Positions 1-64,000 of a stretch of 64,000 nt of DNA are shown piece after piece. A program made the translations under genes and the position numbers. The stretch is from Solidesulfovibrio sp. (GTDB taxonomy: Bacteria; Desulfobacterota; Desulfovibrionia; Desulfovibrionales; Desulfovibrionaceae), in NCBI RefSeq assembly GCF_029978005.1, contig NZ_JARKOZ010000114.1, positions 1 through 64,000 of the forward strand, given 5' to 3'. How positions within the stretch are numbered: position 1 is the first letter of the stretch; each line of letters opens with the position of its first letter. Below the pieces are notes generated by a model that ran no database searches, had not been told where the DNA came from, and saw only the letters and a program-made list of their open reading frames with translations.

Positions 1-756
1 CGCGGGGGGTGAGACGTAGGGGTCCTGGGCCTGGCCCACGTCGTGCACCACGAGCGTGTCGCCGCCCTGGGCCAGGGCCAGCTCCACGGAGTCGGCCAGG
101 CGCTTGCGGAGGTCGGGCTTGGCCACCAGGCGGACCACCACCAGCGCCAGGGTGTGGCGCTTGTTCTTGTCGAGTTCCGGCTTGGGGTCCAGGGCCTGGA
201 CCTCGCCGTTGATGCGCACGCGCGCGAAGCCCTGGGCCTTGAGCTTCTTGAGCTTGTCGGCCTGGGTGCCCTTCTGGTGCTCCACCAGGGGCGAGAGCAC
301 CAGGAAGCGCGAGCCTTCGGGCAGGCCCAGGATGTCGTCCACGATCTGGTCGGTGGTCTGGGCCGCGATGGGCAGGCCGCACTTGGGGCAGTGCGGGGTG
401 CCCAGGCGGGCGAAGAACACGCGCAGGAAGTCGTAGATCTCGGTCACTGTGCCAACTGTGGAGCGCGGGTTGCGCGTGGCGGACTGCTGCTCCAGGGAGA
501 TGGCCGGGGAGAGCCCCTCGATCTTGTCCACCTGCGGCTTGTCCATCTGCGGCAGGAATTGTCGGGCGTAGGCGGACAGCGATTCCACGTAGCGCCGCTG
601 CCCCTCGGCATAGACGATGTCGAAGGCCAGCGTGGACTTGCCCGATCCCGACGGGCCGCACACCACCACTAATTTGTCGCGGGGGATGTCCAAAGTGAGG
701 TTTTTCAGGTTATGCTGGCGCGCGCCTTCGATGCGGATACGGGGAGCCTCGGACAT
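1..756 (-). CDS. uvrA: UvrABC excision nuclease subunit A, N-terminal part (runs off the left edge)
   Basis: This is the damage-recognition ATPase of nucleotide excision repair. Only the first 252 codons are inside the window. The reverse strand starts MSEAPRIRIEGARQHNLKNL and reaches the first Walker A box GPSGSGKST at residues 34-42, then RYVESLSAYARQFLPQMDKP and a CPKCG pair; all of these are hallmarks of UvrA. The ATG at 754-756 has GGAGG five bases upstream. The gene is transcribed away from the U32-like gene at 1017, so the roughly 260 bp between them hold both promoters. I see no E. coli-type LexA box there. Identification is very secure. Confidence 0.97.
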   Translation of the reverse strand, partial: MSEAPRIRIEGARQHNLKNLTLDIPRDKLVVVCGPSGSGKSTLAFDIVYAEGQRRYVESLSAYARQFLPQMDKPQVDKIEGLSPAISLEQQSATRNPRSTVGTVTEIYDFLRVFFARLGTPHCPKCGLPIAAQTTDQIVDDILGLPEGSRFLVLSPLVEHQKGTQADKLKKLKAQGFARVRINGEVQALDPKPELDKNKRHTLALVVVRLVAKPDLRKRLADSVELALAQGGDTLVVHDVGQAQDPYVSPPA

Positions 757-942
757 GAACGCCTCCAAAAGCCGTCACGGCAAACCCGCAACATAAGGAT
801 GCAGGCGCAAAAGGCAAGGGCAGGGCGAAAATGTCGCCGGATCGACGTCCAGGGCGACATAGGCTGTGCGAAATCTCCCCCGGCCGCCTCCGGGGCGCGG
901 CAGGCCCGGGGAGCGTTCGCTTCGGGTCAGGGAAGACTTGCG

Positions 943-958
943 GTTAACAGCTGTTCAC
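943..958. promoter_or_regulatory. Near-perfect 16-bp palindrome between divergent promoters
   Basis: The sequence GTTAACAGCTGTTCAC is a palindrome except for one base pair. Its core AACAGCTGTT is perfect. It lies about 58 bp before the U32-like gene and about 190 bp before uvrA. The spacing suits an operator for the rightward gene. No cognate regulator can be named. Confidence 0.35.
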
Positions 959-1016
959 GTTACTGCGGACATGCCGCGTGCCCGGGCCGGGAGGCCGGCG
1001 CGGCAAGGAGCGGCCC

Positions 1017-2075
1017 ATGCGTTACGAGGTCCCGTTCGTGCCCGATGCGGCCTATGCCGCCTTTCTCGCCGACAGCGCCGACAAGGTCGAGGCGGTCTAT
1101 TTCCGCCTGGGGCCGGACACGCCCGACGCTCGGCTGCCCGGGGTGGGCGACGCCTCGCCCGACGCCCTGGCCGAGGGGCTGCGGGCCATGCCCGGCGTGC
1201 CCCGTCTGGGGCTTTTAAACGCCGCCTTCCACGCCCCGGAGGCGCTTTGCGGCGACGGCCTGCGCGATCTCATTTTACTGCTCGAAGGCTACCTGGCGGC
1301 CGATGCCCTCACGGGCATCGTCTACGCCGACCAGTACCTGCTCACGGCCTTGTCCGACGCCTCGCCCGAGGTGGCCGGGGCGCTTTTCGCCGTGCCGAGC
1401 ATCAACTTCCGCCTGGACCGGTTCGCCCGCCTCTCGGCCGTGCTCGAGGCCGTGGCCGACACGCGCTTCAAGTTTCCGGAGGCGGTCATCCTCGACAGGG
1501 ACATCAATCGCGACACCGCGCGCCTGGCCGCTCTGACAGGTCGGGCGCGCGAGGCGTTTCCGGGCCTTCGCTTCGGGCTCATGGCCAACGAAGGCTGCCT
1601 TTTCGCCTGCCCGTTCAAGACCGCCCACGACGCCCACATCGCCCTTTCGCGTCTGGCCTCCTGTCGCATGGGGCCGGACATGAACCGGGACCTGGGCTGC
1701 CTGCGGACGTTTTCCGCCCATCCCGGGAGGATGCTGTCCTCGCCCTTCGTGCGGCCCGAGGACGCGCGCCGCTACGAGGGGCTGGTCGATTTCCTCAAGG
1801 TGTGCGGCCGTACCCGGCCGGCAGGAGACCTCGCCACTATCGCGGCGGCCTATTTCGCGGGCGAGTACCACGGCAACCTGGCCTGGCTGCTGGACACCCA
1901 GGAAATTTTGTCCGGCCGGCTGGAGGTGCCAAACGACGACCTGCCGGCGGATTTCTTCGACCGCACCGACGGCTGCGGCCGCGACTGCCGGGCCTGCCGC
2001 TACTGCGGGGAGCTGGCCGCGCGGATCGTGCGCGAAAGGGAGATGGGGCTGCCGCGTTTTGCGGAGAACGGCTGA
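1017..2075 (+). CDS. U32-peptidase-like / UbiV-like Fe-S protein of unknown function
   Basis: The protein has 352 residues and no signal peptide. Its most telling features are an N-E-G-C-x3-C-P segment (C194, C198) followed by a histidine, and a C-terminal C-x3-C-x2-C-x2-C cluster (C320, C324, C327, C330). The asparagine-glutamate-cysteine-proline pattern resembles the Fe-S-binding region of peptidase U32 / UbiU-UbiV TIM-barrel proteins. I infer a cytoplasmic Fe-S protein and no specific reaction. The start is ATG 1017 with AAGGAG six bases upstream; an upstream in-frame ATG at 978 lacks such a site. It stands alone, divergent from uvrA. Confidence 0.6.
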   Translation: MRYEVPFVPDAAYAAFLADSADKVEAVYFRLGPDTPDARLPGVGDASPDALAEGLRAMPGVPRLGLLNAAFHAPEALCGDGLRDLILLLEGYLAADALTGIVYADQYLLTALSDASPEVAGALFAVPSINFRLDRFARLSAVLEAVADTRFKFPEAVILDRDINRDTARLAALTGRAREAFPGLRFGLMANEGCLFACPFKTAHDAHIALSRLASCRMGPDMNRDLGCLRTFSAHPGRMLSSPFVRPEDARRYEGLVDFLKVCGRTRPAGDLATIAAAYFAGEYHGNLAWLLDTQEILSGRLEVPNDDLPADFFDRTDGCGRDCRACRYCGELAARIVREREMGLPRFAENG

Positions 2076-2177
2076 GGCCGCCCGCCCCGGTCCCGCGACC
2101 TTCGGCGGCGGACTCCGGGGGCAGGGCGCGTCACTGACGCGATCGGCGAAACATGTCGGCGGGTTCGGGTCGCCGGC

Positions 2178-2339
2178 TCACAGCAGGGAGCGGCGGCAGA
2201 AGGCCTCGAAGTCCTCGTCGTCGTCGCAGGGCCGGGCCTCGTCGCCGCCCGCCGGGACCTTGACGGCCTCCTCGCGCCACACGCCTTCGCTCGACTCGAA
2301 AAAGCTGATGTATTCCAGTTGGATGCTCGGTGCGAACAT
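2178..2339 (-). CDS. Small acidic hypothetical protein (53 aa)
   Basis: A short reading frame begins MFAPSIQLEYISFFESSEGV and ends with an acidic stretch rich in Asp and Glu followed by FEAFCRRSLL. The ATG at 2337-2339 has a good GGGAGG ribosome-binding site, which is the main reason to accept it. It has no membrane segment and I recognise no family. It is convergent with the U32-like gene and divergent from the YihY gene. Confidence 0.5.
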   Translation of the reverse strand: MFAPSIQLEYISFFESSEGVWREEAVKVPAGGDEARPCDDDEDFEAFCRRSLL

Positions 2340-2598
2340 GGATCTTCCTCCCTGGTTTCCCGATGTCCCATGCAGGTTCCGTTCCATGGTAAGTCTTGCC
2401 GTGCGGCGCAGATGGCGGTAGCGATTTCGTTACAGTTATGAAATCAAAATTTCCCCCGATTCCCCTATCTCCATGGTCGCCGACCGGGGCCGGACGGTTG
2501 CGGCCGGTTCGGCCGGACGCGCCTTCTTCGCCGTATTTTCCCCGAGGAGAAGGGGGCGCGGGAGGACGCTTTTCCCCCGGGGCCGGGGAGGGGCGGGC

Positions 2599-3525
2599 GT
2601 GAGGCCCGGGAAGCGCCTGGCCGCCGGCGCGGGCCTCGGCGCGGTGGCCGGGGCGGCGCGCCGGGCGACGGCGGAATTCCTGCGCGCCGGCGGCACGGCC
2701 CAGGCCGCCGCGCTGGCCTTTTACGCCCTGCTGTCGTGCATTCCGCTTTTTTTCGTGATGCTCGCCGGATACGGCCTGGTCGCCGGGGAAACCTGGAGCG
2801 CCCAGGTGATGCTGCGCCGCCAGATGGCCGCGCTGGTCCCGTTCCTGGACGACGTGCTGGTGCTGCGCGCCCGTCGGCTGCTGTGGGCCTCGCCCGGCCT
2901 GGGCTGGGCCGGCCTGGCTTTCATTCTCTGGTCGTCGTGGCTGTTCGTGGGGGCGCTCGGCCGGGCTTTGGCCCTGCCCTGGCAGGAGCAGGGCGACGCG
3001 CCCCGGACGTGGCGGCGGCGGCTTTGGGCCGTGGCCAGGGGGCCGCTCGTGGGCGGGCTTTTCGTGGCGGCCATGGCCGCGGCCCTGTACTGCGCCCAGT
3101 TGCCGGCCCTGGAGCCGGCGGGCAGCCTGGCACGCCGTTGCGCCCCGGTCTGGGGCGCGGCCTGCCTGGCCGGGCTTTTTCTGGCCGTGTACCTGCTCTT
3201 TTTGCCCCGGCGGCCGTTTCGGCTCCTGTGCAGCCTGGCCGTCGGGCTGGCCGCCACGGCCTACGGCGTCAGCGCCGCCTTCAGCGCCCTGGTGGCCGGG
3301 CTGCCCCGCTACCATCTGGTCTACGGCCCGCTCAGCGGCGCGATCCTTTTTCTGCTCTGGCTCGACTACAACGCCTGGGTGCTCCTGTGGGGAGCCTGGT
3401 TCGTGCGCGCCTGGCCGGACCGCGGGCCGCCGGCGGGGGCGGGCCGCGTCGTGGCCGGACCGTGGCCGGCGTCGCGGCGACCCGGGCCTACGGCCTGGCG
3501 TAGCGCGCCGCCACGGAAATCGTGA
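2599..3525 (+). CDS. YihY/BrkB-family inner membrane protein
   Basis: This is a polytopic membrane protein of 308 residues. The pattern AAALAFYALLSCIPLFFVML near the N-terminus, several hydrophobic helices, and the late YGPLSGAILFLLWLDYNAWVLLWGA segment are typical of the YihY/BrkB family, which was once mislabelled ribonuclease BN. Its role is unknown. I chose the GTG at 2599 because GGGGAGGGG lies just upstream and because the more upstream residues are low-complexity arginine/glycine. Its last 38 bases overlap the end of queF on the other strand. The tail after about residue 275 is Pro/Arg-rich and may be poorly conserved. Confidence 0.8.
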   Translation: MRPGKRLAAGAGLGAVAGAARRATAEFLRAGGTAQAAALAFYALLSCIPLFFVMLAGYGLVAGETWSAQVMLRRQMAALVPFLDDVLVLRARRLLWASPGLGWAGLAFILWSSWLFVGALGRALALPWQEQGDAPRTWRRRLWAVARGPLVGGLFVAAMAAALYCAQLPALEPAGSLARRCAPVWGAACLAGLFLAVYLLFLPRRPFRLLCSLAVGLAATAYGVSAAFSALVAGLPRYHLVYGPLSGAILFLLWLDYNAWVLLWGAWFVRAWPDRGPPAGAGRVVAGPWPASRRPGPTAWRSAPPRKS

Positions 3526-3925
3526 TGCCGCCCCGAGCGGCGAAATCCCCCGTGACCTCCATCTCCAGCGGCTGGCAGGCGGCCACCAGGTCGTCCAGGA
3601 TGCGGTTGGTGAGCGTCTCCATGAACGTTCCCTCGTCGCGGTAGCTGAAAAGGTAGAGCTTGAGGGACTTCGATTCGATGCACCTCGCGCCCGGCACGTA
3701 GCGGATGGTGATGGTCCCGAAGTCGGGCTGGCCGGTCTTGGGGCAAAGGCTCGTGAACTCCCGGCTCTCGAAGGTCACGGCGTAGCGCCGGTCCGGGTAG
3801 GCGTTGGGAAAGGTCTCGAGCAGCCCGGGCGTCACCGTGGTGGGGTAGGCCGTGGCCCCTTGCCCCAGGGTCCTGAGGCCGCTGACGTCGTCCTTGTGCG
3901 CGTTGGAAGCCGGCGTGTCGGGCAT
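3488..3925 (-). CDS. queF: NADPH-dependent 7-cyano-7-deazaguanine (preQ0) reductase
   Basis: QueF reduces the nitrile of preQ0 to the aminomethyl group of preQ1 in queuosine synthesis. The 145-residue length fits the short, single-domain (type I) enzyme. The nucleophile C61 sits in SLCPKTGQPDFGTITIRY with the catalytic Asp at 68. The diagnostic E-S-K-S-L-K-L-Y motif is at 84-91. The start ATG at 3925 has AAGGAG upstream. It is divergent from queD-queE-queC, so the whole branch from 6-carboxytetrahydropterin to preQ1 is encoded within about 2.3 kb. I see no preQ1 riboswitch in the 121-bp gap; the gap does contain a 9-bp GC hairpin at 3992-4020. Confidence 0.95.
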   Translation of the reverse strand: MPDTPASNAHKDDVSGLRTLGQGATAYPTTVTPGLLETFPNAYPDRRYAVTFESREFTSLCPKTGQPDFGTITIRYVPGARCIESKSLKLYLFSYRDEGTFMETLTNRILDDLVAACQPLEMEVTGDFAARGGITISVAARYARP

Positions 3926-4046
3926 GGAGGTTCTCCTTGACGGCCGCGCGGGGCCGTGATTGTCTTTTCGCCCCTCGGCGCGCGGCCGGGGCGGGCGGCT
4001 TTCCTTACGACAGCCGCCCGGGATGTTCAACGACGCGGAGGGCCCC

Positions 4047-4421
4047 ATGGCCGCGACCTATTCCATCACCGTCTCCGGCGGCTTCAGCGCCGCCCACCGG
4101 CTGCCCGGCCATCCCGGGCCCTGCGCCGCCATGCACGGGCACAATTTCGAGGTCACGGCCGAGCTTTGCGCCGAGACGCTTCGGGACGGCATGGTGGCCG
4201 ACTTCATGGACGTGCGCGCCGCGCTCGACGCCTGTTTCGCGCGGCTGGACCACGCCTGCCTCAACGACGTGCCGGAGCTTTCGCCGCCCACGGCCGAGGT
4301 CGTGGCGGCCTGGATCTACGGCCGGCTGCGCGAGCGCCTGGAGGACGGCCGGGTGCGTGTGGCCAGGGTGACCGTGGTCGAGAGCAAGGGCCTGGCCGCG
4401 AGCTACGCGGAAACGCCGTGA
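4047..4421 (+). CDS. queD: 6-carboxytetrahydropterin synthase
   Basis: QueD makes 6-carboxy-tetrahydropterin from dihydroneopterin triphosphate. The zinc ligands are visible as H17 (FSAAHRL) and H30/H32 (MHGHNFEV), with the catalytic C26 four residues before H30. The protein is 124 residues long, a usual size. The ATG at 4047 follows GGAGGG with suitable spacing; an upstream ATG at 4023 has no such site. It overlaps queE by four bases (GTGA), so translational coupling is likely. Confidence 0.94.
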
Positions 4422-5053
4422 GCCTGCGCGTCCACGAGATCTTCGCCAGCATCCAGGGCGAATCGAGCTTCGCCGGCTGGCCCTGCGCCTTCCTGCGCCT
4501 GTCGGGCTGCAACCTGTCCTGCGCCTGGTGCGACACGCGCCACGCCCTGGAGTCGTACGCGGAAATGTCCGTGGCCGCAGCCCGGGAGGCGCTTGTCGCC
4601 TTCGGCCTGCCCCTGGTCGAACTCACCGGCGGCGAGCCGCTCCTTGCGCCGGAAATCCCGGTCTTGGCCGCCTCCCTGGCCGACGCCGGGCTCACGGTCC
4701 TGGTCGAGACCAACGGCAGCCGCGACATCTCCGTCCTCGACCCCCGGGTCGTGGCCGTGCTCGACGTCAAATGCCCGGGCAGCGCCATGGAGCAGGAGAA
4801 CGACTACGGCAACCTGGACCGGCTGCGTCCCCGCGACGAGGTCAAGTTCGTGCTGGCCGGGCGCGAGGACTACCTGTTCGCCCGGGACGTCGCCCGCCAC
4901 GTCTGGGGAAGCCGCACGGTCCATTTCTCGCCCGTGTCCGGAGCCCTGGACGCGGCCGATCTGGCCGCCTGGATGGTGGCGGACAAGGTCCGGGCCAGGC
5001 TTTCCTTGCAGCTGCACAAATATATCTGGAGCCCCGACGCCCGGGGCGTGTGA
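4418..5053 (+). CDS. queE: 7-carboxy-7-deazaguanine synthase (radical SAM)
   Basis: QueE rearranges 6-carboxytetrahydropterin to 7-carboxy-7-deazaguanine with an S-adenosylmethionine-bound 4Fe-4S cluster. The cluster motif is C31-x3-C35-x2-C38 in [11 protein letters not shown]. The N-terminal IFASIQGE and the GGEPLL segment match the family. The protein has 211 residues. It starts at GTG 4418, overlapping the queD stop. queC follows after a 56-bp gap with its own ribosome-binding site. Confidence 0.95.
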
Positions 5054-5109
5054 GCTCCGGGGGGCTTGGACGGCCGTTTTTTGCACGTGAAACGAAAGGA
5101 GGAGAGGTC

Positions 5110-5811
5110 ATGACCGCGCAGCCGAAAAAGGCGGTGGTGCTTTTTTCCGGGGGCCTCGATTCCACGACCTGCTTGGCCGTGGCCAAGAGCGAGGGCTTCG
5201 CGCTCTGCGCCTTGAGCTTCGAATACGGCCAGCGCCACAGGGTCGAGATCGAGGCGGCCCGGCGCGTGGCCGGGGTCATGGGCGTGTTCTCCCATCTCGT
5301 CTTGCCCCTGCCCCTGGGGCGCATCGGCGGCTCGGCGCTGACGGCCGACATCGCCGTGCCGAAAGACCGCGACCCGGCGGCCATGGAGGCCGACATCCCG
5401 GTCACCTACGTGCCGGCGCGCAACACCATCTTCCTGTCCATGGCCCTGGGCTGGGCCGAGGTGCTCGGCGCCCAGGACATCTTCATCGGCGTCAACGCCC
5501 TGGACTATTCCGGCTATCCCGACTGCCGGCCCGAGTTCGTGCGCGCCTTCGAGGCCATGGCCAACCTGGCCGTCAAGGAGGCGGTGGAAGGCCGGCTGCG
5601 CATCACCATCCACACGCCGCTCCTGACGCTCACAAAGGCCGACATCGTGCGCCTGGGCACGCGCCTGGGCGTGGACTACGGCCTGACCCACTCCTGCTAC
5701 GACCCCAGCCCCGAAGGCCTGGCCTGCGGCCGCTGCGACAGCTGTCTGCTGCGCAAAAAAGGCTTCGAGGAAGCCGGCCTGCCCGACCCGACCCGCTACG
5801 TTTCAGTGTGA
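5110..5811 (+). CDS. queC: 7-cyano-7-deazaguanine synthase
   Basis: QueC converts carboxydeazaguanine to preQ0 using ATP and ammonia. The PP-loop SGGLDS is at residues 13-18. The zinc-binding cysteines are C196, C206, C209 and C212 in the THSCYDP / CGRCDSC region. The protein is 233 residues long, as expected. The ATG at 5110 follows AAAGGAGGAG. It ends the que operon. The next sequence is a hairpin repeat (5833-5857) that may stop transcription. Confidence 0.96.
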
Positions 5812-5819
5812 GGAGGGGA

Positions 5820-5866
5820 AAGCCTCCGGCGGCCAGGAGGGGCGGGGCCCCTCCTGGACCTCCCTT
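5820..5866. repeat. Dispersed intergenic hairpin repeat, family 1 (copy A)
   Basis: AGCCTCCGGCGGCC is followed by a hairpin with 11-bp arms (5833-5843 and 5847-5857) and then ACCTCCC. The same layout, in the opposite orientation, occurs at 49715-49752 and 30876-30931. It lies just after queC. Confidence 0.7.
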
Positions 5867-6027
5867 TATGATGAAGATGGGGGTGTCGGAGCATGCCCCC
5901 AGGCTCGAAAAGAAGCAGGGGAAGCGGCTTCTCTTCCTGACGCTGCCGCTCCGGCTCCCCGCGCACTGTCGCATTCCGCATGTGGAAATACTGCGGCAGG
6001 CTGACGCAGCAGCGAACGGGGCTCGCT

Positions 6028-6342
6028 TCATGGCCTGCACTGCCCCGCTTCGCATTGTCCTGCCGCCTCCGGTCTCTCCGCCGAGGCCATGCCGCTTTCC
6101 CCTGCCTCCGGGCGGAGGCCCGTATGGGGGAGCCTCTGGCAGCGAAGGGTGGCATCGGCGGCGATGGCGAGGCAAAGCGCCTGCCTTTCACTCCCGGGAG
6201 TCCCCTCGTTCGCGCCGGAGTCGCCGATGGAGGCCATGAGCAACACCGCGGCCAGCAACATGATTCCGAAAAGCCATGCCCGCACGGTGGGTGGGATTTT
6301 TCGGAAGAAGAACTGCCTGTTTCGCTCCTGCCGAAGATGCAT
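6028..6342 (-). CDS. Possible small single-pass membrane protein (104 aa)
   Basis: The N-terminal part is basic and is followed by one hydrophobic helix at about residues 23-41 (WLFGIMLLAAVLLMASIG). The ATG at 6340-6342 has a strong AAGGAG site, which supports expression. The second half reads through GC-rich sequence with no recognisable pattern and may be a degenerate tail. It lies 96 bp downstream of the DUF3313-like lipoprotein on the same strand, so the two may be co-transcribed. I recognise no family. Confidence 0.4.
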   Translation of the reverse strand: MHLRQERNRQFFFRKIPPTVRAWLFGIMLLAAVLLMASIGDSGANEGTPGSERQALCLAIAADATLRCQRLPHTGLRPEAGESGMASAERPEAAGQCEAGQCRP

Positions 6343-6438
6343 GGTCTGTCTCCTTTGCCGGTACGGCTCGTGTCCCGGGTCGTAGGCTGTAAGCTCGCGT
6401 CGTTGCCTTCAAAGGGAAGAGACGCGGCTCGTCGTGGA

Positions 6439-7101
6439 TTATTGCAGCTGCTTGACGAGTTTCTCTGAGCCTTTCTCGATGCCCACCTTCGCGGCGGTCA
6501 AAGAACCGAAGCTTGCGCCGATATTCATGGAATTGGGGTATTGTTTCGCGATGTACGCGCAGAGGATCTGCGATGTCGAAGCGTCGTAAACCTCGACGAC
6601 ATAGAGTACGGAGCCGGTGAAGGTGCCCTCGCCTCCACGGATGCTTTGTACTCCGTTGTACAAACCGCCGGAGAGGTCCAGACGTGAGAAAGTCGACAGA
6701 ACCGGCGTCGTTGTGGCGGCGCCAGTCAACGTCAGTTTCAGCAATAACGTATTCGGGCCTGGACTGGTTGTGATACGGAACCGTGAAGACAGTTTTTCTG
6801 CGAATTGGGCATACATGTAGGCGGCGAGGGAAGCCTTGTCCTCTTCCGTTATGGTTCCAAACTGATTGTCTGGTCCTTTGTAAATTGATACTGGGTCTAT
6901 TATTATCTTATCATACGTCTTGAGGTTTGTGTGGGATGAATAACTGTACGGGATATTCATGGCTTCGTCGCTCTGATCCTGTCGAAGATACGAAGAGGAA
7001 GGTAGATCCTTATACATGACGGGTTTGGGGCTTCCGCAACCAAAAAGCACCACAAGAATTGCGATTGCCGTTGCTTGTCGCATGCGGTTCAGTCTGAGCA
7101 T
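6439..7101 (-). CDS. DUF3313-like outer-membrane lipoprotein
   Basis: The 220-residue protein has a lipoprotein signal: an arginine-rich start, a hydrophobic stretch and a lipobox LFGC with Cys22. The mature part begins GSPKPVMYKDLPSSSYL, resembling the DUF3313 family (envelope lipoproteins of unknown role). The ATG at 7101 was chosen because GGAG lies six bases upstream; further upstream starts would bury the signal peptide. Base composition is clearly lower in GC than the surroundings, which suggests acquisition. Its promoter region carries an operator (7183-7200) identical in its arms to the one before the adjacent TetR gene. Confidence 0.65.
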   Translation of the reverse strand: MLRLNRMRQATAIAILVVLFGCGSPKPVMYKDLPSSSYLRQDQSDEAMNIPYSYSSHTNLKTYDKIIIDPVSIYKGPDNQFGTITEEDKASLAAYMYAQFAEKLSSRFRITTSPGPNTLLLKLTLTGAATTTPVLSTFSRLDLSGGLYNGVQSIRGGEGTFTGSVLYVVEVYDASTSQILCAYIAKQYPNSMNIGASFGSLTAAKVGIEKGSEKLVKQLQ

Positions 7102-7182
7102 TTGCATCTCCGTTTGGGTTGATGATTCGGGCGTCTTCGCCTCTTCCATCCTCTCGAGATGGGCGGCGTCGTTTTCACTTAT

Positions 7183-7200
7183 TGTCACCAATCGGTGACA
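7183..7200. promoter_or_regulatory. TetR operator TGTCAC-N6-GTGACA before the lipoprotein gene
   Basis: This is a perfect inverted repeat with 6-bp arms and a 6-bp spacer. On the minus strand it sits between a -35-like TTGGAC (7210-7205) and a -10-like GACAAT (7186-7181), where a bound repressor would block polymerase. The same arms and spacing recur at 7880-7897. Confidence 0.75.
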
Positions 7201-7221
7201 TATGGTCCAAAAAAAAGCCTC

Positions 7222-7869
7222 CTATCCCGGGTGCGGGAGTGCGCTCCGAATGATGTGGGCCAGCATGGCTTCAAGACGCGCCCAGGTCTGCGCGTCGTCC
7301 AGGGGCAGGCCGGCGAAGTGCGTTTCCGAACGGGCCCGGACGCCCAGGTGGTTGATGATTCCGCCAAGGATGGCGAAGAGGGCTTGCATGTCCAGGCCGG
7401 ACGCGGCGGCCTCGTCCGGCTGCAGCAGATCCAGCAGGCGCTTGCCGACGGATTCCCGGACCGAATCGATGGCGTCGGTCAATTCGTTGTGCACCATGAA
7501 CCGCCACGCCAGGATTTCCTGCGTCAGAGGCCGGCCGCGCAGGGCCCGCAGATAGTTGTGGACGCCGATCACCAGGCGTTCGGGATACGGCAGGGCCAGG
7601 AACGCCTCGATGTCGCCGCCGGCCAATTCCCGGGCATCGGGCCAGAAATCGCCGCTGTTGGCAAAGGCTGTCACAAGCCCGGGCAACCCGCCAAAATAGC
7701 GGTAGATGAGAACCTTGTCGACGCCGGCTTCCCGGGCCACGACATTGACTTTGACGGCCTGGAATCCCTGCCGGGCCAGCACACGCCCCACGGCCTCGAT
7801 CAAGAGGCGCATGGTGGCCTCTCGATCACGTGGCCGCTCGGCCGCAACTGCTCGTTTGACGTGCTCCAT
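7222..7869 (-). CDS. TetR-family transcriptional repressor
   Basis: The 215-residue protein has the TetR DNA-binding domain at its N-terminus: AVGRVLARQGF, then the helix-turn-helix VVAREAGVDKVLIYRYFGG at about residues 43-63. The C-terminal ligand domain is not conserved enough to predict an inducer. The start is uncertain. ATG 7869 lies about seven bases after a possible -10 and would give a nearly leaderless mRNA; ATG 7878 overlaps the operator edge, and neither has a Shine-Dalgarno site. Matching operators before this gene and before the downstream lipoprotein indicate autoregulation plus control of that gene. Confidence 0.88.
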   Translation of the reverse strand: MEHVKRAVAAERPRDREATMRLLIEAVGRVLARQGFQAVKVNVVAREAGVDKVLIYRYFGGLPGLVTAFANSGDFWPDARELAGGDIEAFLALPYPERLVIGVHNYLRALRGRPLTQEILAWRFMVHNELTDAIDSVRESVGKRLLDLLQPDEAAASGLDMQALFAILGGIINHLGVRARSETHFAGLPLDDAQTWARLEAMLAHIIRSALPHPG

Positions 7870-7879
7870 GGCCGGCATA

Positions 7880-7897
7880 TGTCACTTGTCGGTGACA
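7880..7897. promoter_or_regulatory. TetR operator TGTCAC-N6-GTGACA in the regulator's own promoter
   Basis: This is the same perfect inverted repeat as at 7183-7200. It lies directly downstream of a consensus -35 TTGACA on the minus strand (7904-7899), filling the space up to a weak -10 (CATATG, 7881-7876). This is the expected layout for autorepression. The flanking bases ATATGTCAC are also shared by the two copies. Confidence 0.78.
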
Positions 7898-8005
7898 TTG
7901 TCAAATAAAAAAAGCCTGGCCTGTTCGCTCGCCTGTGGTGTGCATTGTCTGTTATTTTAGATAGTTGTGTTAAAGAGCCGTCGGTGGGGCTCGATCCTGC
8001 CTCAA

Positions 8006-8042
8006 GAAAAAAGCTGGACGCCTGTGTACAGGCGTCCAGCTT
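8006..8042 (-). terminator. Rho-independent terminator (minus strand)
   Basis: Perfect 14-bp arms at 8011-8024 and 8029-8042 flank a 4-base loop. On the minus strand the stem is followed by a run of T (A run at 8007-8012 on the plus strand). It lies about 200 bp past the stop of the saccharopine-dehydrogenase-like gene and would end its transcript. The rest of the 7898-8240 gap shows no gene. Confidence 0.8.
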
Positions 8043-8240
8043 CCTTCAATTCTCTCGTCGCGAAATCCGGGGCGTATCTTGATGCCGGCCCGTCCAGGAC
8101 CGCTTCGCTTTTGGAGTTTTCGTTTGTTGCCGCGCTGCGGCAGGTGAACACGCGCAGCGAGCTTGCGGGGAAGCGGCGTGACGTCGGGCTGGCGTTTACC
8201 GGATGCCCGGGGCGCGTTGCGCCAGGGTGCGTTTGCCCGG

Positions 8241-9401
8241 TCAGGCCTCGGCCAGCGCCACCAGTCGCTCGGCCGGGCAGGGGCCGGGCAGGGTGCAGTA
8301 GGGTGCGAAGAGCCGGAAGAAGGCCTCGGGTTCGAAGGCCTGCTCCGGAGCCATGACGCCCGGGCCCGGGACCTGGCCGCGCAGGAGCAGGAGCGCGCCA
8401 AGGGCCGGGGGCACGCCGGTCATGCACGCCGCATCCGGGGGCGCGGCGGCCAGGGAGGCCGCCACGGCGCGCTTTTTCCCGTCGCGTTCGCCCTCGGCCA
8501 GCGCGAAAAGAAGCGGCAGCCTGGGGCCGTCGGTGAGGTGCGAAAGCGCCGTGACCAGGGCCTCGAGCCAGCCGGCTCCGCTGGCGTTTCCCACGAGTTC
8601 GCCCGCCGCCTCGTCGACGGTCATGGCCCCGGCGTCCACGGCGTCACGCAGCCGGCGGAAAAGGACGCTCCAGGCCGCTGGCATGACCAGACCGCAACGC
8701 GCTTCGCGCACCTCGGGCCAGGAGAGGGGGAAGGACACGGCCCCGGGATGACCCACGGCGTAGAGAGAGCGCCGCCCCCGGCCGGGGTAGTCGATGGGGA
8801 CATCGGCCAGGGCCGGCCCTTCGACCGGTTCGCCGTGGCGGCGTTCCGGGATCGCGCCCGAGCACTGCCCGAGCAGACGGACCACGGCGGCGCGGCAGGC
8901 CAGGGCGTCGCCGTCCTCCTCGATGTTCCGGCCGGCGACCAGCCGGTCCACCCGGTCCAGGCGCGACACGGCGCAGGCCGCCAGCAGATTGGCGAGGCCG
9001 GGGCTCGCGCCCATGCCGACCACGGCCGAAACGCCGGCCCGCCGGGCCGCGGCGTCGAGGTCCAGCATGTCGCGGGTGGGGCCGGGGGCGTCGCAGATGT
9101 CGATGTAGTCCGTGCCGGCCTCGATGGCGGCGCGAAGGATCGCCGGGGCGCGGCGGGAAGACGGACCCGCGCAGTTGACGACCAGGTCGGCCCGGCCGAG
9201 CAGCGCGGCCACGGCGGCCTCGTCCGCGAGGTCCACGGCCGCGGCCTCGGCCCCGGGCCGGCAGGACAGGGCGATCCGGGCGGCCTCGTTTTCCTCCAGG
9301 TCGGCCACGATCAGGCCGGAGACGGCCTCGAAACGCGAGACGACACGGGCCGCCATCGCCCCCGCGCTTTCGGTTCCAAGCACCAGCACGCGTCCGCTCA
9401 T
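8241..9401 (-). CDS. Saccharopine-dehydrogenase-family NAD(P)-binding protein
   Basis: The 386-residue protein starts MSGRVLVLGTESAGAMAARV, a Rossmann nucleotide-binding fold of the saccharopine dehydrogenase / reductase superfamily. ADLVVNCAGPSS and TDYIDICDAPGPT in the first half match the family. The substrate cannot be told; members act on amino acids, lipids or unknown compounds. The ATG at 9401 has AAGGAG upstream. It is monocistronic, between the tRNA pair terminator and its own terminator at 8006-8042. Confidence 0.75.
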   Translation of the reverse strand: MSGRVLVLGTESAGAMAARVVSRFEAVSGLIVADLEENEAARIALSCRPGAEAAAVDLADEAAVAALLGRADLVVNCAGPSSRRAPAILRAAIEAGTDYIDICDAPGPTRDMLDLDAAARRAGVSAVVGMGASPGLANLLAACAVSRLDRVDRLVAGRNIEEDGDALACRAAVVRLLGQCSGAIPERRHGEPVEGPALADVPIDYPGRGRRSLYAVGHPGAVSFPLSWPEVREARCGLVMPAAWSVLFRRLRDAVDAGAMTVDEAAGELVGNASGAGWLEALVTALSHLTDGPRLPLLFALAEGERDGKKRAVAASLAAAPPDAACMTGVPPALGALLLLRGQVPGPGVMAPEQAFEPEAFFRLFAPYCTLPGPCPAERLVALAEA

Positions 9402-9454
9402 GGATTCTCCTTTCCCGTCGCGCCGCCCGCCGGGATGTCCGGTCCGCACGCTTC

Positions 9455-9495
9455 AAAAAGCAAGAAGCCTCGAAGGGGTCGTCCTTCGAGGCTTC
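9455..9495 (-). terminator. Terminator after tRNA-Asp
   Basis: Arms of 13 bp (9464-9476 and 9483-9495) flank a 6-base loop. On the minus strand the stem is followed by TTGCTTTTTG. It lies 24 bp past the 3' end of tRNA-Asp. Confidence 0.8.
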
Positions 9496-9519
9496 GACAA
9501 GCATGCGCTTGTTTCGATC

Positions 9520-9596
9520 TGGCGGGGCCGACGAGACTTGAACTCGCGCCCTCCGACGTGACAGGCCGGCGTTATAACCAGCTTAACTACGACCCC
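9520..9596 (-). tRNA. tRNA-Asp (anticodon GTC)
   Basis: The 77-nt cloverleaf has acceptor GGGGTCG pairing with CGGCCCC, discriminator G, an encoded CCA and anticodon loop CTGTCAC. The T arm is GCGAG-TTCAAGT-CTCGT. It is the second gene of a tRNA-Val/tRNA-Asp pair, 9 bp behind tRNA-Val. Confidence 0.96.
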
Positions 9597-9605
9597 GCAT
9601 ATCTC

Positions 9606-9681
9606 TGGTAGGCGGAACAGGACTCGAACCTGTGACCCTCGGCTTGTAAGGCCGATGCTCTCCCAGCTGAGCTACCCGCCC
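9606..9681 (-). tRNA. tRNA-Val (anticodon TAC)
   Basis: The 76-nt cloverleaf has acceptor GGGCGGG pairing with TCCGCCT, an encoded CCA, anticodon loop CTTACAA on stem TCGGC/GCCGA and a standard TTCGAGT T loop. It is the first gene of the pair, starting about 10 bases after the predicted transcription start. Confidence 0.96.
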
Positions 9682-9697
9682 GCCCGGCGAGACACGT

Positions 9698-9726
9698 TAT
9701 CTACGCACCAGTGCCCCCACCGTCAA
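9698..9726 (-). promoter_or_regulatory. Promoter of the tRNA-Val/tRNA-Asp operon
   Basis: On the minus strand TTGACG (9726-9721), a 17-bp spacer and TAGATA (9703-9698) form a sigma70-like promoter, preceded by AAAAAAATCG as a possible UP element. The tRNA-Cys/Gly promoter at 56434-56462 has the same design. Confidence 0.7.
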
Positions 9727-9788
9727 CGATTTTTTTCCCGCAGGTGGAAGTTTCTTGTTTTCACTTGCGATTCCAGTATGATGAAACC

Positions 9789-10679
9789 ATGTTTGCCGGC
9801 GGTTTCCTCCATGCGCTCCTGTCGGGTCTCGGCTTCCTGGCTGCCGCGGCCGTCCTGGCGGCGCTCGCGGCCACGGCCGTGAGCCACGGCTTCGCCTGGG
9901 CCGTGGCGCGCCGCCGGGCGACGCCGCCGTTTCTGGAGCGGCCCTGCGAGGACAGGCGGGCGCGCTGCCGTCTCCTGGGCCTGGCCACGAGCTTGGTGGG
10001 CTTTCTGGGCATGGGCCTGACCTATCCCCTGGGGCCGGTGGTCGGCCGCCCCCCGGCCCGGCGGCCAAGGCCGGGCGAACCCGTCGTGGTGTGCCTGCAC
10101 GGCCTCTACCACAACCCGGCCGCCTTCCTGCGCCTGCGCCCGGCCCTGGTCCGGCGGGGGTTGGGCTTCGTCGTCTGCCCGGGCTACGCCTGCCTGGGCC
10201 GGGGGGCGGATTTCGAGGCCGTGGCCCAGACGCTTGCCGCCCGGCTGCGGGCGGAGCTTCCGGCCGACGCGCCGCTGCTCTTCCTCGGCCACAGCCTGGG
10301 CGGCGCGCTGGCCAGGCGGCTTGCGGCCGAACCGGACCTCGGCGGCCGCACCCTGGCCGCCGTGACCCTGGGCGCGCCCCACGGCGGCAGCGCCCTGGCC
10401 GTGCTGGCCGTCGGCCGGCTGGGGCGTTCCCTGGTCCCCAGCGGCCCCGTCGCCCGCATCCTGGAGGGCCTGCCCGATCCGCCCGGCGCGGCGCTTCTTT
10501 CCCTGGCCTCGCCCGTGGACGCCATGGTCGTCCCCCTGGCCGCCCTGGCGGTCGGCCGGCCGGCCTGGCGCGAGGAGGCGACCCCGGCCGTGTCCCACGT
10601 GGCCATGCTGTGGCATCCGGCCGTCGTCGCCCGGGCCGCCGGGTTCCTGGCCCAGGCCGCCGCCGGGCACGCGAACTGA
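9789..10679 (+). CDS. Membrane-anchored alpha/beta hydrolase (lipase-like)
   Basis: The 296-residue protein opens with a hydrophobic segment (about residues 3-33), so it is probably anchored with its catalytic domain outside. The oxyanion region VVVCLHGLYHNPAAFL and the nucleophile elbow GHSLGG with Ser169 identify an alpha/beta hydrolase of lipase/esterase type. ASPVDAMVVP and VSHVAML near the end supply plausible Asp and His. The ATG at 9789 gives a clean signal anchor but has only a weak ribosome-binding site. The substrate is unknown. Confidence 0.8.
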   Translation: MFAGGFLHALLSGLGFLAAAAVLAALAATAVSHGFAWAVARRRATPPFLERPCEDRRARCRLLGLATSLVGFLGMGLTYPLGPVVGRPPARRPRPGEPVVVCLHGLYHNPAAFLRLRPALVRRGLGFVVCPGYACLGRGADFEAVAQTLAARLRAELPADAPLLFLGHSLGGALARRLAAEPDLGGRTLAAVTLGAPHGGSALAVLAVGRLGRSLVPSGPVARILEGLPDPPGAALLSLASPVDAMVVPLAALAVGRPAWREEATPAVSHVAMLWHPAVVARAAGFLAQAAAGHAN

Positions 10680-10786
10680 GCGCAAGCCGTCTTTCAAGCT
10701 CCGGGCCTGTTGCGCGCGGCGCGCCGTTTCGGCTACAAGGGTGCATTGCCCAGGCCGTTTGGGGCATCCCCGACATGGAGACGCCC

Positions 10787-12349
10787 ATGACCCATCCCGG
10801 ACGACCTCGCATCGCCTTCCGTTCGTGGCTGCTGCTGCTGGCGGCCCTGGCCGTCGTTCCCATGGCGCTTTTTTCCGGCGCCACGCTGGTCGGCGTCATC
10901 GACAACCAGCGCGAGATCGAAAGCGTGACGCTCAAGCGCCGGGCCCTGGCCATCGCCTCTCTGGTGGGACGGCATCTGGCCGCCCAGGCCTCCATGCTCG
11001 CCGCCGTGGCCCAGAGCGACGCCGGCCGCCGCGACGACCTCGAGGCCCTTTATGCCCATGCCGTGCGGCTCGTCGCCCACGAAGGCGGCAGTTTCGCCAT
11101 CTCCCTGGTGGACGACGAGGGCGCGATTCTGTTCAACACCCGGCGTCCCTTCGGCGAACGCCTGCCCGACACCAGCGACCCGGTCTCGGCCAGGCGTGTT
11201 ATCGAGACCGGACGGCCCCTGGTTTCCGGGCCTTTCATGGGCACGATCTCCCATGCCAGGCTGGTGAGCCTCGGCGTGCCGGTGATCGTGGGGGAAAAGC
11301 CGCGCTACTGTCTGCGCGCCCTCACGCCCGTGGTCGAACTCTACGCCCTGCTCGGGCAGCAGCACCTGCCCGACGACTGGAGCGTGGCCGTCCTGGACGG
11401 CGACGTCGTCGTCGCCGCGTACGATCCGGGGGCGCTCCTGGGGGATGGGCTGAGCGACGAGCCCGTGCCGGAATCGAACCAAGCGCGGCCCGAGGACAAC
11501 GGCGCGACCCTCGCCAGGAGCGCGGCGCATACCGTCGTCTCGGCCCGGGCCGGGGTCGGGGACTGGGGCTGGACGGTGGCGGTCGGCGTGCCGGAGCGGG
11601 CCTTCACCAAGCCGCTGCGCCGGATGCTCGTTCGCTTCGGCCTGGGGGGGGTGCTGTGCCTGGCGACGGGACTGGCCGCCGCCTGGTGGCTGGCCAGGCG
11701 GCTCGAGCGCGACGTCTGCGCCCTGACCGAGGCCTCGGCGGACATCATTCAGGGCGAGCGCCCCCTGGACGAAGGCGTCATCATCCGCGAGGTGGGCCAG
11801 GTGCGGGCCTGCCTGCTGGCGGCCAGGGACCGCGAGGAGCAGGCGCTCACCGACCCCCTGACGGGCCTGCCCATGCGCGGGCTTTTCTGGGAACTGGCCA
11901 GAAAACTGGAAGAGGCGGCCAAGGCCGACGGAAATCTGGAATTCGCCGTCATGTTCATCGACCTCGACGGCTTCAAGCAGGTCAACGACGTCCACGGCCA
12001 CGACGAGGGCGACCGGGCGCTTTCGCGCACCGCCCAGGTGCTGCGGGAGAGCGTGCGCGATACGGACGTGGTCGGGCGGCTGGGCGGGGACGAGTTCGTG
12101 GTGTGCCTGACCGCTCCCAGGGGGCAGCTGCGCGCGGCGGCCTCCTCCATGGCCGGGCGCATCGTGGCCGGCGTCGGCGAGCTCGGCTTCGGCCTGGGAT
12201 GCAGCATCGGCGTGTCGCTGTGCCGAGACCTGGCCCCGGACCTCAAGCACGCTCTGGATATGGCCGACGCGGCCATGTACGAGGCCAAGCGCCTGGGCAA
12301 GAACCGCTACGTCATGCGCGAGGACGCCTGCAACGACACGCCCGCCTAG
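10787..12349 (+). CDS. Membrane-bound diguanylate cyclase (Cache-like sensor plus GGDEF)
   Basis: The protein has 520 residues. A transmembrane helix at about 12-34, a periplasmic sensor region of roughly 250 residues with Cache-like features, a second helix at about 284-305, a HAMP-like linker and a GGDEF domain follow in order. The active-site motif is intact at 433-437. The inhibitory site RDTD lies five residues before it, so product feedback is expected. It should make cyclic di-GMP in response to an external signal. ATG 10787 has GGAG at the right distance; ATG 10775 does not. Confidence 0.92.
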   Translation: MTHPGRPRIAFRSWLLLLAALAVVPMALFSGATLVGVIDNQREIESVTLKRRALAIASLVGRHLAAQASMLAAVAQSDAGRRDDLEALYAHAVRLVAHEGGSFAISLVDDEGAILFNTRRPFGERLPDTSDPVSARRVIETGRPLVSGPFMGTISHARLVSLGVPVIVGEKPRYCLRALTPVVELYALLGQQHLPDDWSVAVLDGDVVVAAYDPGALLGDGLSDEPVPESNQARPEDNGATLARSAAHTVVSARAGVGDWGWTVAVGVPERAFTKPLRRMLVRFGLGGVLCLATGLAAAWWLARRLERDVCALTEASADIIQGERPLDEGVIIREVGQVRACLLAARDREEQALTDPLTGLPMRGLFWELARKLEEAAKADGNLEFAVMFIDLDGFKQVNDVHGHDEGDRALSRTAQVLRESVRDTDVVGRLGGDEFVVCLTAPRGQLRAAASSMAGRIVAGVGELGFGLGCSIGVSLCRDLAPDLKHALDMADAAMYEAKRLGKNRYVMREDACNDTPA

Positions 12350-12409
12350 GGCCGCGTTCTCGAAAATCGTTCTACGAATTTAGCGGCAGATTTTTCAGGC
12401 AATGCCGCA

Positions 12410-13687
12410 CTAGGACGTCTTGCCGCGCATCTGGGCCACCAGTTCCTCCAGGGGCGTCTCGTCGTCGATGCGGTAGGGGCCGATCTGCTGAACCTCGTCC
12501 AGGCGCGGCGCGCCCGGCCCGCCCGATCCGGCAGGCGCGAGGGGCGGCGTCGGCGCGGCGGCGGACGGGGCCTGGAACGGCGTCGGGGCCTGGAAGGCCG
12601 GCGCGGGCTGGGGCGGGGTCAGCAGCAGGGGGGCCTCGGCCAGGCGTGGCGGCGGCGTCTTGGCGCTCGGCCGAAAGGCCACGGTCGGCGGCGTCAGGTT
12701 GGGCTTCTGGTCCAGGAAATCCTCGCGGTAGCGCTCGAAGGTGAACATGCCCTCGCCACGGCCGGCCTGCATGATGCTTTCGAGCTGGTTGAAGCGGTTT
12801 TCCCGGATGATGTTCTTCACCGAATTGTTGGAGCGCAGGATGGAGAGCACCGGGGCGCGAAAGCCGACCCGGGGCAGGACCTCCATGTGCTGCACCACCA
12901 CCGCGGCGAGGCACGAGGCGATCTGCGCCCGGGCGAAATCCTGGGAGCCCTCGCCGAAGGCGTTGCACAGACGCAGCAGCGCCTCCTCGGGCGTGCCGGC
13001 GTGCAGGGTGGCGATGACCAGATGCCCGGCCTCGGCGGCGTTGATGGTCAGGCGCATGGTTTCCGGGTCGCGCAGCTCGCCCACCATGATGACGTCCGCG
13101 TCCTCGCGCAGCACGTCTTGGAGCCCCTGCTCGAAGCTCAGGAAATGCGCCCCGAGCTCGCGCTGGTCCATGAGCGCCTTTTCCGAGGAGAACCGGTATT
13201 CGATGGGGTCCTCCAGGGTGATGACGTGGGCCGAGCGGGTCTGATTGACCTCGCGGATCATGGCCGCGATGGTGGTGGACTTGCCGTTGCCCGTGGGGCC
13301 GCAGATGAGGATGAGGCCGTGGTGGAGCGAGCACAGGTCGCGAAGCGACGGATGGAGGTTGAGCGATTCGAAGTCCGGCACCACCGAGGGCAGGAAGCGC
13401 ACGGCCAGGCCCAGGCCGTCGGCGGTGTAGAAGGCGTTGAGGCGCATCTGGGCGTCCTGGAGGGCGGCGGAGAAGTCCACGGACCAGCGTTCGGCCAGTT
13501 GGCGGCGCTGCCGCTCGGAGGTCAGCCGGCGCAGCAGGTCCTCCATCTCGGCGGCCTCGAAGACGATCTCGCGCTGGAAGTGCAGGTGGCCGTTTCTGCG
13601 CACGGCCACGGGCTGGCCGGTGCGCACGTGCAGGTCGGTGATGCCGTTTTTGACGCAGGTGCTGACGAGCTTGACGAATTTTTCCAT
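12410..13687 (-). CDS. PilT/PilU-like type IV pilus retraction ATPase
   Basis: The 425-residue secretion-superfamily ATPase has PilT layout: an N-terminal domain with GITDLHVRTG, Walker A CGPTGNGKST, the Asp-box ITLEDPIEYRF, Walker B region DADVIMVGELRDPETM, and the His box GHLVIATLHAG. The C-terminal roughly 110 residues are proline/alanine-rich, longer than in typical PilT, and end with a short conserved-looking segment. It starts 11 bp after the alpha-2-macroglobulin gene with no strong ribosome-binding site, so it probably depends on that transcript. No other pilus gene is nearby. Confidence 0.88.
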   Translation of the reverse strand: MEKFVKLVSTCVKNGITDLHVRTGQPVAVRRNGHLHFQREIVFEAAEMEDLLRRLTSERQRRQLAERWSVDFSAALQDAQMRLNAFYTADGLGLAVRFLPSVVPDFESLNLHPSLRDLCSLHHGLILICGPTGNGKSTTIAAMIREVNQTRSAHVITLEDPIEYRFSSEKALMDQRELGAHFLSFEQGLQDVLREDADVIMVGELRDPETMRLTINAAEAGHLVIATLHAGTPEEALLRLCNAFGEGSQDFARAQIASCLAAVVVQHMEVLPRVGFRAPVLSILRSNNSVKNIIRENRFNQLESIMQAGRGEGMFTFERYREDFLDQKPNLTPPTVAFRPSAKTPPPRLAEAPLLLTPPQPAPAFQAPTPFQAPSAAAPTPPLAPAGSGGPGAPRLDEVQQIGPYRIDDETPLEELVAQMRGKTS

Positions 13688-13698
13688 GGCGTTTGGCG

Positions 13699-16600
13699 TT
13701 ACTTGACCGCCGGGGCGACGGTGAGCTTGGACAGGGGACCGCCGGCGCGCAGTTCCGGGGCGTACATGGCCTCGGCCTGGGCGGGCGGAACGGTGAAGCT
13801 GCCCGGCGTGACGGCCCGAAGCAGGGCATAGGACACGTGCCATTTGCCGTCCGGCAGGTCGGCGAAGGCGAGGGTGCGGTCGTCGCGCATGTCGAGGTAG
13901 GCGGCGGCGTCGTCCTCGCCGGAGGCGGCCTCCATCCAGGGCAGGCGCTCGGTGGTGGCCAGGCGCGGGTTTTCCACCTCGAGACCGGCCGGCAGCAGGT
14001 TTTCGAGCACCACGTTGGAAACCGGCCCCTTGGTCGCGCGCACGGCGAACCTGACCACCACCAGCGACCCCTGGGCCACGGCCGCGCCGGGCTCGATGGG
14101 CTTGCCGTCGCGGGTCAGGAAGGTGCGGGCCACTTCCAGGCCGGTCGCCTGGGGCGCGTAGGCGGCCGGGGTGGGCACGGCCCGGGTGCGCACGCTGTAG
14201 AAACAGGCCCCGGGCTCGAAGCCCTCGTCCAGGGCGAAACGCAGGTCGCCGGACTGGGGCAGGCCGCGCAGGCTCAGGACCTTGTCGCTGCCGAAGTCGG
14301 AAAGCACGCCCGAGCCGGCGTAGAGCACGCCCGAGAAGGGCTTTTTGGCCTGCTGCCGGGCGTAGTACTTGCCAAGGGCCAGGAGGGCGAAGGCGTTTTC
14401 CTGGGTGGACGGGTAGGCCTCGCCCTCGAGGAGCCGCCCGACCTCCACGGCCAGGCTGCCGAGCCTGGGATCGCCGGGCGCGGCGTCGAGCAGGGCCGAG
14501 AGGAACAGCGCCTTGTCGCGCAGGGTCGAGGACAGGATGCCGCCGGTCTCCTTCTGGGCCTCGCCGCCCGGGATGGGGCCGGAGACCAGGGCGTCGGCGG
14601 CCTTGGCGTTGCCCACGGCGGCGTAGGCCGCGCCGAGCAGGCCCCTGGCCTCGGGCGGCAGGGCCTTGCCCTTGGCGTCGCGCAGGTTGTCCATGGCCCC
14701 GATGTCGGCCCGGCCGGCCTTGGCCTGGACGAACTGGGCATAGGCGGCCAGGGTCAGGCCGTCGGCCGAGGTGAGGTCGGCCTGCCGGCCGGTCTCGCCG
14801 GCGAAGGACAGGGCCTGGCCGAGCACGTTTTGGTCCACGGGAAAGCCGGCCAGGCGCGCCTCGGCCAGGAAGTGGGCGGCGTAGAGGCTCATCCAGGCTT
14901 GCGGCGAATCGCCGCCGGGCCACATGGAAAAGCCGCCGTTGTAGAGCTGCATGCCGGTCACCCGGCGGATGGCCGCCTGGGCCATGCCCTGGGGCGACTG
15001 GTTCTCGAAGGTCCCGGGGTCCAGGGCCCGGGCCAGGTCGGCGAAGTAGAGCAGCGGGAAGGCCCGCGACACGGTCTGCTCCAGACAGCCGTAGGGGTAG
15101 GCGAGCAGGGCCTTGAGGTTCCCGGCGAAGCGGATGAGCGGAAAGCGGCCGACCGTGACGTCCAGGCGAGCCGTGCCGGGCACGAATTCCCCGGAGGCCA
15201 GGTCCGGCACGGTGAGGCTCGCCGTGTCCAGCGCCCCGGAGCGCACGGTGGTGCGGGGGGGAAGCGGCGAGCGTACGGGCAGGCTCGCCGTGTCGGCCGA
15301 GCGTTCGCCGCCGCCGGACACGGCCACGGCGAATTCGGCCACGCCCTCGGCCTCGCCGGCCGTGACCGGGAAGGTCACGGTCGCGGCCGCGCCGCTTGCG
15401 ATGCTGACCGAGCGCGTGGGCTCGGCCGCCCGGGCCGGGCCCGTGGCGGTCAGGGACACGGCGAAGGCGCCGGGCTTGCCGGTGTCGTTTCGCACGGTGA
15501 CCGGGATGTCCGCCGCGTCGCCGAAGGCCAGAAAGCGCGGAAAGGACGGCAGGAGGACCAGCGGGCTCTTGACGAAGGTCCGGGCCTCGGCGGCGGCGAA
15601 GCGCCGGCCGGACACGCCCGCGGCCATGAGCCGCACCTGGCCCTGGAACTCGGGGATGTCGAAGGACACCTGCGCCTTGCCCGACGGCCCCACGGCCACC
15701 GGGCCGGACCAGTAGGCGACCGTGCGCCGGCCGGGGCTCTGGGTGCGCACGAAGTTGGACAGGTCCTCCAGGGAGTCGCCGCCGCCGGCCAGGGCCTTGC
15801 CCATGACGGGCGGCACCTCGGGCAGAAGCAGGGAGAAGGTGTCGAAGGTCTCCACCTGGAGCCGGCGCTTGGCGTAGAAGAAGGCGAAGGGGTCCGGGGT
15901 CTTCTGGGCCACGAGTTGGAGGATGCCCTCGTCCACGGCGGCGACCGTCACGAGGCTGCCGGCCGGGGCCGCGACCTCGGCCGTGAGCTTGCCGCCCGGG
16001 CGCATGGAGGCCGGGGCGGAAACGGAAAGCGGCAGCCGGCCCGAGGCCTTGTCCACGGCCATGGGCGCCGCGCCGAAGGCCCGCGACGGCGACTCGGGCG
16101 TGACGTCGCCGGCCTTCTTGACCAGGGTCGCGGTCACGTAGACCCCGGGCATGTATTCCGGCCGCACCGGCACGACGATCTCGCCGGTGTTGCCGGCCAG
16201 GTTCACGATCTGCACGTCGTGGACGCCCGAGCCTTCCACCGTGACCAGGAGCTTGCCGGCGAAGGGGGCGCGCACCTGGAAGCGGGCCGTCTCCCCCGAG
16301 GCGTATTCGGTCTTGTCGGGCTTGAGCTCCAGGCGGGCCGGGTTCTCCACGGCCCAGGGCGAATAGCCGAAGCCGCCGGCGTAGAATTCCAGTTGGCAGG
16401 ACGCGCCCGAATTCGGATCGGCCAGCACCAGGCGGTAGCTGCCGAAGGTCGGCGGGGTGAAGGAGACGCTCCCCTTGCCGGCCTTGGCGGCCACGGTCTT
16501 GGCCTCCACGGTCTTGGGGTCGCGCACGGACTCGTAGGTGAAGGCGCCGTCGGCGTTTTTGCGCAGCACCGTCTGCCAGGCGTCGCGGTAGAGCGTGGCC

Positions 16601-19176
16601 GTGAGTTCCGTGGCCTCCGCCGGCTTGCCGTCCGGGGCGACGACCACGTAGTCGAAGCGCGCCGGCTTGCCCGTGGCCACGGCCTCGCTTTGCAGGCGCT
16701 TGAGGCCGGGATAGGCGGCGTAGACGTGGACCGGCATGCGGGCCAGGCCCGTCACGCCCCGGCCGCCGCCCTCGCGCACCCGGGCGGTGACGATGGCCTC
16801 CAGTGCCGCCGGCGGGGAGAGGTCCCCGGGTAGGGCGGCCTCGAAGGCGGCCTGGCCGTCGGGGCCCAGGTTGCCGCTTTCCTGGAAGATCTCCGTATCC
16901 TCGAAGCTGCGCTCCGGGTCGCCGAAGACGTAGTCGGCGTAGCCCTTGGGGGAAAACGCCGCCTTGACCAGGCGCACCTTGGCCTCCACGGGCAGGTCCG
17001 CGCCCGGCGCGCCGAAGAGGTAGCGGCCGGTCACGGTGAACGGCAGGTTTTCGCCCGGGCCGGCGGCCTCGGTCCCGGCCTTGACCGCGACGCTGATGCG
17101 GTCCGGCACGAACTCCTCCACCTGGAAGCGGTACTGGCCGATCACCGTGTCCGCGGCCACGATCTCCAGAGTGTAGGGTCCGGTCAGGGACTGGGTCGGC
17201 AGGGCCTGGCGCAGGCTGACCACCCCCTCGGCCCCGGTGACCATGGCCTGCTCGCCGAGCTTGCGGCCCTGGGGGTCGGACAGGCGCACCACCACGGGCA
17301 TGGAGGGCGGCACGCCCAGGCGCGCGTCGCGCACCACGGCAACGCCCGAAAGGGTCTCGCCCGGGCGGTAGATGTCGCGCTCGCCGTAGACGAAGGCGGT
17401 GTAGCCGACGTCGGGCATGACCGCGCCGGACACGTCCAGGCCCGTGGCGTCCACCCGGAAGCGTTCGTACAGCAGATAACTCGTATCCGCGCCCTTTTGC
17501 ACCACGATGAGGTAGGGCCGCTTGTCGGCCAGGAGCTTGGGCGGGACCTTGGCCCGGAAAAGCCCCTTGTCGTCGGTGGTTCCGGCGGCCAGCTCCTGGT
17601 TCTGGTAGGACAGCACCCGTACGCTGGCCCCGGCCACCGGAGCGAGGCTGGAATAGGAGGCCGTCCAGACCAGGAGGTCGCCCTGGCCCTGCTTGGCCAC
17701 GATGCCGATGTCCGTGACCAGGACGTAGCGCTGCGCCCCCTGGAACTTGCCGGGCACGGTGAGGGCCACGCGGTAGAGCCCCGGCTCGTGGCCCTGGATG
17801 TACTTCTCCAGGTTCACGGGCGTGACCACGGCGGCGTTGTTCTTGTAGCGCAGGGGGATGCGTTCGCTGACGATGCGGTCGCCGAAGCTCGAATTGACCT
17901 CGCCGCCTTCGTACTCGTCGTCGAAGGCGGAATAGGTCACGGAAAAGAAGGGAAAGAGGTTGTTGAAGTAGACGCGGTCCACGGCCAGTTCGGCGGCGTT
18001 GGTGTTGACGCTTTTTATGGCCAGGTTCTTGTAGCCGTTTTTCCCCAGGAACATGCCCTGGTCCTTGAAGTCGACCACGGGCTCGAGGTCCGGGACGCGC
18101 ACCGTGCGCGAGACCTTCTCGTCGAGCACCGCGCCGTCGCCGGCGACGAGGCCCTTGTCCAGGATCACGGCGTATTCGCGGCCGGGCTCGAACGCGCCGC
18201 TCAGGACGAGCTCCGCGCCGTCGGCCGAAAGCTGGGTCTCCATGTCCGGTTCCACGGACACGTGGCCGGCGGTCTCTTCGTTCGCCTCCACGGGCGTGGA
18301 CAGGGTCAGGCGGATGGTGGCCGAGCCCTCCTCGGAGGCGGCCTTGACGTCGCGCAGGCGCAGGTGCGGGTCGAGCGCCACCGGAATGACGGCCACGGCC
18401 TCGCGGGCCAGGGCCACATCGCCCTTTTCCGGCCGCAGCCCGGTGGTGACCGCCACCTTGACGTCGCGCTGCTGGGACGTCTTCTCGATGGGGTCGGAAA
18501 CGAAGCCGATCTTTTTGGACGGGTAGGTGGTGGTGGGCGAGACCGTCACCGGCCGCTGGGGCGAGTTGGGGTCGAGCAGGGCGATGTGGTCGGCCAGGGC
18601 CTTTGGGTCCACGTTGCGGTTGAAGGCGGCCTCGCCGCGCACCACCACCATGGCCCCGCCCTCGGGCGCGGGTTCGAGATGGGCCGTCAGGCGCGTGGCC
18701 TCGAAGGCCCCGTAGGAGGCTTTCCACGAGTCCTGGCCGGCCAGGGACTGGGGCGGCGTCAGAAAGGCCCCGGGCTTGAAGGAGAGCGTGTAGGTCGTGG
18801 CCTGGGCGAAGCCGTCCTTGGGTTCGAAACGCAGCATCCAGGGCGAGACCCAGGTCCATTTGCCCGAAACAGCCGGCGCGATCTCGGCCGGCGGCGAGGG
18901 CGGGGAAGCGCCCTCCACGGCCCCGGCCACGGGCCGGTCGAAGGTGGCCAGCAGGTAGCGGCCGCGCTCGGGGTCCATGCCGAGCCCCAGGATGCGCACG
19001 GCGTCGGCGCGCGGTCCCTGGGACACGGCCTCCCGCTCGGGCGGCGTGCCGGGCGCGGGGGCAGGGGCCGGCCGCCTGACGAGCAGCACGAATTCCCCCA
19101 CGGCGACGCACAAAAGCGCCACGATGAGGATGTCCTTGAAGCGACTCCGCGAACCGCCAGTATTTGCATCGGTCAT
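13699..19176 (-). CDS. Bacterial alpha-2-macroglobulin (thioester protease inhibitor)
   Basis: The 1825-residue protein is of the size and domain order of bacterial alpha-2-macroglobulins, which trap proteases in the periplasm. An uncleaved N-terminal anchor (about residues 14-34) precedes a Pro/Ala linker. Many macroglobulin-type beta domains follow, such as YGERDIYRPGETLSGVAVVR. The thioester motif is intact as YGCLEQT with C1364. Anchoring is by a helix; I see no lipobox. The ATG at 19176 has GGAGG upstream. Such genes are often paired with pbpC; here the downstream partner is a PilT-like gene and no pbpC is seen. Confidence 0.93.
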   Translation of the reverse strand: MTDANTGGSRSRFKDILIVALLCVAVGEFVLLVRRPAPAPAPGTPPEREAVSQGPRADAVRILGLGMDPERGRYLLATFDRPVAGAVEGASPPSPPAEIAPAVSGKWTWVSPWMLRFEPKDGFAQATTYTLSFKPGAFLTPPQSLAGQDSWKASYGAFEATRLTAHLEPAPEGGAMVVVRGEAAFNRNVDPKALADHIALLDPNSPQRPVTVSPTTTYPSKKIGFVSDPIEKTSQQRDVKVAVTTGLRPEKGDVALAREAVAVIPVALDPHLRLRDVKAASEEGSATIRLTLSTPVEANEETAGHVSVEPDMETQLSADGAELVLSGAFEPGREYAVILDKGLVAGDGAVLDEKVSRTVRVPDLEPVVDFKDQGMFLGKNGYKNLAIKSVNTNAAELAVDRVYFNNLFPFFSVTYSAFDDEYEGGEVNSSFGDRIVSERIPLRYKNNAAVVTPVNLEKYIQGHEPGLYRVALTVPGKFQGAQRYVLVTDIGIVAKQGQGDLLVWTASYSSLAPVAGASVRVLSYQNQELAAGTTDDKGLFRAKVPPKLLADKRPYLIVVQKGADTSYLLYERFRVDATGLDVSGAVMPDVGYTAFVYGERDIYRPGETLSGVAVVRDARLGVPPSMPVVVRLSDPQGRKLGEQAMVTGAEGVVSLRQALPTQSLTGPYTLEIVAADTVIGQYRFQVEEFVPDRISVAVKAGTEAAGPGENLPFTVTGRYLFGAPGADLPVEAKVRLVKAAFSPKGYADYVFGDPERSFEDTEIFQESGNLGPDGQAAFEAALPGDLSPPAALEAIVTARVREGGGRGVTGLARMPVHVYAAYPGLKRLQSEAVATGKPARFDYVVVAPDGKPAEATELTATLYRDAWQTVLRKNADGAFTYESVRDPKTVEAKTVAAKAGKGSVSFTPPTFGSYRLVLADPNSGASCQLEFYAGGFGYSPWAVENPARLELKPDKTEYASGETARFQVRAPFAGKLLVTVEGSGVHDVQIVNLAGNTGEIVVPVRPEYMPGVYVTATLVKKAGDVTPESPSRAFGAAPMAVDKASGRLPLSVSAPASMRPGGKLTAEVAAPAGSLVTVAAVDEGILQLVAQKTPDPFAFFYAKRRLQVETFDTFSLLLPEVPPVMGKALAGGGDSLEDLSNFVRTQSPGRRTVAYWSGPVAVGPSGKAQVSFDIPEFQGQVRLMAAGVSGRRFAAAEARTFVKSPLVLLPSFPRFLAFGDAADIPVTVRNDTGKPGAFAVSLTATGPARAAEPTRSVSIASGAAATVTFPVTAGEAEGVAEFAVAVSGGGERSADTASLPVRSPLPPRTTVRSGALDTASLTVPDLASGEFVPGTARLDVTVGRFPLIRFAGNLKALLAYPYGCLEQTVSRAFPLLYFADLARALDPGTFENQSPQGMAQAAIRRVTGMQLYNGGFSMWPGGDSPQAWMSLYAAHFLAEARLAGFPVDQNVLGQALSFAGETGRQADLTSADGLTLAAYAQFVQAKAGRADIGAMDNLRDAKGKALPPEARGLLGAAYAAVGNAKAADALVSGPIPGGEAQKETGGILSSTLRDKALFLSALLDAAPGDPRLGSLAVEVGRLLEGEAYPSTQENAFALLALGKYYARQQAKKPFSGVLYAGSGVLSDFGSDKVLSLRGLPQSGDLRFALDEGFEPGACFYSVRTRAVPTPAAYAPQATGLEVARTFLTRDGKPIEPGAAVAQGSLVVVRFAVRATKGPVSNVVLENLLPAGLEVENPRLATTERLPWMEAASGEDDAAAYLDMRDDRTLAFADLPDGKWHVSYALLRAVTPGSFTVPPAQAEAMYAPELRAGGPLSKLTVAPAVK

Positions 19177-19300
19177 GCCGGCCTCCACTGTGCCCTTCAT
19201 ACGCGGCCGGCATATTTTTTCAACAACGGCCCTCGGGCGCGTCGCCCTTGCAAAATCGACCGCGTCTGTTACCCGAAAACATCTTCAACACGGAGGCCCC

Positions 19301-20152
19301 ATGCACCATCCCCTGCGCAAACTCCTGCCCCTCGTGCTCCTGTCCCTGCTCCTGGCCGCCGATCCGTCCCCGGCCGCGTCCGAGCAGGATTCCAGAAAGA
19401 CGACGCTCTACGGCATGTTTCACCGCACCCCGGAAAGCGGCATCATCTTTGAAAACCCCCAGGAACCGGACGTCGTCTATCTGCCCTTCGACGCGAAGAC
19501 CATCATGGGCGACAGCCTGGACATCAAGGTCCAGGTGCAGGGATCGGTGGTGGATTCCTTCGCCCGCAACGGCAAGACCTACCGCGTGCTGACCGTGGAC
19601 AGCGTGCGGCCCATGGCCGCCGAATACGGCGCGACGACCATCGCCGACGGCGCGCGCGCCGGCCTGCCCGGCACGGACGCGGCCGAGGTCCACGACTACC
19701 GCAACCGGCAGTGCTACCTCTACCCGCGCTACGCCGTGCTCGACCGGCAGGCCGCCTATTCCGACGGCCACAACCTGCGCGTGGTCGCCCGCACCGGCGC
19801 CGACAACCCCGACGCGGTCTGCGAGAACCTCGAGGGCCGCCCGCTCTTCGAGATCCCCAACGGCGGCGACTTCGCCTACGCCGGCCTGTCCGGGGACACG
19901 CTTTTCATCCGCAACGGCCGCGCCGACGCCGTGCACGGCCTCATGGCCGTGGACCTCGCCAGGGAGAAGCAGACCCTCGACGCCACCGTGGCCCCGGGCG
20001 CGTCCGTGGCCTCGGGCGTCCTGCGCTACGTCGAGGTCGAGCCGGCCACGGCCAAGCCGGCCTGCCCGGCCGGTAAGACGGCCCTGAGGGACATGCGGCT
20101 GGACCTCCGGACGGGCAAGGCCACGGCCGCCGGCAAGGTGACCTGCCAGTAG
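19301..20152 (+). CDS. Secreted protein of unknown function
   Basis: The 283-residue protein has a clear Sec signal peptide (basic start, LLPLVLLSLLLAA, cleavage near ADPSPAASE). The mature part contains cysteines in RNRQCYLYPR, AVCENLEG, KPACPAG and the last residues VTCQ, which could form disulphides in the periplasm. CGGAGG precedes the ATG at 19301. It is divergent from the alpha-2-macroglobulin gene and followed by its own 217-bp gap. I recognise no family. Confidence 0.7.
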   Translation: MHHPLRKLLPLVLLSLLLAADPSPAASEQDSRKTTLYGMFHRTPESGIIFENPQEPDVVYLPFDAKTIMGDSLDIKVQVQGSVVDSFARNGKTYRVLTVDSVRPMAAEYGATTIADGARAGLPGTDAAEVHDYRNRQCYLYPRYAVLDRQAAYSDGHNLRVVARTGADNPDAVCENLEGRPLFEIPNGGDFAYAGLSGDTLFIRNGRADAVHGLMAVDLAREKQTLDATVAPGASVASGVLRYVEVEPATAKPACPAGKTALRDMRLDLRTGKATAAGKVTCQ

Positions 20153-20369
20153 GGAAAAGCGGCGCGGCCGCGCGAAAGCGGGCCGCCGCCGCCGGACGGC
20201 CGGTCCCGGCTCCTGCCGGACTGCGGAATTGCTCCTTGCCCAAAGCACCGGCTGCCCGGTAATGTAAACCATGGCCGAGTCGTAGAGGCGTGCCTGGGCC
20301 ATGGCGTCGTACCGCACGCGCGGCGTGGCCGGTGTTGCGATTTTGTAACGTCTACGACGGAGAGTTTGC

Positions 20370-21830
20370 ATGAAAGGTTTCCGGGCTTCGCTTCTTGCGT
20401 TCCTGCTCCTGGCTGCGGTTCTGCTCGCCGCCGGATGCGCCAGGCGAGGCGGCATGTCCCCGCAGGCCGCCGGCCTGGCGAACGACGTCCCCGATCCGGC
20501 CCAGGTGCGGGCCATCGCCGAGGAAGGCTTCGTCTACGGCCTGCCCATCGTCATGAACTACGGCGTCATGTACGAAAACGCCGTGGACCGCGACTCCGGC
20601 CAGTACAAGGCTCCCTTCAACGAACTCTACAACGAGGCCCGGGTGTTCACCTACAAGGACACCACCGTGGTCACGCCCAACAGCGACACGCCGTATTCCT
20701 TCGCCTTCATGGACCTGCGCGCCGAACCCATGGTGGTGTCCGTGCCGGCCGTGGAGAAGCGGCGTTACTACAGCGTGCAGCTCGTGGACGGCAACACCTT
20801 CAACTACGGCTACATCGGCAGCCGCACCACGGGCAACGGCCCGGGCGACTACCTGGTCGTCGGGCCGGAGTGGAAGGGCGAGGTCCCGGCGGGGATCAAG
20901 AGGGTCTTCACGTCGAGCACCCAGTTTACCATGGGGCTTTTCCGCACCCAGCTCTTCGACGCCAAGGACATGCCGCACGTCGTGAAGGTGCAGGCGGGCT
21001 ACAAGGTGCGGCCCCTTTCCGCCTATTTGCGCCGGCCCGCCCCGGCGGCGCTGCCTCTGCCCGCGTTCCCCAAAATCGACAAGGAACTCGTGAAGGTCGA
21101 GTTCTTCGAGTACCTGGATTTCGCCCTGCAGTTCGCCCCGGCCGGCCCCGAGGAGGTGGCGATCCGGCAGCGGCTCGCCCGCATCGGCGTGGGCCCGGGC
21201 AAGACCTTCGACTTCAAGGCCCTGCCCCCCGCCCAGAAGGAGGCGGCGTTGCGCGGCCTGCAGGACGGCGAGGCGAAAATCGCCCGTGCGGTCGACGACG
21301 TGGGGAGGAACATCAACGGCTGGCGGCTGGCCTCGGCCTTCGGCGACCGGGCCTTCTACCACGGCGACTGGGGCAAGCGGGCCGGCGCGGCCAAGGCCGG
21401 CATCTACGGCAACGACGCCGCCGAGGCGGTCTACCCCATGGCCAAGTTCCTGGCCGACGGCGAACCCCTCGACGGCGGCCGGCACGACTACGCCATCACC
21501 TTCCCGGCCGGGCAGCTGCCGCCGGTCAACGCCTTCTGGTCCCTCACCATGTACGACGGCAAGACGCAGCTGCTGGTGGAAAACCCCATCGGCCGCTACC
21601 TCGTCAATTCCCCCATGCTGCCGGGACTTCGCCGCAACCCGGACGGATCGCTGACGATCTACATCCAGAAGGACGCGCCGGCCAAGGACAAGGCGGCCAA
21701 CTGGCTGCCCGCCCCGGACGGGCCGATCTACCTGGTCATGCGGCTCTACTGGCCCAAGACCGAGGCCCCCTCGGTCCTGCCGGTCGGGGCCGGGACCTGG
21801 CAGCCGCCCGCGATCGTGAAGACGCGGTAA
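20370..21830 (+). CDS. DUF1254/DUF1214-family lipoprotein
   Basis: The 486-residue protein has a lipoprotein signal with lipobox LAAGC (Cys23). The N-terminal region EEGFVYGLPIVMNYGVMYENAV and the TVVTPNSDTPYSFAFMDLRAEPMV segment match DUF1254. The C-terminal region AVYPMAKFLADGEPLDGG ... YAITFPAGQLPPVNAFWSLTMYD matches DUF1214. The biochemical role of this family is not established. GGAG precedes the ATG. It is monocistronic and convergent with the shikimate-dehydrogenase-like gene. Confidence 0.9.
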   Translation: MKGFRASLLAFLLLAAVLLAAGCARRGGMSPQAAGLANDVPDPAQVRAIAEEGFVYGLPIVMNYGVMYENAVDRDSGQYKAPFNELYNEARVFTYKDTTVVTPNSDTPYSFAFMDLRAEPMVVSVPAVEKRRYYSVQLVDGNTFNYGYIGSRTTGNGPGDYLVVGPEWKGEVPAGIKRVFTSSTQFTMGLFRTQLFDAKDMPHVVKVQAGYKVRPLSAYLRRPAPAALPLPAFPKIDKELVKVEFFEYLDFALQFAPAGPEEVAIRQRLARIGVGPGKTFDFKALPPAQKEAALRGLQDGEAKIARAVDDVGRNINGWRLASAFGDRAFYHGDWGKRAGAAKAGIYGNDAAEAVYPMAKFLADGEPLDGGRHDYAITFPAGQLPPVNAFWSLTMYDGKTQLLVENPIGRYLVNSPMLPGLRRNPDGSLTIYIQKDAPAKDKAANWLPAPDGPIYLVMRLYWPKTEAPSVLPVGAGTWQPPAIVKTR

Positions 21831-21907
21831 CGCTTCGGCTGTTCGCGAAAAAGGGGGTCGCGCGGCGGCCCCCTTCGTTTTGCGGCCTCCCGTCCCTGGC
21901 CGGGGCG

Positions 21908-22693
21908 TCAGCCGGCGGCCCGGGCGAAGGCGGCGGCCGCGGCGACCTGGGCGTCGTCGGGCCGGACCCCGGTGTAGAGGACGAATTGTTCGAGGGCCTG
22001 CAGGACGATGACGTCGGCCCCGGAAATCAGCCGTTTGCCGTGGGCGCGGGCGCGCGCCAGAAAGGGCGTTTCCGGCGGCATGGCCACGACGTCGAAGGCG
22101 GTGTCGCAGGCCCGGATGCGCTCCTCGGGAAAGGCGAGGGACTGCGCCTCGGGTCCCGCCATGCCGAGCGGCGTCGCGTTGATGAGCAGCGCGGCCTCGA
22201 GGCCGCCCGGCTCGGCCTGCCAGCCGTAGCCGTGGGCGGCGGCCAGGGCCGGCCCCGTCGCTTCGTTTCGCGCGACGATAGTGCCGTCCGTGAAGCCGAG
22301 CCCCCGCAAGGCGGCGGCCGCCGCCCTGGCCATGCCGCCGCTGCCCCGCAGCAGGAAGCGGGTCCCGGGCGGCAGGCCGGTCCGCTCCAGCAGGAGGCGC
22401 ACGGCCAGATGGTCGGTGTTGTATCCGGTCAGCCGGCCGTGGTCGTTGACGATGGTATTGACCGAACCGATGGCCGCGGCCGACGGATCGAGCCCGTCGA
22501 GCAGCGGGACGACCGCTTCCTTGAAGGGCATGGACACGGCGCAGCCCCGCACGCCCAGGGCCCGCACGCCGCCTATGGCCCCGGCCAGGTCCGCCGTGGC
22601 GAAGGCTTTGTAGACGTAGTCGAGGCCGAGCAGCTCATAGAGGCGGTTGTGGAAGCGCGAGCCGAAATTGCCGGGCCGGGCGGCCAGGGACAT
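21908..22693 (-). CDS. Shikimate-dehydrogenase-like protein (apparent frameshift at the start)
   Basis: The product resembles AroE/YdiB: N-terminal shikimate-binding domain (MSLAARPGNFGSRFHNRLYE, AVSMPFKE, GSVNTIVN, GYNTD) followed by a Rossmann domain with RGSGGMARA. The listed ATG 22693 cuts into the family's N-terminus. The codons just upstream continue in frame as GRDTKLC, but no start codon exists before the stop of the Smr gene. A well-placed ATG with GGAGG at 22728 is out of frame by one base at a run of five C. A sixth C would give a complete start (MKPPIGRDTKLC). It may be an error, a mutation or a switch. Confidence 0.75.
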   Translation of the reverse strand: MSLAARPGNFGSRFHNRLYELLGLDYVYKAFATADLAGAIGGVRALGVRGCAVSMPFKEAVVPLLDGLDPSAAAIGSVNTIVNDHGRLTGYNTDHLAVRLLLERTGLPPGTRFLLRGSGGMARAAAAALRGLGFTDGTIVARNEATGPALAAAHGYGWQAEPGGLEAALLINATPLGMAGPEAQSLAFPEERIRACDTAFDVVAMPPETPFLARARAHGKRLISGADVIVLQALEQFVLYTGVRPDDAQVAAAAAFARAAG

Positions 22694-22756
22694 GCAGAGC
22701 TTGGTGTCGCGCCCGATGGGGGCTTCATGGCGGCCTCCGTCGCGGCCTCTCGCCGC

Positions 22757-23491
22757 TTAGCCGAAATCCGGCCAATCCTTTTCGAAGCGGACCTTGCCCT
22801 TGGTCTTCTTGAACTTGCGCAGCAGCACGTACAGCGCTCCCGCGCCGCCGTGGCGGGGCAGGGCGGTGGTGAAGGCCAGCACGATGCGCTTGAGGGGGTC
22901 GCGGGTGAGCCAGGACTTGAGCTCCTCCTTGAGCACGGGCAGGCCGCCGGGCGAGTTCGCCCCGCGCCCGGGGATGACGAGCAGGCAGCGCTTGCCGGTG
23001 AGGTAGTGCTCACGCACGAACTGGAGCAGCGACAGGTAGGCCTGGTCGGTGTTGAGGCCGTGCAGGTCGAAGTGGGCCTCGGGGGAGAACTGGCCGGCGC
23101 GCAGCTGGCGGTAGACCTTGGGGTCGAGGTCGGTGACGAAGCCTTGCACGTATTCGTCGCTGTATTCCAGGGTGAATTCGACCCTACCCGTGACGAGGTC
23201 GCGCAGGGCGTCCATGGCCTTTTGCTCCTCGTCGGCGGGCGAGGGCGGGGGGGGCGGCGGCGCGGACGGGTGAACGTCGCGGCCCTTGGTCTTTTCGCGG
23301 TCCATGGGGGCGACGCCGTTCATGGCCCGGAAAAAAGCGGTTTCGTCGTTGTCTTCGGGCGTGGCCGGCTTTTCCGCGGCCCGCACGGCCTTGGCCACGA
23401 TGTCGGGCGCGTGTTTTTTCTTGGCCACCTTCACGCCCTTGAGCACGGTAGCGAAGGGCCGGAAGGCGTCCTTGGGGTCTTTGTCTGCCAT
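22757..23491 (-). CDS. Smr-domain protein
   Basis: The 244-residue protein has a charged, proline-rich N-terminal half and a C-terminal Smr domain. FDLHGLNTDQAYLSLLQFVRE and CLLVIPGRGANSPGG carry the DxH and GRG signatures. Smr domains cut nucleic acids; recent family members act in ribosome rescue, so the exact role here is open. The ATG at 23491 opens at a conserved-looking MADKDPKD. Its stop is immediately followed in the same frame by the shikimate-dehydrogenase-like sequence. Confidence 0.88.
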   Translation of the reverse strand: MADKDPKDAFRPFATVLKGVKVAKKKHAPDIVAKAVRAAEKPATPEDNDETAFFRAMNGVAPMDREKTKGRDVHPSAPPPPPPSPADEEQKAMDALRDLVTGRVEFTLEYSDEYVQGFVTDLDPKVYRQLRAGQFSPEAHFDLHGLNTDQAYLSLLQFVREHYLTGKRCLLVIPGRGANSPGGLPVLKEELKSWLTRDPLKRIVLAFTTALPRHGGAGALYVLLRKFKKTKGKVRFEKDWPDFG

Positions 23492-23617
23492 GGCCGGGCA
23501 GGCTAGCGGCAAGCCTGCGCCTTGGCAAGCCGGCCGGGACTTTTGTCTATGGCTTTTGGGGGCTTGCTGGTGTAAAACTGGAAGGGCCGAGCCCACGGGG
23601 ATAATCCGCCGGGATGG

Positions 23618-23645
23618 TTGACGGAATCGTGGAGCGACTTATTAT
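23618..23645 (+). promoter_or_regulatory. Sigma70-type promoter of cbpA-cbpM-clpB
   Basis: TTGACG, a 16-bp spacer and TATTAT stand about 48 bp before the cbpA start codon. It is a vegetative-type promoter. I do not see a convincing sigma32 site, although clpB operons are usually heat induced. Confidence 0.6.
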
Positions 23646-23692
23646 GTAAACTTGCCGGACAACCAGCCGGACCAACGGGAGAAGTTGCCCAT

Positions 23693-24724
23693 ATGAGCGT
23701 GGAATTCAAGGACTATTACAAGCTCCTCGGCGTGTCCAAGACCGCCGGCCAGGAAGAGATTTCCAAGGCCTTCAAGAAGCTGGCGCGCAAGCACCATCCC
23801 GATCTCAATCAAAACGACCCCGAGGCCGAGAAGAAGTTCAAGGAAATCAACGAGGCCTACGAGGTGCTCAAGGACCCCGAGAAGCGCAAGCTCTACGATT
23901 CCCTGGGGCCCAACTGGCAGCACGGCCAGAATTTCCAGCGTCCGTCCGGGTTCGAGGGCGGGGGCTACCATTTCAGCGGCGGCGGCCAGCAGTTCGACGC
24001 CGGCGCATTCTCCGACTTTTTCGAGACGCTCTTCGGCGGGGCCGGCGGCGGAGGCGGCCGGGCCCGGTTCGAGCAGGGCGGGAACTTCGGCGGCTTCGGC
24101 GGGGGCGGCGGCTTCGGGAACTTCGGGAGCTTCGGCGGGGCCGGCGGCTACGCGCCCGGCCCGTCGCGGGGCACGGACGCCCACGCCACCCTGGAGCTGA
24201 CCCTGGAAGAGGCCTACCGGGGCGGAGCCAAGGCCATCACCCTGCAGGAGCAGACCATCGGGCCCGACGGCTCGCCGCGCCTGGGCACGAAGACGCTCAG
24301 CGTCAACATCCCGGCCGGCGTGCGCGAGGGCGGCAAGATCCGGCTGTCCGGCCAGGGCAACCCGGGCCGGGCCGGCGGCAAGGCGGGCGATCTCTACCTC
24401 AAGGTCAAGATTTTGCCCCACGCGCTTTTCAAGCTGGAGGAGGGCAACGTCATTCTGGACCTGCCGCTGGCCCCGTGGGAAGCGGCGCTCGGAGCCAAAG
24501 TGCGGGTGCCGACCCTTGACGGCGCGGTGGAAATGAACATTCCGGCCGGCTCCTCGTCGGGCCGCAAGATGCGCCTGGCCGGCAAGGGCCTGGGCGGGCA
24601 GGGCAAGCGCGGGGACCAGCTCGTGCGCGTCATGGTCCAGGCGCCCCCGAGCCTCACGGACGAGCAGCGCGAACTTTGGGAAAAGCTCGCCGCCGTCTCG
24701 GATTTCAGCCCCAGGTCGTTTTAG
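23693..24724 (+). CDS. cbpA: DnaJ-class co-chaperone CbpA
   Basis: This is a 343-residue J-domain protein. The J domain (residues 1-72, with KHHPDLN) is followed by a Gly/Phe-rich region and two beta-sandwich peptide-binding domains, without the zinc fingers of DnaJ. That is the CbpA layout. It stimulates DnaK. The ATG at 23693 has GGGAG upstream. cbpM starts 18 bp after its stop and clpB follows, forming one chaperone operon. Confidence 0.93.
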   Translation: MSVEFKDYYKLLGVSKTAGQEEISKAFKKLARKHHPDLNQNDPEAEKKFKEINEAYEVLKDPEKRKLYDSLGPNWQHGQNFQRPSGFEGGGYHFSGGGQQFDAGAFSDFFETLFGGAGGGGGRARFEQGGNFGGFGGGGGFGNFGSFGGAGGYAPGPSRGTDAHATLELTLEEAYRGGAKAITLQEQTIGPDGSPRLGTKTLSVNIPAGVREGGKIRLSGQGNPGRAGGKAGDLYLKVKILPHALFKLEEGNVILDLPLAPWEAALGAKVRVPTLDGAVEMNIPAGSSSGRKMRLAGKGLGGQGKRGDQLVRVMVQAPPSLTDEQRELWEKLAAVSDFSPRSF

Positions 24725-24742
24725 CGTTCAAGCGAGGTCGTC

Positions 24743-25060
24743 ATGGAGATCAAGCAAGTCGTCGCCATCACCACCGTGCCCGCCCGGTCCGAACGGTTGA
24801 GCTTCGCCCAGGTTCAGGAGCTGACGGGACTGCATCCGACCATCGTCGGCGAGTTGATCGAGCTCGGCTGGATCACGCCGGAACGCACCACGGCCGACGC
24901 GTACCTGTTTCGGCCGCGGGACCTCTACAGACTCCGCAAGTTCGACCGCATCAGCCGCGATTTCGAGCTGCCGGTGCTCGGCGCGAGCATCGTGGTCGAT
25001 CTGCTGGAGCGCATCGAATATTTGGAAACCAAGGTCCGGGAGATGAGCCGTCTTTTGTAA
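24743..25060 (+). CDS. cbpM: CbpM-like chaperone modulator (MerR-like)
   Basis: The 105-residue protein has a MerR-type helix-turn-helix (SFAQVQELTGLHPTIVGELIELGWI) and a C-terminal helix of ELPVLGASIVVDLLERIEYLETKVREM. This is the CbpM arrangement; CbpM binds the J domain of CbpA and modulates its interplay with DnaK. The position directly between cbpA and clpB supports the assignment. Confidence 0.88.
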   Translation: MEIKQVVAITTVPARSERLSFAQVQELTGLHPTIVGELIELGWITPERTTADAYLFRPRDLYRLRKFDRISRDFELPVLGASIVVDLLERIEYLETKVREMSRLL

Positions 25061-25127
25061 TGAAAGCCTCTTGCGTTCGCATCATATGATCTTATCTTTG
25101 GCGCACTGACGGAGGAGGAGACGATAT

Positions 25128-27728
<2,601 letters not shown>

Positions 27729-27754
27729 TTCCGGGAAGATTCGATGGCAATGGA

Positions 27755-27787
27755 CGGGGCTTCGCCGCAGGGCGAGGCCCCGTTTTT
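27755..27787 (+). terminator. Terminator of the clpB operon
   Basis: A 12-bp stem (27755-27766 with 27771-27782, one G-T pair), loop GCAG and TTTTT. The T run touches the stop codon of the convergent histidine kinase gene. The other strand lacks a T run, so it acts mainly rightward. Confidence 0.85.
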
Positions 27788-29232
27788 CATTTGTAGGGGA
27801 AGGCCGCGCCGGGCGTGCGAAAGGGCGCGGCCAGGGTGAAGACGGCTCCCTTGCCCGGTTCGCTGGCCACGGTCAGGCTGCCGTGGAGCAGCTCCACGTG
27901 CTTGCTGGCGATGGTGAGCCCCACGCCGAGGCCGTCCTGGCTGCGGGTGAGCACGTTTTCTTCCTGGGAAAAGGGCTCGAAGATGGTGGGCAGCCTGTCC
28001 ACGGCCAGGCCCGGGCCGGTGTCGGCCACCGCGGCCGTGAGCCGGCGGCGGCCGCGCCCGGTCGGCGAGCAGGAAAGCGTCAGGCGGACCTCGCCTGCCC
28101 GCGTGAACTTGACGGCGTTGTCCACGAGGATGTCCACGACCCGGGCGAAGCGCGCCCCGTCGCCGAGCAGGGCTCCGGGCAGTTCGCCTTCGATGCGCAG
28201 GCCGAGCGCGAGCCCCTTGGCCCGGGCCTCCTCGCCCCGGCGCGCCAGAACGCCGTCCAGGAGGCGGGCCGGGTCGAACAGGGCGACCTCCAGTCCGCCC
28301 AGGCCGTTTTCCAGGCCCGAAAGTTCCAGGAGCTCGCGGACCTGCTCGTTCATGACCAGCCCCGACTGCCGGGCGTCGGTCAGGAAGGCGCGCTGCTCCG
28401 CGTCCAGCTCCGTGGCCAGGGTCAGATCGATCATGCCGAGGACGCCGTTGAGCGGCGTGCGCAGTTCGTGGCTGAGGATGGAAAGGAAGGTGCTCTTGGC
28501 CTTGCTCGCCGCCTCGGCCCGCTTCTTGTCGCGCAGAATGGCGGCCGAACCGTAGCCGATGCCGACGGTGCCCACCCCCCAGATCAGGAGGAAAAGCCCG
28601 GCCGCCTCGCCGAGCCCGGCGGCCTGGGCCTCCAGGTATTCCCCGGCCGGCAGGGCGACGCTGATGCCGCCGCGCACGTCGCCGACCTTGTAGCCTTGGC
28701 CGGCGTGGCAGGGCAGGCAGGTTTCGTTGACGTGCAGCGGCGCCATGTAGCGAAATTCCGGCGGCCGGGCCGCCTCGTCGAGTTCCGAGACCTCGGCGAC
28801 TCCGGCCTCGAAGCGTTCCAGGGCGCGTTTTTCCCAGTCCGTGGGGGCGTTTTGCGGCCGCAGCGGATCGAGGCTGGTGATGTGCAGGCGCGGGTGCCCT
28901 TGCCCGGTCGCGATCTCCGAGATCTGCCGGGTCATGGAGGCGGGGTTGACCTTGGCCAGGCGTCGACCCGTGGTCGTCTCCACGGTGCGGTCCTCTTCGG
29001 GCAGGTAGGGATTGGGCGCGGCGTCCTTGCCCACCGGGACGTAGACCCCGCCGTGGCGGGCGTTCCAGGCCCGGGCGTCCACGATCTGGGCGAAACAGGC
29101 CTTGGCGGCCTCCAGCATCATGGCCCGGTTGTGGCGACGGTGGGCGTTGTCCTGCACGAAAAACAGGAGGCAAAGCAGGACCGACCAGGCGAGGATGCCA
29201 ATCCCCGGAATGACGACGTCGTTTCGCGCCAT
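27787..29232 (-). CDS. Histidine kinase with DUF3365 (Tll0287-like) CXXCH sensor domain
   Basis: The 481-residue protein has a transmembrane helix (about 8-26), a periplasmic domain, a second helix (about 215-235), a HisKA domain with H255 in [11 protein letters not shown], and a HATPase domain. The periplasmic domain contains TCLPCH at 171-176, a c-type haem attachment motif, within a DUF3365-like setting (ending [12 protein letters not shown]). It may sense redox state or a gas through haem. There is no receiver domain and no response regulator next door. GGAG precedes the ATG. It is divergent from thiM. Confidence 0.85.
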
Positions 29233-29355
29233 GACTCTCCATACGGAAAGCCGGGTCGGGAAGGAAGGGGGCAGCGGCGCGTTGCCTTCGCCGGGGGCCA
29301 AGGCTACGGTCCGGCCACCGGCGCTTTCGCCCGAACCCCAACCTCGGAAAACAGC

Positions 29356-30156
29356 ATGGAACTTGCCGCCGCGACCTTCGACTCCCTGGTCCGCCTGCGC
29401 GAGACCGCGCCCCTCGTCGTCAACGTCACCAACAACGTCGTCACCAACACCACGGCCAACGCCCTGCTGGCGCTGGGGGCCTCGCCGGCCATGACCCACC
29501 ATCCGGCCGACGCCGCCGAGCTGGCGGCCATGGCCGGCGCGGTGGCCCTCAACATGGGCACGCCCGGCGAGGAGAACATCAAGGCCCTGCTCGCCGCCGC
29601 CCGGGCCGCCCAGGCCGCCGGCGTGCCCGTGGTCTTCGACCCGGTGGCCGCCGGCGTCACCTCGCGCCGCCGGGAAGTGGCCAAGGCCGTGCTCGAAACC
29701 GGCCCCCTGGCCGCCATCCGGGGCAACGCCTCGGAGATACTGGCCCTGGCCGGGACGGACGCCAAGGCCAAGGGCGCGGACAGCCGGCACGACAGCCTGG
29801 CCGCGGCCGACGCCGCAGCCGCCCTGGCCGCGCGGCTCAAATGCGTGGTGTGCGCCAGCGGCGCGGTGGACGTGATCACCGACGGGAAGCGGCGCGTGCT
29901 CCTTCACGGCGGGCACGCCATGATGCCGAAGGTGACAGGCCTTGGCTGCACGGCCACGGCCTTCGTCGCCGCCTTCGCCGCCGTGGTGCCGGACCGTCTC
30001 GGGGCCACGGTGGGGGGGATGGCCGTCATGAGCGCGGCCGGATATCTGGCCGGGGCCGGCGCGGCCGGACCGGGCAGCTTCTTCACCCGCTTCCTGGACG
30101 TGGTCTACGCCCTGGACGCGGCAGGCATCGCCGCCGGCGCGCGGGAGGCGTCATGA
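29356..30156 (+). CDS. thiM: Hydroxyethylthiazole kinase
   Basis: ThiM phosphorylates hydroxyethylthiazole, salvaging the thiazole half of thiamine. The 266-residue protein shows [28 protein letters not shown] at the N-terminus, VFDPVAAG, and the catalytic-cysteine segment [10 protein letters not shown], all typical. The stop overlaps the thiE start by ATGA, so both are made from one transcript. The upstream 123 bp lack the THI-box CUGAGA element, so I see no TPP riboswitch. Confidence 0.95.
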
Positions 30157-30794
30157 CGCCTCCCGCCTTCGATTGCGGCGTCTGCCTGGTCACGGACCGG
30201 CCGGCCCTGGGCGGGCGCGAGCTGGTCGAGGTGGTGGCGGCGGCCGTGGCCGGCGGGGTCGGCATGGTGCAGCTGCGGGAAAAGACCGCCGGCACGCGGG
30301 AGTTCGTGGAGCTGGCCCGGGCTGTCCTCGCCGTCGTTCGGCCGCGCGGCGTGCCGCTGCTCATAAACGACCGCCTGGACGTGGCCCTGGCCGCCGGCGC
30401 GGACGGGGTCCACGTGGGCCAGGACGACATGCATCCGGCCGACGTGCGGACCCTTCTCGGTCCGGGAGCCATCGTGGGGCTTTCGGTCACGGGCGAGGCG
30501 GAGACGCGGGCGGCGGCCGGGCTTCCGGTGGACTACCTCGGCGCGGGGCCGGTCTTCGCCACGGCGACCAAGAAGGACGCCGGCGCGCCCCAGGGCATCG
30601 AGGGGCTGCGGCGCATGGTCGCCCTGGCCGAGGTCCCGGTGGTGGCCATCGGCGCGGTCACGGCCGAAAATGCGGCCTCGGTGCTGGAGACCGGCGTGGC
30701 CGGCCTGGCCGTGGTCTCGGCGATCTGCTCGGCGGCTGATCCCCGGGCCGCTGCCCGGGAGCTGTCCGACATCGTGTGCGCCCGGCGGCGCTGA
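30153..30794 (+). CDS. thiE: Thiamine-phosphate synthase
   Basis: ThiE joins thiazole phosphate and pyrimidine pyrophosphate to thiamine phosphate. The 213-residue TIM barrel has [43 protein letters not shown](T), [16 protein letters not shown] and VVAIGAV, the family's substrate and phosphate loops. The start codon overlaps the thiM stop. Together the pair is the salvage end of thiamine synthesis; thiC and thiD are not in the window. Confidence 0.96.
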
Positions 30795-30875
30795 GGCCGC
30801 CATGAACGCTAGCCGCTTTTTCGACGACGCCGTCGGGTGAAGCTTCCGCGCTCATTCGAACCACGCGGAAACCTT

Positions 30876-30931
30876 TGAGGGCGTCCAGAGGGCGGCCGCC
30901 CTCTGGACGCTGGAGGCTTCTTCCCTCCGCC
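30876..30931. repeat. Dispersed intergenic hairpin repeat, family 1 (copy D)
   Basis: A perfect 30-bp palindrome at 30881-30910 is followed by TGGAGGCTTCTTCCCTCC. In reverse orientation this matches the layout of copies A (5820-5866) and C. It lies between convergent thiE and the DUF115 gene and could end transcription from both sides, but there is no T run. Confidence 0.7.
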
Positions 30932-30947
30932 TCTCCTCCTCCCGGGC

Positions 30948-32726
30948 TTACGCCGCCCAGGAGCCGGACGGGCCGAGCAGCGCGTCGATTTCCCGCGTCT
31001 TGTCCTGCACGCGCTTACGGATGGCCTGGAACTGCGTCAGTTCCTTGACGCCAAAGCGTGTCCGGGTCTGGATCAGGCCGGCCAACTCCATGATGTCGTT
31101 ATAGAGATAGGGCAAGTAGAGCGGGTCGTGGCGCAGGAAAAGCTGGATCTGGCCGAGGAGTTCCCTGATTTCGGCCTGGTGCTTGTCCGCCTTGCGCATG
31201 AGCTTTTCCAGCCGCCTGGCGGCGTTTTTGAGCGACGACGCCCACTGGCCGGCCTTTTGGGAAAATACCGGCCGCGCGCGCGGTGTGGCCGCCCGGCCGA
31301 GGGCGTCGAGGAACGCGTCCCGGGCCGTGGCCTGCCCCTCGAAGAAGGCCGGGTCGTCCAGAGCCTCGGGGCCGATGACCACCGCGCCCTCGATGACGGC
31401 CCCGCCGCCGTAGAGATTGTGGAACAGCGCCCCCGAGGCGGCGATGTCCTTTTCCATGTCCCGCTTGGCCGCCAGAAAGCCCAGGTGGGTGAAGATGTCC
31501 TCGCCGTCGAGGTTTTTGAGCTTGGCGTCCCCCCTGGGCGCGGCGGCCTTCCCGCCGCCCTCGGGCGAGGCGCTGTGGTGTCCGGGGGCGTGGGTGGAGC
31601 CCCCGCGCCAGGAGAGGTCCTGGCCCACCAGCACGAAGCGCCGGGCCCCGGCCCAGGTCAGGAAGCGCTCCAGGGTCACGCCCACGTTGCCCCCGGCGTC
31701 CAGGACCAGCTCCAGGTCCTTGAGCACGTAGGTGCCCATGCCGCCCTCGGTCCACAGCGGAATCCTCGGTCCGGGGTAGCGGTCCAGGACCTCGGGCTGC
31801 ATCTTGGTGGAATAGATCAGGGGAACGTCGGCGGCGAAGGCCGGATCGACCAGGTTGTCCAGGCACTTGGTCATGTCCGTGTTGAAGTCGATGGCCAGGC
31901 ACAGGTGGGGCTTGATGCCCAGGCGTTCCAGGACCGGCAGGGTCTGGAGCGCCGAGGCGAAAAGGGCCTTGTCCCGGTGGCGGGCCACGGCCGGGGCCAG
32001 GAGGGGCAGCGACGGCCCCGCGCCGAAGATCACGGCCGTGAGTCCTTGCGCCTTGCCGGCCATGCGGGAGAGGCTGCCGTCGTCCATGGCCCGGGAGAAG
32101 TTGCGCAGCTCGTTGCCGACCATGACCTCCTGCTTGAGGCGCAGCGTGTTGAGCTCCACGGCCATGTTTTCCAGGATGGCCCGCACCAGGGCGGCCAGGC
32201 GGGCGTATTCCGGACCGAGCTGAAAGCTCGGCATGTCGTTTCGCACGTTGATGCGGGCGTAAAGGAAGCTCACGTCCAGGCCGTGCAGGGCTTTTTCCAA
32301 AAGCGCCCGGTCGGGCGGCAGGAAGATCAACTGGCCCCGGGCCGTGAAGGGCCGGTAGTCGGTCTGGCTCAGGCAGGCCATGAGCATTTCCGGGCGCGGT
32401 TCGACCACGAGGAGGCGGTGGGAGGGCGGCACGCCCGTGAGCACGTGGTTGAGGCCGTAGCCGAGCCCCGTGCCGACGATGACCGTGGCTCCGCCGACGA
32501 GGTTCTCCGTGGGTCGCCAGTCCCGGTAGTGCACGGCCGGGGGCAGGGCCTCGAAGATGCCCTGGCCGCCGTCCATGCGCCAGTCCAGGCTGCCGTGGCG
32601 GTTCTTGAAGATGCGTCCGAAGATGCCTTCCGGGTCGGGATTGTGCCGGGCCAGCCAAGCCGCCGCCGGCGCGCCGGCCTCGGCCAGGGCCGTGAGGTTG
32701 TCCACGAGAAACGAGGTGATCGCCAT
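30948..32726 (-). CDS. DUF115 / Maf-like motility-associated glycosyltransferase-family protein
   Basis: The 592-residue soluble protein contains a nucleotide-binding GTGLGYGLNHVL segment, the DUF115/MptE-like core around AVIFGAGPSLPLLAPAVARHRDKALFASA and LVGQDLSWRGGSTHA, and an alpha-helical C-terminus. This is the Maf (motility accessory factor) family, whose members transfer nonulosonic acids to flagellin in several bacteria. The role here is inferred from the family only; no flagellin gene is nearby. AAGGA lies seven bases before the ATG at 32726. It is divergent from the cysteine synthase fusion. Confidence 0.82.
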   Translation of the reverse strand: MAITSFLVDNLTALAEAGAPAAAWLARHNPDPEGIFGRIFKNRHGSLDWRMDGGQGIFEALPPAVHYRDWRPTENLVGGATVIVGTGLGYGLNHVLTGVPPSHRLLVVEPRPEMLMACLSQTDYRPFTARGQLIFLPPDRALLEKALHGLDVSFLYARINVRNDMPSFQLGPEYARLAALVRAILENMAVELNTLRLKQEVMVGNELRNFSRAMDDGSLSRMAGKAQGLTAVIFGAGPSLPLLAPAVARHRDKALFASALQTLPVLERLGIKPHLCLAIDFNTDMTKCLDNLVDPAFAADVPLIYSTKMQPEVLDRYPGPRIPLWTEGGMGTYVLKDLELVLDAGGNVGVTLERFLTWAGARRFVLVGQDLSWRGGSTHAPGHHSASPEGGGKAAAPRGDAKLKNLDGEDIFTHLGFLAAKRDMEKDIAASGALFHNLYGGGAVIEGAVVIGPEALDDPAFFEGQATARDAFLDALGRAATPRARPVFSQKAGQWASSLKNAARRLEKLMRKADKHQAEIRELLGQIQLFLRHDPLYLPYLYNDIMELAGLIQTRTRFGVKELTQFQAIRKRVQDKTREIDALLGPSGSWAA

Positions 32727-32847
32727 GCTGCCGTCCTTGGGTGTGCTGTCCGCCAGGAAGCAATAATCCTGCCAGGCTTGCCCGCCCGCCGTTTTTTGCC
32801 TACCACGAACCGACCGGGCCGCTTCGGCAACCATCCGTGAGGGTTCC

Positions 32848-35151
32848 ATGATCCACGACAACGTCCTTTCCCTGGTCGGCGCCACGCCGCTGGTGCGCCT
32901 TTCGCGCCTGAACCCCAATCCGGCCGTGACCATCGCCGCCAAGGTGGAAATGCGCAATCCCGGCGGCTCCATCAAGGACCGGGTGGCCCTGGCCATGATC
33001 GAGGCGGCCGAACGTTCGGGCGAGCTCGTGCCCGGCCGGGTGGTCATCGAGGCCACCTCCGGCAACACCGGCATCGGCCTGGCCATGGTCTGCGCGGTCA
33101 AGGGCTACCGCCTGAAGCTCCTCATGCCGGCCTCGGCCTCCCAGGAGCGTAAGCGCATCATGCGGGCCTACGGGGCCGAGATCGTGCTCACCCCGGGCAA
33201 CCTCGGCACGGACGGGGCCATCGAAGAGGCCTACCGCCTGGCCCGGGAGGAGCCCGAGACCTACGTGCTCATGGACCAGTTCAACAATCCCGCGAGCATA
33301 GAAGCCCACTACGCCGGCACGGCCGAGGAGATCTTCGCCGCCACGGACGGGGCCGTCAGCCACGTCGTCGCGGCGCTCGGCACCTCGGGCACGGCCATGG
33401 GCCTGGTCAAAAGACTCAAAGAGTTGAACGCGGCCGTCAAAGTCGTGGCGGTGGAGCCCAGGCCCGGCCACAAGATCCAGGGGCTCAAGAACATGCAGGA
33501 GTCCTATCCGCCGGGCATCTTCGACAAGAAGGCCCTGGACGTCATCGCCACGGTGGAGGACGAGGACGCCTTCGCCATGGCCCGGCGGCTGGCCCGGGAG
33601 GAGGGGCTTTTCGTGGGCATGAGCGGCGGCGCGGCCATGGCCGCGGCGGCCGAGCTCGCCGCCTCGCTCTCCGATGGGCTGATCGTGGTCATCCTGCCCG
33701 ACGGCGGCGAGCGCTACCTGTCCACGAGCCTTTTCGCCGTGCCCGAGAAGAAGGGCCCGGCGCTTTGCGGCGTGGGCGCGGCCGAGCCGGTCTACCTCGA
33801 CCCGGCCGGAGCCGCTCCCGGGTTTTTCACCTTCGGCCCGCCCCTGGCCGCGCCCGGCGACCTGGACGCCTGGCGGCGCATCGTGACCCTGGACGTGCTG
33901 GCCAGGGCTCTTCGGCGCGACGGCGCGCGCCCCACGCTCGCCGTGGGTCTGGCCGACCTCGACGATTCGAGCCTGGAGGCGGCCCGGGCCGAAGGGCTGC
34001 CCTGCCGGGAGTTCGCCGCGAAAAGGCGCGAGCGCGTGGCCGGCCTGGCCGCCTCCCTGGGCGTTGGCGAGGCCCTTTTCCCCCTGGCCGGCGAGGCCCT
34101 GGACGAGGCCCTGGCCATGACGCGAAAGCTCATGGGCAAGGGCCTGGCCTACGAGAAGCTGCGCAGCGTCTATTTCGACGTGGCCCGGGACAAGGCCTAC
34201 GGCCGGCTGCTCGGCCGCGACCTCGGCAAGCTGGCCCTGGGCAAGACCGTGGATCTGCTGGCCTACGCCAAGGACAATCCCCACGACTTCACGCTCCTTA
34301 AAAGGGTGAGCCTCAAGGACCTCAAGGCCGGCGACGCCCTGTCCACGCCCTGGGGCAACGTGCGGCCGAGCTGGTTTCTCCAGATGGCGGCCGCGGCGGC
34401 CAAGGCTTTGCCGGCCGTGACCGTGGCGCTGACCGACGAGGACAAGGCCTTTCCGCACCTGGAGAACCTGCGGGCCATCTGGGCCGTGGGCGCGGGCCTG
34501 GCCCCGGCGGCCTGGCTCATGGGCGGCCGGGTGTCCGGCCGGGAGGGGGAACGGGCGGCCCCGGCCGACCTCGAGGCCTGCCTGGTCCTCGGCGTCCATC
34601 CCCTGGCCGTGCGGGCCTGGCTGCTTTCGGTGGGCTACAAGAAGCCCCTTTCGGCCTCGCCCGAGGCGCTTTGGATGTGGGAGAAAAACCGCAATCGCGT
34701 CCAGGAGTTGGCCGCCACCCTGGGCCTCGTCGGACCGGGCCGGGGCGCGGTCTCGCCCCGGGTCGAGGCCGAGGCGGCGAGCCTGGTCGAGGCCCTGCGC
34801 CTGGCCGTGGACGACGACCTGTCGCTTTTCCAGTTCTGGCCCAGGCTTTTCGCCTTCTGCCGCTTCGCCAACGGGCTTCTCTCCTCGGGCGGGCTGGCCG
34901 GGCCGGACGCCGCGCGCTGCGCCCGGGCCCTGGCCGAGGCGGACGCGGTGCTCGGACTTCTGGACGCGGCCGCCCTGCCCGTGGCCCGGGCCGACTGGCC
35001 GGTCGAGGCCTCGAAGCTGGTGGAGGCGCGCGACGTCGCCCGGCGGGTCAGGGATTTTGCCCGGGCCGACGCGCTTCGCGTCGAGATCGAGACCCTCGGC
35101 TACCGCATGGAGGACGCCGCCGACGGCGTGCGCCTGTTCCCCCTGCGCTGA
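32848..35151 (+). CDS. Cysteine synthase fused to a degenerate cysteinyl-tRNA-synthetase-like domain
   Basis: Residues 1-310 are a complete PLP-dependent O-acetylserine sulfhydrylase: PLP lysine K43 in GGSIKDR, the TSGNTG loop, and a glycine-rich GTSGTAMG loop. Residues about 325-767 follow cysteinyl-tRNA synthetase: FGPPL for CGPTVYD, VTLDVLARAL, LADLDDSSL, GLAYEKLRSVYFDV, PWGNVRPSWF for PWGxGRPGWH, HLENL for HHENE. The HIGH motif is gone (GDLDAW), the zinc cysteines are missing, and no KMSKS is seen. The second half therefore should not charge tRNA. It might regulate the synthase or bind cysteine or tRNA. The frame is continuous. Confidence 0.88.
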   Translation: MIHDNVLSLVGATPLVRLSRLNPNPAVTIAAKVEMRNPGGSIKDRVALAMIEAAERSGELVPGRVVIEATSGNTGIGLAMVCAVKGYRLKLLMPASASQERKRIMRAYGAEIVLTPGNLGTDGAIEEAYRLAREEPETYVLMDQFNNPASIEAHYAGTAEEIFAATDGAVSHVVAALGTSGTAMGLVKRLKELNAAVKVVAVEPRPGHKIQGLKNMQESYPPGIFDKKALDVIATVEDEDAFAMARRLAREEGLFVGMSGGAAMAAAAELAASLSDGLIVVILPDGGERYLSTSLFAVPEKKGPALCGVGAAEPVYLDPAGAAPGFFTFGPPLAAPGDLDAWRRIVTLDVLARALRRDGARPTLAVGLADLDDSSLEAARAEGLPCREFAAKRRERVAGLAASLGVGEALFPLAGEALDEALAMTRKLMGKGLAYEKLRSVYFDVARDKAYGRLLGRDLGKLALGKTVDLLAYAKDNPHDFTLLKRVSLKDLKAGDALSTPWGNVRPSWFLQMAAAAAKALPAVTVALTDEDKAFPHLENLRAIWAVGAGLAPAAWLMGGRVSGREGERAAPADLEACLVLGVHPLAVRAWLLSVGYKKPLSASPEALWMWEKNRNRVQELAATLGLVGPGRGAVSPRVEAEAASLVEALRLAVDDDLSLFQFWPRLFAFCRFANGLLSSGGLAGPDAARCARALAEADAVLGLLDAAALPVARADWPVEASKLVEARDVARRVRDFARADALRVEIETLGYRMEDAADGVRLFPLR

Positions 35152-35169
35152 AGCCGCGAAATCTCGGCG

Positions 35170-35973
35170 CTAACGCCCGCCGCCGGGCAGGGGCACGGCC
35201 ACGAGCAGCACCCATTTGTCGCCGAAGCGCTTCTCGGCGAATTCCTTTTTGAGCGCCGCCATGCCGGCGGACGAGGAGATTTCCAGGCGGTGGACCCCGG
35301 TCCCGGGCGTGGCGTGGTGGAAGAAGACCCGCCCGGCCGGGTCGCGCACCACGAGCGCCACGTGGTAGTAGTAAAGCCGCCCCTTGATGGTTTTGCTCAG
35401 CGCCGCGAAAGCCATCTCGCCGGGGCGCAGGCCGGCGAGGGCCTGCGTCCAGGCGGCGGCGTCGTGCAGGGGAAAGCCGCGCGTCTTGGCCGCGTCGAGG
35501 AGTGCCGGATCGGCCGGGGGCGCGCCCGGGGCCAGCACGCGCCGAGGCAGGCCCTCGGTGATGTTGCAAATAAGGTCGTAGCCGAAATCCCAGTCCTCGC
35601 CCTTGGGGCTGCCCGGGCCGGAGTCGCCCTTGCGGTCGCGTTTGGCGGCGTCGAGCGGCAGGGGCCGGCCGAGCAGGGCGCGGCTGGCGGTGGTCACGAA
35701 GCCGCTGCAATTGTAGCCCGGCGTGGGGAAACTGGTCCCGGGGTCGGCGAACAGGGTGTGGCGACCGGCCGGGTCGTCCACGCCGTCGTCGCGGTAGGGC
35801 AGGCCGGAGAGCCTGGTCAGGGCCGCTTCGGGATCGGCGGCCGGGGCTGCCCGGGCGGCGTCGGCCGCCAGCAGGGCGAGGCAGACGGCGACGATAATTT
35901 GACCACGATGGAAAAGCCGCGTAGTGGAGGCGGGATAAGCGGGCCGGAAAGGCTGGGGCCGTTTCCCGGACAT
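35170..35973 (-). CDS. Exported NlpC/P60-like cysteine hydrolase (tentative)
   Basis: The 267-residue protein has an N-terminal signal (RLFHRGQIIVAVCLALLAADAARA). It contains PGYNCSGFV with Cys89, the nucleophile pattern of NlpC/P60-type peptidases, and YYYHVALVVRD further on, a plausible catalytic histidine. This suggests a cell-wall amidase or peptidase in the envelope. The family link rests on these short motifs. The start is uncertain: 35973 gives a sensible signal peptide, while the longer ATG at 36024 would overlap the divergent gene at 36011. Confidence 0.6.
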   Translation of the reverse strand: MSGKRPQPFRPAYPASTTRLFHRGQIIVAVCLALLAADAARAAPAADPEAALTRLSGLPYRDDGVDDPAGRHTLFADPGTSFPTPGYNCSGFVTTASRALLGRPLPLDAAKRDRKGDSGPGSPKGEDWDFGYDLICNITEGLPRRVLAPGAPPADPALLDAAKTRGFPLHDAAAWTQALAGLRPGEMAFAALSKTIKGRLYYYHVALVVRDPAGRVFFHHATPGTGVHRLEISSSAGMAALKKEFAEKRFGDKWVLLVAVPLPGGGR

Positions 35974-36010
35974 GGCCGGAGCACCAGGGAATCTGCGCAG
36001 GAGGCGGAGG

Positions 36011-36568
36011 ATGAAGTTCAACATTGAGATCAGGGGTTTCGGTCAGCGCGTTTTCTATTCCTACATCGAGAAGGAGCTGGTGCGCGAGGCCAGGGAAGCC
36101 AACCGGGAACGCTACATCGATTACATCTTTCACGGGGCGGACAACAATATCCATTCCTCCGGCGAGGATCTCCTGGAAAGCAACCGGCCGGTCGTGTACA
36201 TCATCGTCAACGAAAAGGAAAAACTCCGGGTCAGCCTAAACAAGATCAGTTGCGAGGTCAAGAACCACCCGGCCAAGAAGATTTTCCAGCCGTTCGTCAA
36301 GAACAGCCTGCTCTACTGCTTCGGCTACAACGAGGAGTACATCCACACCTATTCCTTCAGCGACGTGGAAGAGATCGACATCGACAAGATCACGGCCCGC
36401 ATCATCGAGACGGAGATTCCCAAGACCATCGAGAACAACGTCTGGATGCAAAAGGTCATCCACATCGAAAGCATGCTCTACGACGGCAAGGAGATCAAGC
36501 GCGAGGAGTTCCTCTCCCGCCCCCTGCCCACGGTGCTCGGTCCGGTCATCATCGACCTGGAGAACTGA
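36011..36568 (+). CDS. Hypothetical protein, 185 aa
   Basis: A soluble protein starting MKFNIEIRGFGQRVFYSYIE, rich in Ile, Glu and Lys, with alternating strand-like segments (PVVYIIVNEKEKLRVSL) and a helical end. The AGGAGG-type site before the ATG and the strong terminator after it show a real gene. Codon use is less GC-biased than in its neighbours. No cysteine cluster, membrane segment or known motif is visible, and I recognise no family. Confidence 0.75.
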   Translation: MKFNIEIRGFGQRVFYSYIEKELVREAREANRERYIDYIFHGADNNIHSSGEDLLESNRPVVYIIVNEKEKLRVSLNKISCEVKNHPAKKIFQPFVKNSLLYCFGYNEEYIHTYSFSDVEEIDIDKITARIIETEIPKTIENNVWMQKVIHIESMLYDGKEIKREEFLSRPLPTVLGPVIIDLEN

Positions 36569-36603
36569 TTTCCCCCGGCCGTCGGCCCCGAACGGACGAT
36601 GAC

Positions 36604-36634
36604 AGGCCCGTCGCCCCGGCGACGGGCCTTTTTT
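36604..36634 (+). terminator. Rho-independent terminator
   Basis: Arms 36604-36615 and 36618-36629 form a GC-rich stem followed by six T. It lies 35 bp after the hypothetical gene ending at 36568. Confidence 0.88.
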
Positions 36635-36803
36635 GCGGGCGAAAGCCGGTGTCGGGGCCGTGGCGGAACGTGTCGCCGGCCCGTGCCGCCACGGAGCCTG
36701 TTCGGTCGTTTCCCCGCAAGGAAGACGACGCACGGTCGCGAAACCGTCCAAGGGGCGGGGGAGCGCGAAGGCAGTGGGAATCCGCACCGGCGGCCCGACG
36801 GCG

Positions 36804-36974
36804 TCAGCGGCCGGCCACGGCGGTGGGGGCGTCCTCGGCCAGGGCGTTTTCCAACAACTTGTCGGCCAGGTCCTTGATGGTGTCGCGCCCGGGGTCCAGA
36901 CCCAGCGAAGCCGCCAGTTCCATGATCTTGTCCCCGGTTTTCACCGCGTGGCGTATCTTTTCGTAGTCCTGCAT
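36804..36974 (-). CDS. Small helical hypothetical protein (56 aa)
   Basis: The frame starts MQDYEKIRHAVKTGDKIMEL and continues as amphipathic helices (DTIKDLADKLLENALAED). Its even charge distribution looks like a real small protein, but the ribosome-binding site is weak. It lies about 100 bp downstream of the PilZ gene on the same strand. I recognise no family. Confidence 0.5.
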   Translation of the reverse strand: MQDYEKIRHAVKTGDKIMELAASLGLDPGRDTIKDLADKLLENALAEDAPTAVAGR

Positions 36975-37075
36975 GGGCCGGGCCGTGCCTTGGCTTGCGC
37001 CGCGTCCGCCGATCGGGCTGCGGCTTTGACCGATGATAGCCCCTCGGCAGGCCGGGCGCAACAAGGGAAGGTCCG

Positions 37076-37510
37076 TCAGTTCTTGACGATGCGGGTGATG
37101 TCCCCCATGGAAAGCGACAGGGGCGTCTCGAAGCAGATGCCGAATTCGTTGGAATTGACCCAGCGCACGATGGCGGCCTGGTAGTGGGCCAGTTCGCCGA
37201 AGGGCTGGAGCTGGGGATTGAACAGCACGCGCTGGCCGATGGTCACGCGCACGGGCAGGTCGTCGTCGCAGCGCACCCGCGCCCCGCGCCGGCTGATGTC
37301 CACGATGAGGACGTCGGCGCACACCTCTTCGGTCTGGACGCGGCCCCGGTTGAGGTCGGCCCCGTTGCCCACGCTCACGCGCTTGGCGTCGCGGCGGTCG
37401 CCGCAATCGCGGCAGCGCCAATAGGAAGCGGCCGGCGGGGCCTGGGGGACGTACTCCTGCCAGGTGACCTTGCCGCAGTGGGGACAGCGTTTGTGTTCGA
37501 GCAGCGCCAT
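37076..37510 (-). CDS. Zinc-ribbon PilZ-domain protein
   Basis: The 144-residue protein begins with a CPHCGK ... CRDCGDRR zinc ribbon (about residues 9-38). A PilZ domain follows with the cyclic di-GMP signature: RRDAKR (RxxxR) and DISRRGARVRC (DxSxxG). It probably responds to cyclic di-GMP; a GGDEF enzyme is encoded elsewhere in the window (10787). The target is unknown. Confidence 0.85.
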   Translation of the reverse strand: MALLEHKRCPHCGKVTWQEYVPQAPPAASYWRCRDCGDRRDAKRVSVGNGADLNRGRVQTEEVCADVLIVDISRRGARVRCDDDLPVRVTIGQRVLFNPQLQPFGELAHYQAAIVRWVNSNEFGICFETPLSLSMGDITRIVKN

Positions 37511-37669
37511 GACGTCGGCCCTGGATGCATCAGGCTAGATCGCGTCTCGATCGGCCGCCACCCTACCATTCACCCCCGCGCGGCGCAACCGCCGCCTCGG
37601 CCTTGACGCCCGCGGGGCAGGGGTTATGTTACCCCTGTCGCGCCGTGATGGGCCGGCGAAGGAGCGCGT

Positions 37670-38074
37670 ATGGCGGGATTGCTGGCCAGGCTTTTCGAGC
37701 TTGCCGCGAAGCGGGGCGACCTCAAGGTTCTCGAGGTCGACGACATCGACAGCTGGGGTTTTTTGCTGTTTCGCGACGGCCGCTACAACATTTTCATCAA
37801 CCGCTCGGTGCGCGACTTCCGCAAGACCATGGCCCTGGCCGACGAGCTCGGGCATTACGCCCTGCGCCGGCGCATCGCCCGCAAGGAGGGCCTGCCGCCG
37901 GCCGCCGCCACCATGGTGGAGCGCATCCGCGAGGACAAGGCCTGCGACGCCTGGGCGGCCAAGTTCACCCGACGGCTGCTCTACATGATCCGCCGGGGCC
38001 TGCACGGCGGCACCTCGCGCCGGCCCAGGCAGGGGCGCTACGATCCCTCCTGGCGGCTGCCGCAGAAAGGCTGA
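37670..38074 (+). CDS. ImmA/IrrE-like protein with a broken HExxH motif
   Basis: The 134-residue protein matches the core of ImmA/IrrE metallopeptidases (INRSVRDFRKTMALADELGHYAL). The first zinc histidine is replaced by Asp58, giving D58-E59-x-x-H62. It therefore probably does not cut proteins in the usual way and could bind a partner instead. The C-terminus is very basic (RRLLYMIRRGLHGGTSRRPRQGR). No Xre-type repressor is adjacent. Identification rests on this short stretch. Confidence 0.6.
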   Translation: MAGLLARLFELAAKRGDLKVLEVDDIDSWGFLLFRDGRYNIFINRSVRDFRKTMALADELGHYALRRRIARKEGLPPAAATMVERIREDKACDAWAAKFTRRLLYMIRRGLHGGTSRRPRQGRYDPSWRLPQKG

Positions 38075-38076
38075 TT

Positions 38077-38727
38077 TCAGGAGGCTTGCCGGGTTTCCTC
38101 GTCCCCGACCCCGGCCAGAAGCGCCAGAGCCGCCTTGCCGATGCCGGCCGTGGCCGCGACTCCCGTCGCCGCGCCGGCAAGCCCGCCGATCACGGGCGCA
38201 AGGCGTGACGCGCCGAGCAGTCCCGATTCCCCGAACCGGGCCAGCAGCCGGAACCCCACCTGCTCGTTGACGCGCCTGATGGTCTCTTCGCCAAGGCGGG
38301 CAAGGAGCCGTCCCGTGAGCTTGCCGCCGACATGCGCGCCGGCGGCGGCCGCCGCCTCCGTGGCCTTGGAGCCGCACAGGCACAGCCCGCACAGGGTCCG
38401 CACCCGGGCGTCGGCCAGGTCGTGGCCGCACACGAGGGCCATGGCCTGCACCAGGCGCACCTGGACGAAGAGCGTGCCGGCCAGGCTGGCCGGCACGGAC
38501 ACGGGAAGAAGGGCCAGGCCGCCGACGCCGGAAAGAAATCCCGTGGCCGCGGCCTGCCGCTTGTGGCGCTTGATGAGCGCCGCAAGCCGCGTTTCGAGCG
38601 GCACGGACGGGTCCATATGCCGGGCGGCCAGGGCCTCGGCCGAATCCTGGCCGGGCAGGCCCCACGCGGCCCGTTCCCAGGCCCAGTCGAGGACGCGCAG
38701 CACGGTGTCCCGGGTGATGGCGGCCAT
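38077..38727 (-). CDS. EcsC-family protein
   Basis: The 216-residue protein has hydrophobic, glycine/alanine-rich segments (TGFLSGVGGLALLPVSVPASLAGTL and a C-terminal VIGGLAGAATGVAATAGIGKAA) in the pattern of EcsC-domain proteins. The family's molecular role is unclear. AAGGAG lies about 11 bases before the ATG at 38727. It is convergent with the ImmA-like gene, leaving only two bases between their stops. Confidence 0.75.
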   Translation of the reverse strand: MAAITRDTVLRVLDWAWERAAWGLPGQDSAEALAARHMDPSVPLETRLAALIKRHKRQAAATGFLSGVGGLALLPVSVPASLAGTLFVQVRLVQAMALVCGHDLADARVRTLCGLCLCGSKATEAAAAAGAHVGGKLTGRLLARLGEETIRRVNEQVGFRLLARFGESGLLGASRLAPVIGGLAGAATGVAATAGIGKAALALLAGVGDEETRQAS

Positions 38728-38856
38728 GGGCGACGGTTCTCCTTGAGGTGGCGTACGCTGCTAGATAAGGCCCGGCCGCGTTTCGGCAAGGGGTGGGAGA
38801 GCCGGGCGTCTTTCCCTTGAAACCTGTTTCGGATAACGGTATCCCGGGCAGCCGCC

Positions 38857-39510
38857 ATGAAAACGTACCGCGACCATTATTTCAAGAAGGCCAAGCAGGA
38901 CAACTACCCGGCCCGGTCGGTCTACAAGCTCGAGGAGATCGAAAAGGCCTCCCGGCTGCTTTTCCCGGGCGCGGCCGTGCTCGACCTCGGGGCCTGCCCG
39001 GGCTCGTGGACGCTCTACGCCGCCAAGCGCGTGGGGCCGTCCGGGCGGGTGCTCGGCATCGACCTCAACCCGGCCGGCACGGCCTTTCCCGGCCACGTCA
39101 CCTACCTGACCGGCGACATGCTCGATCCCGCGCCCGAGATCGGCGAGGCGTTCTCGCGCCTCGGCCCCTTCGACGTGGTGCTTTCGGACATGGCCCCCAA
39201 GACCACCGGGGTGAAGTTCACGGACCAGGCGCGCTCGCTCGAACTGTGCGAGGCGGCGCTGTCCGTGGCGCGTATGCGCCTGAAGACCGGCGGCGCGTTC
39301 GTGGTCAAGATTTTCCAGGGGCCCGACGCCCCGGCCTACCTGCAGGGCCTGCGCGGGCATTTCGACAAGGTCCGCGTGGCCAAGCCGAAAAGCTCCCGGG
39401 CCGAGAGCAAGGAGATCTTCTACGTGGCCACGGGCTTTCGCCCCCGGCCGGCCGAACTGCCCGAGCCCGATCCCCCGCCCCTGCCCGACGCGGACGGCGC
39501 GGCGCTGTAG
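38857..39510 (+). CDS. rlmE: 23S rRNA (uridine-2552 2'-O)-methyltransferase
   Basis: RlmE/FtsJ methylates the A-loop of 23S rRNA. The 217-residue enzyme shows ARSVYKL, the SAM motif LDLGACPGSW and the catalytic tetrad K24, D111 (LSDMAP), K151 (VVKIFQG) and E183 (SRAESKE). The last roughly 20 residues are a Pro/Asp-rich tail. It stands alone before yebC. Confidence 0.95.
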   Translation: MKTYRDHYFKKAKQDNYPARSVYKLEEIEKASRLLFPGAAVLDLGACPGSWTLYAAKRVGPSGRVLGIDLNPAGTAFPGHVTYLTGDMLDPAPEIGEAFSRLGPFDVVLSDMAPKTTGVKFTDQARSLELCEAALSVARMRLKTGGAFVVKIFQGPDAPAYLQGLRGHFDKVRVAKPKSSRAESKEIFYVATGFRPRPAELPEPDPPPLPDADGAAL

Positions 39511-39684
39511 CGCCGCGCCCGCGAGAGACATTTTTGTTTTTCGCGGACAGACGGTGATTGCAACGTATTGCTTTCGGGCGGCGGCCAAGGAAATTGCCGA
39601 ACGTCGCGCCAGGGAATACGTAGGGACGAAACCGAAAGACAAGCGACCGGGCGCGCCCGGTTCCCCCTATGTCGAGGAGGAGTG

Positions 39685-40422
39685 ATGGCCGGACACAGCA
39701 AATGGCACAACATCCAGGCCCGCAAGTCGGTGCAGGACGCCAAGAAGAGCAAGTTTTTCACCAAGGTCACCAAGGAGCTCATGCTCGCCGCCCGGGCCGG
39801 CGGCGCGGACACGGCCCTCAACACGCGCCTGAAGTCCGCCATCGCCGCGGCCAAGGCCGTGAACCTGCCCAAGGACAAGATCGAACAGGCCATCAAGAAG
39901 GGCACGGGCGAGCTCGCCGGCGAGAACTTCGACGAGGTGCTCTACGAGGGTTACGGCCCCGGCGGCGTGGCCATCCTCATCGAGGCGGCCACGGACAACC
40001 GCAACCGCACCGTGGCCGAGGTGCGCCACATCCTGGCCAAGGGCGGCGGAGCCATGGGCGAGGCCGGCTGCGTGGGCTGGATGTTCTCCAAAAAGGGCGT
40101 GTTCTCCTTCCCGAAAGCCTCCTTCACCGAGGACCAGCTCATGGAGATCGGCCTGGAGCACGGGGCCGAGGAGATCGTCGACGAGGACGACGTCTGGGAG
40201 GTGCACTGCGCCCCCGAGGACTTCAATGCCTTAAGCGCCGCCTTCGAGGCCGCCGGCATGGTGTCCGAGGACGCCGAGGTGGCCATGATGCCGACCAACA
40301 CCGTGTCCCTCGACGCGGAAAACGGCCAGAAGCTCCTGAGGCTCATCGATATGCTCGAGGACAACGACGACGTCCAGAAGGTCCACACCAACGGCGACCT
40401 TCCCGACGAACTGCTGGGATAG
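39685..40422 (+). CDS. yebC: YebC/PmpR-family regulator
   Basis: The 245-residue protein begins MAGHSKWHNIQARKSVQDAK and contains NLPKDKIEQAIKKGTG, YEGYGPGGVAILIE and ATDNRNRT, all signatures of the family. YebC proteins act as transcription regulators or assist translation. GGAGGAG precedes the ATG at 39685. It commonly lies upstream of ruvC, as here; a hairpin repeat (40439-40494) separates them. Confidence 0.96.
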   Translation: MAGHSKWHNIQARKSVQDAKKSKFFTKVTKELMLAARAGGADTALNTRLKSAIAAAKAVNLPKDKIEQAIKKGTGELAGENFDEVLYEGYGPGGVAILIEAATDNRNRTVAEVRHILAKGGGAMGEAGCVGWMFSKKGVFSFPKASFTEDQLMEIGLEHGAEEIVDEDDVWEVHCAPEDFNALSAAFEAAGMVSEDAEVAMMPTNTVSLDAENGQKLLRLIDMLEDNDDVQKVHTNGDLPDELLG

Positions 40423-40438
40423 CAGGAAGAGGAAGACC

Positions 40439-40516
40439 GGGAGGGGCGTCGCCCCTCCCGGACCCTCCCTACCGGGGGGCATGATGCCCCCCGGACCCCC
40501 TCCAAGGGGTGCAGGA
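40439..40516. repeat. Dispersed intergenic double-hairpin repeat, family 2 (copy B)
   Basis: Two hairpins (40439-40459 and 40472-40494) are followed by GGACCCCCTCCAAGGGG. Copy E at 63829-63897 has the same sequence in reverse orientation: the second hairpin's end plus this tail form a 24-base identity. It lies between yebC and ruvC and could attenuate read-through. Confidence 0.7.
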
Positions 40517-40576
40517 GGAGGGGGAGCGTCCACAGGATATTTACGGGCGGCCAGGGCGAGGGAGCGAGGGACGGGC

Positions 40577-41086
40577 ATGCAGGCTGAGGCGGGACAGATC
40601 GTGCTCGGGCTCGACCCGGGGTCGCGGGCCACGGGCTACGGCTTCGTGCGGGAGCGCTCCGGGGTGCTGACCCTTGTCGCCGCCGGCGTCGTGCGCACCG
40701 GCAACGAAGCGGATTTCCCCCGCCGCCTGGGCGTGATCTACGCCGCCGTGGCCGCACTGCTTGCCGCGCACGCCCCGGTCGAGGTGGCGGTGGAGAACGT
40801 GTTCGTGTCCAAAAACGCGGCCACGGCCCTCAAGCTCGGCCAGGCCCGGGGCGCGGCCCTGGCCGCCTGCGCCGTGGCCGGGCTGCCGGTTTTTTCCTAC
40901 GAGCCGACCATCATCAAAAAGAGTCTGGTCGGCACGGGCCGGGCCGAAAAATCCCAAGTGGCCTTCATGGTGGCCAGGGTGCTGGCATGCCGGGAAACTT
41001 TCGCCGTGGACGCGACCGACGCCTTGGCCGCGGCCGTGTGTCACCTGAACCAGAGGCGGCTGACCCGCCTGTGCGGGGCGCGATGA
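40577..41086 (+). CDS. ruvC: Holliday junction resolvase RuvC
   Basis: RuvC cuts Holliday junctions. The 169-residue protein has the first catalytic Asp (D13) in [13 protein letters not shown], the Glu in [11 protein letters not shown], and the closing acidic pair in [12 protein letters not shown]. The start ATG 40577 gives the usual N-terminus. Its stop overlaps the ruvA start by ATGA. Confidence 0.96.
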
Positions 41087-41694
41087 TCGGCTATATCGAA
41101 GGCCGGCTGCTGGCCCGGCGCGAACGCTTCGCCATCGTCCTCACCCCGGGCGGGGTGGGCTACGAACTGGAGCTGCCCGACCCCGTGGCCGCCGGGCTGC
41201 CGGCGACCGGCGGGACCTGCGCCCTGTACGTGCACACCGTGGTGCGCGAGGACGCCCTGGAGCTCTTCGGCTTCGCCAGCCTGGACGACCGGGAGACCTT
41301 TCGCCTGCTGCTCGGCATCACCAAGCTCGGGCCGCGCACGGCCCTGGCCATCCTGTCGTGCTTTTCCACCGACGACCTGGCCCGGCTGGTGGCTACGGGC
41401 GACATGGAGGCGCTCACGCGCGTGCCGGGCATCGGCAAGAAAAGCGCCCAGCGCATCTTCATCGAGCTGACCTACAAGCTCGAGGGCCGCTCCGCCGCCA
41501 TCTCGCCCCTGGCTGCGCCGGCCGGGCTCGGGGCCGGGGTGCTGGCCGACGTGGTGGCGGGCCTGACCAATCTGGGCTATGCCGATGCCGACGCCAGGCG
41601 CGTGGCCGGGGCCGTGCTCGAGGCCGAGCCCGACCTCGACGTGGCCGCCGCCCTGCGCCAGGCCCTCAAACGCCTTGCCTCCGAGAAGTCATGA
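41083..41694 (+). CDS. ruvA: Holliday junction branch migration subunit RuvA
   Basis: RuvA binds the four-way junction and loads RuvB. The 203-residue protein starts MIGYIEGRL with an OB fold, followed by helix-hairpin-helix motifs ([17 protein letters not shown] and [19 protein letters not shown]) and a C-terminal RuvB-binding domain. It overlaps ruvC and ruvB by four bases each. Confidence 0.96.
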
Positions 41695-42683
41695 ACGACG
41701 CCTGCCCGCCTTCCGGCCCCCTGGCCGCCAATCCCGACGACACCATCCGGCCGTCGCGACTGGGCGATTTCATCGGCCAGGACGACCTGCGGGCCAACTT
41801 GAAGGTCTTTCTCCACGCCGCCATGGAGCAGGGCAGGCCGCTGGATCACAGCCTGCTCTACGGCCCGCCGGGCCTGGGCAAGACCACCCTGGCCCAGATC
41901 ATGGCCTCGGAACTCGGCGTCAACCTGGTGACGACCACCGGCCCGGTGCTCGAACGCTGCGGCGACCTGGCCGCCATCGTCACCAACCTGCGGCGCGGCG
42001 ACATCTTATTTATAGACGAGATCCACCGCATGCCCCCGGCGGTGGAGGAGATCCTCTATCCGGCCATGGAGGACTTCAAGCTCGACCTCATCATCGGCCA
42101 GGGGCCCGGGGCGCGCACGGTGCGCATCGACCTGGAGCCCTTCACCCTGGTCGGGGCCACCACGCGGTTGGGGCTTCTCACTTCGCCCCTTCGCGACCGC
42201 TTCGGCGTGATCTTTCGCCTGGAATTCTACGCGCCCGAGCAGCTCGCCCGCATCGTGACGCGCGCCGCCGGCATACTCGGCATCGGCATCACCCCGGCCG
42301 GGGCGCTGGTGGTGGGGCAGCGCTCGCGCGGCACGCCGCGCATCGCCAATCGACTCTTGCGCCGGCTGCGCGATTTCGCCGTGGTCGCCGGCGCGACCAC
42401 CCTGGACGAGGACCTGGCCCGGGAGGCGCTGGCCCGCCTGGACGTCGACCCCCACGGCCTGGACCAGATGGACCGCAAGATTCTGGAGACGATCATCGGC
42501 CACTACGAGGGCGGCCCGGTGGGGGTGAAGACCCTGGCCGTGGCCTTAAGCGAAGAGGTCCGCACCATCGAGGAGATTTACGAACCCTACCTCATCCAGT
42601 GCGGGCTTATAAAGCGCACGTCGCGCGGCCGGGTGGCCACGGCCAAAGCGTACGCCCACATCAAGAAAGGAACGCTCGACTGA
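41691..42683 (+). CDS. ruvB: Holliday junction branch migration ATPase RuvB
   Basis: RuvB is the hexameric motor of branch migration. The 330-residue protein has [11 protein letters not shown], Walker [10 protein letters not shown], Walker [10 protein letters not shown], sensor GATTRLG and arginine finger region LRDRFG. It starts inside the ruvA stop (ATGA), and thyX begins one base after its stop. Confidence 0.97.
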
Positions 42684-42684
42684 C

Positions 42685-43431
42685 ATGCCCGCCGCGACCC
42701 TTGCCGTGAACCTGCTGGCCCATACCCCGGACGCCTTGTCGCTCATCTACGCCGCCTTTCGGCAATGCTACCATCCGGGGTATGTGGCGGACATGTGGCC
42801 GCGCCTGCTTTCGGGCGAGATTCCCCCGGAAAAGCAGGCCGATTTCGTGTCGCGCATCCTGGCCTCGGGCCACGAGTCGCCCGTGGAGCACGTGTCCTTC
42901 ACCTTCGCCGTGGCCGGCGTGTCCCGGGCGCTCTCCCACCAGCTGGTGCGCCACCGCATCGCGAGCTACAGCCAGCAGTCCCAGCGCTACGTGGACGCCG
43001 CCGGCTTCGACTACGTGCTGCCGCCGCAGATCGCCGCCATTCCCGAGGCCCGCGAGCGCTTCGAGGCGGCCATGGCCCAGGCCGGCGCGGCCTACGTCGA
43101 GCTCCAGGAAATCCTCGCCCGCCACGGCCGGGGGGCCAAGGCCAACGAGGACGCCCGGTTCGTCCTGCCCAACGCCTGCGAGACCAAGGTCGTGGTCACC
43201 ATGAACTGCCGGTCGCTTTTGCATTTCTTCGAGCTGCGCTGCTGCCAGCGCGCCCAGTGGGAGATCCGGGCCATGGCCCAGGCCATGCTCGGGCTTTGCC
43301 GGGAGGCGCTTCCCGTCATCTTTTCCGGGGCCGGAGCCCGCTGCGAGCGGCTCGGCTATTGCCCGGAAGACGAGCGGTTCAGCTGCGGCCGCTACCCGCG
43401 CCTGGCGGAAATACCGCGTAGTTCGGTCTAA
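42685..43431 (+). CDS. thyX: Flavin-dependent thymidylate synthase
   Basis: ThyX makes dTMP from dUMP with FAD and methylenetetrahydrofolate. The 248-residue protein carries the signature RHRIASYSQQSQR (RHRxxSxxxxSxR) and EHVSFTFAVAGVSR. Its start lies one base after the ruvB stop, so it is the last gene of the yebC-ruvCAB-thyX run. This couples dTMP supply to recombination genes in one transcript. Confidence 0.95.
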   Translation: MPAATLAVNLLAHTPDALSLIYAAFRQCYHPGYVADMWPRLLSGEIPPEKQADFVSRILASGHESPVEHVSFTFAVAGVSRALSHQLVRHRIASYSQQSQRYVDAAGFDYVLPPQIAAIPEARERFEAAMAQAGAAYVELQEILARHGRGAKANEDARFVLPNACETKVVVTMNCRSLLHFFELRCCQRAQWEIRAMAQAMLGLCREALPVIFSGAGARCERLGYCPEDERFSCGRYPRLAEIPRSSV

Positions 43432-43935
43432 ATCCCGATTTTCGACCTTCCCGTGTCGGTTCCGTCGCTCGTCATCGCCGTGACGGGTCTTTTACGTTTT
43501 CCGTATCCAAAGCGGCCCGGATACGGGAGAATCTTTTTTTGCAAATGAAATTGCCATGTTGTTCGTGTCGTGTTCATGACCGTTTCACTTCCCCGGACGC
43601 GGATCGGCAACGGCCAAGCGGGTTTTCCTTGTGGTCAACCAAAAAAGGGGGTGTTGGAAGACGAAAAAAATAAATCCTGGCTGCGAAAAATAGAGATATC
43701 GAGATGTCAGCTTGTGGAAAACGCGTTCACAAGTGTGTATAATGCACGCCCCGGACCGCAAACCCCCGTACGGCGCGGCTTCGCCGGAGGCCCCGAAACC
43801 CCCGTCCCTGCTAGGTCTAAAAAATATATTCATGAATTCAGTGCGTTGTGCTGTAGAGAACCGAAAGGCCCGGCAGGGGAAAGCGGCCCCTATCCGCTCT
43901 TTGCCCCGGAACCCGCCCTCCGTAATGTGCCCCCC
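43432..43935 (+). promoter_or_regulatory. AT-rich dnaA leader with DnaA boxes
   Basis: This 504-bp gap holds no gene. It is far more AT-rich than its surroundings (A/T tracts near 43531-43545 and 43641-43700). On the minus strand it carries one exact DnaA box TTATACACA (43742-43734) and a one-mismatch box TTTTCCACA (43721-43713). A consensus -10 TATAAT (43738-43743) overlaps the exact box, so bound DnaA would cover the promoter. This fits autoregulation. An origin is not excluded, but two boxes are few. Confidence 0.6.
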
Positions 43936-45297
43936 ATGGAAACGATCTGGCCCAAAACCAAGCAGCTCCTCGAATCGACACTGAGTCCTGGACTCTACAA
44001 CCTCTGGATCAAGCCGCTTTCGGCCCGGGCCCGCGACGGAGTTTTGGAACTTTCCGCCCCCAACGCCTTCGTGGCGTCCTGGGTGCGGGACAGGCTGGCC
44101 GACGCCGTGGCCGAGGCCGCGGCCGTGGTCATGGGCTCGCGCCCCAAGGTGGTGGTGGCCGAGGCCCGGCCCGACGCCGCCGTGGCTCCGACGCCGAAGG
44201 TTCCCGTCGCGCCGCGCCCGATGCGGGCGCACAAATCCCTGACCCTGCCCGTGGAGCCCAAGGCCCCGGAACTCGTCGGCGACCGCTTCCGGTTCAGCTA
44301 CGACGAATTCGTGGTCGGGCCCTCCAACGAACTGGCCTACGTGGCCAGCAAGGGCATCTGCGACATGTCGCTGTCCGCCGACCAGCTCTTCATCAGCTCC
44401 GCGCCGGGCCTTGGCAAGACCCACCTCATCCAGTCCATGGGCCGTCGCCTGTGCGTTGACGACGGCGACCGGGGACGGCGGCTGCGCGTGGCCTACCTCT
44501 CGGCCGAGGAATTCGCCAACCGGCTGGTCATGGCGCTCAAGACCAAGCAGGTGGAGCGGTTCAAGGCCGCCTTTCGCGAGAACGTGGACGTGCTGCTGCT
44601 GGAAGACGTGCACTTTTTCCGCGACAAGCCGCGCATCCAGGACGAACTGCTCAACACCCTCAAAGCCCTCAATTCCCGGGGCTGCCGGCTGGTGTTCACG
44701 AGCTCGTTTCTCCCCCGCGACCTGACCGGCCTCGACCCGCAGCTGCTTTCGCGCATCTCCTCCGGATTCCTGGCCGTCATCGACAAGCCCGACCTGGCCA
44801 CCCGCAAGCGCATCCTGGAAAGCAAGGCCGCCATCCATCAGGTGCTTCTGCCCGACGAGGTCTCCACGCTCCTGGCCGACCGCCTCCACGCCGACGTGCG
44901 CCAGCTCGAAAGCTGCCTGCAAAACCTCGTGCTCAAGGCCCGGCTGCTCAACTGCCGCATCTCCGTGGACTTGGCCTGGGACGTGCTGCGCCACTACGAC
45001 CTGACCGAGCGGCCCCTGACCCTCGACGACATCGTGTCCTACGTCTGCGACGTCTACCGCCTCTCGCCGGACCAGCTTGTTTCGAAGTCGCGCAAGCGCC
45101 AGTATGTGCTCGCCCGCAACACGGCCTTTCTCCTGGCCCGCCAGCACACCGATCTTTCTCTCGTGGACATCGGCAACCGCTTCAACCGCCGCCACTCCAC
45201 CGTGGTCAAGGGCATCACCTCCCTGGAGCGCCACTTGTCCCTGCGCACCCCCCTTGGCCGGGAACTCGAACGGACCATCGAGAGCGTCCATGCCTGA
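43936..45297 (+). CDS. dnaA: Chromosomal replication initiator DnaA
   Basis: The 453-residue protein has domain I (METIWPKTKQLLESTLSPGLYNLWIKPL), a short proline-rich linker, an AAA+ domain with Walker A SAPGLGKTHL, and a C-terminal DNA-binding domain. The Walker B segment is LLLEDVHFF, with Glu where most DnaA proteins have Asp. The DNA-binding signature reads GNRFNRRHSTVVKG, where E. coli DnaA has GRDHTTV. These changes may be normal for this lineage. dnaN and gyrB are absent downstream. No clear ribosome-binding site precedes ATG 43936. Confidence 0.88.
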   Translation: METIWPKTKQLLESTLSPGLYNLWIKPLSARARDGVLELSAPNAFVASWVRDRLADAVAEAAAVVMGSRPKVVVAEARPDAAVAPTPKVPVAPRPMRAHKSLTLPVEPKAPELVGDRFRFSYDEFVVGPSNELAYVASKGICDMSLSADQLFISSAPGLGKTHLIQSMGRRLCVDDGDRGRRLRVAYLSAEEFANRLVMALKTKQVERFKAAFRENVDVLLLEDVHFFRDKPRIQDELLNTLKALNSRGCRLVFTSSFLPRDLTGLDPQLLSRISSGFLAVIDKPDLATRKRILESKAAIHQVLLPDEVSTLLADRLHADVRQLESCLQNLVLKARLLNCRISVDLAWDVLRHYDLTERPLTLDDIVSYVCDVYRLSPDQLVSKSRKRQYVLARNTAFLLARQHTDLSLVDIGNRFNRRHSTVVKGITSLERHLSLRTPLGRELERTIESVHA

Positions 45298-45437
45298 GAT
45301 TTCCAGACGTATCCCCGCGTTGCTCCCGCGCGCGCCCCGGCTTGGCCGGCCCTTGGCCGGACGACCGTCCGGGCGCGGCGCGCCGTACGGCATAGCCTCA
45401 GTCCGCGTCAGCTAGGGGGAGGCCGCCATTGGCCAGG

Positions 45438-45473
45438 CGAACGCCGGGCGCGCAAGCGTCCGGCGTTCGTTTT
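45438..45473 (+). terminator. Terminator after dnaA
   Basis: CGAACGCCGG (45438-45447) pairs with CCGGCGTTCG (45460-45469), with a small inner stem, followed by TTTT. It lies about 140 bp past the dnaA stop. Confidence 0.7.
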
Positions 45474-45541
45474 GGGGGCTGTACGGGGAAGGGGGCGCGA
45501 GGGAAGCGGCACGGCCGCCCAAGGGGGCCGGCCCAAACGCG

Positions 45542-45994
45542 TCAGTCGCCGGTCGGCTGCCGGAATTCGAGGCTGATCTCGGGGGTGGTGGGGCGCTGTT
45601 CGGTAAAAAGCCGCGTCACGCGCTCGCCGACCGCGGGGAGCATCTCTTCGGGGTAAGGGGAAAGGTGGACGCCGTGCACGATCCGCAGGTCCGGATGGGC
45701 TTCGCGGATGGCCTTTTCGTACTTGGCCACGAAGGGGCACTGCGCCATCATGCAATTGCCGAAATGCAGGATCTCCACCCCGGAAGCGACCAGGGAATTG
45801 ACCCGGCGCAGGATGCGGTCGGCTCCTATCTTTCCCGGACAACCGGCGCAGCTGATCACGCCCTTGATGCGGATGTCGCCTTCGTGGCCGGAGAACTCGC
45901 CGGTCTTGGCGTAGGCCGCGTCGTAGCACAAAAATCCGCTGCACCCCAATTCCTGGACGTGGCTTGAGCACGTCAGGATGCCGACATTGGCCAT
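45542..45994 (-). CDS. CGGC-domain metal-binding protein
   Basis: The 150-residue protein starts MANVGILTCSSHVQELGCSG and contains ISCAGCPG with C49 and C52, plus FGNCMMAQCPF, the cysteine-rich pattern of the CGGC domain (suggested metal binding). GGAGG lies five bases before the ATG at 45994. It is divergent from an ArsR-type regulator across 175 bp, and a candidate operator lies between them. I infer metal- or redox-responsive control. Confidence 0.8.
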   Translation of the reverse strand: MANVGILTCSSHVQELGCSGFLCYDAAYAKTGEFSGHEGDIRIKGVISCAGCPGKIGADRILRRVNSLVASGVEILHFGNCMMAQCPFVAKYEKAIREAHPDLRIVHGVHLSPYPEEMLPAVGERVTRLFTEQRPTTPEISLEFRQPTGD

Positions 45995-46048
45995 GATTGC
46001 CTCCATGCTCACGCCTGCCTCCAGGCCGGCCGAGCGTTAAGTTTTGTG

Positions 46049-46065
46049 GTTCGGGAATTACGAAC
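46049..46065. promoter_or_regulatory. Candidate ArsR operator GTTCG-N7-CGAAC
   Basis: A perfect 5-bp inverted repeat with an AT-containing spacer lies midway between the divergent CGGC-protein and ArsR genes, where a shared operator would be expected. ArsR-family sites often have such spaced arms. No second copy is seen nearby. Confidence 0.5.
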
Positions 46066-46169
46066 AAATAGACAATGTGTCAAGCCCGGGCTAACCGAAG
46101 GAAAACCGCCGGAAACGGCCGGCCCCGGAGACGCGGGCCGGACGGAGCGCCGGGGACAGGAGCACGCGC

Positions 46170-46538
46170 GTGAAGCCGCTTTACCATCCCGCCGCCGCGG
46201 ACATCACCGTCGAGGGCATTCTCTACGCCCTTTCCGATCCGGTGCGGGTGCGCATCTACGCGGAGATCGTCCGCTCGGACTGCCCGCGGACCTGTTCCAA
46301 TTTCCTGCGCATCGACGACCGCACCCTGCCCAAATCGACGCTTTCCCAGCACTTCAAGGTGCTGCGCGAGGCCGGGCTGATCCGAAGCGAGCGTAAGGGC
46401 GTGGAAATGCGCAACACGAGCCGTTGCGAGGAGCTGCGGGAACGGTTCGGCGACATGGTCGGGGCCATCATCGACGCCTACAAGGAGCAGTTCGCGCGCC
46501 AGGACGCGGCCGCACGGCGGGAGACTCCCGAAGTCTAG
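46170..46538 (+). CDS. ArsR-family winged-helix regulator
   Basis: The 122-residue protein has the ArsR fold: ILYALSDPVRVRIYAEI, then the recognition helix LPKSTLSQHFKVLREAGLIRSER. Cysteines in SDCPRTCSNF near the start might sense a metal or oxidant. It begins at GTG 46170 with AGGAG upstream. It is divergent from the CGGC-domain gene, which it probably controls. Confidence 0.88.
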   Translation: MKPLYHPAAADITVEGILYALSDPVRVRIYAEIVRSDCPRTCSNFLRIDDRTLPKSTLSQHFKVLREAGLIRSERKGVEMRNTSRCEELRERFGDMVGAIIDAYKEQFARQDAAARRETPEV

Positions 46539-46671
46539 GGCCGCGTCCGGCAATCGCGTCCGGGCGAGCGGCGGCTCGCGGGCCGCAAGGCGTCGCCGCC
46601 GGACGGCAGGCGTCGCCTGAAGGCTCGGGCCTGGCCGTTGGGGAGCGGGGCGCGGGCCGGCCTGGCCGGTC

Positions 46672-47850
46672 TCAGCCCGACGCCGCTTCCGAGGCGGGCA
46701 GCGTCGCCGTGACCGTGGTCCCGTCCGCCTCGGACGTGGCGAAGCCGACAAGGCCGCCGTGGGCCCGGGCGATGCGCTCGGCGCTGTAAGTGCCAAGGCC
46801 CGTGCCCCGGGGCTTGCCCGAGGTGACGTACTTCTCGAAAAAGCGGTCGCGGATGGCCTCCGGGATGACGCCCCGGTTGTGGATGGCCACGCGCGCGCCG
46901 GCCTCGTCCCGGGAAAGCCGCACCGTGACCGCCGCGCCGGGCGGCGAGGCCTCCAGGGCGTTTTTGACCAGGTTCGTCAGCATCGTCTCGATGAGGACTT
47001 CCTCGCCGCGACAAAAGACGCCCATTGCCCCCGGCCCGGCCGGCTCGGGCAGGCGCAGGGCAACGCCCAGGGCTTCGGCCTGGGGAGCCAGCGTGTCGAA
47101 GACGTTGCGCACGATGGCGGCAAGCTCCAGGCGCGTGTCCGGCGGCCGGTAGTCGCCGCGCTCGATCTGCATGAGCTTTTCCGTGGAATCGACCAGGTCG
47201 ACCACGCTGGCGATGCCCCGGTGCAGGCGCGGCACCAGCGGGCGCAGCTCCTCGTCGCGCACGTCGTCGAAAAGCGCCAGGGCCAGGGCCTTGAGGGCGT
47301 GCAGCGGCGCCTTGACGTCATGGCGGATGATGCGCTCCACGTCGCGGCGGAACTCCTCGTCCCGGCGGCGCTGGGTCACGTCGAAGCAGTAGCCGATGTA
47401 GCCGCCGAACGCGCCGTCGGGTTCCGTGAACGGACAGCCGATGTCGCAGATCCAGCGGAATTCGCCGCTGTGGTGCCGCAGCCGGTATTCCATCTGGAAG
47501 AATTGCCGGGCGTCGAAGGCTTTCAGGTAGGTTTGCAGGCACCTGTCGAAATCGTCGCGGTGCACGCCCTCGGCCCAGCCGTCGCCGAGCTCCTGTTCCA
47601 GGCCGCGGCCGGTGAAGGAAAGCCAGGTGCGGTTGAACCAGTCGCATTTGGCGTCGCGGCCGGCCCGCCAGATGAGCGCCGGCGCGTCGTTGAGAATGGT
47701 GAGATAGAACTGGGCCGTCTCGTTCGTCGCCGGACACTCCGGCCGAGGCGGCGCGTTGGGGGCCAAGGCCGCTTCGAGGGCGGCGATCCTGCCGCGCGCC
47801 GCGGTCAGTTCCTCGACGAGCTCTTCCTTGGTCTTGTGCGCATCCGGCAT
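46672..47850 (-). CDS. Soluble PAS histidine kinase
   Basis: The 392-residue protein has a short N-terminal coiled coil (KEELVEELTAARGRIAALEAAL), a PAS/PAC domain (about 50-165: APALIWRAGRDAKCDWFNRTWLSF ... YIGYCFDVTQRR), a phosphoacceptor helix with H177 in RIIRHDVKAPL, and a HATPase domain (NLVKNALEAS, GTGLGTYSA). No membrane helix is present, so it senses an internal cue. No response regulator is adjacent. The start at 47850 is chosen over an upstream TTG. Confidence 0.85.
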   Translation of the reverse strand: MPDAHKTKEELVEELTAARGRIAALEAALAPNAPPRPECPATNETAQFYLTILNDAPALIWRAGRDAKCDWFNRTWLSFTGRGLEQELGDGWAEGVHRDDFDRCLQTYLKAFDARQFFQMEYRLRHHSGEFRWICDIGCPFTEPDGAFGGYIGYCFDVTQRRRDEEFRRDVERIIRHDVKAPLHALKALALALFDDVRDEELRPLVPRLHRGIASVVDLVDSTEKLMQIERGDYRPPDTRLELAAIVRNVFDTLAPQAEALGVALRLPEPAGPGAMGVFCRGEEVLIETMLTNLVKNALEASPPGAAVTVRLSRDEAGARVAIHNRGVIPEAIRDRFFEKYVTSGKPRGTGLGTYSAERIARAHGGLVGFATSEADGTTVTATLPASEAASG

Positions 47851-47919
47851 GGCGTGCGCCTCTGGTAAGACAATGGGGATTGCTTTCTCATGGCACAAAT
47901 CGCGTCATGTGGGAAGCGT

Positions 47920-48669
47920 TCAGCCTTCGATGGCCACGAGTTCCACATCGCCGGCCACGCCGACCAGGTCGCCGATCTGGGCGAAGACGCCGCGCACGCC
48001 GCGTCCCTCCATGGCCTGGGCCGCGGCCAGCATGGCCTCGAGGTCGGCGCGGGCGCGCAGCATGTTGCCAAGGGCCGTGGCCGCCGCGTCGGCCACCGCT
48101 CCCCGGTCGGCCGCGACCGTCACCATGTCCGCCTCGCCCAGGCTCAGCGAATGCCCGACCGTGGCCGAGGAGGCGCACACCGCCGCCGGCAGCCGCTCGG
48201 GCGTGAAGGCGAGCGCCAGGCGCGCCCCTTCCACGGGCCGGGCGAGCAGGGCCACCGTGCGCTCCCGGGTGGAGCGCAGGAAGATGTCGCCGCCGTTTTC
48301 CACCACGATGTTGGGCGAGGCGTCGGCGAAGGCGTCGGCCACGGCCTGGGCGAAGGCCCCGGCCACGGCGGCGAAGGGCCCCACGCCAAAGCGTGCCGCC
48401 GCCTCGGCCATATCCCGGGCGACGGCCGGCGCGTCGTCGCGTACGGCCACGGGCGAAAGCGACTCCCGGAAGTCCGGGTGGAGCAGCACGTAGGTGGAAA
48501 GCTCCCGGCGAACCCCGGAGACGAAGGCGGCGATCTCCCGGCCGAGGTCGCGCTCGGCCAGGATGAAGAGGTCGGTCTGTTCCACCACCACCTGGAAGGC
48601 CCTTTCCCCGGGACGGGCGAGGAGCCCCTGGCGGTAGGCGCGCACCGGGTCGGTGAAGACGGCGGGCAT
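47920..48669 (-). CDS. UPF0280-family protein
   Basis: The 249-residue protein contains YRQGLLARPGERAFQVVVEQTDLFILAERDL, FVSGVRRELSTYVLLHPDF, ASPNIVVENGGDIFL and CASSATVGHSLSLGEADMVTVAA, the pattern of the UPF0280 family, which resembles ApbE flavin transferases in fold. The function is unknown. GGAGG lies six bases before the ATG at 48669. It is divergent from a glycosyltransferase. Confidence 0.85.
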   Translation of the reverse strand: MPAVFTDPVRAYRQGLLARPGERAFQVVVEQTDLFILAERDLGREIAAFVSGVRRELSTYVLLHPDFRESLSPVAVRDDAPAVARDMAEAAARFGVGPFAAVAGAFAQAVADAFADASPNIVVENGGDIFLRSTRERTVALLARPVEGARLALAFTPERLPAAVCASSATVGHSLSLGEADMVTVAADRGAVADAAATALGNMLRARADLEAMLAAAQAMEGRGVRGVFAQIGDLVGVAGDVELVAIEG

Positions 48670-48776
48670 GGCGGGCCTCCGTGGGCGATGTCGGGACGGC
48701 CGGACTATGCCCCAGTCGCGCCCCCGGGGGAAGGCCGGCCTTGGCAGCCCGGGACCGGGCATGTAAGGTCGGGCCC

Positions 48777-49664
48777 ATGGAGCAGGAACGGGTCCGGGAG
48801 CGCGCCGCGCCGCTGGTTTCGGCCGTGATCCCGACGCGGGACCGGGCCGGGCTCGTGGGGCGGGCCGTGGCCTCGGCCCTGGCCCAGACTTACGCGCCTC
48901 TCGAAGTGATCGTGGTGGACGACGGCTCGACGGACGACACGCCGGCCGTGCTCGCCGGCCTGGCCGATCCCCGGCTGCGCCTGCTTGCCCACGACCGGGG
49001 GCGGGGCGTGTCCGCCGCGCGCAACACGGGCCTGGCCGCCGCCCGGGGGGAATATCTCGCCCTGCTCGATTCCGACGACGCCTGGCTGCCGGAAAAAACC
49101 GCCCGGCAGCTGGCCTTCATGCGGGAGCGGGGCCTGGCCGTCAGCCAGACCCAGGAAATCTGGATGCGCGGCGGCCGCCGGGTCAACCCGGGCCGGGTCC
49201 ACGCCAAGCCCGACGGATTTTTCTTCGAACAGGCCCTCGAACGGTGTCTGGTCAGTCCCTCCACGGTGATGTTCACCCGCCGGTTTCTCGACGAGGTGGG
49301 CGGCTTCGACGAGAGCCTGCCGGCCTGCGAGGATTACGATCTGTGGCTGCGCACCCTGCTGCGCCATCCCGTGGGCCTGCTTGACGAGCACCTGGCCGTG
49401 CGCCACGGCGGCCGGCCGGACCAGCTCTCCGCCGTCTACGTCGGCCAGGACCTCCTGCGCGTGCGGTCCATGGCCCGGCTGCTCGGCCGGGACGATCTTT
49501 CGGCCTGGCACAGGACGTGCATAAAAAAGGAGCTGCGACGCAAGGCGTTACGCTATGCCCAGGGCTGCCTCAAGCGCGACCGGCCGGAAGAGGCCGCCCG
49601 GGTGCTGGCCCTGGTCGACGAAGCGGCGGGGCCGGCGTCACAAGCGGATGGAGACCCCCGATAA
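48777..49664 (+). CDS. Family 2 glycosyltransferase
   Basis: The 295-residue protein shows the GT2 (GT-A fold) core: VSAVIPTRDRAGLVGRAVASALAQTY, VIVVDDGSTDDTPAVL, GVSAARNTGLAAARGEYLALLDSDD (the DxD metal site) and EVGGFDESLPACEDYDLWLRTL. Sugar and acceptor cannot be told. It stands alone and is followed by a family 1 repeat. Confidence 0.9.
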   Translation: MEQERVRERAAPLVSAVIPTRDRAGLVGRAVASALAQTYAPLEVIVVDDGSTDDTPAVLAGLADPRLRLLAHDRGRGVSAARNTGLAAARGEYLALLDSDDAWLPEKTARQLAFMRERGLAVSQTQEIWMRGGRRVNPGRVHAKPDGFFFEQALERCLVSPSTVMFTRRFLDEVGGFDESLPACEDYDLWLRTLLRHPVGLLDEHLAVRHGGRPDQLSAVYVGQDLLRVRSMARLLGRDDLSAWHRTCIKKELRRKALRYAQGCLKRDRPEEAARVLALVDEAAGPASQADGDPR

Positions 49665-49714
49665 GGAAGGGAAGCGGGCCGCACGACGAAAAAAAGCAGA
49701 AATCCTTTGCCGGG

Positions 49715-49752
49715 ATTCCAAAGGGCGGCAGCCCTTTGGCCGCCGGAGGCTT
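49715..49752. repeat. Dispersed intergenic hairpin repeat, family 1 (copy C)
   Basis: Hairpin arms CCAAAGGGC (49718-49726) and GCCCTTTGG (49731-49739) are followed by CCGCCGGAGGCTTCC. Reverse-complemented, this gives GAAGCCTCCGGCGG before the hairpin, matching copies A and D. It lies between the convergent glycosyltransferase and moaE genes. Confidence 0.72.
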
Positions 49753-49775
49753 CCTTCCTGCCGATAGTGCGGCGG

Positions 49776-50135
49776 CTAGGGCGCGATTTCCTTCTTGGTG
49801 ATGGCTTCGGCCTTGACGCGGGTGAGGGTGCGGGTGAGGCCGGCCAGGACGTTTTCGCGGATGTCGCCGGCGGCGACGATGAAGAGCAGGTCGTCCCCGG
49901 GCTTGAACACCCCGGCCCGGGCCTCGACCAGCACCCGGAACATGCCGGGCATGGCCTCGCCCTCGCGGCGGATGGCCTCCACGAGGTCCTGGTCCACGCG
50001 GACTTCGAGCCTGCCCACGGGAGCGCCGTTTCGAGACGTGGCCCGGGCCACGCCGTTGTGCACGAGCACCATGCCGACCTTCTCGAGGAAGCCCGGCTCG
50101 GCCTTGAGGGACGCGATGGTTTTTGAGATGTCCAT
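49776..50135 (-). CDS. moaE: Molybdopterin synthase catalytic subunit-like protein
   Basis: The 119-residue protein resembles MoaE, which adds sulphur to the molybdenum cofactor precursor. The end VKAEAITKKE keeps the spacing of the lysines in E. coli MoaE (VKxxAPFWKKE), and GMVLVHNGVARATSRNG aligns with its N-terminal region. It is about 30 residues shorter than E. coli MoaE. moaD is not adjacent. It is divergent from the 902-residue gene, 28 bp apart. Confidence 0.75.
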   Translation of the reverse strand: MDISKTIASLKAEPGFLEKVGMVLVHNGVARATSRNGAPVGRLEVRVDQDLVEAIRREGEAMPGMFRVLVEARAGVFKPGDDLLFIVAAGDIRENVLAGLTRTLTRVKAEAITKKEIAP

Positions 50136-50163
50136 GGGAGCCAAATAAGGGAGAAGCCCGCCG

Positions 50164-52872
50164 TTGTCCACGCTCTACATCACCAACCTGCTCGAGAAGC
50201 TGCCCCAGGTGGGCAACACCCGGATGGTGCACACGGGGCTTGGGGTCTGGGTGGCCTGGGACGGCCAGCTCGACTCCGCCTTCGACGCCATGCTCCAGGA
50301 CTACGGCGGCTTCCGCATGGCCGACACCACGGGGCAGGCCTTGTGGTACTTCCTCGGCGAGGAGGGCCTGCGCGCCCTGGCCCGCATCCACGTCTGGGGT
50401 CGGGTCAACGCCTTGCCGATCTTCATCGAGGTCTTTCCGGCCTCGCTGCTGGTCAGCCCCAAGTTCGAGCGCGCCGTGTCCATCTCGGTGGAACTGTCCC
50501 GGCAGCATGTCATCCCGTCGGATTCCCTGGAGATACTGCTCCATCCCAACCTTAAGGCCCAGCTGGCCGGCAATCCCGGCCTGACGAGCGCGCCCATCAA
50601 ACCGGCCTCGGGCCTGGCCCGGGTGCCTTTCGAGCGCTTCGAGGCCAACCCCGGCCTGGCCTACGACTCGGGCCTGAGCTGGATGGGCGTCATACGGCCG
50701 CTGGGCGACCCCCTGGCCCGGGACACGGCCGAGGGCTGGCGCAACATCGCGGCGGAGCTGCACGACATCATCGACCGGTTCGGGTTCAAATTCATGCGCC
50801 ACGAGGGGTTTCTGCTCTTCGAGGCCCCGGGCCTGCGCCATTTCCGGACTTGGTGCCAGGACACGGTCACGCGCATCATGCGCCTCAAGGAGGAGAAGGA
50901 CGCCAGCGGCGAGGGCCATTACTGGCCGAGCGTCATGGCCGTCGTGCCGTCCAAGGGGCGCACCTTCGGCAAGGACCTGCCGCGCCGGCTGGGGCTCAAC
51001 TGGGACCTGCTGACGCCGGACTTCCCCCATATGAGCTTCCGCTCGGCCTTTCTCCTTGGCGACGAGTTCGTCATCCACGAGGCCAGGGCCCTGTCGCGGG
51101 GCTCCAACATCGACGACTGGTGCAACGTGAGCCTGGTCGCGGCCGGGGAGGAGTCGGACAAGACCGGCTCCCTGGTCGTGCCCCTGCCCGGCAGCCTGTC
51201 CGTGGCCGAGGCCTCGCCGTGCTTCTACTGCGGCCTGGGCAACCACGAGCCCCGGATGTGCCCGTCCAAGGCCCTGGACGCGCCCCGGCCGGAGATCTGG
51301 GACCGTTTCGGCCGGCTGCCCATCGCCGGCATGGAGGCCCTGTCCCAGAAGCTCGACGCCGCCCTGTCCGCCGATCCCCTGGGCGAGATGTACAAGCGCC
51401 TGGCCGCCAAGGAAGACGCGGACCTGCTTCTGGCGGCCATCTTCGAGATCGACCAGCCCCTGCAGCTGCGCATGCTGGAGGCGGTCTGGCGGGCCAAGGG
51501 CAAGGACCTGCCGGCCGGAGTCGAGCAGCTCGGCCGGCGCGAGGGGGACTTCTTCTGGGACGCCCTGACGGCCCTTCGCGAGCGCAACGCCGAGAATTAC
51601 GAAAACCTGATGCTCCAGGCCCTGACCAAGTATCCCCGGTCCTTCCAGCCCAAGTCCCTCCAGGGTTTCGCCGCCATGGAGGCCGGAGACTGGACCAAGG
51701 CGGTCTATTATTGGCAGGAGTCCGGCCGGCTCAGCTACACGGGCCTCCAGCGCGCGTTCTTCCTGTGGCTCCAGGCCCGGGCCCTGGAGGTCCAGGGCGA
51801 GCAGCACAAGGCCATCGCCCTGTACCGGGAGACCCTCAAGGAAAGCCCCAAGTGGATCGAGCCCGTCTACCGCCAGGGCGTGTGCCTGGTGAAGATGGGC
51901 TTCACGGACCAGGGCATGCAGCTCTTCTCCCAGCTGATCGCGAGCGATCCGTCCATGTTCAACCGGGTGATGATCGACCCGGAACTCGAGCGCGGCCGGC
52001 CGCACATCCTGGCCGCCTTGTGGCGGGTATGGAAGCAGGCGCAGGAAACCTCCCAGACGCTGACGGCGAGCCTGGGGGAACTGTCCGAATCGCTGCGCGA
52101 GCGCTTCCTGGCCGGGGAGCCGTACCTGGTCGAGGCCGAGGAAAGGATCCAGAATCTGGTGAGTCTCGGCAAGTTGGGCAACTACGTGGCCTTCAAGGGC
52201 TTCGAGGCAGGCACCGCCGACGTCGAAGAACAGGTGAAGAAGAAGGTCGCCAGCGAAGTCAAGGTGATGCAGCAGGAGCAGGCCAGGCAGTTCGAGGACC
52301 TCAAAAGCGTGCAGCGCGAGGCGGCCTGGTTTCCCTTTCCGTCGCTTCTGCGCGAATTCAACAACGATTTCAACTATTGCGCCACCCGGCTCAACTGGAT
52401 GCGCACCTCCCCCATGGATGAGCCGGCCAACTTCCACAAGAGCCGGGAATACCTGCCCGAGGTGGACGAGCGCATCCGCACCCTGCGCACGCGGCTCATC
52501 ACCCTGCGCATCGTGCGCGACTCCACCTTTTTCTGCATGCTGCTCGGCCGCAACTTCCTGTGGATGGAGGTGGCGGGGCTGGGGCTGTCCCTGGTGCTGG
52601 TGCCGCTTTTCGTCTACCTTTTTCAGTCCTCGGGCCAGGGCTGGGTGGCGGACATGGTGGAGCAGCAGAAGTGGCAGCTGCAAAAGGGGCTGGTCATCAT
52701 CCTGACCATCGCGGCCATGGCCCTGGCCTCCATCAAGACCGCCCTGTCCTTCGACTCGAAAAAGCGCAAGCTCTTCAAGCTGGCCGAGGAAGGCAAGCTG
52801 CCGGCGAAAAAGCCCAAGCCGAAGAAGAAGCCCAAGGCCAAGCCGAAGCCCAAGGCCAAGCCCAAGAAGTAG
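50164..52872 (+). CDS. Large protein with CCHC zinc knuckle, TPR-like region and C-terminal membrane helices
   Basis: The 902-residue protein starts at TTG 50164; an upstream stop leaves no other start, and GGGAG lies about ten bases before it. Order: a novel N-terminal region (1-340); a zinc knuckle C353-x2-C356-x4-H361-x4-C366; TPR-like helices (about 480-640, e.g. SLQGFAAMEAGDWTKAVYYWQES); charged helices; two membrane helices (about 803-823 and 841-861); and a Lys/Pro tail (880-902). The knuckle resembles nucleic-acid-binding CCHC modules. I do not recognise the full protein. It would sit in the membrane with most of its mass in the cytoplasm. Confidence 0.8.
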   Translation: MSTLYITNLLEKLPQVGNTRMVHTGLGVWVAWDGQLDSAFDAMLQDYGGFRMADTTGQALWYFLGEEGLRALARIHVWGRVNALPIFIEVFPASLLVSPKFERAVSISVELSRQHVIPSDSLEILLHPNLKAQLAGNPGLTSAPIKPASGLARVPFERFEANPGLAYDSGLSWMGVIRPLGDPLARDTAEGWRNIAAELHDIIDRFGFKFMRHEGFLLFEAPGLRHFRTWCQDTVTRIMRLKEEKDASGEGHYWPSVMAVVPSKGRTFGKDLPRRLGLNWDLLTPDFPHMSFRSAFLLGDEFVIHEARALSRGSNIDDWCNVSLVAAGEESDKTGSLVVPLPGSLSVAEASPCFYCGLGNHEPRMCPSKALDAPRPEIWDRFGRLPIAGMEALSQKLDAALSADPLGEMYKRLAAKEDADLLLAAIFEIDQPLQLRMLEAVWRAKGKDLPAGVEQLGRREGDFFWDALTALRERNAENYENLMLQALTKYPRSFQPKSLQGFAAMEAGDWTKAVYYWQESGRLSYTGLQRAFFLWLQARALEVQGEQHKAIALYRETLKESPKWIEPVYRQGVCLVKMGFTDQGMQLFSQLIASDPSMFNRVMIDPELERGRPHILAALWRVWKQAQETSQTLTASLGELSESLRERFLAGEPYLVEAEERIQNLVSLGKLGNYVAFKGFEAGTADVEEQVKKKVASEVKVMQQEQARQFEDLKSVQREAAWFPFPSLLREFNNDFNYCATRLNWMRTSPMDEPANFHKSREYLPEVDERIRTLRTRLITLRIVRDSTFFCMLLGRNFLWMEVAGLGLSLVLVPLFVYLFQSSGQGWVADMVEQQKWQLQKGLVIILTIAAMALASIKTALSFDSKKRKLFKLAEEGKLPAKKPKPKKKPKAKPKPKAKPKK

Positions 52873-52887
52873 GAGGGCGGCGGACGC

Positions 52888-52922
52888 AAAAAAAGGCGGC
52901 GGGTCGCCCCGCCGCCTTTTTT
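52888..52922. terminator. Bidirectional terminator between the 902-aa gene and dsrC
   Basis: GGCGGCGGG (52895-52903) pairs with CCCGCCGCC (52908-52916), flanked by A7 on the left and T6 on the right, so it can end transcripts on both strands. Confidence 0.9.
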
Positions 52923-52940
52923 CCTCGAGGAGGGAAAGGC

Positions 52941-53258
52941 CTAGACGCAGCCGGTGGGCTTGGGCAGACCGGCCATCTTGCAGGCTCCTTTGCCCGGTCC
53001 GGACGGGAACAGCTCATAGATGTGCTTGAGCTTGAAGCCGGTGACCTTGGAAAGGATGCGGACCATGGGAGCGATGCCGTTCTTCTTGTAGTAGTCCTGG
53101 AGGAACTCGATGACCTTGTTGTGCTCGGGGGTCAGTTCCTTGATGCCCTCGGAGTCCTTCACGTAGTCAACCCACTCCAGGGTCCAGTCCTCGAATTTCT
53201 GCAGGAAGCCGTCTTCGTCGACTTCGAACGTTTTTCCTTTGTACTCGACAGTAGCCAT
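52941..53258 (-). CDS. dsrC: Sulfite reductase-associated sulfur carrier DsrC
   Basis: DsrC takes sulphur from DsrAB as a trisulphide between its two C-terminal cysteines. The 105-residue protein keeps both (C93 in GACKMAG and C104 in the final PTGCV) and the family core (IAPMVRILSKVTGFKLKHIYELFPSGPGKG). This pairing marks true dissimilatory DsrC rather than TusE-like relatives. AAGGAGG lies six bases before the ATG. It is monocistronic, with a separate promoter region upstream and a strong terminator. dsrAB are not in the window. Confidence 0.97.
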   Translation of the reverse strand: MATVEYKGKTFEVDEDGFLQKFEDWTLEWVDYVKDSEGIKELTPEHNKVIEFLQDYYKKNGIAPMVRILSKVTGFKLKHIYELFPSGPGKGACKMAGLPKPTGCV

Positions 53259-53560
53259 GCGCATCCTCCTTACAGGTTGATGAGAACAGCGCCCGGACCG
53301 TTTGCGCAAAACCGGGCGATTTCCAAGCGCCGCCCCGCTTGGCGGGGGGGCCTCACCCAGAATCAGAGCACCCTTGATGCCCGATGGGTCGATGTTGCAC
53401 TGGCGAGCCGTTTTGAAGCCGCCGGCTCCCGAGTTATTTTTTTAACGTACTCTGCGTCGCCATGCATTGTCAATGCCTTTCGCTGCATTTGACGCGTCGT
53501 TTTGTCAAAATTGTGCATAAAATCACAATATTGTCTACAATGGCGGTCGAATTCCGTCGG
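53259..53560 (-). promoter_or_regulatory. dsrC upstream region with candidate promoter
   Basis: This 302-bp gap holds no gene. On the minus strand a consensus -35 TTGACA (53473-53468), an 18-bp spacer and a weak -10 TACGTT (53449-53444) are followed by an A/T tract. The 5' leader would be about 180 bases long. The -10 match is poor. Confidence 0.4.
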
Positions 53561-55312
53561 TCAGGCGCTTTCCTCCCGAAGGCGGGAAAGGGCTTCCCTG
53601 GCGAAACCGATGTCCGGGTCCAGCGTCAGGGCGGCGTGCAGGTGGTGGGCGGCCATCTCCGTCTGCCCCAGGCGCTCCAGGCACAGCCCCAGGTTGGCCA
53701 GGTCCATGGCCGAGCCGGCGTCCTGGTCCAGGGCGGCCTGGAAATCGGCCGCCGCCGCCGCGTAGTCCCCGGCCTTGAACCGGGCCACGCCGCGCAGGTT
53801 GTAGTATTCCTTGACCTCCGGCGACAGGGCGATGGCCCGGTCGAGCAGCGGCGGCGTCTCGGCGTGGCGGCCCAGAAGCGACAGGGCGTGAGCTTGGTAG
53901 AAGGCGGCCAGGGCCCGGTCCTCGTCGCGGCTCTCCAGGGCCTCGGCCCGGGCGAAGCCGGCCAGGGCCCCTTCCGGATCGTTTTGGCGCAGGGCCAGCA
54001 CGCCCTCGAAAAAGGGCAGGTAGGCGGCGTCCGGCACGATTTGCGCGAGCTCGGCCAGTCCCTGCCGGGCCGTTTCCGGGTCGGCCCGCTCGGCCAGCAT
54101 CCGGCCCGTGAAAAGCCCGAGGCCCGCCGCCGGGGTGCGCTCGCGAAAGAGCAGGCCCGGGGCGAAGTTGTAGTTGGCGGAAAGCCCAAGTTCCGGATGG
54201 GTGGTGTCCACGGTGAAGAGCGGCTGGCCGCGCTCGGCCATGCGCTCGGCCAGGGCGGCCAGTTCGGCGGCGATGTCCGGGGCGGACACGTCGGGCAGGC
54301 TGTCGAGCGGCGCGGTCGGGCCGGCCATGAGCCAGTCCGCCTCTTCCAGGCGCGTGAACTTCGGCAGGCCCGAGGCCTCGTAGTTGCTCGACGTCTCGAA
54401 GTCGCCGGCCAGCTGGGCCACCTCGGTCAGGGCCCGGATGGCGGCCTTGGCCGGCGAGGAGGCCGTGCCGGCGGTGAAGACGATTTCCGAGGCCTGGGGG
54501 AAGGTGGCCGGATCGTAGGCGATGGCCCCCACCGTGGGCGCGGGCATGCCCAGGGAGAAGTCCTTGAGCAGGACGCGAACGCCCGTGCGCTCGAAGGCGG
54601 CCAGCAACTCGCGCAGGACCGGGTCGTGGCAGCTGGCCGGGTCGATGGTGGGAAGCGCCGGCCGGTCGCGGTCGATCACGGCGCAGACATGGCGCTCGAT
54701 GAGCTCGCAGGCCCCCTGGAGCACGGATTCCTCGAAGCAGTTGCCGGCCGAGGAGCCGTTGAATTCGTTTAAGAGCTTGAACCAATCCAGCGGCACGGCG
54801 ACCTCGGTCCCGGCGGCCACGTCCCGGGCCAGGACGAAGTCCCAGGCGTAGAGGTCCAGGATGCGCCGGGCCGTGGCCGCGCCGCAGGGGTCGGCCACGC
54901 TTGCGGCCACAAGCTCGGCCGGAAGCAGCGCCGGGCCGAAGAAGGCCTCGGCCTGGCTCCAGGTGGCGCGGGCGAAGCGGTCCGCGTCGGCGAAATAGGA
55001 AAAGAAGCTGAAGCGCTCGGCCAGTTCCATGAGGGCCGAGGCCTCGGCCTGGATGGGGGTCGCGCCCTTGCCCATCTGCTTGCGGGTGGGCATGACCGCC
55101 CGGGCCGATTCGCCGCAAAGGCTCATGTAGACCGGGATGCCGAGACGTCCGGTGTCGATGCGCCGGGTTTCGGCCAGCACGCCCCGGCCCAGCCGGGCGA
55201 AGGCCTCGCGGGCCCGGGCCACGGTCTCGGCCGGGGGGCAGATCTTGTCCAGTTCCAGGGTGTGGCCCTTGGGCCGGGAAGTCAGTCCGTGCAGGGCGTC
55301 GTTTTCGGGCAT
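53561..55312 (-). CDS. YcaO-domain protein with C-terminal TPR repeats
   Basis: The 583-residue protein has a YcaO ATP-binding domain (about 30-390) with the diagnostic GKGATPIQAEASALMELAER and CFEESVLQGACELIERH helices that carry the Glu and Arg ligands. YcaO enzymes phosphorylate peptide backbones to make azolines or thioamides. TPR-like repeats (about 395-580) follow, such as AAAAADFQAALDQDAGSAMDLANLGLCLERLGQ, suggesting a protein partner. It lies between dsrC and a methyltransferase on the same strand. Its substrate is unknown; DsrC is a guess by position. Confidence 0.9.
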   Translation of the reverse strand: MPENDALHGLTSRPKGHTLELDKICPPAETVARAREAFARLGRGVLAETRRIDTGRLGIPVYMSLCGESARAVMPTRKQMGKGATPIQAEASALMELAERFSFFSYFADADRFARATWSQAEAFFGPALLPAELVAASVADPCGAATARRILDLYAWDFVLARDVAAGTEVAVPLDWFKLLNEFNGSSAGNCFEESVLQGACELIERHVCAVIDRDRPALPTIDPASCHDPVLRELLAAFERTGVRVLLKDFSLGMPAPTVGAIAYDPATFPQASEIVFTAGTASSPAKAAIRALTEVAQLAGDFETSSNYEASGLPKFTRLEEADWLMAGPTAPLDSLPDVSAPDIAAELAALAERMAERGQPLFTVDTTHPELGLSANYNFAPGLLFRERTPAAGLGLFTGRMLAERADPETARQGLAELAQIVPDAAYLPFFEGVLALRQNDPEGALAGFARAEALESRDEDRALAAFYQAHALSLLGRHAETPPLLDRAIALSPEVKEYYNLRGVARFKAGDYAAAAADFQAALDQDAGSAMDLANLGLCLERLGQTEMAAHHLHAALTLDPDIGFAREALSRLREESA

Positions 55313-55424
55313 GGGCGTGTCCGGTGTCTAAAGGGTGCGGCCGGATCGGCAGCGTTGCGGACGGCGCGCCGCCCGCAACGGGTCGGGGCTCTGGGGGCGG
55401 GCGGGCGTCCGGCGCGGACCGGGA

Positions 55425-56156
55425 TCAGGCATGCTTGCGGTGGCGCAGGCGGAAGATCTGGCACAGCTTGCGTTCGGGCTCGCCGTCGGCGGGGTTGGAC
55501 TCCTTGTAGCCCACCACGCGTTCGGCGATGTGGAATTCCTTTTCGGCCAGGGCCATAAAGCGGCCGGCCTGGCGGCTGTAGTCCTTGACCAGCACGGCCT
55601 CGGCGGCCGGGTCCAGGGAGAGGTGGGCGACGAGGAATTTGGAAAGGCCCCGGTAGAGGTCCTGGAGGTAGAGGACCTCGGCCCCGAGGACGACGTCGAA
55701 GCGCCGCTCCAGCCGGTCGGCGGAAAAGTCGGCCCGGGCCACGTCGGCCCGGTCGGCCAGGCCGTTTTGCAGGATGTTGATCCTGGAAAAAAGCAGGGCG
55801 TCGGGATGGATGTCGGTGAGCAGGACGCGAAAGCCGCGCCGGGCCGCGAACAGGCCGCACACGCCCACGCCCGCGCCGAGTTCCAGCAGGCTGCGGTCCT
55901 CGCCCGGGCCGAGGTGGGGCAGGAAATGGGCGAGCAGCATGGCGGCGGGCCAGATCTTGGCCCAGTAGGGCAGTTCGATGGGCCCCTGGCCGGCGGTCTG
56001 GACCAGACGGTCGATGAGGGCCTCGATGTCGGCGATCTGAAGGATTTCGAGGGATTCGCCGGCCACGGCCACGGGTTCGAAGCGGACGTCGTAGCGGCTC
56101 CTGGCGAAATCGAGCAGCTCGTCCAGGGGGGCGTCGAGGGAAATGGTGCGGCTCAC
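55425..56156 (-). CDS. Class I SAM-dependent methyltransferase (protein lysine methyltransferase-like)
   Basis: The 243-residue protein has the nucleotide-binding motif LLELGAGVGVCGLFAA, the acidic loop LTDIHPDAL and a VVLGAEVLYLQD segment. ELPYWAKIWPAAMLLAHFL before motif I is typical of the METTL/lysine methyltransferase group. It begins at GTG 56156 with GGGAG upstream. It is the first gene of a minus-strand set with the YcaO gene (112 bp apart). Confidence 0.85.
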   Translation of the reverse strand: MSRTISLDAPLDELLDFARSRYDVRFEPVAVAGESLEILQIADIEALIDRLVQTAGQGPIELPYWAKIWPAAMLLAHFLPHLGPGEDRSLLELGAGVGVCGLFAARRGFRVLLTDIHPDALLFSRINILQNGLADRADVARADFSADRLERRFDVVLGAEVLYLQDLYRGLSKFLVAHLSLDPAAEAVLVKDYSRQAGRFMALAEKEFHIAERVVGYKESNPADGEPERKLCQIFRLRHRKHA

Positions 56157-56213
56157 GATTGGCTCCCGTTTTGGTAGACAAAGGCGGCATATCGCAGATC
56201 CGGCGCGCAGGCA

Positions 56214-56243
56214 AAGAAAAAGGCCGGCTTTGGGGCCGGCCTT
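56214..56243 (-). terminator. Terminator after tRNA-Gly
   Basis: AGGCCGGC (56221-56228) pairs with GCCGGCCT (56235-56242). On the minus strand the stem is followed by TTTTCTTT. It lies about 12 bases past tRNA-Gly. Confidence 0.85.
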
Positions 56244-56253
56244 GGATTTTCGG

Positions 56254-56328
<75 letters not shown>

Positions 56329-56341
56329 TCAGGATCGGCTG

Positions 56342-56416
<75 letters not shown>

Positions 56417-56433
56417 TCGTTCAAAGACCAACT

Positions 56434-56462
56434 TATCTACTTGCGTCCGGCCCGGTTGTCAA
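56434..56462 (-). promoter_or_regulatory. Promoter of the tRNA-Cys/tRNA-Gly operon
   Basis: On the minus strand TTGACA (56462-56457), a 17-bp spacer and TAGATA (56439-56434), preceded by AAAAAAATCGA. The layout copies the tRNA-Val/Asp promoter at 9698-9726. Confidence 0.75.
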
Positions 56463-56879
56463 TCGATTTTTTTCAACTTTTCCGCGCGGTCCGGAGCGGC
56501 GGGGCGGCCGCCGTTGCCGAGGCGCATTTCTGCCAAATCCGGGACCAGCCGTCAACAAGGAATTTGCCGCGAAAGGATATTTTCTTGTAATATGCAGAAA
56601 TTAAAAACATTTATTGTGAAAAATTGCCCGGAAAGCGCCCGGGCCGTCCCACGGCAGCGCCGGCGGTGCGAAAAAAAGCGCTCCGGCCGCCGCCAAGTCC
56701 GGTGACATGGAACCCGCCGCTCCGACGAGGCACGGCCGGGGCGGCGCGGGAGGCCCGGCCGAGGGATGGGGCCCGGCCGCCCCCCCGGCCTGGCAGGGCC
56801 GGGCGTTGACATTTTCCCCGCCCGCCCGGACAAGGCGGCCAGGGGCGAGTCCCCCGAATCCGCGCCAGGACGTTCCGTC
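56463..56879. other. Intergenic region without a recognisable gene
   Basis: An AT-rich patch (56575-56625) lies between the tRNA promoter and the WYL regulator. It may hold the latter's promoter. The rest is GC-rich with no supported reading frame, repeat or RNA. Confidence 0.5.
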
Positions 56880-57839
56880 ATGAACCGCATCGACCGCCTC
56901 GTCGGGCTCATCCTGTACCTGCAGTCGCGCCGGGTGGCCACGGCCGAGGCCATGGCCGAGCATTTCGGCCGCAGCGTGCGCACCATCTACCGCGACCTGC
57001 ATGCGCTCGGCGAATGCGGCGTGCCCATCGCGGCCGAGGCCGGGGTGGGCTACCGCCTGCTGCGCGGCTACCACCTGCCGCCGGTCAATTTCAGCGAGCA
57101 GGAGGCCTGCGCCCTGGCCACCAGCGCCGTGTTCGCCGGGCGCTCGGGCGACGCGGACCTGCGCCGGAACATCGACTCGGCCCTGGCCAAGATCCGGGCC
57201 GTGCTGCCCGGGCCCGAGCGCGACCGCAGCCTGCGCCTGGAGCAGGGCCTCGGCACGGCCGCCCAGCCGGCCCCGCCCGGCCCCGTGGCCCTGTCCCTGG
57301 TGCAGCGGGCCCTGGTCCGCTGCCGGGCGCTGCGCTTCTCCTACCAGGGCTACGGCAAGGACGCGCCCGAGGAGCGCACGGTGGAGCCCCTGGGCCTGGT
57401 TTATTACTGCGACCGCTGGCACCTGATCGCCTGGTGCCGCCTGCGCCGCGCCTACCGGGACTTCCGGGTGGACCGCCTGGCCGCGCCGGAGATGCTCGCC
57501 GAGTCCTTCGCCCCGCACCAGGATTTCTCCCTGGCCGCCTTTCTCAAGGAGGCCATGCCCGAGCCCGGGCTGCGGGCCGAGGTCTTCTTCGACGCAGCAA
57601 GCGTCGACCGGGCCAGGCGGGAATGGTGGCCGGGCCTGGCCGCCGAGGCCCCGGCCGCGGGCGGCGCGGTCCTGACCCTGCGCGCCGTCTCCTGGCCGCA
57701 TCTGGCCGCCTGGCTCCTGTCCTTCGGCCGGGGGGCCAGGGTCCTGTCCCCGCCGACCCTGGCCCCCCTCGTCGTGGAGCTGGCCCTGGAGGCGGCCCGG
57801 CACCACGCCGGCGACGCCGCGCCTTCCGGCCCGGCCTGA
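56880..57839 (+). CDS. YafY-type HTH-WYL transcriptional regulator
   Basis: The 319-residue protein has an N-terminal HTH (about 5-60: LQSRRVATAEAMAEHFGRSVRTIYRDLHAL) and a central WYL domain (EPLGLVYYCDRWHLIAWCRLRRAYRDFRVDRL) that binds a ligand, often nucleic acid or a nucleotide. A WCX-like C-terminus follows. It is convergent with an MDR-family reductase and may control it and the NTF2-like gene beyond. Confidence 0.9.
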   Translation: MNRIDRLVGLILYLQSRRVATAEAMAEHFGRSVRTIYRDLHALGECGVPIAAEAGVGYRLLRGYHLPPVNFSEQEACALATSAVFAGRSGDADLRRNIDSALAKIRAVLPGPERDRSLRLEQGLGTAAQPAPPGPVALSLVQRALVRCRALRFSYQGYGKDAPEERTVEPLGLVYYCDRWHLIAWCRLRRAYRDFRVDRLAAPEMLAESFAPHQDFSLAAFLKEAMPEPGLRAEVFFDAASVDRARREWWPGLAAEAPAAGGAVLTLRAVSWPHLAAWLLSFGRGARVLSPPTLAPLVVELALEAARHHAGDAAPSGPA

Positions 57840-57845
57840 CGCCGG

Positions 57846-58817
57846 TCAGACGGCCAGCACGAGCTTGCCCGCGACCTCCCCCCGGACCATGCGCTCGAAG
57901 GCCCCGCGCGCCTGGTCCAGGGGGACCACGGCGTCGATCTCCGGCCGGATGCCGTGGCCGACCACGAAGTCCATGAGGCGGCGCATCTCCTCCAACGTGC
58001 CCATGATGGAGCCGACCACCGAAACCTGGTTCACGATCAGCGGCAGCAGGTCCAGGGGCACGTGCTGCCCGGCGGTCACGCCGGTGACCACGAGGACGCC
58101 GCCCCGGGCCAGGCTGCGCAGGCTGTGGCCGAAGGTGGCCGCGCCCACGTTGTCGCACACGGCGTCGGCCTTGCCCGGGGTCGGCGCGCCGTCGGGCAGG
58201 ACCACGTGCGCGCCCAGGCGTTCGGCCATCTCCAGCCCCCGGCGGCTGCGACTGGTGGCCCAGACGGTGAGCCCGGCGGCCCGGCCGAGCTGGATCAGCG
58301 CCGTGGACATGCCGCCGGTCGCGCCCTGGACGAGCACGGTCTGGCCCGGCTTGAGCCTGGCCCTGGTGAAAAGCGACCGGTAGGCCGTGAGCCAGGCCGT
58401 GCCGAGGACCGAGGCGTCCACGGCCGAAAGCCCGGGCGGCAGGGGGAGGACGTTTTCGCGCGGCACGGCCACGTACTCGGCGAAGGTCCCCTGGACCTTT
58501 TCGCTCAGCACATGCCAGTCCGGGGCCAGGGTCTCGTCGCCGCGCCGGCCCGGCCCGGTGACGAGCGGGTAGAGGACGACCTCGGTCCCGTCGTCGAGCC
58601 TGCCCACGCCGTCGTTGCCGAGGATCATGGGAAAGGGGATGGGCGTGGGGTGGCCGGTGACGCCGCGCAGGGTGAAGACGTCGTGGCGATTGAGGCTGGC
58701 GTGGCTGACGGCGACGCGCGTCCAGCCCGGCGGGATCTCCGGCTCGGGCCGCTGGCCCAGGCGCAAGGCCTCCAACGGGGCGTCGGGATTGGGCGTTTCC
58801 ACATAGACTGCGAACAT
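57846..58817 (-). CDS. MDR-family zinc-type alcohol dehydrogenase / quinone reductase
   Basis: The 323-residue protein has the GroES-like domain (SHASLNRHDVFTLRG, PMILGNDGVG) and the NAD(P)-binding VLVQGATGGMSTALIQLGRAAG. Residues such as the GNDGVG motif fit quinone or enone reductases. No structural-zinc cysteine quartet is visible. The substrate is unknown. AGGAG precedes the ATG at 58817. It is divergent from the NTF2-like gene. Confidence 0.85.
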   Translation of the reverse strand: MFAVYVETPNPDAPLEALRLGQRPEPEIPPGWTRVAVSHASLNRHDVFTLRGVTGHPTPIPFPMILGNDGVGRLDDGTEVVLYPLVTGPGRRGDETLAPDWHVLSEKVQGTFAEYVAVPRENVLPLPPGLSAVDASVLGTAWLTAYRSLFTRARLKPGQTVLVQGATGGMSTALIQLGRAAGLTVWATSRSRRGLEMAERLGAHVVLPDGAPTPGKADAVCDNVGAATFGHSLRSLARGGVLVVTGVTAGQHVPLDLLPLIVNQVSVVGSIMGTLEEMRRLMDFVVGHGIRPEIDAVVPLDQARGAFERMVRGEVAGKLVLAV

Positions 58818-58866
58818 GGCGGGCTCTCCTTGCATCGGCTTGGGTTTTCCCGGGAAAGTGGCACGC

Positions 58867-58950
58867 CGCGCTGACAGCCCCATGGCAGCAGTCTTTTGCG
58901 GCCGGACGTCCTGGGCGAAGAAGGACTCCTGCCATGGGGCTGTCAGCGCG
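58867..58950. repeat. Perfect 22-bp inverted repeat with 40-bp interior
   Basis: Arms at 58867-58888 and 58929-58950 are exact reverse complements. They include CTGACAGCCCCATGGCAG. The interior is itself partly self-complementary (AGTCTTTT near the left, AGAAGGACT near the right). It occupies most of the promoter region between the divergent MDR and NTF2-like genes. No target-site duplication is seen. Confidence 0.9.
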
Positions 58951-59017
58951 CCCCGGCTAGGTTGGGCCGCGTCCGCAACGGCGGGCGACGCAATCGCAAA
59001 CGCCAAGGAGGCGCGAA

Positions 59018-59350
59018 ATGGACACGAACATGCTCCCCAAGCCGGTGGCGGACTATCTCGCCGCGGCCAACGCCCACGACCCCGAGGCCGTGGCCGCCTG
59101 CTTCACGGCCCGGGCTGTGGTCGCGGACGAGAACCGCGAACACGTCGGCCGAGCCGCCATCCGCGACTGGATCGCCGCGGCCGACGCGCAGTACGCGCCG
59201 ACCGTCGAGCCCCTGCGCGTCGAGGCCGACGGCCCGAACGTGGTGCTGTACGGCAAGGTGTCCGGCACGTTCCCGGGCAGCCCGGCGACCCTGCGCTTCG
59301 CCTTCGTCCTGGAAGGGGAAAAGATCGCGCGGCTGACGATCACGGAATAA
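59018..59350 (+). CDS. NTF2-like / SnoaL-type protein
   Basis: The 110-residue protein has the cone-shaped NTF2-fold pattern: VADYLAAANAHDPEAVAACFTARAVVADENREHVGRAAIRDWIAA and a C-terminal strand set. Such proteins are small-molecule enzymes or binding domains. AAGGAGG precedes the ATG at 59018. Its position, divergent from an MDR reductase, suggests both act on the same compound. Confidence 0.85.
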   Translation: MDTNMLPKPVADYLAAANAHDPEAVAACFTARAVVADENREHVGRAAIRDWIAAADAQYAPTVEPLRVEADGPNVVLYGKVSGTFPGSPATLRFAFVLEGEKIARLTITE

Positions 59351-59374
59351 CCCGGTCCGCACCGTCGGAACAAC

Positions 59375-59408
59375 AAAAAGCGCCCCCGGCCGCGAGGGCC
59401 GGGGGCGC
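59375..59408 (-). terminator. Terminator after hsp20
   Basis: A 12-bp GC stem (59380-59391 with 59397-59408). On the minus strand it is followed by TTTTT (A run at 59375-59379). It lies 24 bp past the hsp20 stop and also follows the convergent NTF2-like gene. Confidence 0.85.
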
Positions 59409-59431
59409 GCAAAGGGGCGTTTCGCCGGGGG

Positions 59432-59887
59432 CTAGGTCTCGATGGCGATCTTCTTGGCGGCGCTTTCCACGTCGCGCGGCAGGGTGACGATGAGCACGCC
59501 CTTTTCGAAGCGGGCCTTGGCCTCGTCCTGACGGACCTTGCCCGGCAGGGGGATCAGCCGGGAGAAGGAGCCGTAGGACCGCTCGATGCGATGGTAGTCG
59601 TCCTTCTTCTCCTCGTCGGCGAACTTCTTCTCGCCGCGAAGGAGCAGGGCGTCGTCTTCCACGCTGAGCTCCACGTCGGCCGGTTCCAGGCCCGGCAGCT
59701 CGGCCTTGACCGTAACCACGCCGTCGGCCTCGCTCACGTCCACGGCCGGATAACCGGCCTCCTTGAAGAAGGCGGGCAGGGAGCCGAACGGTTCGCGCCA
59801 GAAATCCTCCATCAGGTCGGCCATGCTCATCGGCCGACCGGCAGCCGCGGACTTTTCCCGCAGCCGCGGCAAAAGACTCTTGAACAT
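59432..59887 (-). CDS. Small heat-shock protein, Hsp20 family
   Basis: The 151-residue protein has the alpha-crystallin domain (about 45-140: YPAVDVSEADGVVTVKAELPGL ... SVEDDALLLRGEKK ... RSYGSFSRLIPLP) and a C-terminal IVTLPR strand. It holds unfolding proteins for refolding. GGGAGG precedes the ATG at 59887. It is monocistronic. Confidence 0.95.
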   Translation of the reverse strand: MFKSLLPRLREKSAAAGRPMSMADLMEDFWREPFGSLPAFFKEAGYPAVDVSEADGVVTVKAELPGLEPADVELSVEDDALLLRGEKKFADEEKKDDYHRIERSYGSFSRLIPLPGKVRQDEAKARFEKGVLIVTLPRDVESAAKKIAIET

Positions 59888-59971
59888 AATCCAACCTCCC
59901 TGAAAGGCTGTTTGATTATGCATCAAGAATGCGCACGAATCCGGTCTTGTCAAGGCCTGGCGGGCCGGCGG

Positions 59972-61591
59972 TCAGTTTGCCTCGTGCAGGCTCAGGGCGT
60001 CGAGATGCTCCAGTTGCTCGCGGCGGTCGAACCATTTGTAGGTGAATTTCACGTCGTTGCCGAGGATGCTGCCCTGGCTCGCCATGGAGAGGCGGCTTCG
60101 CGCCGACGTGCCGGAGCCCTGGCGGTGCACGCAGCTCACTGTGCCGCAATAGAAGACTTTCCATCCGGCCAGGCACAGTTGCAGGTCGTGGTCCGTGTCG
60201 TCGATCTGGGAGGGCGAATAGCGGATGTCGAAGGCCGGGGCGTCGGCGAGCGACGCCGTGCGCAGGAGGTGCTGGCAGCCCATGACCACCCGCGTTTCCC
60301 GGATCACGTCGTAAAGCCCGATGTCGTACTGCTGGTAGGGCGTGGGCAGGCTCACCCGGATGGCCTCGGGGTGGGCCAGGGAGACGTGGCGGTAGAGGTA
60401 CTGGAGCAGGGGGAAGCGGCCCGGGAAGACGACCTTGCAGCCCACGTTGCCGATGCGCGGGTCGCTCTCGGCCACGGTCAGCATGTGGGCCAGCCAGTCG
60501 GGCTGGACGTAGACGTCGTCGTCGAGGAAGGCGACGAACTCGCTTTCCCGGGTGGCCGGCTGGGCCAGCAGCCAGTTGCGGGCCGCGGGCGCGCCCACGT
60601 TGACAGGGAGGCTTATGATCTCCACCTCGTTTTCCGGAAAAAGCTCCCGGGCCCGGCCGGCCACGGCCAGGCTGTCGTCGGTGCAGCCGTTTAAGAGGAT
60701 CTTGAGGCGGGCCGGGCCGATGTCGCTGCCGCGCAGGCTCTCCAGGGTCTCGCCCAGGATGGCGGCCTTGTTGAAGCTGTAAAGGTAGACGCTCACGCGC
60801 TTGTCGGCGACGAGGGCGCGGTCGGGCCGGAAGGGGGCGGCCAGCTCCCGGCGGCGCAGGGCGAAGGGCCGCTGGCGCGGGTCCAGGGCGATGGCCTTGT
60901 CGTAGAGCGCCAGGGCCGTTTCCGTGTCGCCCCGCCAGCGGTGCATCTCGGCCGCCCGGGCCAGGGTGAAGGGGTCGTCGGCCAGGGGCGCGACGTCCTG
61001 CCACAGGGCGAAGGCCGCTTCCATGTCGCCGAGGCCGGCGGCGTGGTTGAACAGGCGCTTGTTCCACAGCGGCGAGAGCACCTTGGGGCAGCGGAAGCCG
61101 GCGAAGGCCTGGCTCGGCGGGCTGCCCTCGAAAAAATCCAGGTTGAGCAGCAGGTCGGCGTAGCGCACGGCCATGGGGTGGCGGGCCAGCACCTTCTCGC
61201 AGATGGTCCGGATGTCGTCGCCCTGGAACTTGAACGAGGACTTGCGCAGCTGCTCGAAGACGTCCTGCTCGACGTGGGTCCCCTCCAGCACCTTGAGAAG
61301 GCCCTGCGCGCCCGGGGCGATGCCGGAACTGAGCCCGAGCCCCAGGATGGACGGATCGAAGTTGGCCAGGTGCACGGCCGAGCGGATGGCGTGCTCCAGA
61401 AGCGCGCGCGGCTCGTCGGGCAGGTCCGGGACGTTGGCGTCGAGCACGCGGTTGACGAAGCACACCGCCATGGGGAGGTCGATCTGGAAGGCGTCGAGAT
61501 AGTTGCGGTAGTAGCGGCAGGCCTTTTCCAGGGGCAGGGCTTCCAGTTCCCCGGTGATGCCGGCGAGTTTTTCCGATGCCTCTTGGGCCAT
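59972..61591 (-). CDS. Family 2 glycosyltransferase with N-terminal helical extension
   Basis: The 539-residue protein has a helical first half (about 1-260, TPR-like near DPFTLARAAEMHRWRGDTETALALYDKAIALDP) and a GT2 domain (about 265-539) with VSVYLYSFNKAAILGETLESL, VGAPAARNWLL and FLDDDVYV, the DxD site. The acceptor may be a protein bound by the helical region. GGAGG lies six bases before the ATG at 61591. It stands alone on this strand. Confidence 0.85.
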   Translation of the reverse strand: MAQEASEKLAGITGELEALPLEKACRYYRNYLDAFQIDLPMAVCFVNRVLDANVPDLPDEPRALLEHAIRSAVHLANFDPSILGLGLSSGIAPGAQGLLKVLEGTHVEQDVFEQLRKSSFKFQGDDIRTICEKVLARHPMAVRYADLLLNLDFFEGSPPSQAFAGFRCPKVLSPLWNKRLFNHAAGLGDMEAAFALWQDVAPLADDPFTLARAAEMHRWRGDTETALALYDKAIALDPRQRPFALRRRELAAPFRPDRALVADKRVSVYLYSFNKAAILGETLESLRGSDIGPARLKILLNGCTDDSLAVAGRARELFPENEVEIISLPVNVGAPAARNWLLAQPATRESEFVAFLDDDVYVQPDWLAHMLTVAESDPRIGNVGCKVVFPGRFPLLQYLYRHVSLAHPEAIRVSLPTPYQQYDIGLYDVIRETRVVMGCQHLLRTASLADAPAFDIRYSPSQIDDTDHDLQLCLAGWKVFYCGTVSCVHRQGSGTSARSRLSMASQGSILGNDVKFTYKWFDRREQLEHLDALSLHEAN

Positions 61592-61705
61592 GCGGGACCT
61601 CCGTGTCGGTGCGTTCTCGGACGTCAGCGGCGCGGCGCGGCTCGGACGGCGCGGCCAAACGTGCCGGTCGCCGACGAAATGCAAGTATGGTTCCAGAAAG
61701 GCGGA

Positions 61706-62809
61706 TCAGGGCTGCCGCTTGCCGGAGACGAGCTCCAGGAGCTTCCAGCCCTCGTCGGAGAAGTCCCCTTCGGTGTCGGAAAGAAAAACCACCGCGGCCC
61801 CGTCCTCGGGAGACAGGAGCACCAGGGCGAAGTAGCCGCCCGAACGGCCGGCGTGGAGCACGTATTCCTTGCCGGCGAAGTTCATGACGTTCCAGAAAAG
61901 GCCGATGTAGAGCGTGGGAATGGAGGAGACGTGCTTGCGCGGCAGTTGGGCGAGCTTCATGGCCGGCAGCTGGGGCGTGGGCACGATGCCCAGGTTGGCC
62001 GCCGCGTAGGCGAGCAGGTCCTCGGCCGTGGAGCGGAAGGCCCCGGCCCCTTCGAGGCCCGTCACGTCCCAGTTGGGCGTCACGTTGCCGTCGGCGGCGT
62101 GGCCCCGGGTCATGCGCGCGGCCTGGTCCGGGGTCAGGGCGATGGTCGTGTCGCGCATGAAAAGGGGCGCGCAAAGCCGCGTCTTGACGAGCGTCTCGTA
62201 GTCCGTGTCCCACAGCCGGGCCAGGATCAGGCCGGCCACGCCGGCGGCGGTGTTGCTGTAGTAGAAGTCCTGGCCGATGGGCGCGATGGGCTTGGCCGTG
62301 CGCAGGTAGTCCAGGAGCATGGCCGTGGAATAGCCGGCCATGGGGTTTCGCGGGTCGGTGGAGGGCAGGTTGGCGGGCGTTTCGGGCAGGCCCGAGGTGT
62401 GGGTGGCCAGGTCGAGCAGGCTCACCCAGAACAGCGGCGAATCCTTGGCGATGACCCCCTGGGGCAGGTAGAGGCGCATGGGGTCGGTGACGCGCAGCCG
62501 GCCTTCCATGACGGCCTGGGCCAGCATCTGGCCGGTGAAGGTCTTGGTGATGGAGCCGATCTCGAACAGGGTGCGCCCGTCGGGCGGGGCGGAGTCGCGG
62601 CCTTCGCCGAAGTGGCCGAAGCCGTAGGTCGCCCGGCCGGACGCGTTCACGAAGCCGACGACCAGGCCGTGGACCCGGCCGGATTGCGTCAGTTTTCCGA
62701 CGAGTTGCGCCGTGGCCCGGGCGTTCGGCAGCGTCTCGGGTTTCCCGGCCGCCCGGGCGGCTGCGGGCAGGAGGGTCAGGACGAGCAGGGCGGGGAGAAA
62801 AAGGCGCAT
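61706..62809 (-). CDS. Exported class-C beta-lactamase-like serine hydrolase
   Basis: The 367-residue protein has a signal peptide (MRLFLPALLVLTLLPAAARA). The active-site S86-I-T-K89 lies in FEIGSITKTFTG, the Tyr motif is YYSNTA, and HAGRSGG is the third motif. The family includes penicillin-binding proteins, esterases and AmpC, so the substrate is open. It starts 14 bp after the YbgA-like gene and is likely co-transcribed with it. Confidence 0.88.
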   Translation of the reverse strand: MRLFLPALLVLTLLPAAARAAGKPETLPNARATAQLVGKLTQSGRVHGLVVGFVNASGRATYGFGHFGEGRDSAPPDGRTLFEIGSITKTFTGQMLAQAVMEGRLRVTDPMRLYLPQGVIAKDSPLFWVSLLDLATHTSGLPETPANLPSTDPRNPMAGYSTAMLLDYLRTAKPIAPIGQDFYYSNTAAGVAGLILARLWDTDYETLVKTRLCAPLFMRDTTIALTPDQAARMTRGHAADGNVTPNWDVTGLEGAGAFRSTAEDLLAYAAANLGIVPTPQLPAMKLAQLPRKHVSSIPTLYIGLFWNVMNFAGKEYVLHAGRSGGYFALVLLSPEDGAAVVFLSDTEGDFSDEGWKLLELVSGKRQP

Positions 62810-62823
62810 GGCGTGTTCCCGGG

Positions 62824-63783
62824 CTAGACGTGGTTTCGCAGCTTGAGTTCGACGGGATGGGGATGCAGGTAGTACTGGGACAGGAGATAGTCCACCCGGA
62901 ACTTGCGGGCGTAGTGGGCGCATAGGGTCGCGGGCACGACCAGCGGCGTCAGTCCGGTGCGGTAGGCATGAATGATGTCGCGCAGTTCCGCCTTGTCCTC
63001 GGCGTCGATATGCTTTTTGAAATAGCCGGCGACGTGCTCCAGCACGTTGGCGTGCTTGGCCGGGGTGGCGGGCAGGGCCAGGGCGCGCATGAGCACGGTC
63101 TCGTAGGACCGTTGCAGGCCGTCGGCGGGCCAGTTCTTGGCCTCGGCCGCGAGCCGGCCGAGCTGGCGGGCCAGGTCCGGGCTGTGGGACATGAGCAGGA
63201 GCTTGTGGCTGGCGGTGAAGGCGACAAGCCGGGCGAGCAGGCTCGTGCGGCCGTCGCCGGCCAGGGCCGCGCGCCAGCGGTTAAGCGTGAAGATGCGCTC
63301 GATGAAGTTTTCCCGCAGCCGGGCGTCATGGAGTCGCCCCTCGTCCTCCACCGGAAGCAGGGGAAAGGCGTCCATGAAGGCCCGGGCGAAAAGCCCGACC
63401 CCGCGCTCGGCCGGGGAGCCTTTCTCGTTGTAGACCTTGACCCGGGTCATGCCGCTGGACGGGGACTTGGCCTTGAAGATGAAGCCGCGCAGGTCCTCGG
63501 CGGCCAGCTCCCGCACCCGCCGGGCCGCCCACGCCCGCATCCGGTCCGTGAGGTCCTGGCCCGTTTTTGTCGTGACCAGGCGCGGCGCGGCCGGGTCCCC
63601 GACCAGGCGCATGGGCTCGCGCGGCACGCCCAGGCCGCATTCCGCCTCCGGGCACACGGGCACGAACTCGAAAAATTTTCCCAGCGTCTCCACGACATAG
63701 GCGTCGCGCTTGTGGCCGCCGTCGTAGCGCACGGGCTCGCCCAGCAGGCAGGCGCTCACCCCCACGCGAATGGTTTCCCCCAT
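62824..63783 (-). CDS. YbgA-type DUF523-DUF1722 protein
   Basis: The 319-residue protein has DUF523 at its N-terminus (VGVSACLLGEPVRYDGGHKRDAYV, CPEAECGLGVPREPMRL, FIFKAKSPSSGM) and DUF1722 at its C-terminus (HANVLEHVAGYFKKHI ... AYRTGLTPLVVP), the YbgA arrangement. Conserved cysteines in the DUF523 part may bind a metal. The role is unsettled. GGGAGGA precedes the ATG at 63783. It leads the pair with the serine hydrolase. Confidence 0.92.
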   Translation of the reverse strand: MGETIRVGVSACLLGEPVRYDGGHKRDAYVVETLGKFFEFVPVCPEAECGLGVPREPMRLVGDPAAPRLVTTKTGQDLTDRMRAWAARRVRELAAEDLRGFIFKAKSPSSGMTRVKVYNEKGSPAERGVGLFARAFMDAFPLLPVEDEGRLHDARLRENFIERIFTLNRWRAALAGDGRTSLLARLVAFTASHKLLLMSHSPDLARQLGRLAAEAKNWPADGLQRSYETVLMRALALPATPAKHANVLEHVAGYFKKHIDAEDKAELRDIIHAYRTGLTPLVVPATLCAHYARKFRVDYLLSQYYLHPHPVELKLRNHV

Positions 63784-63828
63784 GGTTCCTCCCCACCTCT
63801 CCTGTCCGATCCAACCGCTCTCTCATTT

Positions 63829-63897
63829 TCCCCTTGGAGGGGGTCCGGGGGGCGCCATGGTTCCATGGCCCCCCGGCGGGCCCGGGGCAGCGCCCCG
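63829..63897. repeat. Dispersed intergenic double-hairpin repeat, family 2 (copy E)
   Basis: CCCCTTGGAGGGGGTCC leads into a long hairpin (63845-63876) and a second hairpin (63883-63897) followed by TTTT. In reverse it repeats the tail and second hairpin of copy B (40439-40516). It lies upstream of the YbgA-like gene near the right window edge. I see no gene in 63898-64000. Confidence 0.7.
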
Positions 63898-64000
63898 TTT
63901 TCCCTCTTCTCTTCCCCTCCCCATGCGTCCCCGGCTTGATCGACGCGGGGGAACCGGCTAAAGGCGGACTGGCCGCTTGGCAGTCTACGGTCTTTGGGCC

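Follow-up and report, generated by a model that had tools for sequence, protein, structure and literature searches.

The 64,000-nucleotide stretch of Solidesulfovibrio sp. DNA analysed here (the window) carries a single unbroken frame with an ATG start that joins a CysM-like cysteine synthase to a CysRS-like half, the latter stripped of its catalytic motifs as judged by alignment and still equipped with residues that read the tRNA-Cys anticodon. We tentatively propose, with somewhat less than even confidence, that this half is a dead CysRS paralogue that still grips tRNA-Cys by the anticodon and thereby serves as the regulatory module of the CysM-type synthase. Residues 8-285 of the 767-residue protein match PALP in Pfam (E 4e-71) and residues 342-553 match class I tRNA synthetase (C) (E 3.8e-23), while the CysS_C anticodon-binding family gives a weak match to residues 716-754 (E 0.0059; 17.1 bits, below the cut-off of 23). 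Against NCBIfam, the protein scores 363.6 bits with cysKM TIGR01136, above the synthase cut-off of 344.15, and 96.9 bits with cysS, far under the cut-off of 340 for a functional CysRS. Both the single frame and the intact PLP synthase described in an earlier sequence-only reading of this DNA were thus borne out. Positions are collected in Table 1.

Table 1. Positions in the window of the fused gene, its parts and the proposed tRNA ligand.
Feature	Position	Strand	Basis
Whole fused gene, 767 aa	32848..35151	+	open frame, relatives
PLP cysteine-synthase half, residues 8-285	32869..33702	+	Pfam PALP; cysKM over cut-off; structure match
K43, expected PLP lysine	32974..32976	+	K in 168/168 fusions; role from general family knowledge
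K214, GLKN loop, aligns with Arg of E. coli CysM	33487..33489	+	K in 168/168 fusions; alignment
CysRS-like half, residues 305-767	33760..35148	+	predicted fold; profile alignment
Zinc-ligand position C28, now F329	33832..33834	+	alignment
HIGH equivalent, residues 338-341, now DLDA	33859..33870	+	alignment
Zinc-ligand position C209, now M513	34384..34386	+	alignment
Zinc-ligand position H234, retained as H537	34456..34458	+	alignment
Zinc-ligand position E238, now L541	34468..34470	+	alignment
Expected KMSKS loop, residues 562-574, motif missing	34531..34569	+	alignment; KMSKS columns gapped
Anticodon-binding hairpin, residues 716-754 (R728, R732, F737, D741, R744)	34993..35109	+	weak Pfam CysS_C; residue conservation
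D756 (E. coli D451)	35113..35115	+	D in 167/168 fusions, the remaining one a contig end
tRNA-Cys(GCA) gene, proposed ligand	56342..56416	-	21 kb from fused gene, unlinked

Because a fold search with the full-length model had listed synthases only, the CysRS half (residues 305-767) was modelled alone. The resulting model (pLDDT 93.4, pTM 0.92) has E. coli CysRS bound to tRNA-Cys as its best Foldseek match (1u0b_B, E 1.4e-26) and aligns with E. coli CysRS at a VIA Z of 40.4 over 433 residues (rmsd 6.2). From these matches, the CysRS fold is predicted to span the entire half including the C-terminal anticodon-binding hairpin, which agrees with the complete CysRS-like module claimed from the letters. 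Profile alignment of this half with the CysS of its own genome gives 28% identity over 452 aligned columns.

The fused architecture is widespread. Intact homologues of the CysRS half occur in 12 of the 14 genomes of the window's genus (window counted), too many for chance; one of the other two genomes has the half split into two frames and the other (69% complete) has a 59-residue piece only. Across the phylum the fusion was found in 94 of 247 sampled genomes, a spread invisible from the window itself, and the fused CysRS halves sampled form one clade. A recent local fusion or an assembly artefact was rejected, given the homologues in the genus and the phylum sample. Residue counts below refer to 168 distinct fusions collected by similarity to the window, which are not a random sample and leave out copies that are split or cut (L018/L020/L055, L179 and L180), and to 49 true CysS, about a quarter of them from the window's genus. 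A first motif alignment left out three of 80 named loci with frames shorter than 735 aa (L055, L088 and L090).

Alignment with true CysS suggests how far the active site has decayed. The zinc ligands, which we take to be C28, C209, H234 and E238 in E. coli CysRS numbering, are present in 49/49 true CysS and replaced by F, M, H and L in the window protein; HIGH has become DLDA and KMSKS is absent. The earlier claim that HIGH, KMSKS and the zinc ligands were lost therefore holds for both motifs and three of the four ligands, the His ligand being retained. H206, N66 and T68 have gone as well, and all of these features are mostly gone in the window's group. This half thus appears unable to activate an amino acid or charge tRNA, and the proposed binding of cysteine or its adenylate, if it were to use the former active site, finds no support in this protein. 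Of the 168 relatives, 67 retain the zinc quartet in full, and for these a reading as cysteine binders does fit; among them, N66 is present in 67, H206, H224 and H256 each in 66, W205 in 64 and K269 in one (K269 is kept in four of all 168).

The anticodon-binding residues have had a different fate. In E. coli CysRS, R427, D436 and W432 contact G34, and D436 and R423 take part in a water network, according to the available part of PMC12684709. The G34-reading residues R423, R427, W432 and D436 correspond to R728, R732, F737 and D741 in the window, and F at position 432 is also found in 28 of the 49 true CysS. Across the fusions, R423, D436 and R439 are each present in 168/168, position 432 is aromatic in 168/168, and position 427 is R in 157, K in nine and Q in two. 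When charged conserved columns were compared in the window's group, 5/5 in the anticodon domain versus 9/28 elsewhere were at least 85% kept (p=0.008); that line was picked after R427 had been seen at 88%, and at the 95% line the counts are 4/5 versus 7/28 (p=0.03). We prefer this test to an earlier contrast of contact with catalytic residues (3/4 versus 1/12, p=0.03, or 4/4 versus 1/12, p=0.003), for which positions were hand-picked. W458 is W in five and F or Y in 58 of the group's 68 members. Taken as one unit, the hairpin shows no slowing of its evolution (within-genus dN/dS 0.19-0.54); only certain residues are fixed. Moreover, 21 of the 25 columns invariant (at least 97%) in fused and true CysRS alike lie outside the anticodon domain, and the anticodon residues could instead be retained for the fold or another partner. 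A link to tRNA, one option of the sequence-only reading, nevertheless draws the most support, from anticodon residues that rank among the best kept in the window's group; that the fusion binds tRNA is what we infer from them.

The synthase half retains what its own chemistry should need. K43, which we take from family knowledge to be the PLP lysine, is K in 168/168 fusions, and the substrate loop SGNT (S71-T74) and Q144 are equally invariant. Its predicted structure matches E. coli CysM (2v03) at Z 43.0 and M. tuberculosis CysM (3dki) at Z 42.8, with CysK-type enzymes tying, and its GLKN loop aligns to CysM without gaps. K214 in this loop is a possible phosphate contact.

A separate true cysS with all motifs is present in the window's genome (G000:C72), and a further cysS match above the cut-off, some of them partial, was found in 77 of the 80 fusion genomes scanned. 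Lack of a second cysS, which the sequence-only reading had named, together with evidence of tRNA charging by this protein, as refuting its view, was therefore rejected. For cysteine supply, neither a second cysKM nor a cysE match above 100 bits was found in 49 of the 94 fusion genomes; cysE at this level occurs in 41 of the 94 versus 61 of 77 fusion-lacking genomes (p=2e-6). A second cysKM and cysE are both present in 38 fusion genomes, and the window's genome contains two cysE matches as well as two additional genes for cysKM. Replacement of CysE by the fusion is therefore inapplicable there and fails likewise in the 38. Among 65 genomes with a locus, zinc-pocket loss did not correlate with CysE presence: the quartet is full in 15, partial in 19 and lost in five genomes without a second cysKM and cysE, full in 15, partial in five and lost in one with both, and full in three and partial in two of the others. 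A point against a supply of O-phosphoserine is that two D. vulgaris strains are described as being without recognisable SerACB in the available part of PMC7311316. As for the neighbourhood, no tRNA-Cys was linked to the fusion at 50 scanned loci or at 47 others; the neighbouring tRNA of Desulfobulbales-type loci is tRNA-Arg(TCT) (12 of the 50 loci), and an Rfam search of the window and nine loci returned tRNAs only. A constant operon partner was rejected, neighbours varying among lineages.

In the mechanism we favour, the CysRS paralogue would be a C-terminal regulatory module that has lost amino-acid activation and kept its grip on tRNA-Cys through the anticodon. Binding of tRNA-Cys, by its amount or as charged versus uncharged tRNA, would allosterically alter how active the PLP half is or how it assembles, and cysteine output would thereby be matched to tRNA-charging demand. 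Relatives with a zinc pocket could sense free cysteine too. CysE is classically the feedback-controlled step; in genomes without it the CysRS module would take over that control, with O-phosphoserine as the probable acceptor. A bolder variant, to which we give hardly any credence, would have tRNA-Cys dock on the dead half while the PLP half makes or delivers cysteine tRNA-dependently in bacteria without CysE; if true, it would add a third route by which cysteine formation is tied to tRNA-Cys, the other two being a separate CysRS and SepRS-SepCysS.

Other roles for the CysRS half were weighed against the same residues. Three residues are fixed in the fusions only (R344 and R486 in 168/168, Y473 in 167/168), and they lie outside the old active site; together with a fold preserved though gene neighbours vary, this is what one would see if the half only stabilised oligomers or gave the synthase a docking site for the real CysRS or some other partner. 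We consider such a scaffold unlikely, as it leaves the fixed anticodon-reading side chains R423, D436 and R439 unexplained. Those fusion-specific residues are also not expected from pure decay, and it is quite improbable that the half is a neutral, functionless remnant in the window's lineage. Loss of the zinc pocket and motifs and the split frame in one genus member would suit a remnant, as would dN/dS values above those of the synthase half: 0.17-0.46 versus 0.13-0.29 against ten same-genus sequences, two pairs of which are near-identical in value and not independent, and 0.71 versus 0.32 against Fundidesulfovibrio (L058). Yet dN/dS stays below 1, the frame is open across the phylum sample, residues are invariant and the predicted fold is full-length.

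Retention of the zinc quartet and most pocket residues in 67 fusions, with HisZ as precedent, would also be explained if the half bound L-cysteine via zinc and feedback-inhibited the synthase with no role for tRNA. This is unlikely in our view: the window and 67 other fusions keep at most one zinc ligand and still hold their anticodon residues, pocket loss amounts to two changes on the synthase-half tree, and a pure sensor has no need of an anticodon hairpin. Residual or altered chemistry, in which some members would still form activated cysteine or, like MshC, join it to a different acceptor, could be read from L211, where HLGN and KMSRS occur beside the zinc quartet, and from L221, which has HLGH and only the second KMSKS lysine (RTSKA). 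The fusion itself exceeds the cysS cut-off in 61 of the 80 genomes scanned, and no other full cysS was found in G408, G203 or the Pirellulales MAG G437. G408 and G203 are, however, 82% and 79% complete, HxG[HN] together with both KMSKS lysines occurs in 0/168 fusions, Q241 (invariant in the 49 true CysS) is altered in 168/168, and the window protein has no KMSKS, making such chemistry highly improbable. Regulation by a tRNA-Cys-gripping CysRS paralogue remains our preferred, if tentative, reading.

We found no description of a synthase-CysRS fusion in the open-access literature searched, including the available parts of PMC2922099, PMC10133479, PMC3431258, PMC9437257, PMC9855970, PMC7311316, PMC7140700 and PMC5424206. 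If our reading is true, a large part of the sulfate-reducer phylum controls cysteine output through a former tRNA synthetase turned sensor. Sulfate reducers live in sulfide, and about half of the sampled fusion genomes seem reliant on the fusion as sole cysteine synthase, without serine acetyltransferase. The fusions would also give a natural record of how a synthetase dies step by step, in which the second KMSKS lysine is gone nearly everywhere, the zinc pocket is lineage-dependent and the anticodon residues are retained throughout. Since so many pass the curated cysS cut-off, they risk being misnamed as functional cysteine--tRNA ligases.

HisZ has a class II fold, is a separate subunit and acts on the first step of its pathway. 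This HisRS paralogue does not adenylate, and through it histidine controls HisG (PMC9437257, available part). Like HisZ, the fusion links a non-adenylating synthetase paralogue to the making of its own amino acid beside a separate active-type synthetase, so far as sequence can tell, and a regulatory role like that of HisZ is proposed here. The fusion is not HisZ itself: it matches class I CysRS and lacks HisRS homology, is covalently joined to the last step and keeps anticodon residues; if our reading is true, it would mirror HisZ in a covalent, class I form. The available part of the same paper describes CysRS* of Desulfobacterales, an active enzyme without the anticodon-binding domain that charges SelC*, and MshC, an active ATP-dependent Cys:GlcN-Ins ligase (PMC9437257). 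CysRS* is likewise an additional CysRS-like protein of this phylum and is the reverse of the fusion, which keeps the anticodon domain, loses the catalytic motifs and is joined to a synthase. MshC shares the CysRS fold (3c8z matches the CysRS-half model at Z 38.4), whereas the fusion has a fused PLP domain and, in the window, has lost the zinc quartet, HIGH and KMSKS of a cysteine-adenylation site. CysM and O-phosphoserine sulfhydrylases resemble the synthase half (Z about 43, ungapped GLKN loop) and are stand-alone enzymes, whereas here the synthase is covalently joined to a CysRS half. SepRS-SepCysS ties a cysteine-forming enzyme to tRNA-Cys (PMC5424206, available part), as we propose for the fusion, but with different enzymes and with an active charging enzyme, SepRS, where the fusion has no active charging site.

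The sequence-only reading had placed an intact PLP synthase and a CysRS-like module in one frame, and a single uninterrupted ORF indeed encodes both. The PLP family is matched at residues 8-285 (Pfam PALP, E 4e-71), and the protein passes the NCBIfam cysKM cut-off (363.6 versus 344.15 bits). Structure comparison places the synthase half nearest to cysteine synthases; the many tied structures include CysK-type enzymes as well as the CysM of E. coli (2v03, Z 43.0) and that of M. tuberculosis (3dki, Z 42.8). The alignment to E. coli CysM is ungapped around K214, where M. tuberculosis CysK1 has an insertion, and K214 is unchanged across the fusions compared. In the C-terminal half, the class I CysRS catalytic domain is matched at residues 342-553 (Pfam, E 3.8e-23), and residues 716-754 give a weak match, under the Pfam cut-off, to the CysRS anticodon-binding domain. 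The C-terminal 463 residues were modeled separately, with 70 aligned fusions as input, and were predicted to adopt a CysRS fold (pLDDT 93.4, pTM 0.92). The top solved-structure match was 1u0b_B (E 1.4e-26), E. coli CysRS in complex with tRNA-Cys; 433 residues superimposed across model positions 1-462 (Z 40.4, rmsd 6.2), and MetRS structures came after it at Z 27.0 or less. Profile comparison with the genome's own CysS aligned 452 columns at 28% identity. In the full-length model (pLDDT 89.4) the domains are individually good but the pTM is 0.67, and their relative placement is therefore uncertain.

Fused gene and other features of the window
Feature	Position	Strand	Remarks
Fused gene	32848-35151	+	767 aa, ATG start, uninterrupted by stops
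MptE-like gene			upstream of fusion, divergent
Downstream neighbour of fusion			without Pfam match
tRNA-Cys(GCA)	56342-56416		21 kb from fusion

The module had been described as lacking HIGH, KMSKS and the zinc ligands. HIGH is replaced by DLDA, KMSKS is absent and three zinc ligands are gone relative to E. coli CysRS (C28 to F, C209 to M and E238 to L), but H234 is still present. We compared 168 distinct fusions with 49 true CysS sequences, E. coli among them. The zinc quartet CCHE, HxG[HN] and KM[SA]KS all occur in 49/49 true CysS. Among the fusions CCHE is complete in 67, two or three ligands persist in 33, and one or none in 68; the KMSKS lysine K269 is retained in 4/168, HxGH in 1/168, and Q241 is substituted in all 168. 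No fusion of the 168 combines HxG[HN] with both KMSKS lysines. The closest to it are locus L221, with HLGH and RTSKA (second KMSKS lysine alone), and L211, with HLGN and KMSRS (first alone). Given these motif counts, the catalytic step seems to have been lost early, with the cysteine/zinc pocket retained in many lineages. On a FastTree tree of the synthase half, whose deepest branches are without support, the pocket-less rows require two changes, and one set comprises 63 rows including the window.

Several anticodon-domain residues are kept. R423, D436 and R439 are each present in 168/168 fusions, D451 in 167 (the remaining one is at a contig end) and R427 in 157 (K in 9 others, Q in 2), and every fusion has F, W or Y at position 432. 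The window equivalents of R423, R427, W432, D436, R439 and D451 are R728, R732, F737, D741, R744 and D756. According to a paper that re-analysed the E. coli complex, R427, D436 and W432 contact G34 of tRNA-Cys, and a water network runs via D436 and R423 (PMC12684709). We scored retention of charged columns conserved in true CysS among the 68 fusions that, like the window's, keep one or no zinc ligand. At least 85% retention was found in 5/5 anticodon-domain columns versus 9/28 elsewhere (p=0.008), and at least 95% in 4/5 versus 7/28 (p=0.03). Against anticodon-specific retention, however, 25 columns are invariant in fused and true proteins, 21 of them outside the anticodon domain; W458 is W in just 5 of these 68 fusions and F or Y in 58; and no slower evolution was found for the anticodon hairpin as a whole. 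R344 (168/168), R486 (168/168) and Y473 (167/168) are fixed in fusions and rare or absent in true CysS, and these residues therefore suggest a gained interface. Against ten same-genus sequences, dN/dS was 0.17-0.46 for the CysRS half and 0.13-0.29 for the synthase half; the corresponding values relative to L058, which is more distant, were 0.71 and 0.32.

A search for the same architecture showed that it recurs. An intact CysRS-half homologue is present in 12/14 genomes of the genus; one of the others carries a two-frame split and the other, 69% complete, a piece alone. In the split member (L055; L018 and L020 of G010) the break lies within the CysRS half, by frameshift or sequencing error. 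CysRS-half matches better than 1e-50 occur in 95/199 genomes and 25/44 genera of the family, with the fusion called by score and frame length and G010 and G157 among the 95 being split or partial. In the phylum, 94/247 genomes have a match spanning into both halves (G212 and G308 partial). A named-genome scan gave 563 candidate stretches encoding some relative; among the best 80 of 563, 77 are encoded in one frame longer than 735 aa, and the record titles name Solidesulfovibrio, Fundidesulfovibrio, Pseudodesulfovibrio, Desulfohalobiaceae, Desulfarculus, Desulfocarbo, Desulfobacca, Desulfobacterales, Desulfobulbales, Thermosulfurimonas and one Pirellulales MAG. A branch with SH-aLRT 100 sets the fused halves (58 rows) apart from true CysRS (49 rows) in a quick tree, so one fusion event would be enough for this sample. 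The Pirellulales fusion (L129, contig 8 of G437), in a Planctomycetota-named record, has the full zinc quartet; it may reflect transfer, misbinning or an incomplete MAG, and a second cysS was also not found there.

The window's own genome holds a separate true cysS with all motifs intact, a check the sequence-only reading had called for, as well as two cysKM genes besides the fusion and two matches to cysE (161-168 bits). One stand-alone cysKM (L002, contig 64) has a serine acetyltransferase frame closely downstream. A CysS-like C-terminal fragment (34 bits) lies in a 46-aa frame at the start of contig 142 (1-132). The cysS model was run on 80 genomes (the only fusion of G263 being contig-cut), and in 77 it gave an above-cut-off match in addition to the fusion, partial in a few cases; no other full cysS was found in G408 (82% complete), G203 (79%) or G221 (90%, with a 109-aa cysS fragment). 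With thresholds of E up to 1e-50 for cysKM and over 100 bits for cysE, the 94 phylum fusion genomes divide into 38 with a second cysKM and cysE, 49 with neither, 4 with a second cysKM without cysE (G408 and G422, fragments; G325, broken; G323) and 3 with cysE without a second cysKM (G249, G290, G336). Thus, in roughly half of the fusion genomes neither a further cysteine synthase nor a serine acetyltransferase to supply the fused enzyme was detected. cysE was found in 61/77 fusion-lacking genomes (77 of 153 such genomes in the same phylum sample) versus 41/94 fusion genomes (p=2e-6, kinship of genomes ignored). In the fusion genomes where neither gene was detected, O-phosphoserine would be the likeliest acceptor. 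M. tuberculosis CysM reportedly uses O-phosphoserine, and the acceptor proposed here would be like that of CysM. The GapMind study lists two D. vulgaris strains without a recognisable SerACB pathway (PMC7311316).

No constant partner gene was found beside the fusion across the loci compared. In some Desulfobacterales a dTMP kinase gene precedes it. In Desulfobulbales (clusters of 6-7 loci) it follows dsrMKJOP genes; in L102, L120 and similar loci it lies directly downstream of this sulfite-reduction membrane complex, family models confirming DsrK and DsrO in L120 and DsrJ and DsrP in L102. Co-expression with sulfide production is possible in these loci. On the downstream side of the fusion there is a non-cognate tRNA-Arg(TCT) in L102, L104, L108, L112, L114, L115, L116, L120, L125, L130, L174 and L223.

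The best-supported reading, in which we infer both tRNA binding and allostery, is that the CysRS half is a regulatory module: tRNA-Cys binding to it would set the output of the PLP synthase, and free cysteine might be a second signal where the zinc pocket persists. CysE is the classical feedback-controlled step, and in genomes that lack it, it would be sensible for the synthase to carry a sensor; the reasoning does not extend to the window's own genome or to the 38 that have a second cysKM and cysE.

The open-access literature searched yielded no account of the fusion. A distinct CysRS-like protein of HLGN type, L229 (1463-3688 in G218:C1:592500-596900), is extended by a family 2 glycosyltransferase domain at residues 517-623 (Pfam PF00535); L230 and L233 were grouped with it on frame length alone. 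We class the fusion with dead synthetase paralogues that are linked to synthesis of their own amino acid, and not with functional CysRS. Most organisms synthesise cysteine and charge it separately, according to a survey of RNA-dependent cysteine synthesis (PMC5424206). CysRS paralogues in a review include MshC and the CysRS* of Desulfobacterales, which is active without an anticodon domain (PMC9437257); the fusion family shows the opposite pattern. The same review describes HisZ as a HisRS paralogue that lacks adenylation and mediates inhibition by histidine (PMC9437257), and HisZ offers a precedent for the proposed regulatory role of the CysRS half.
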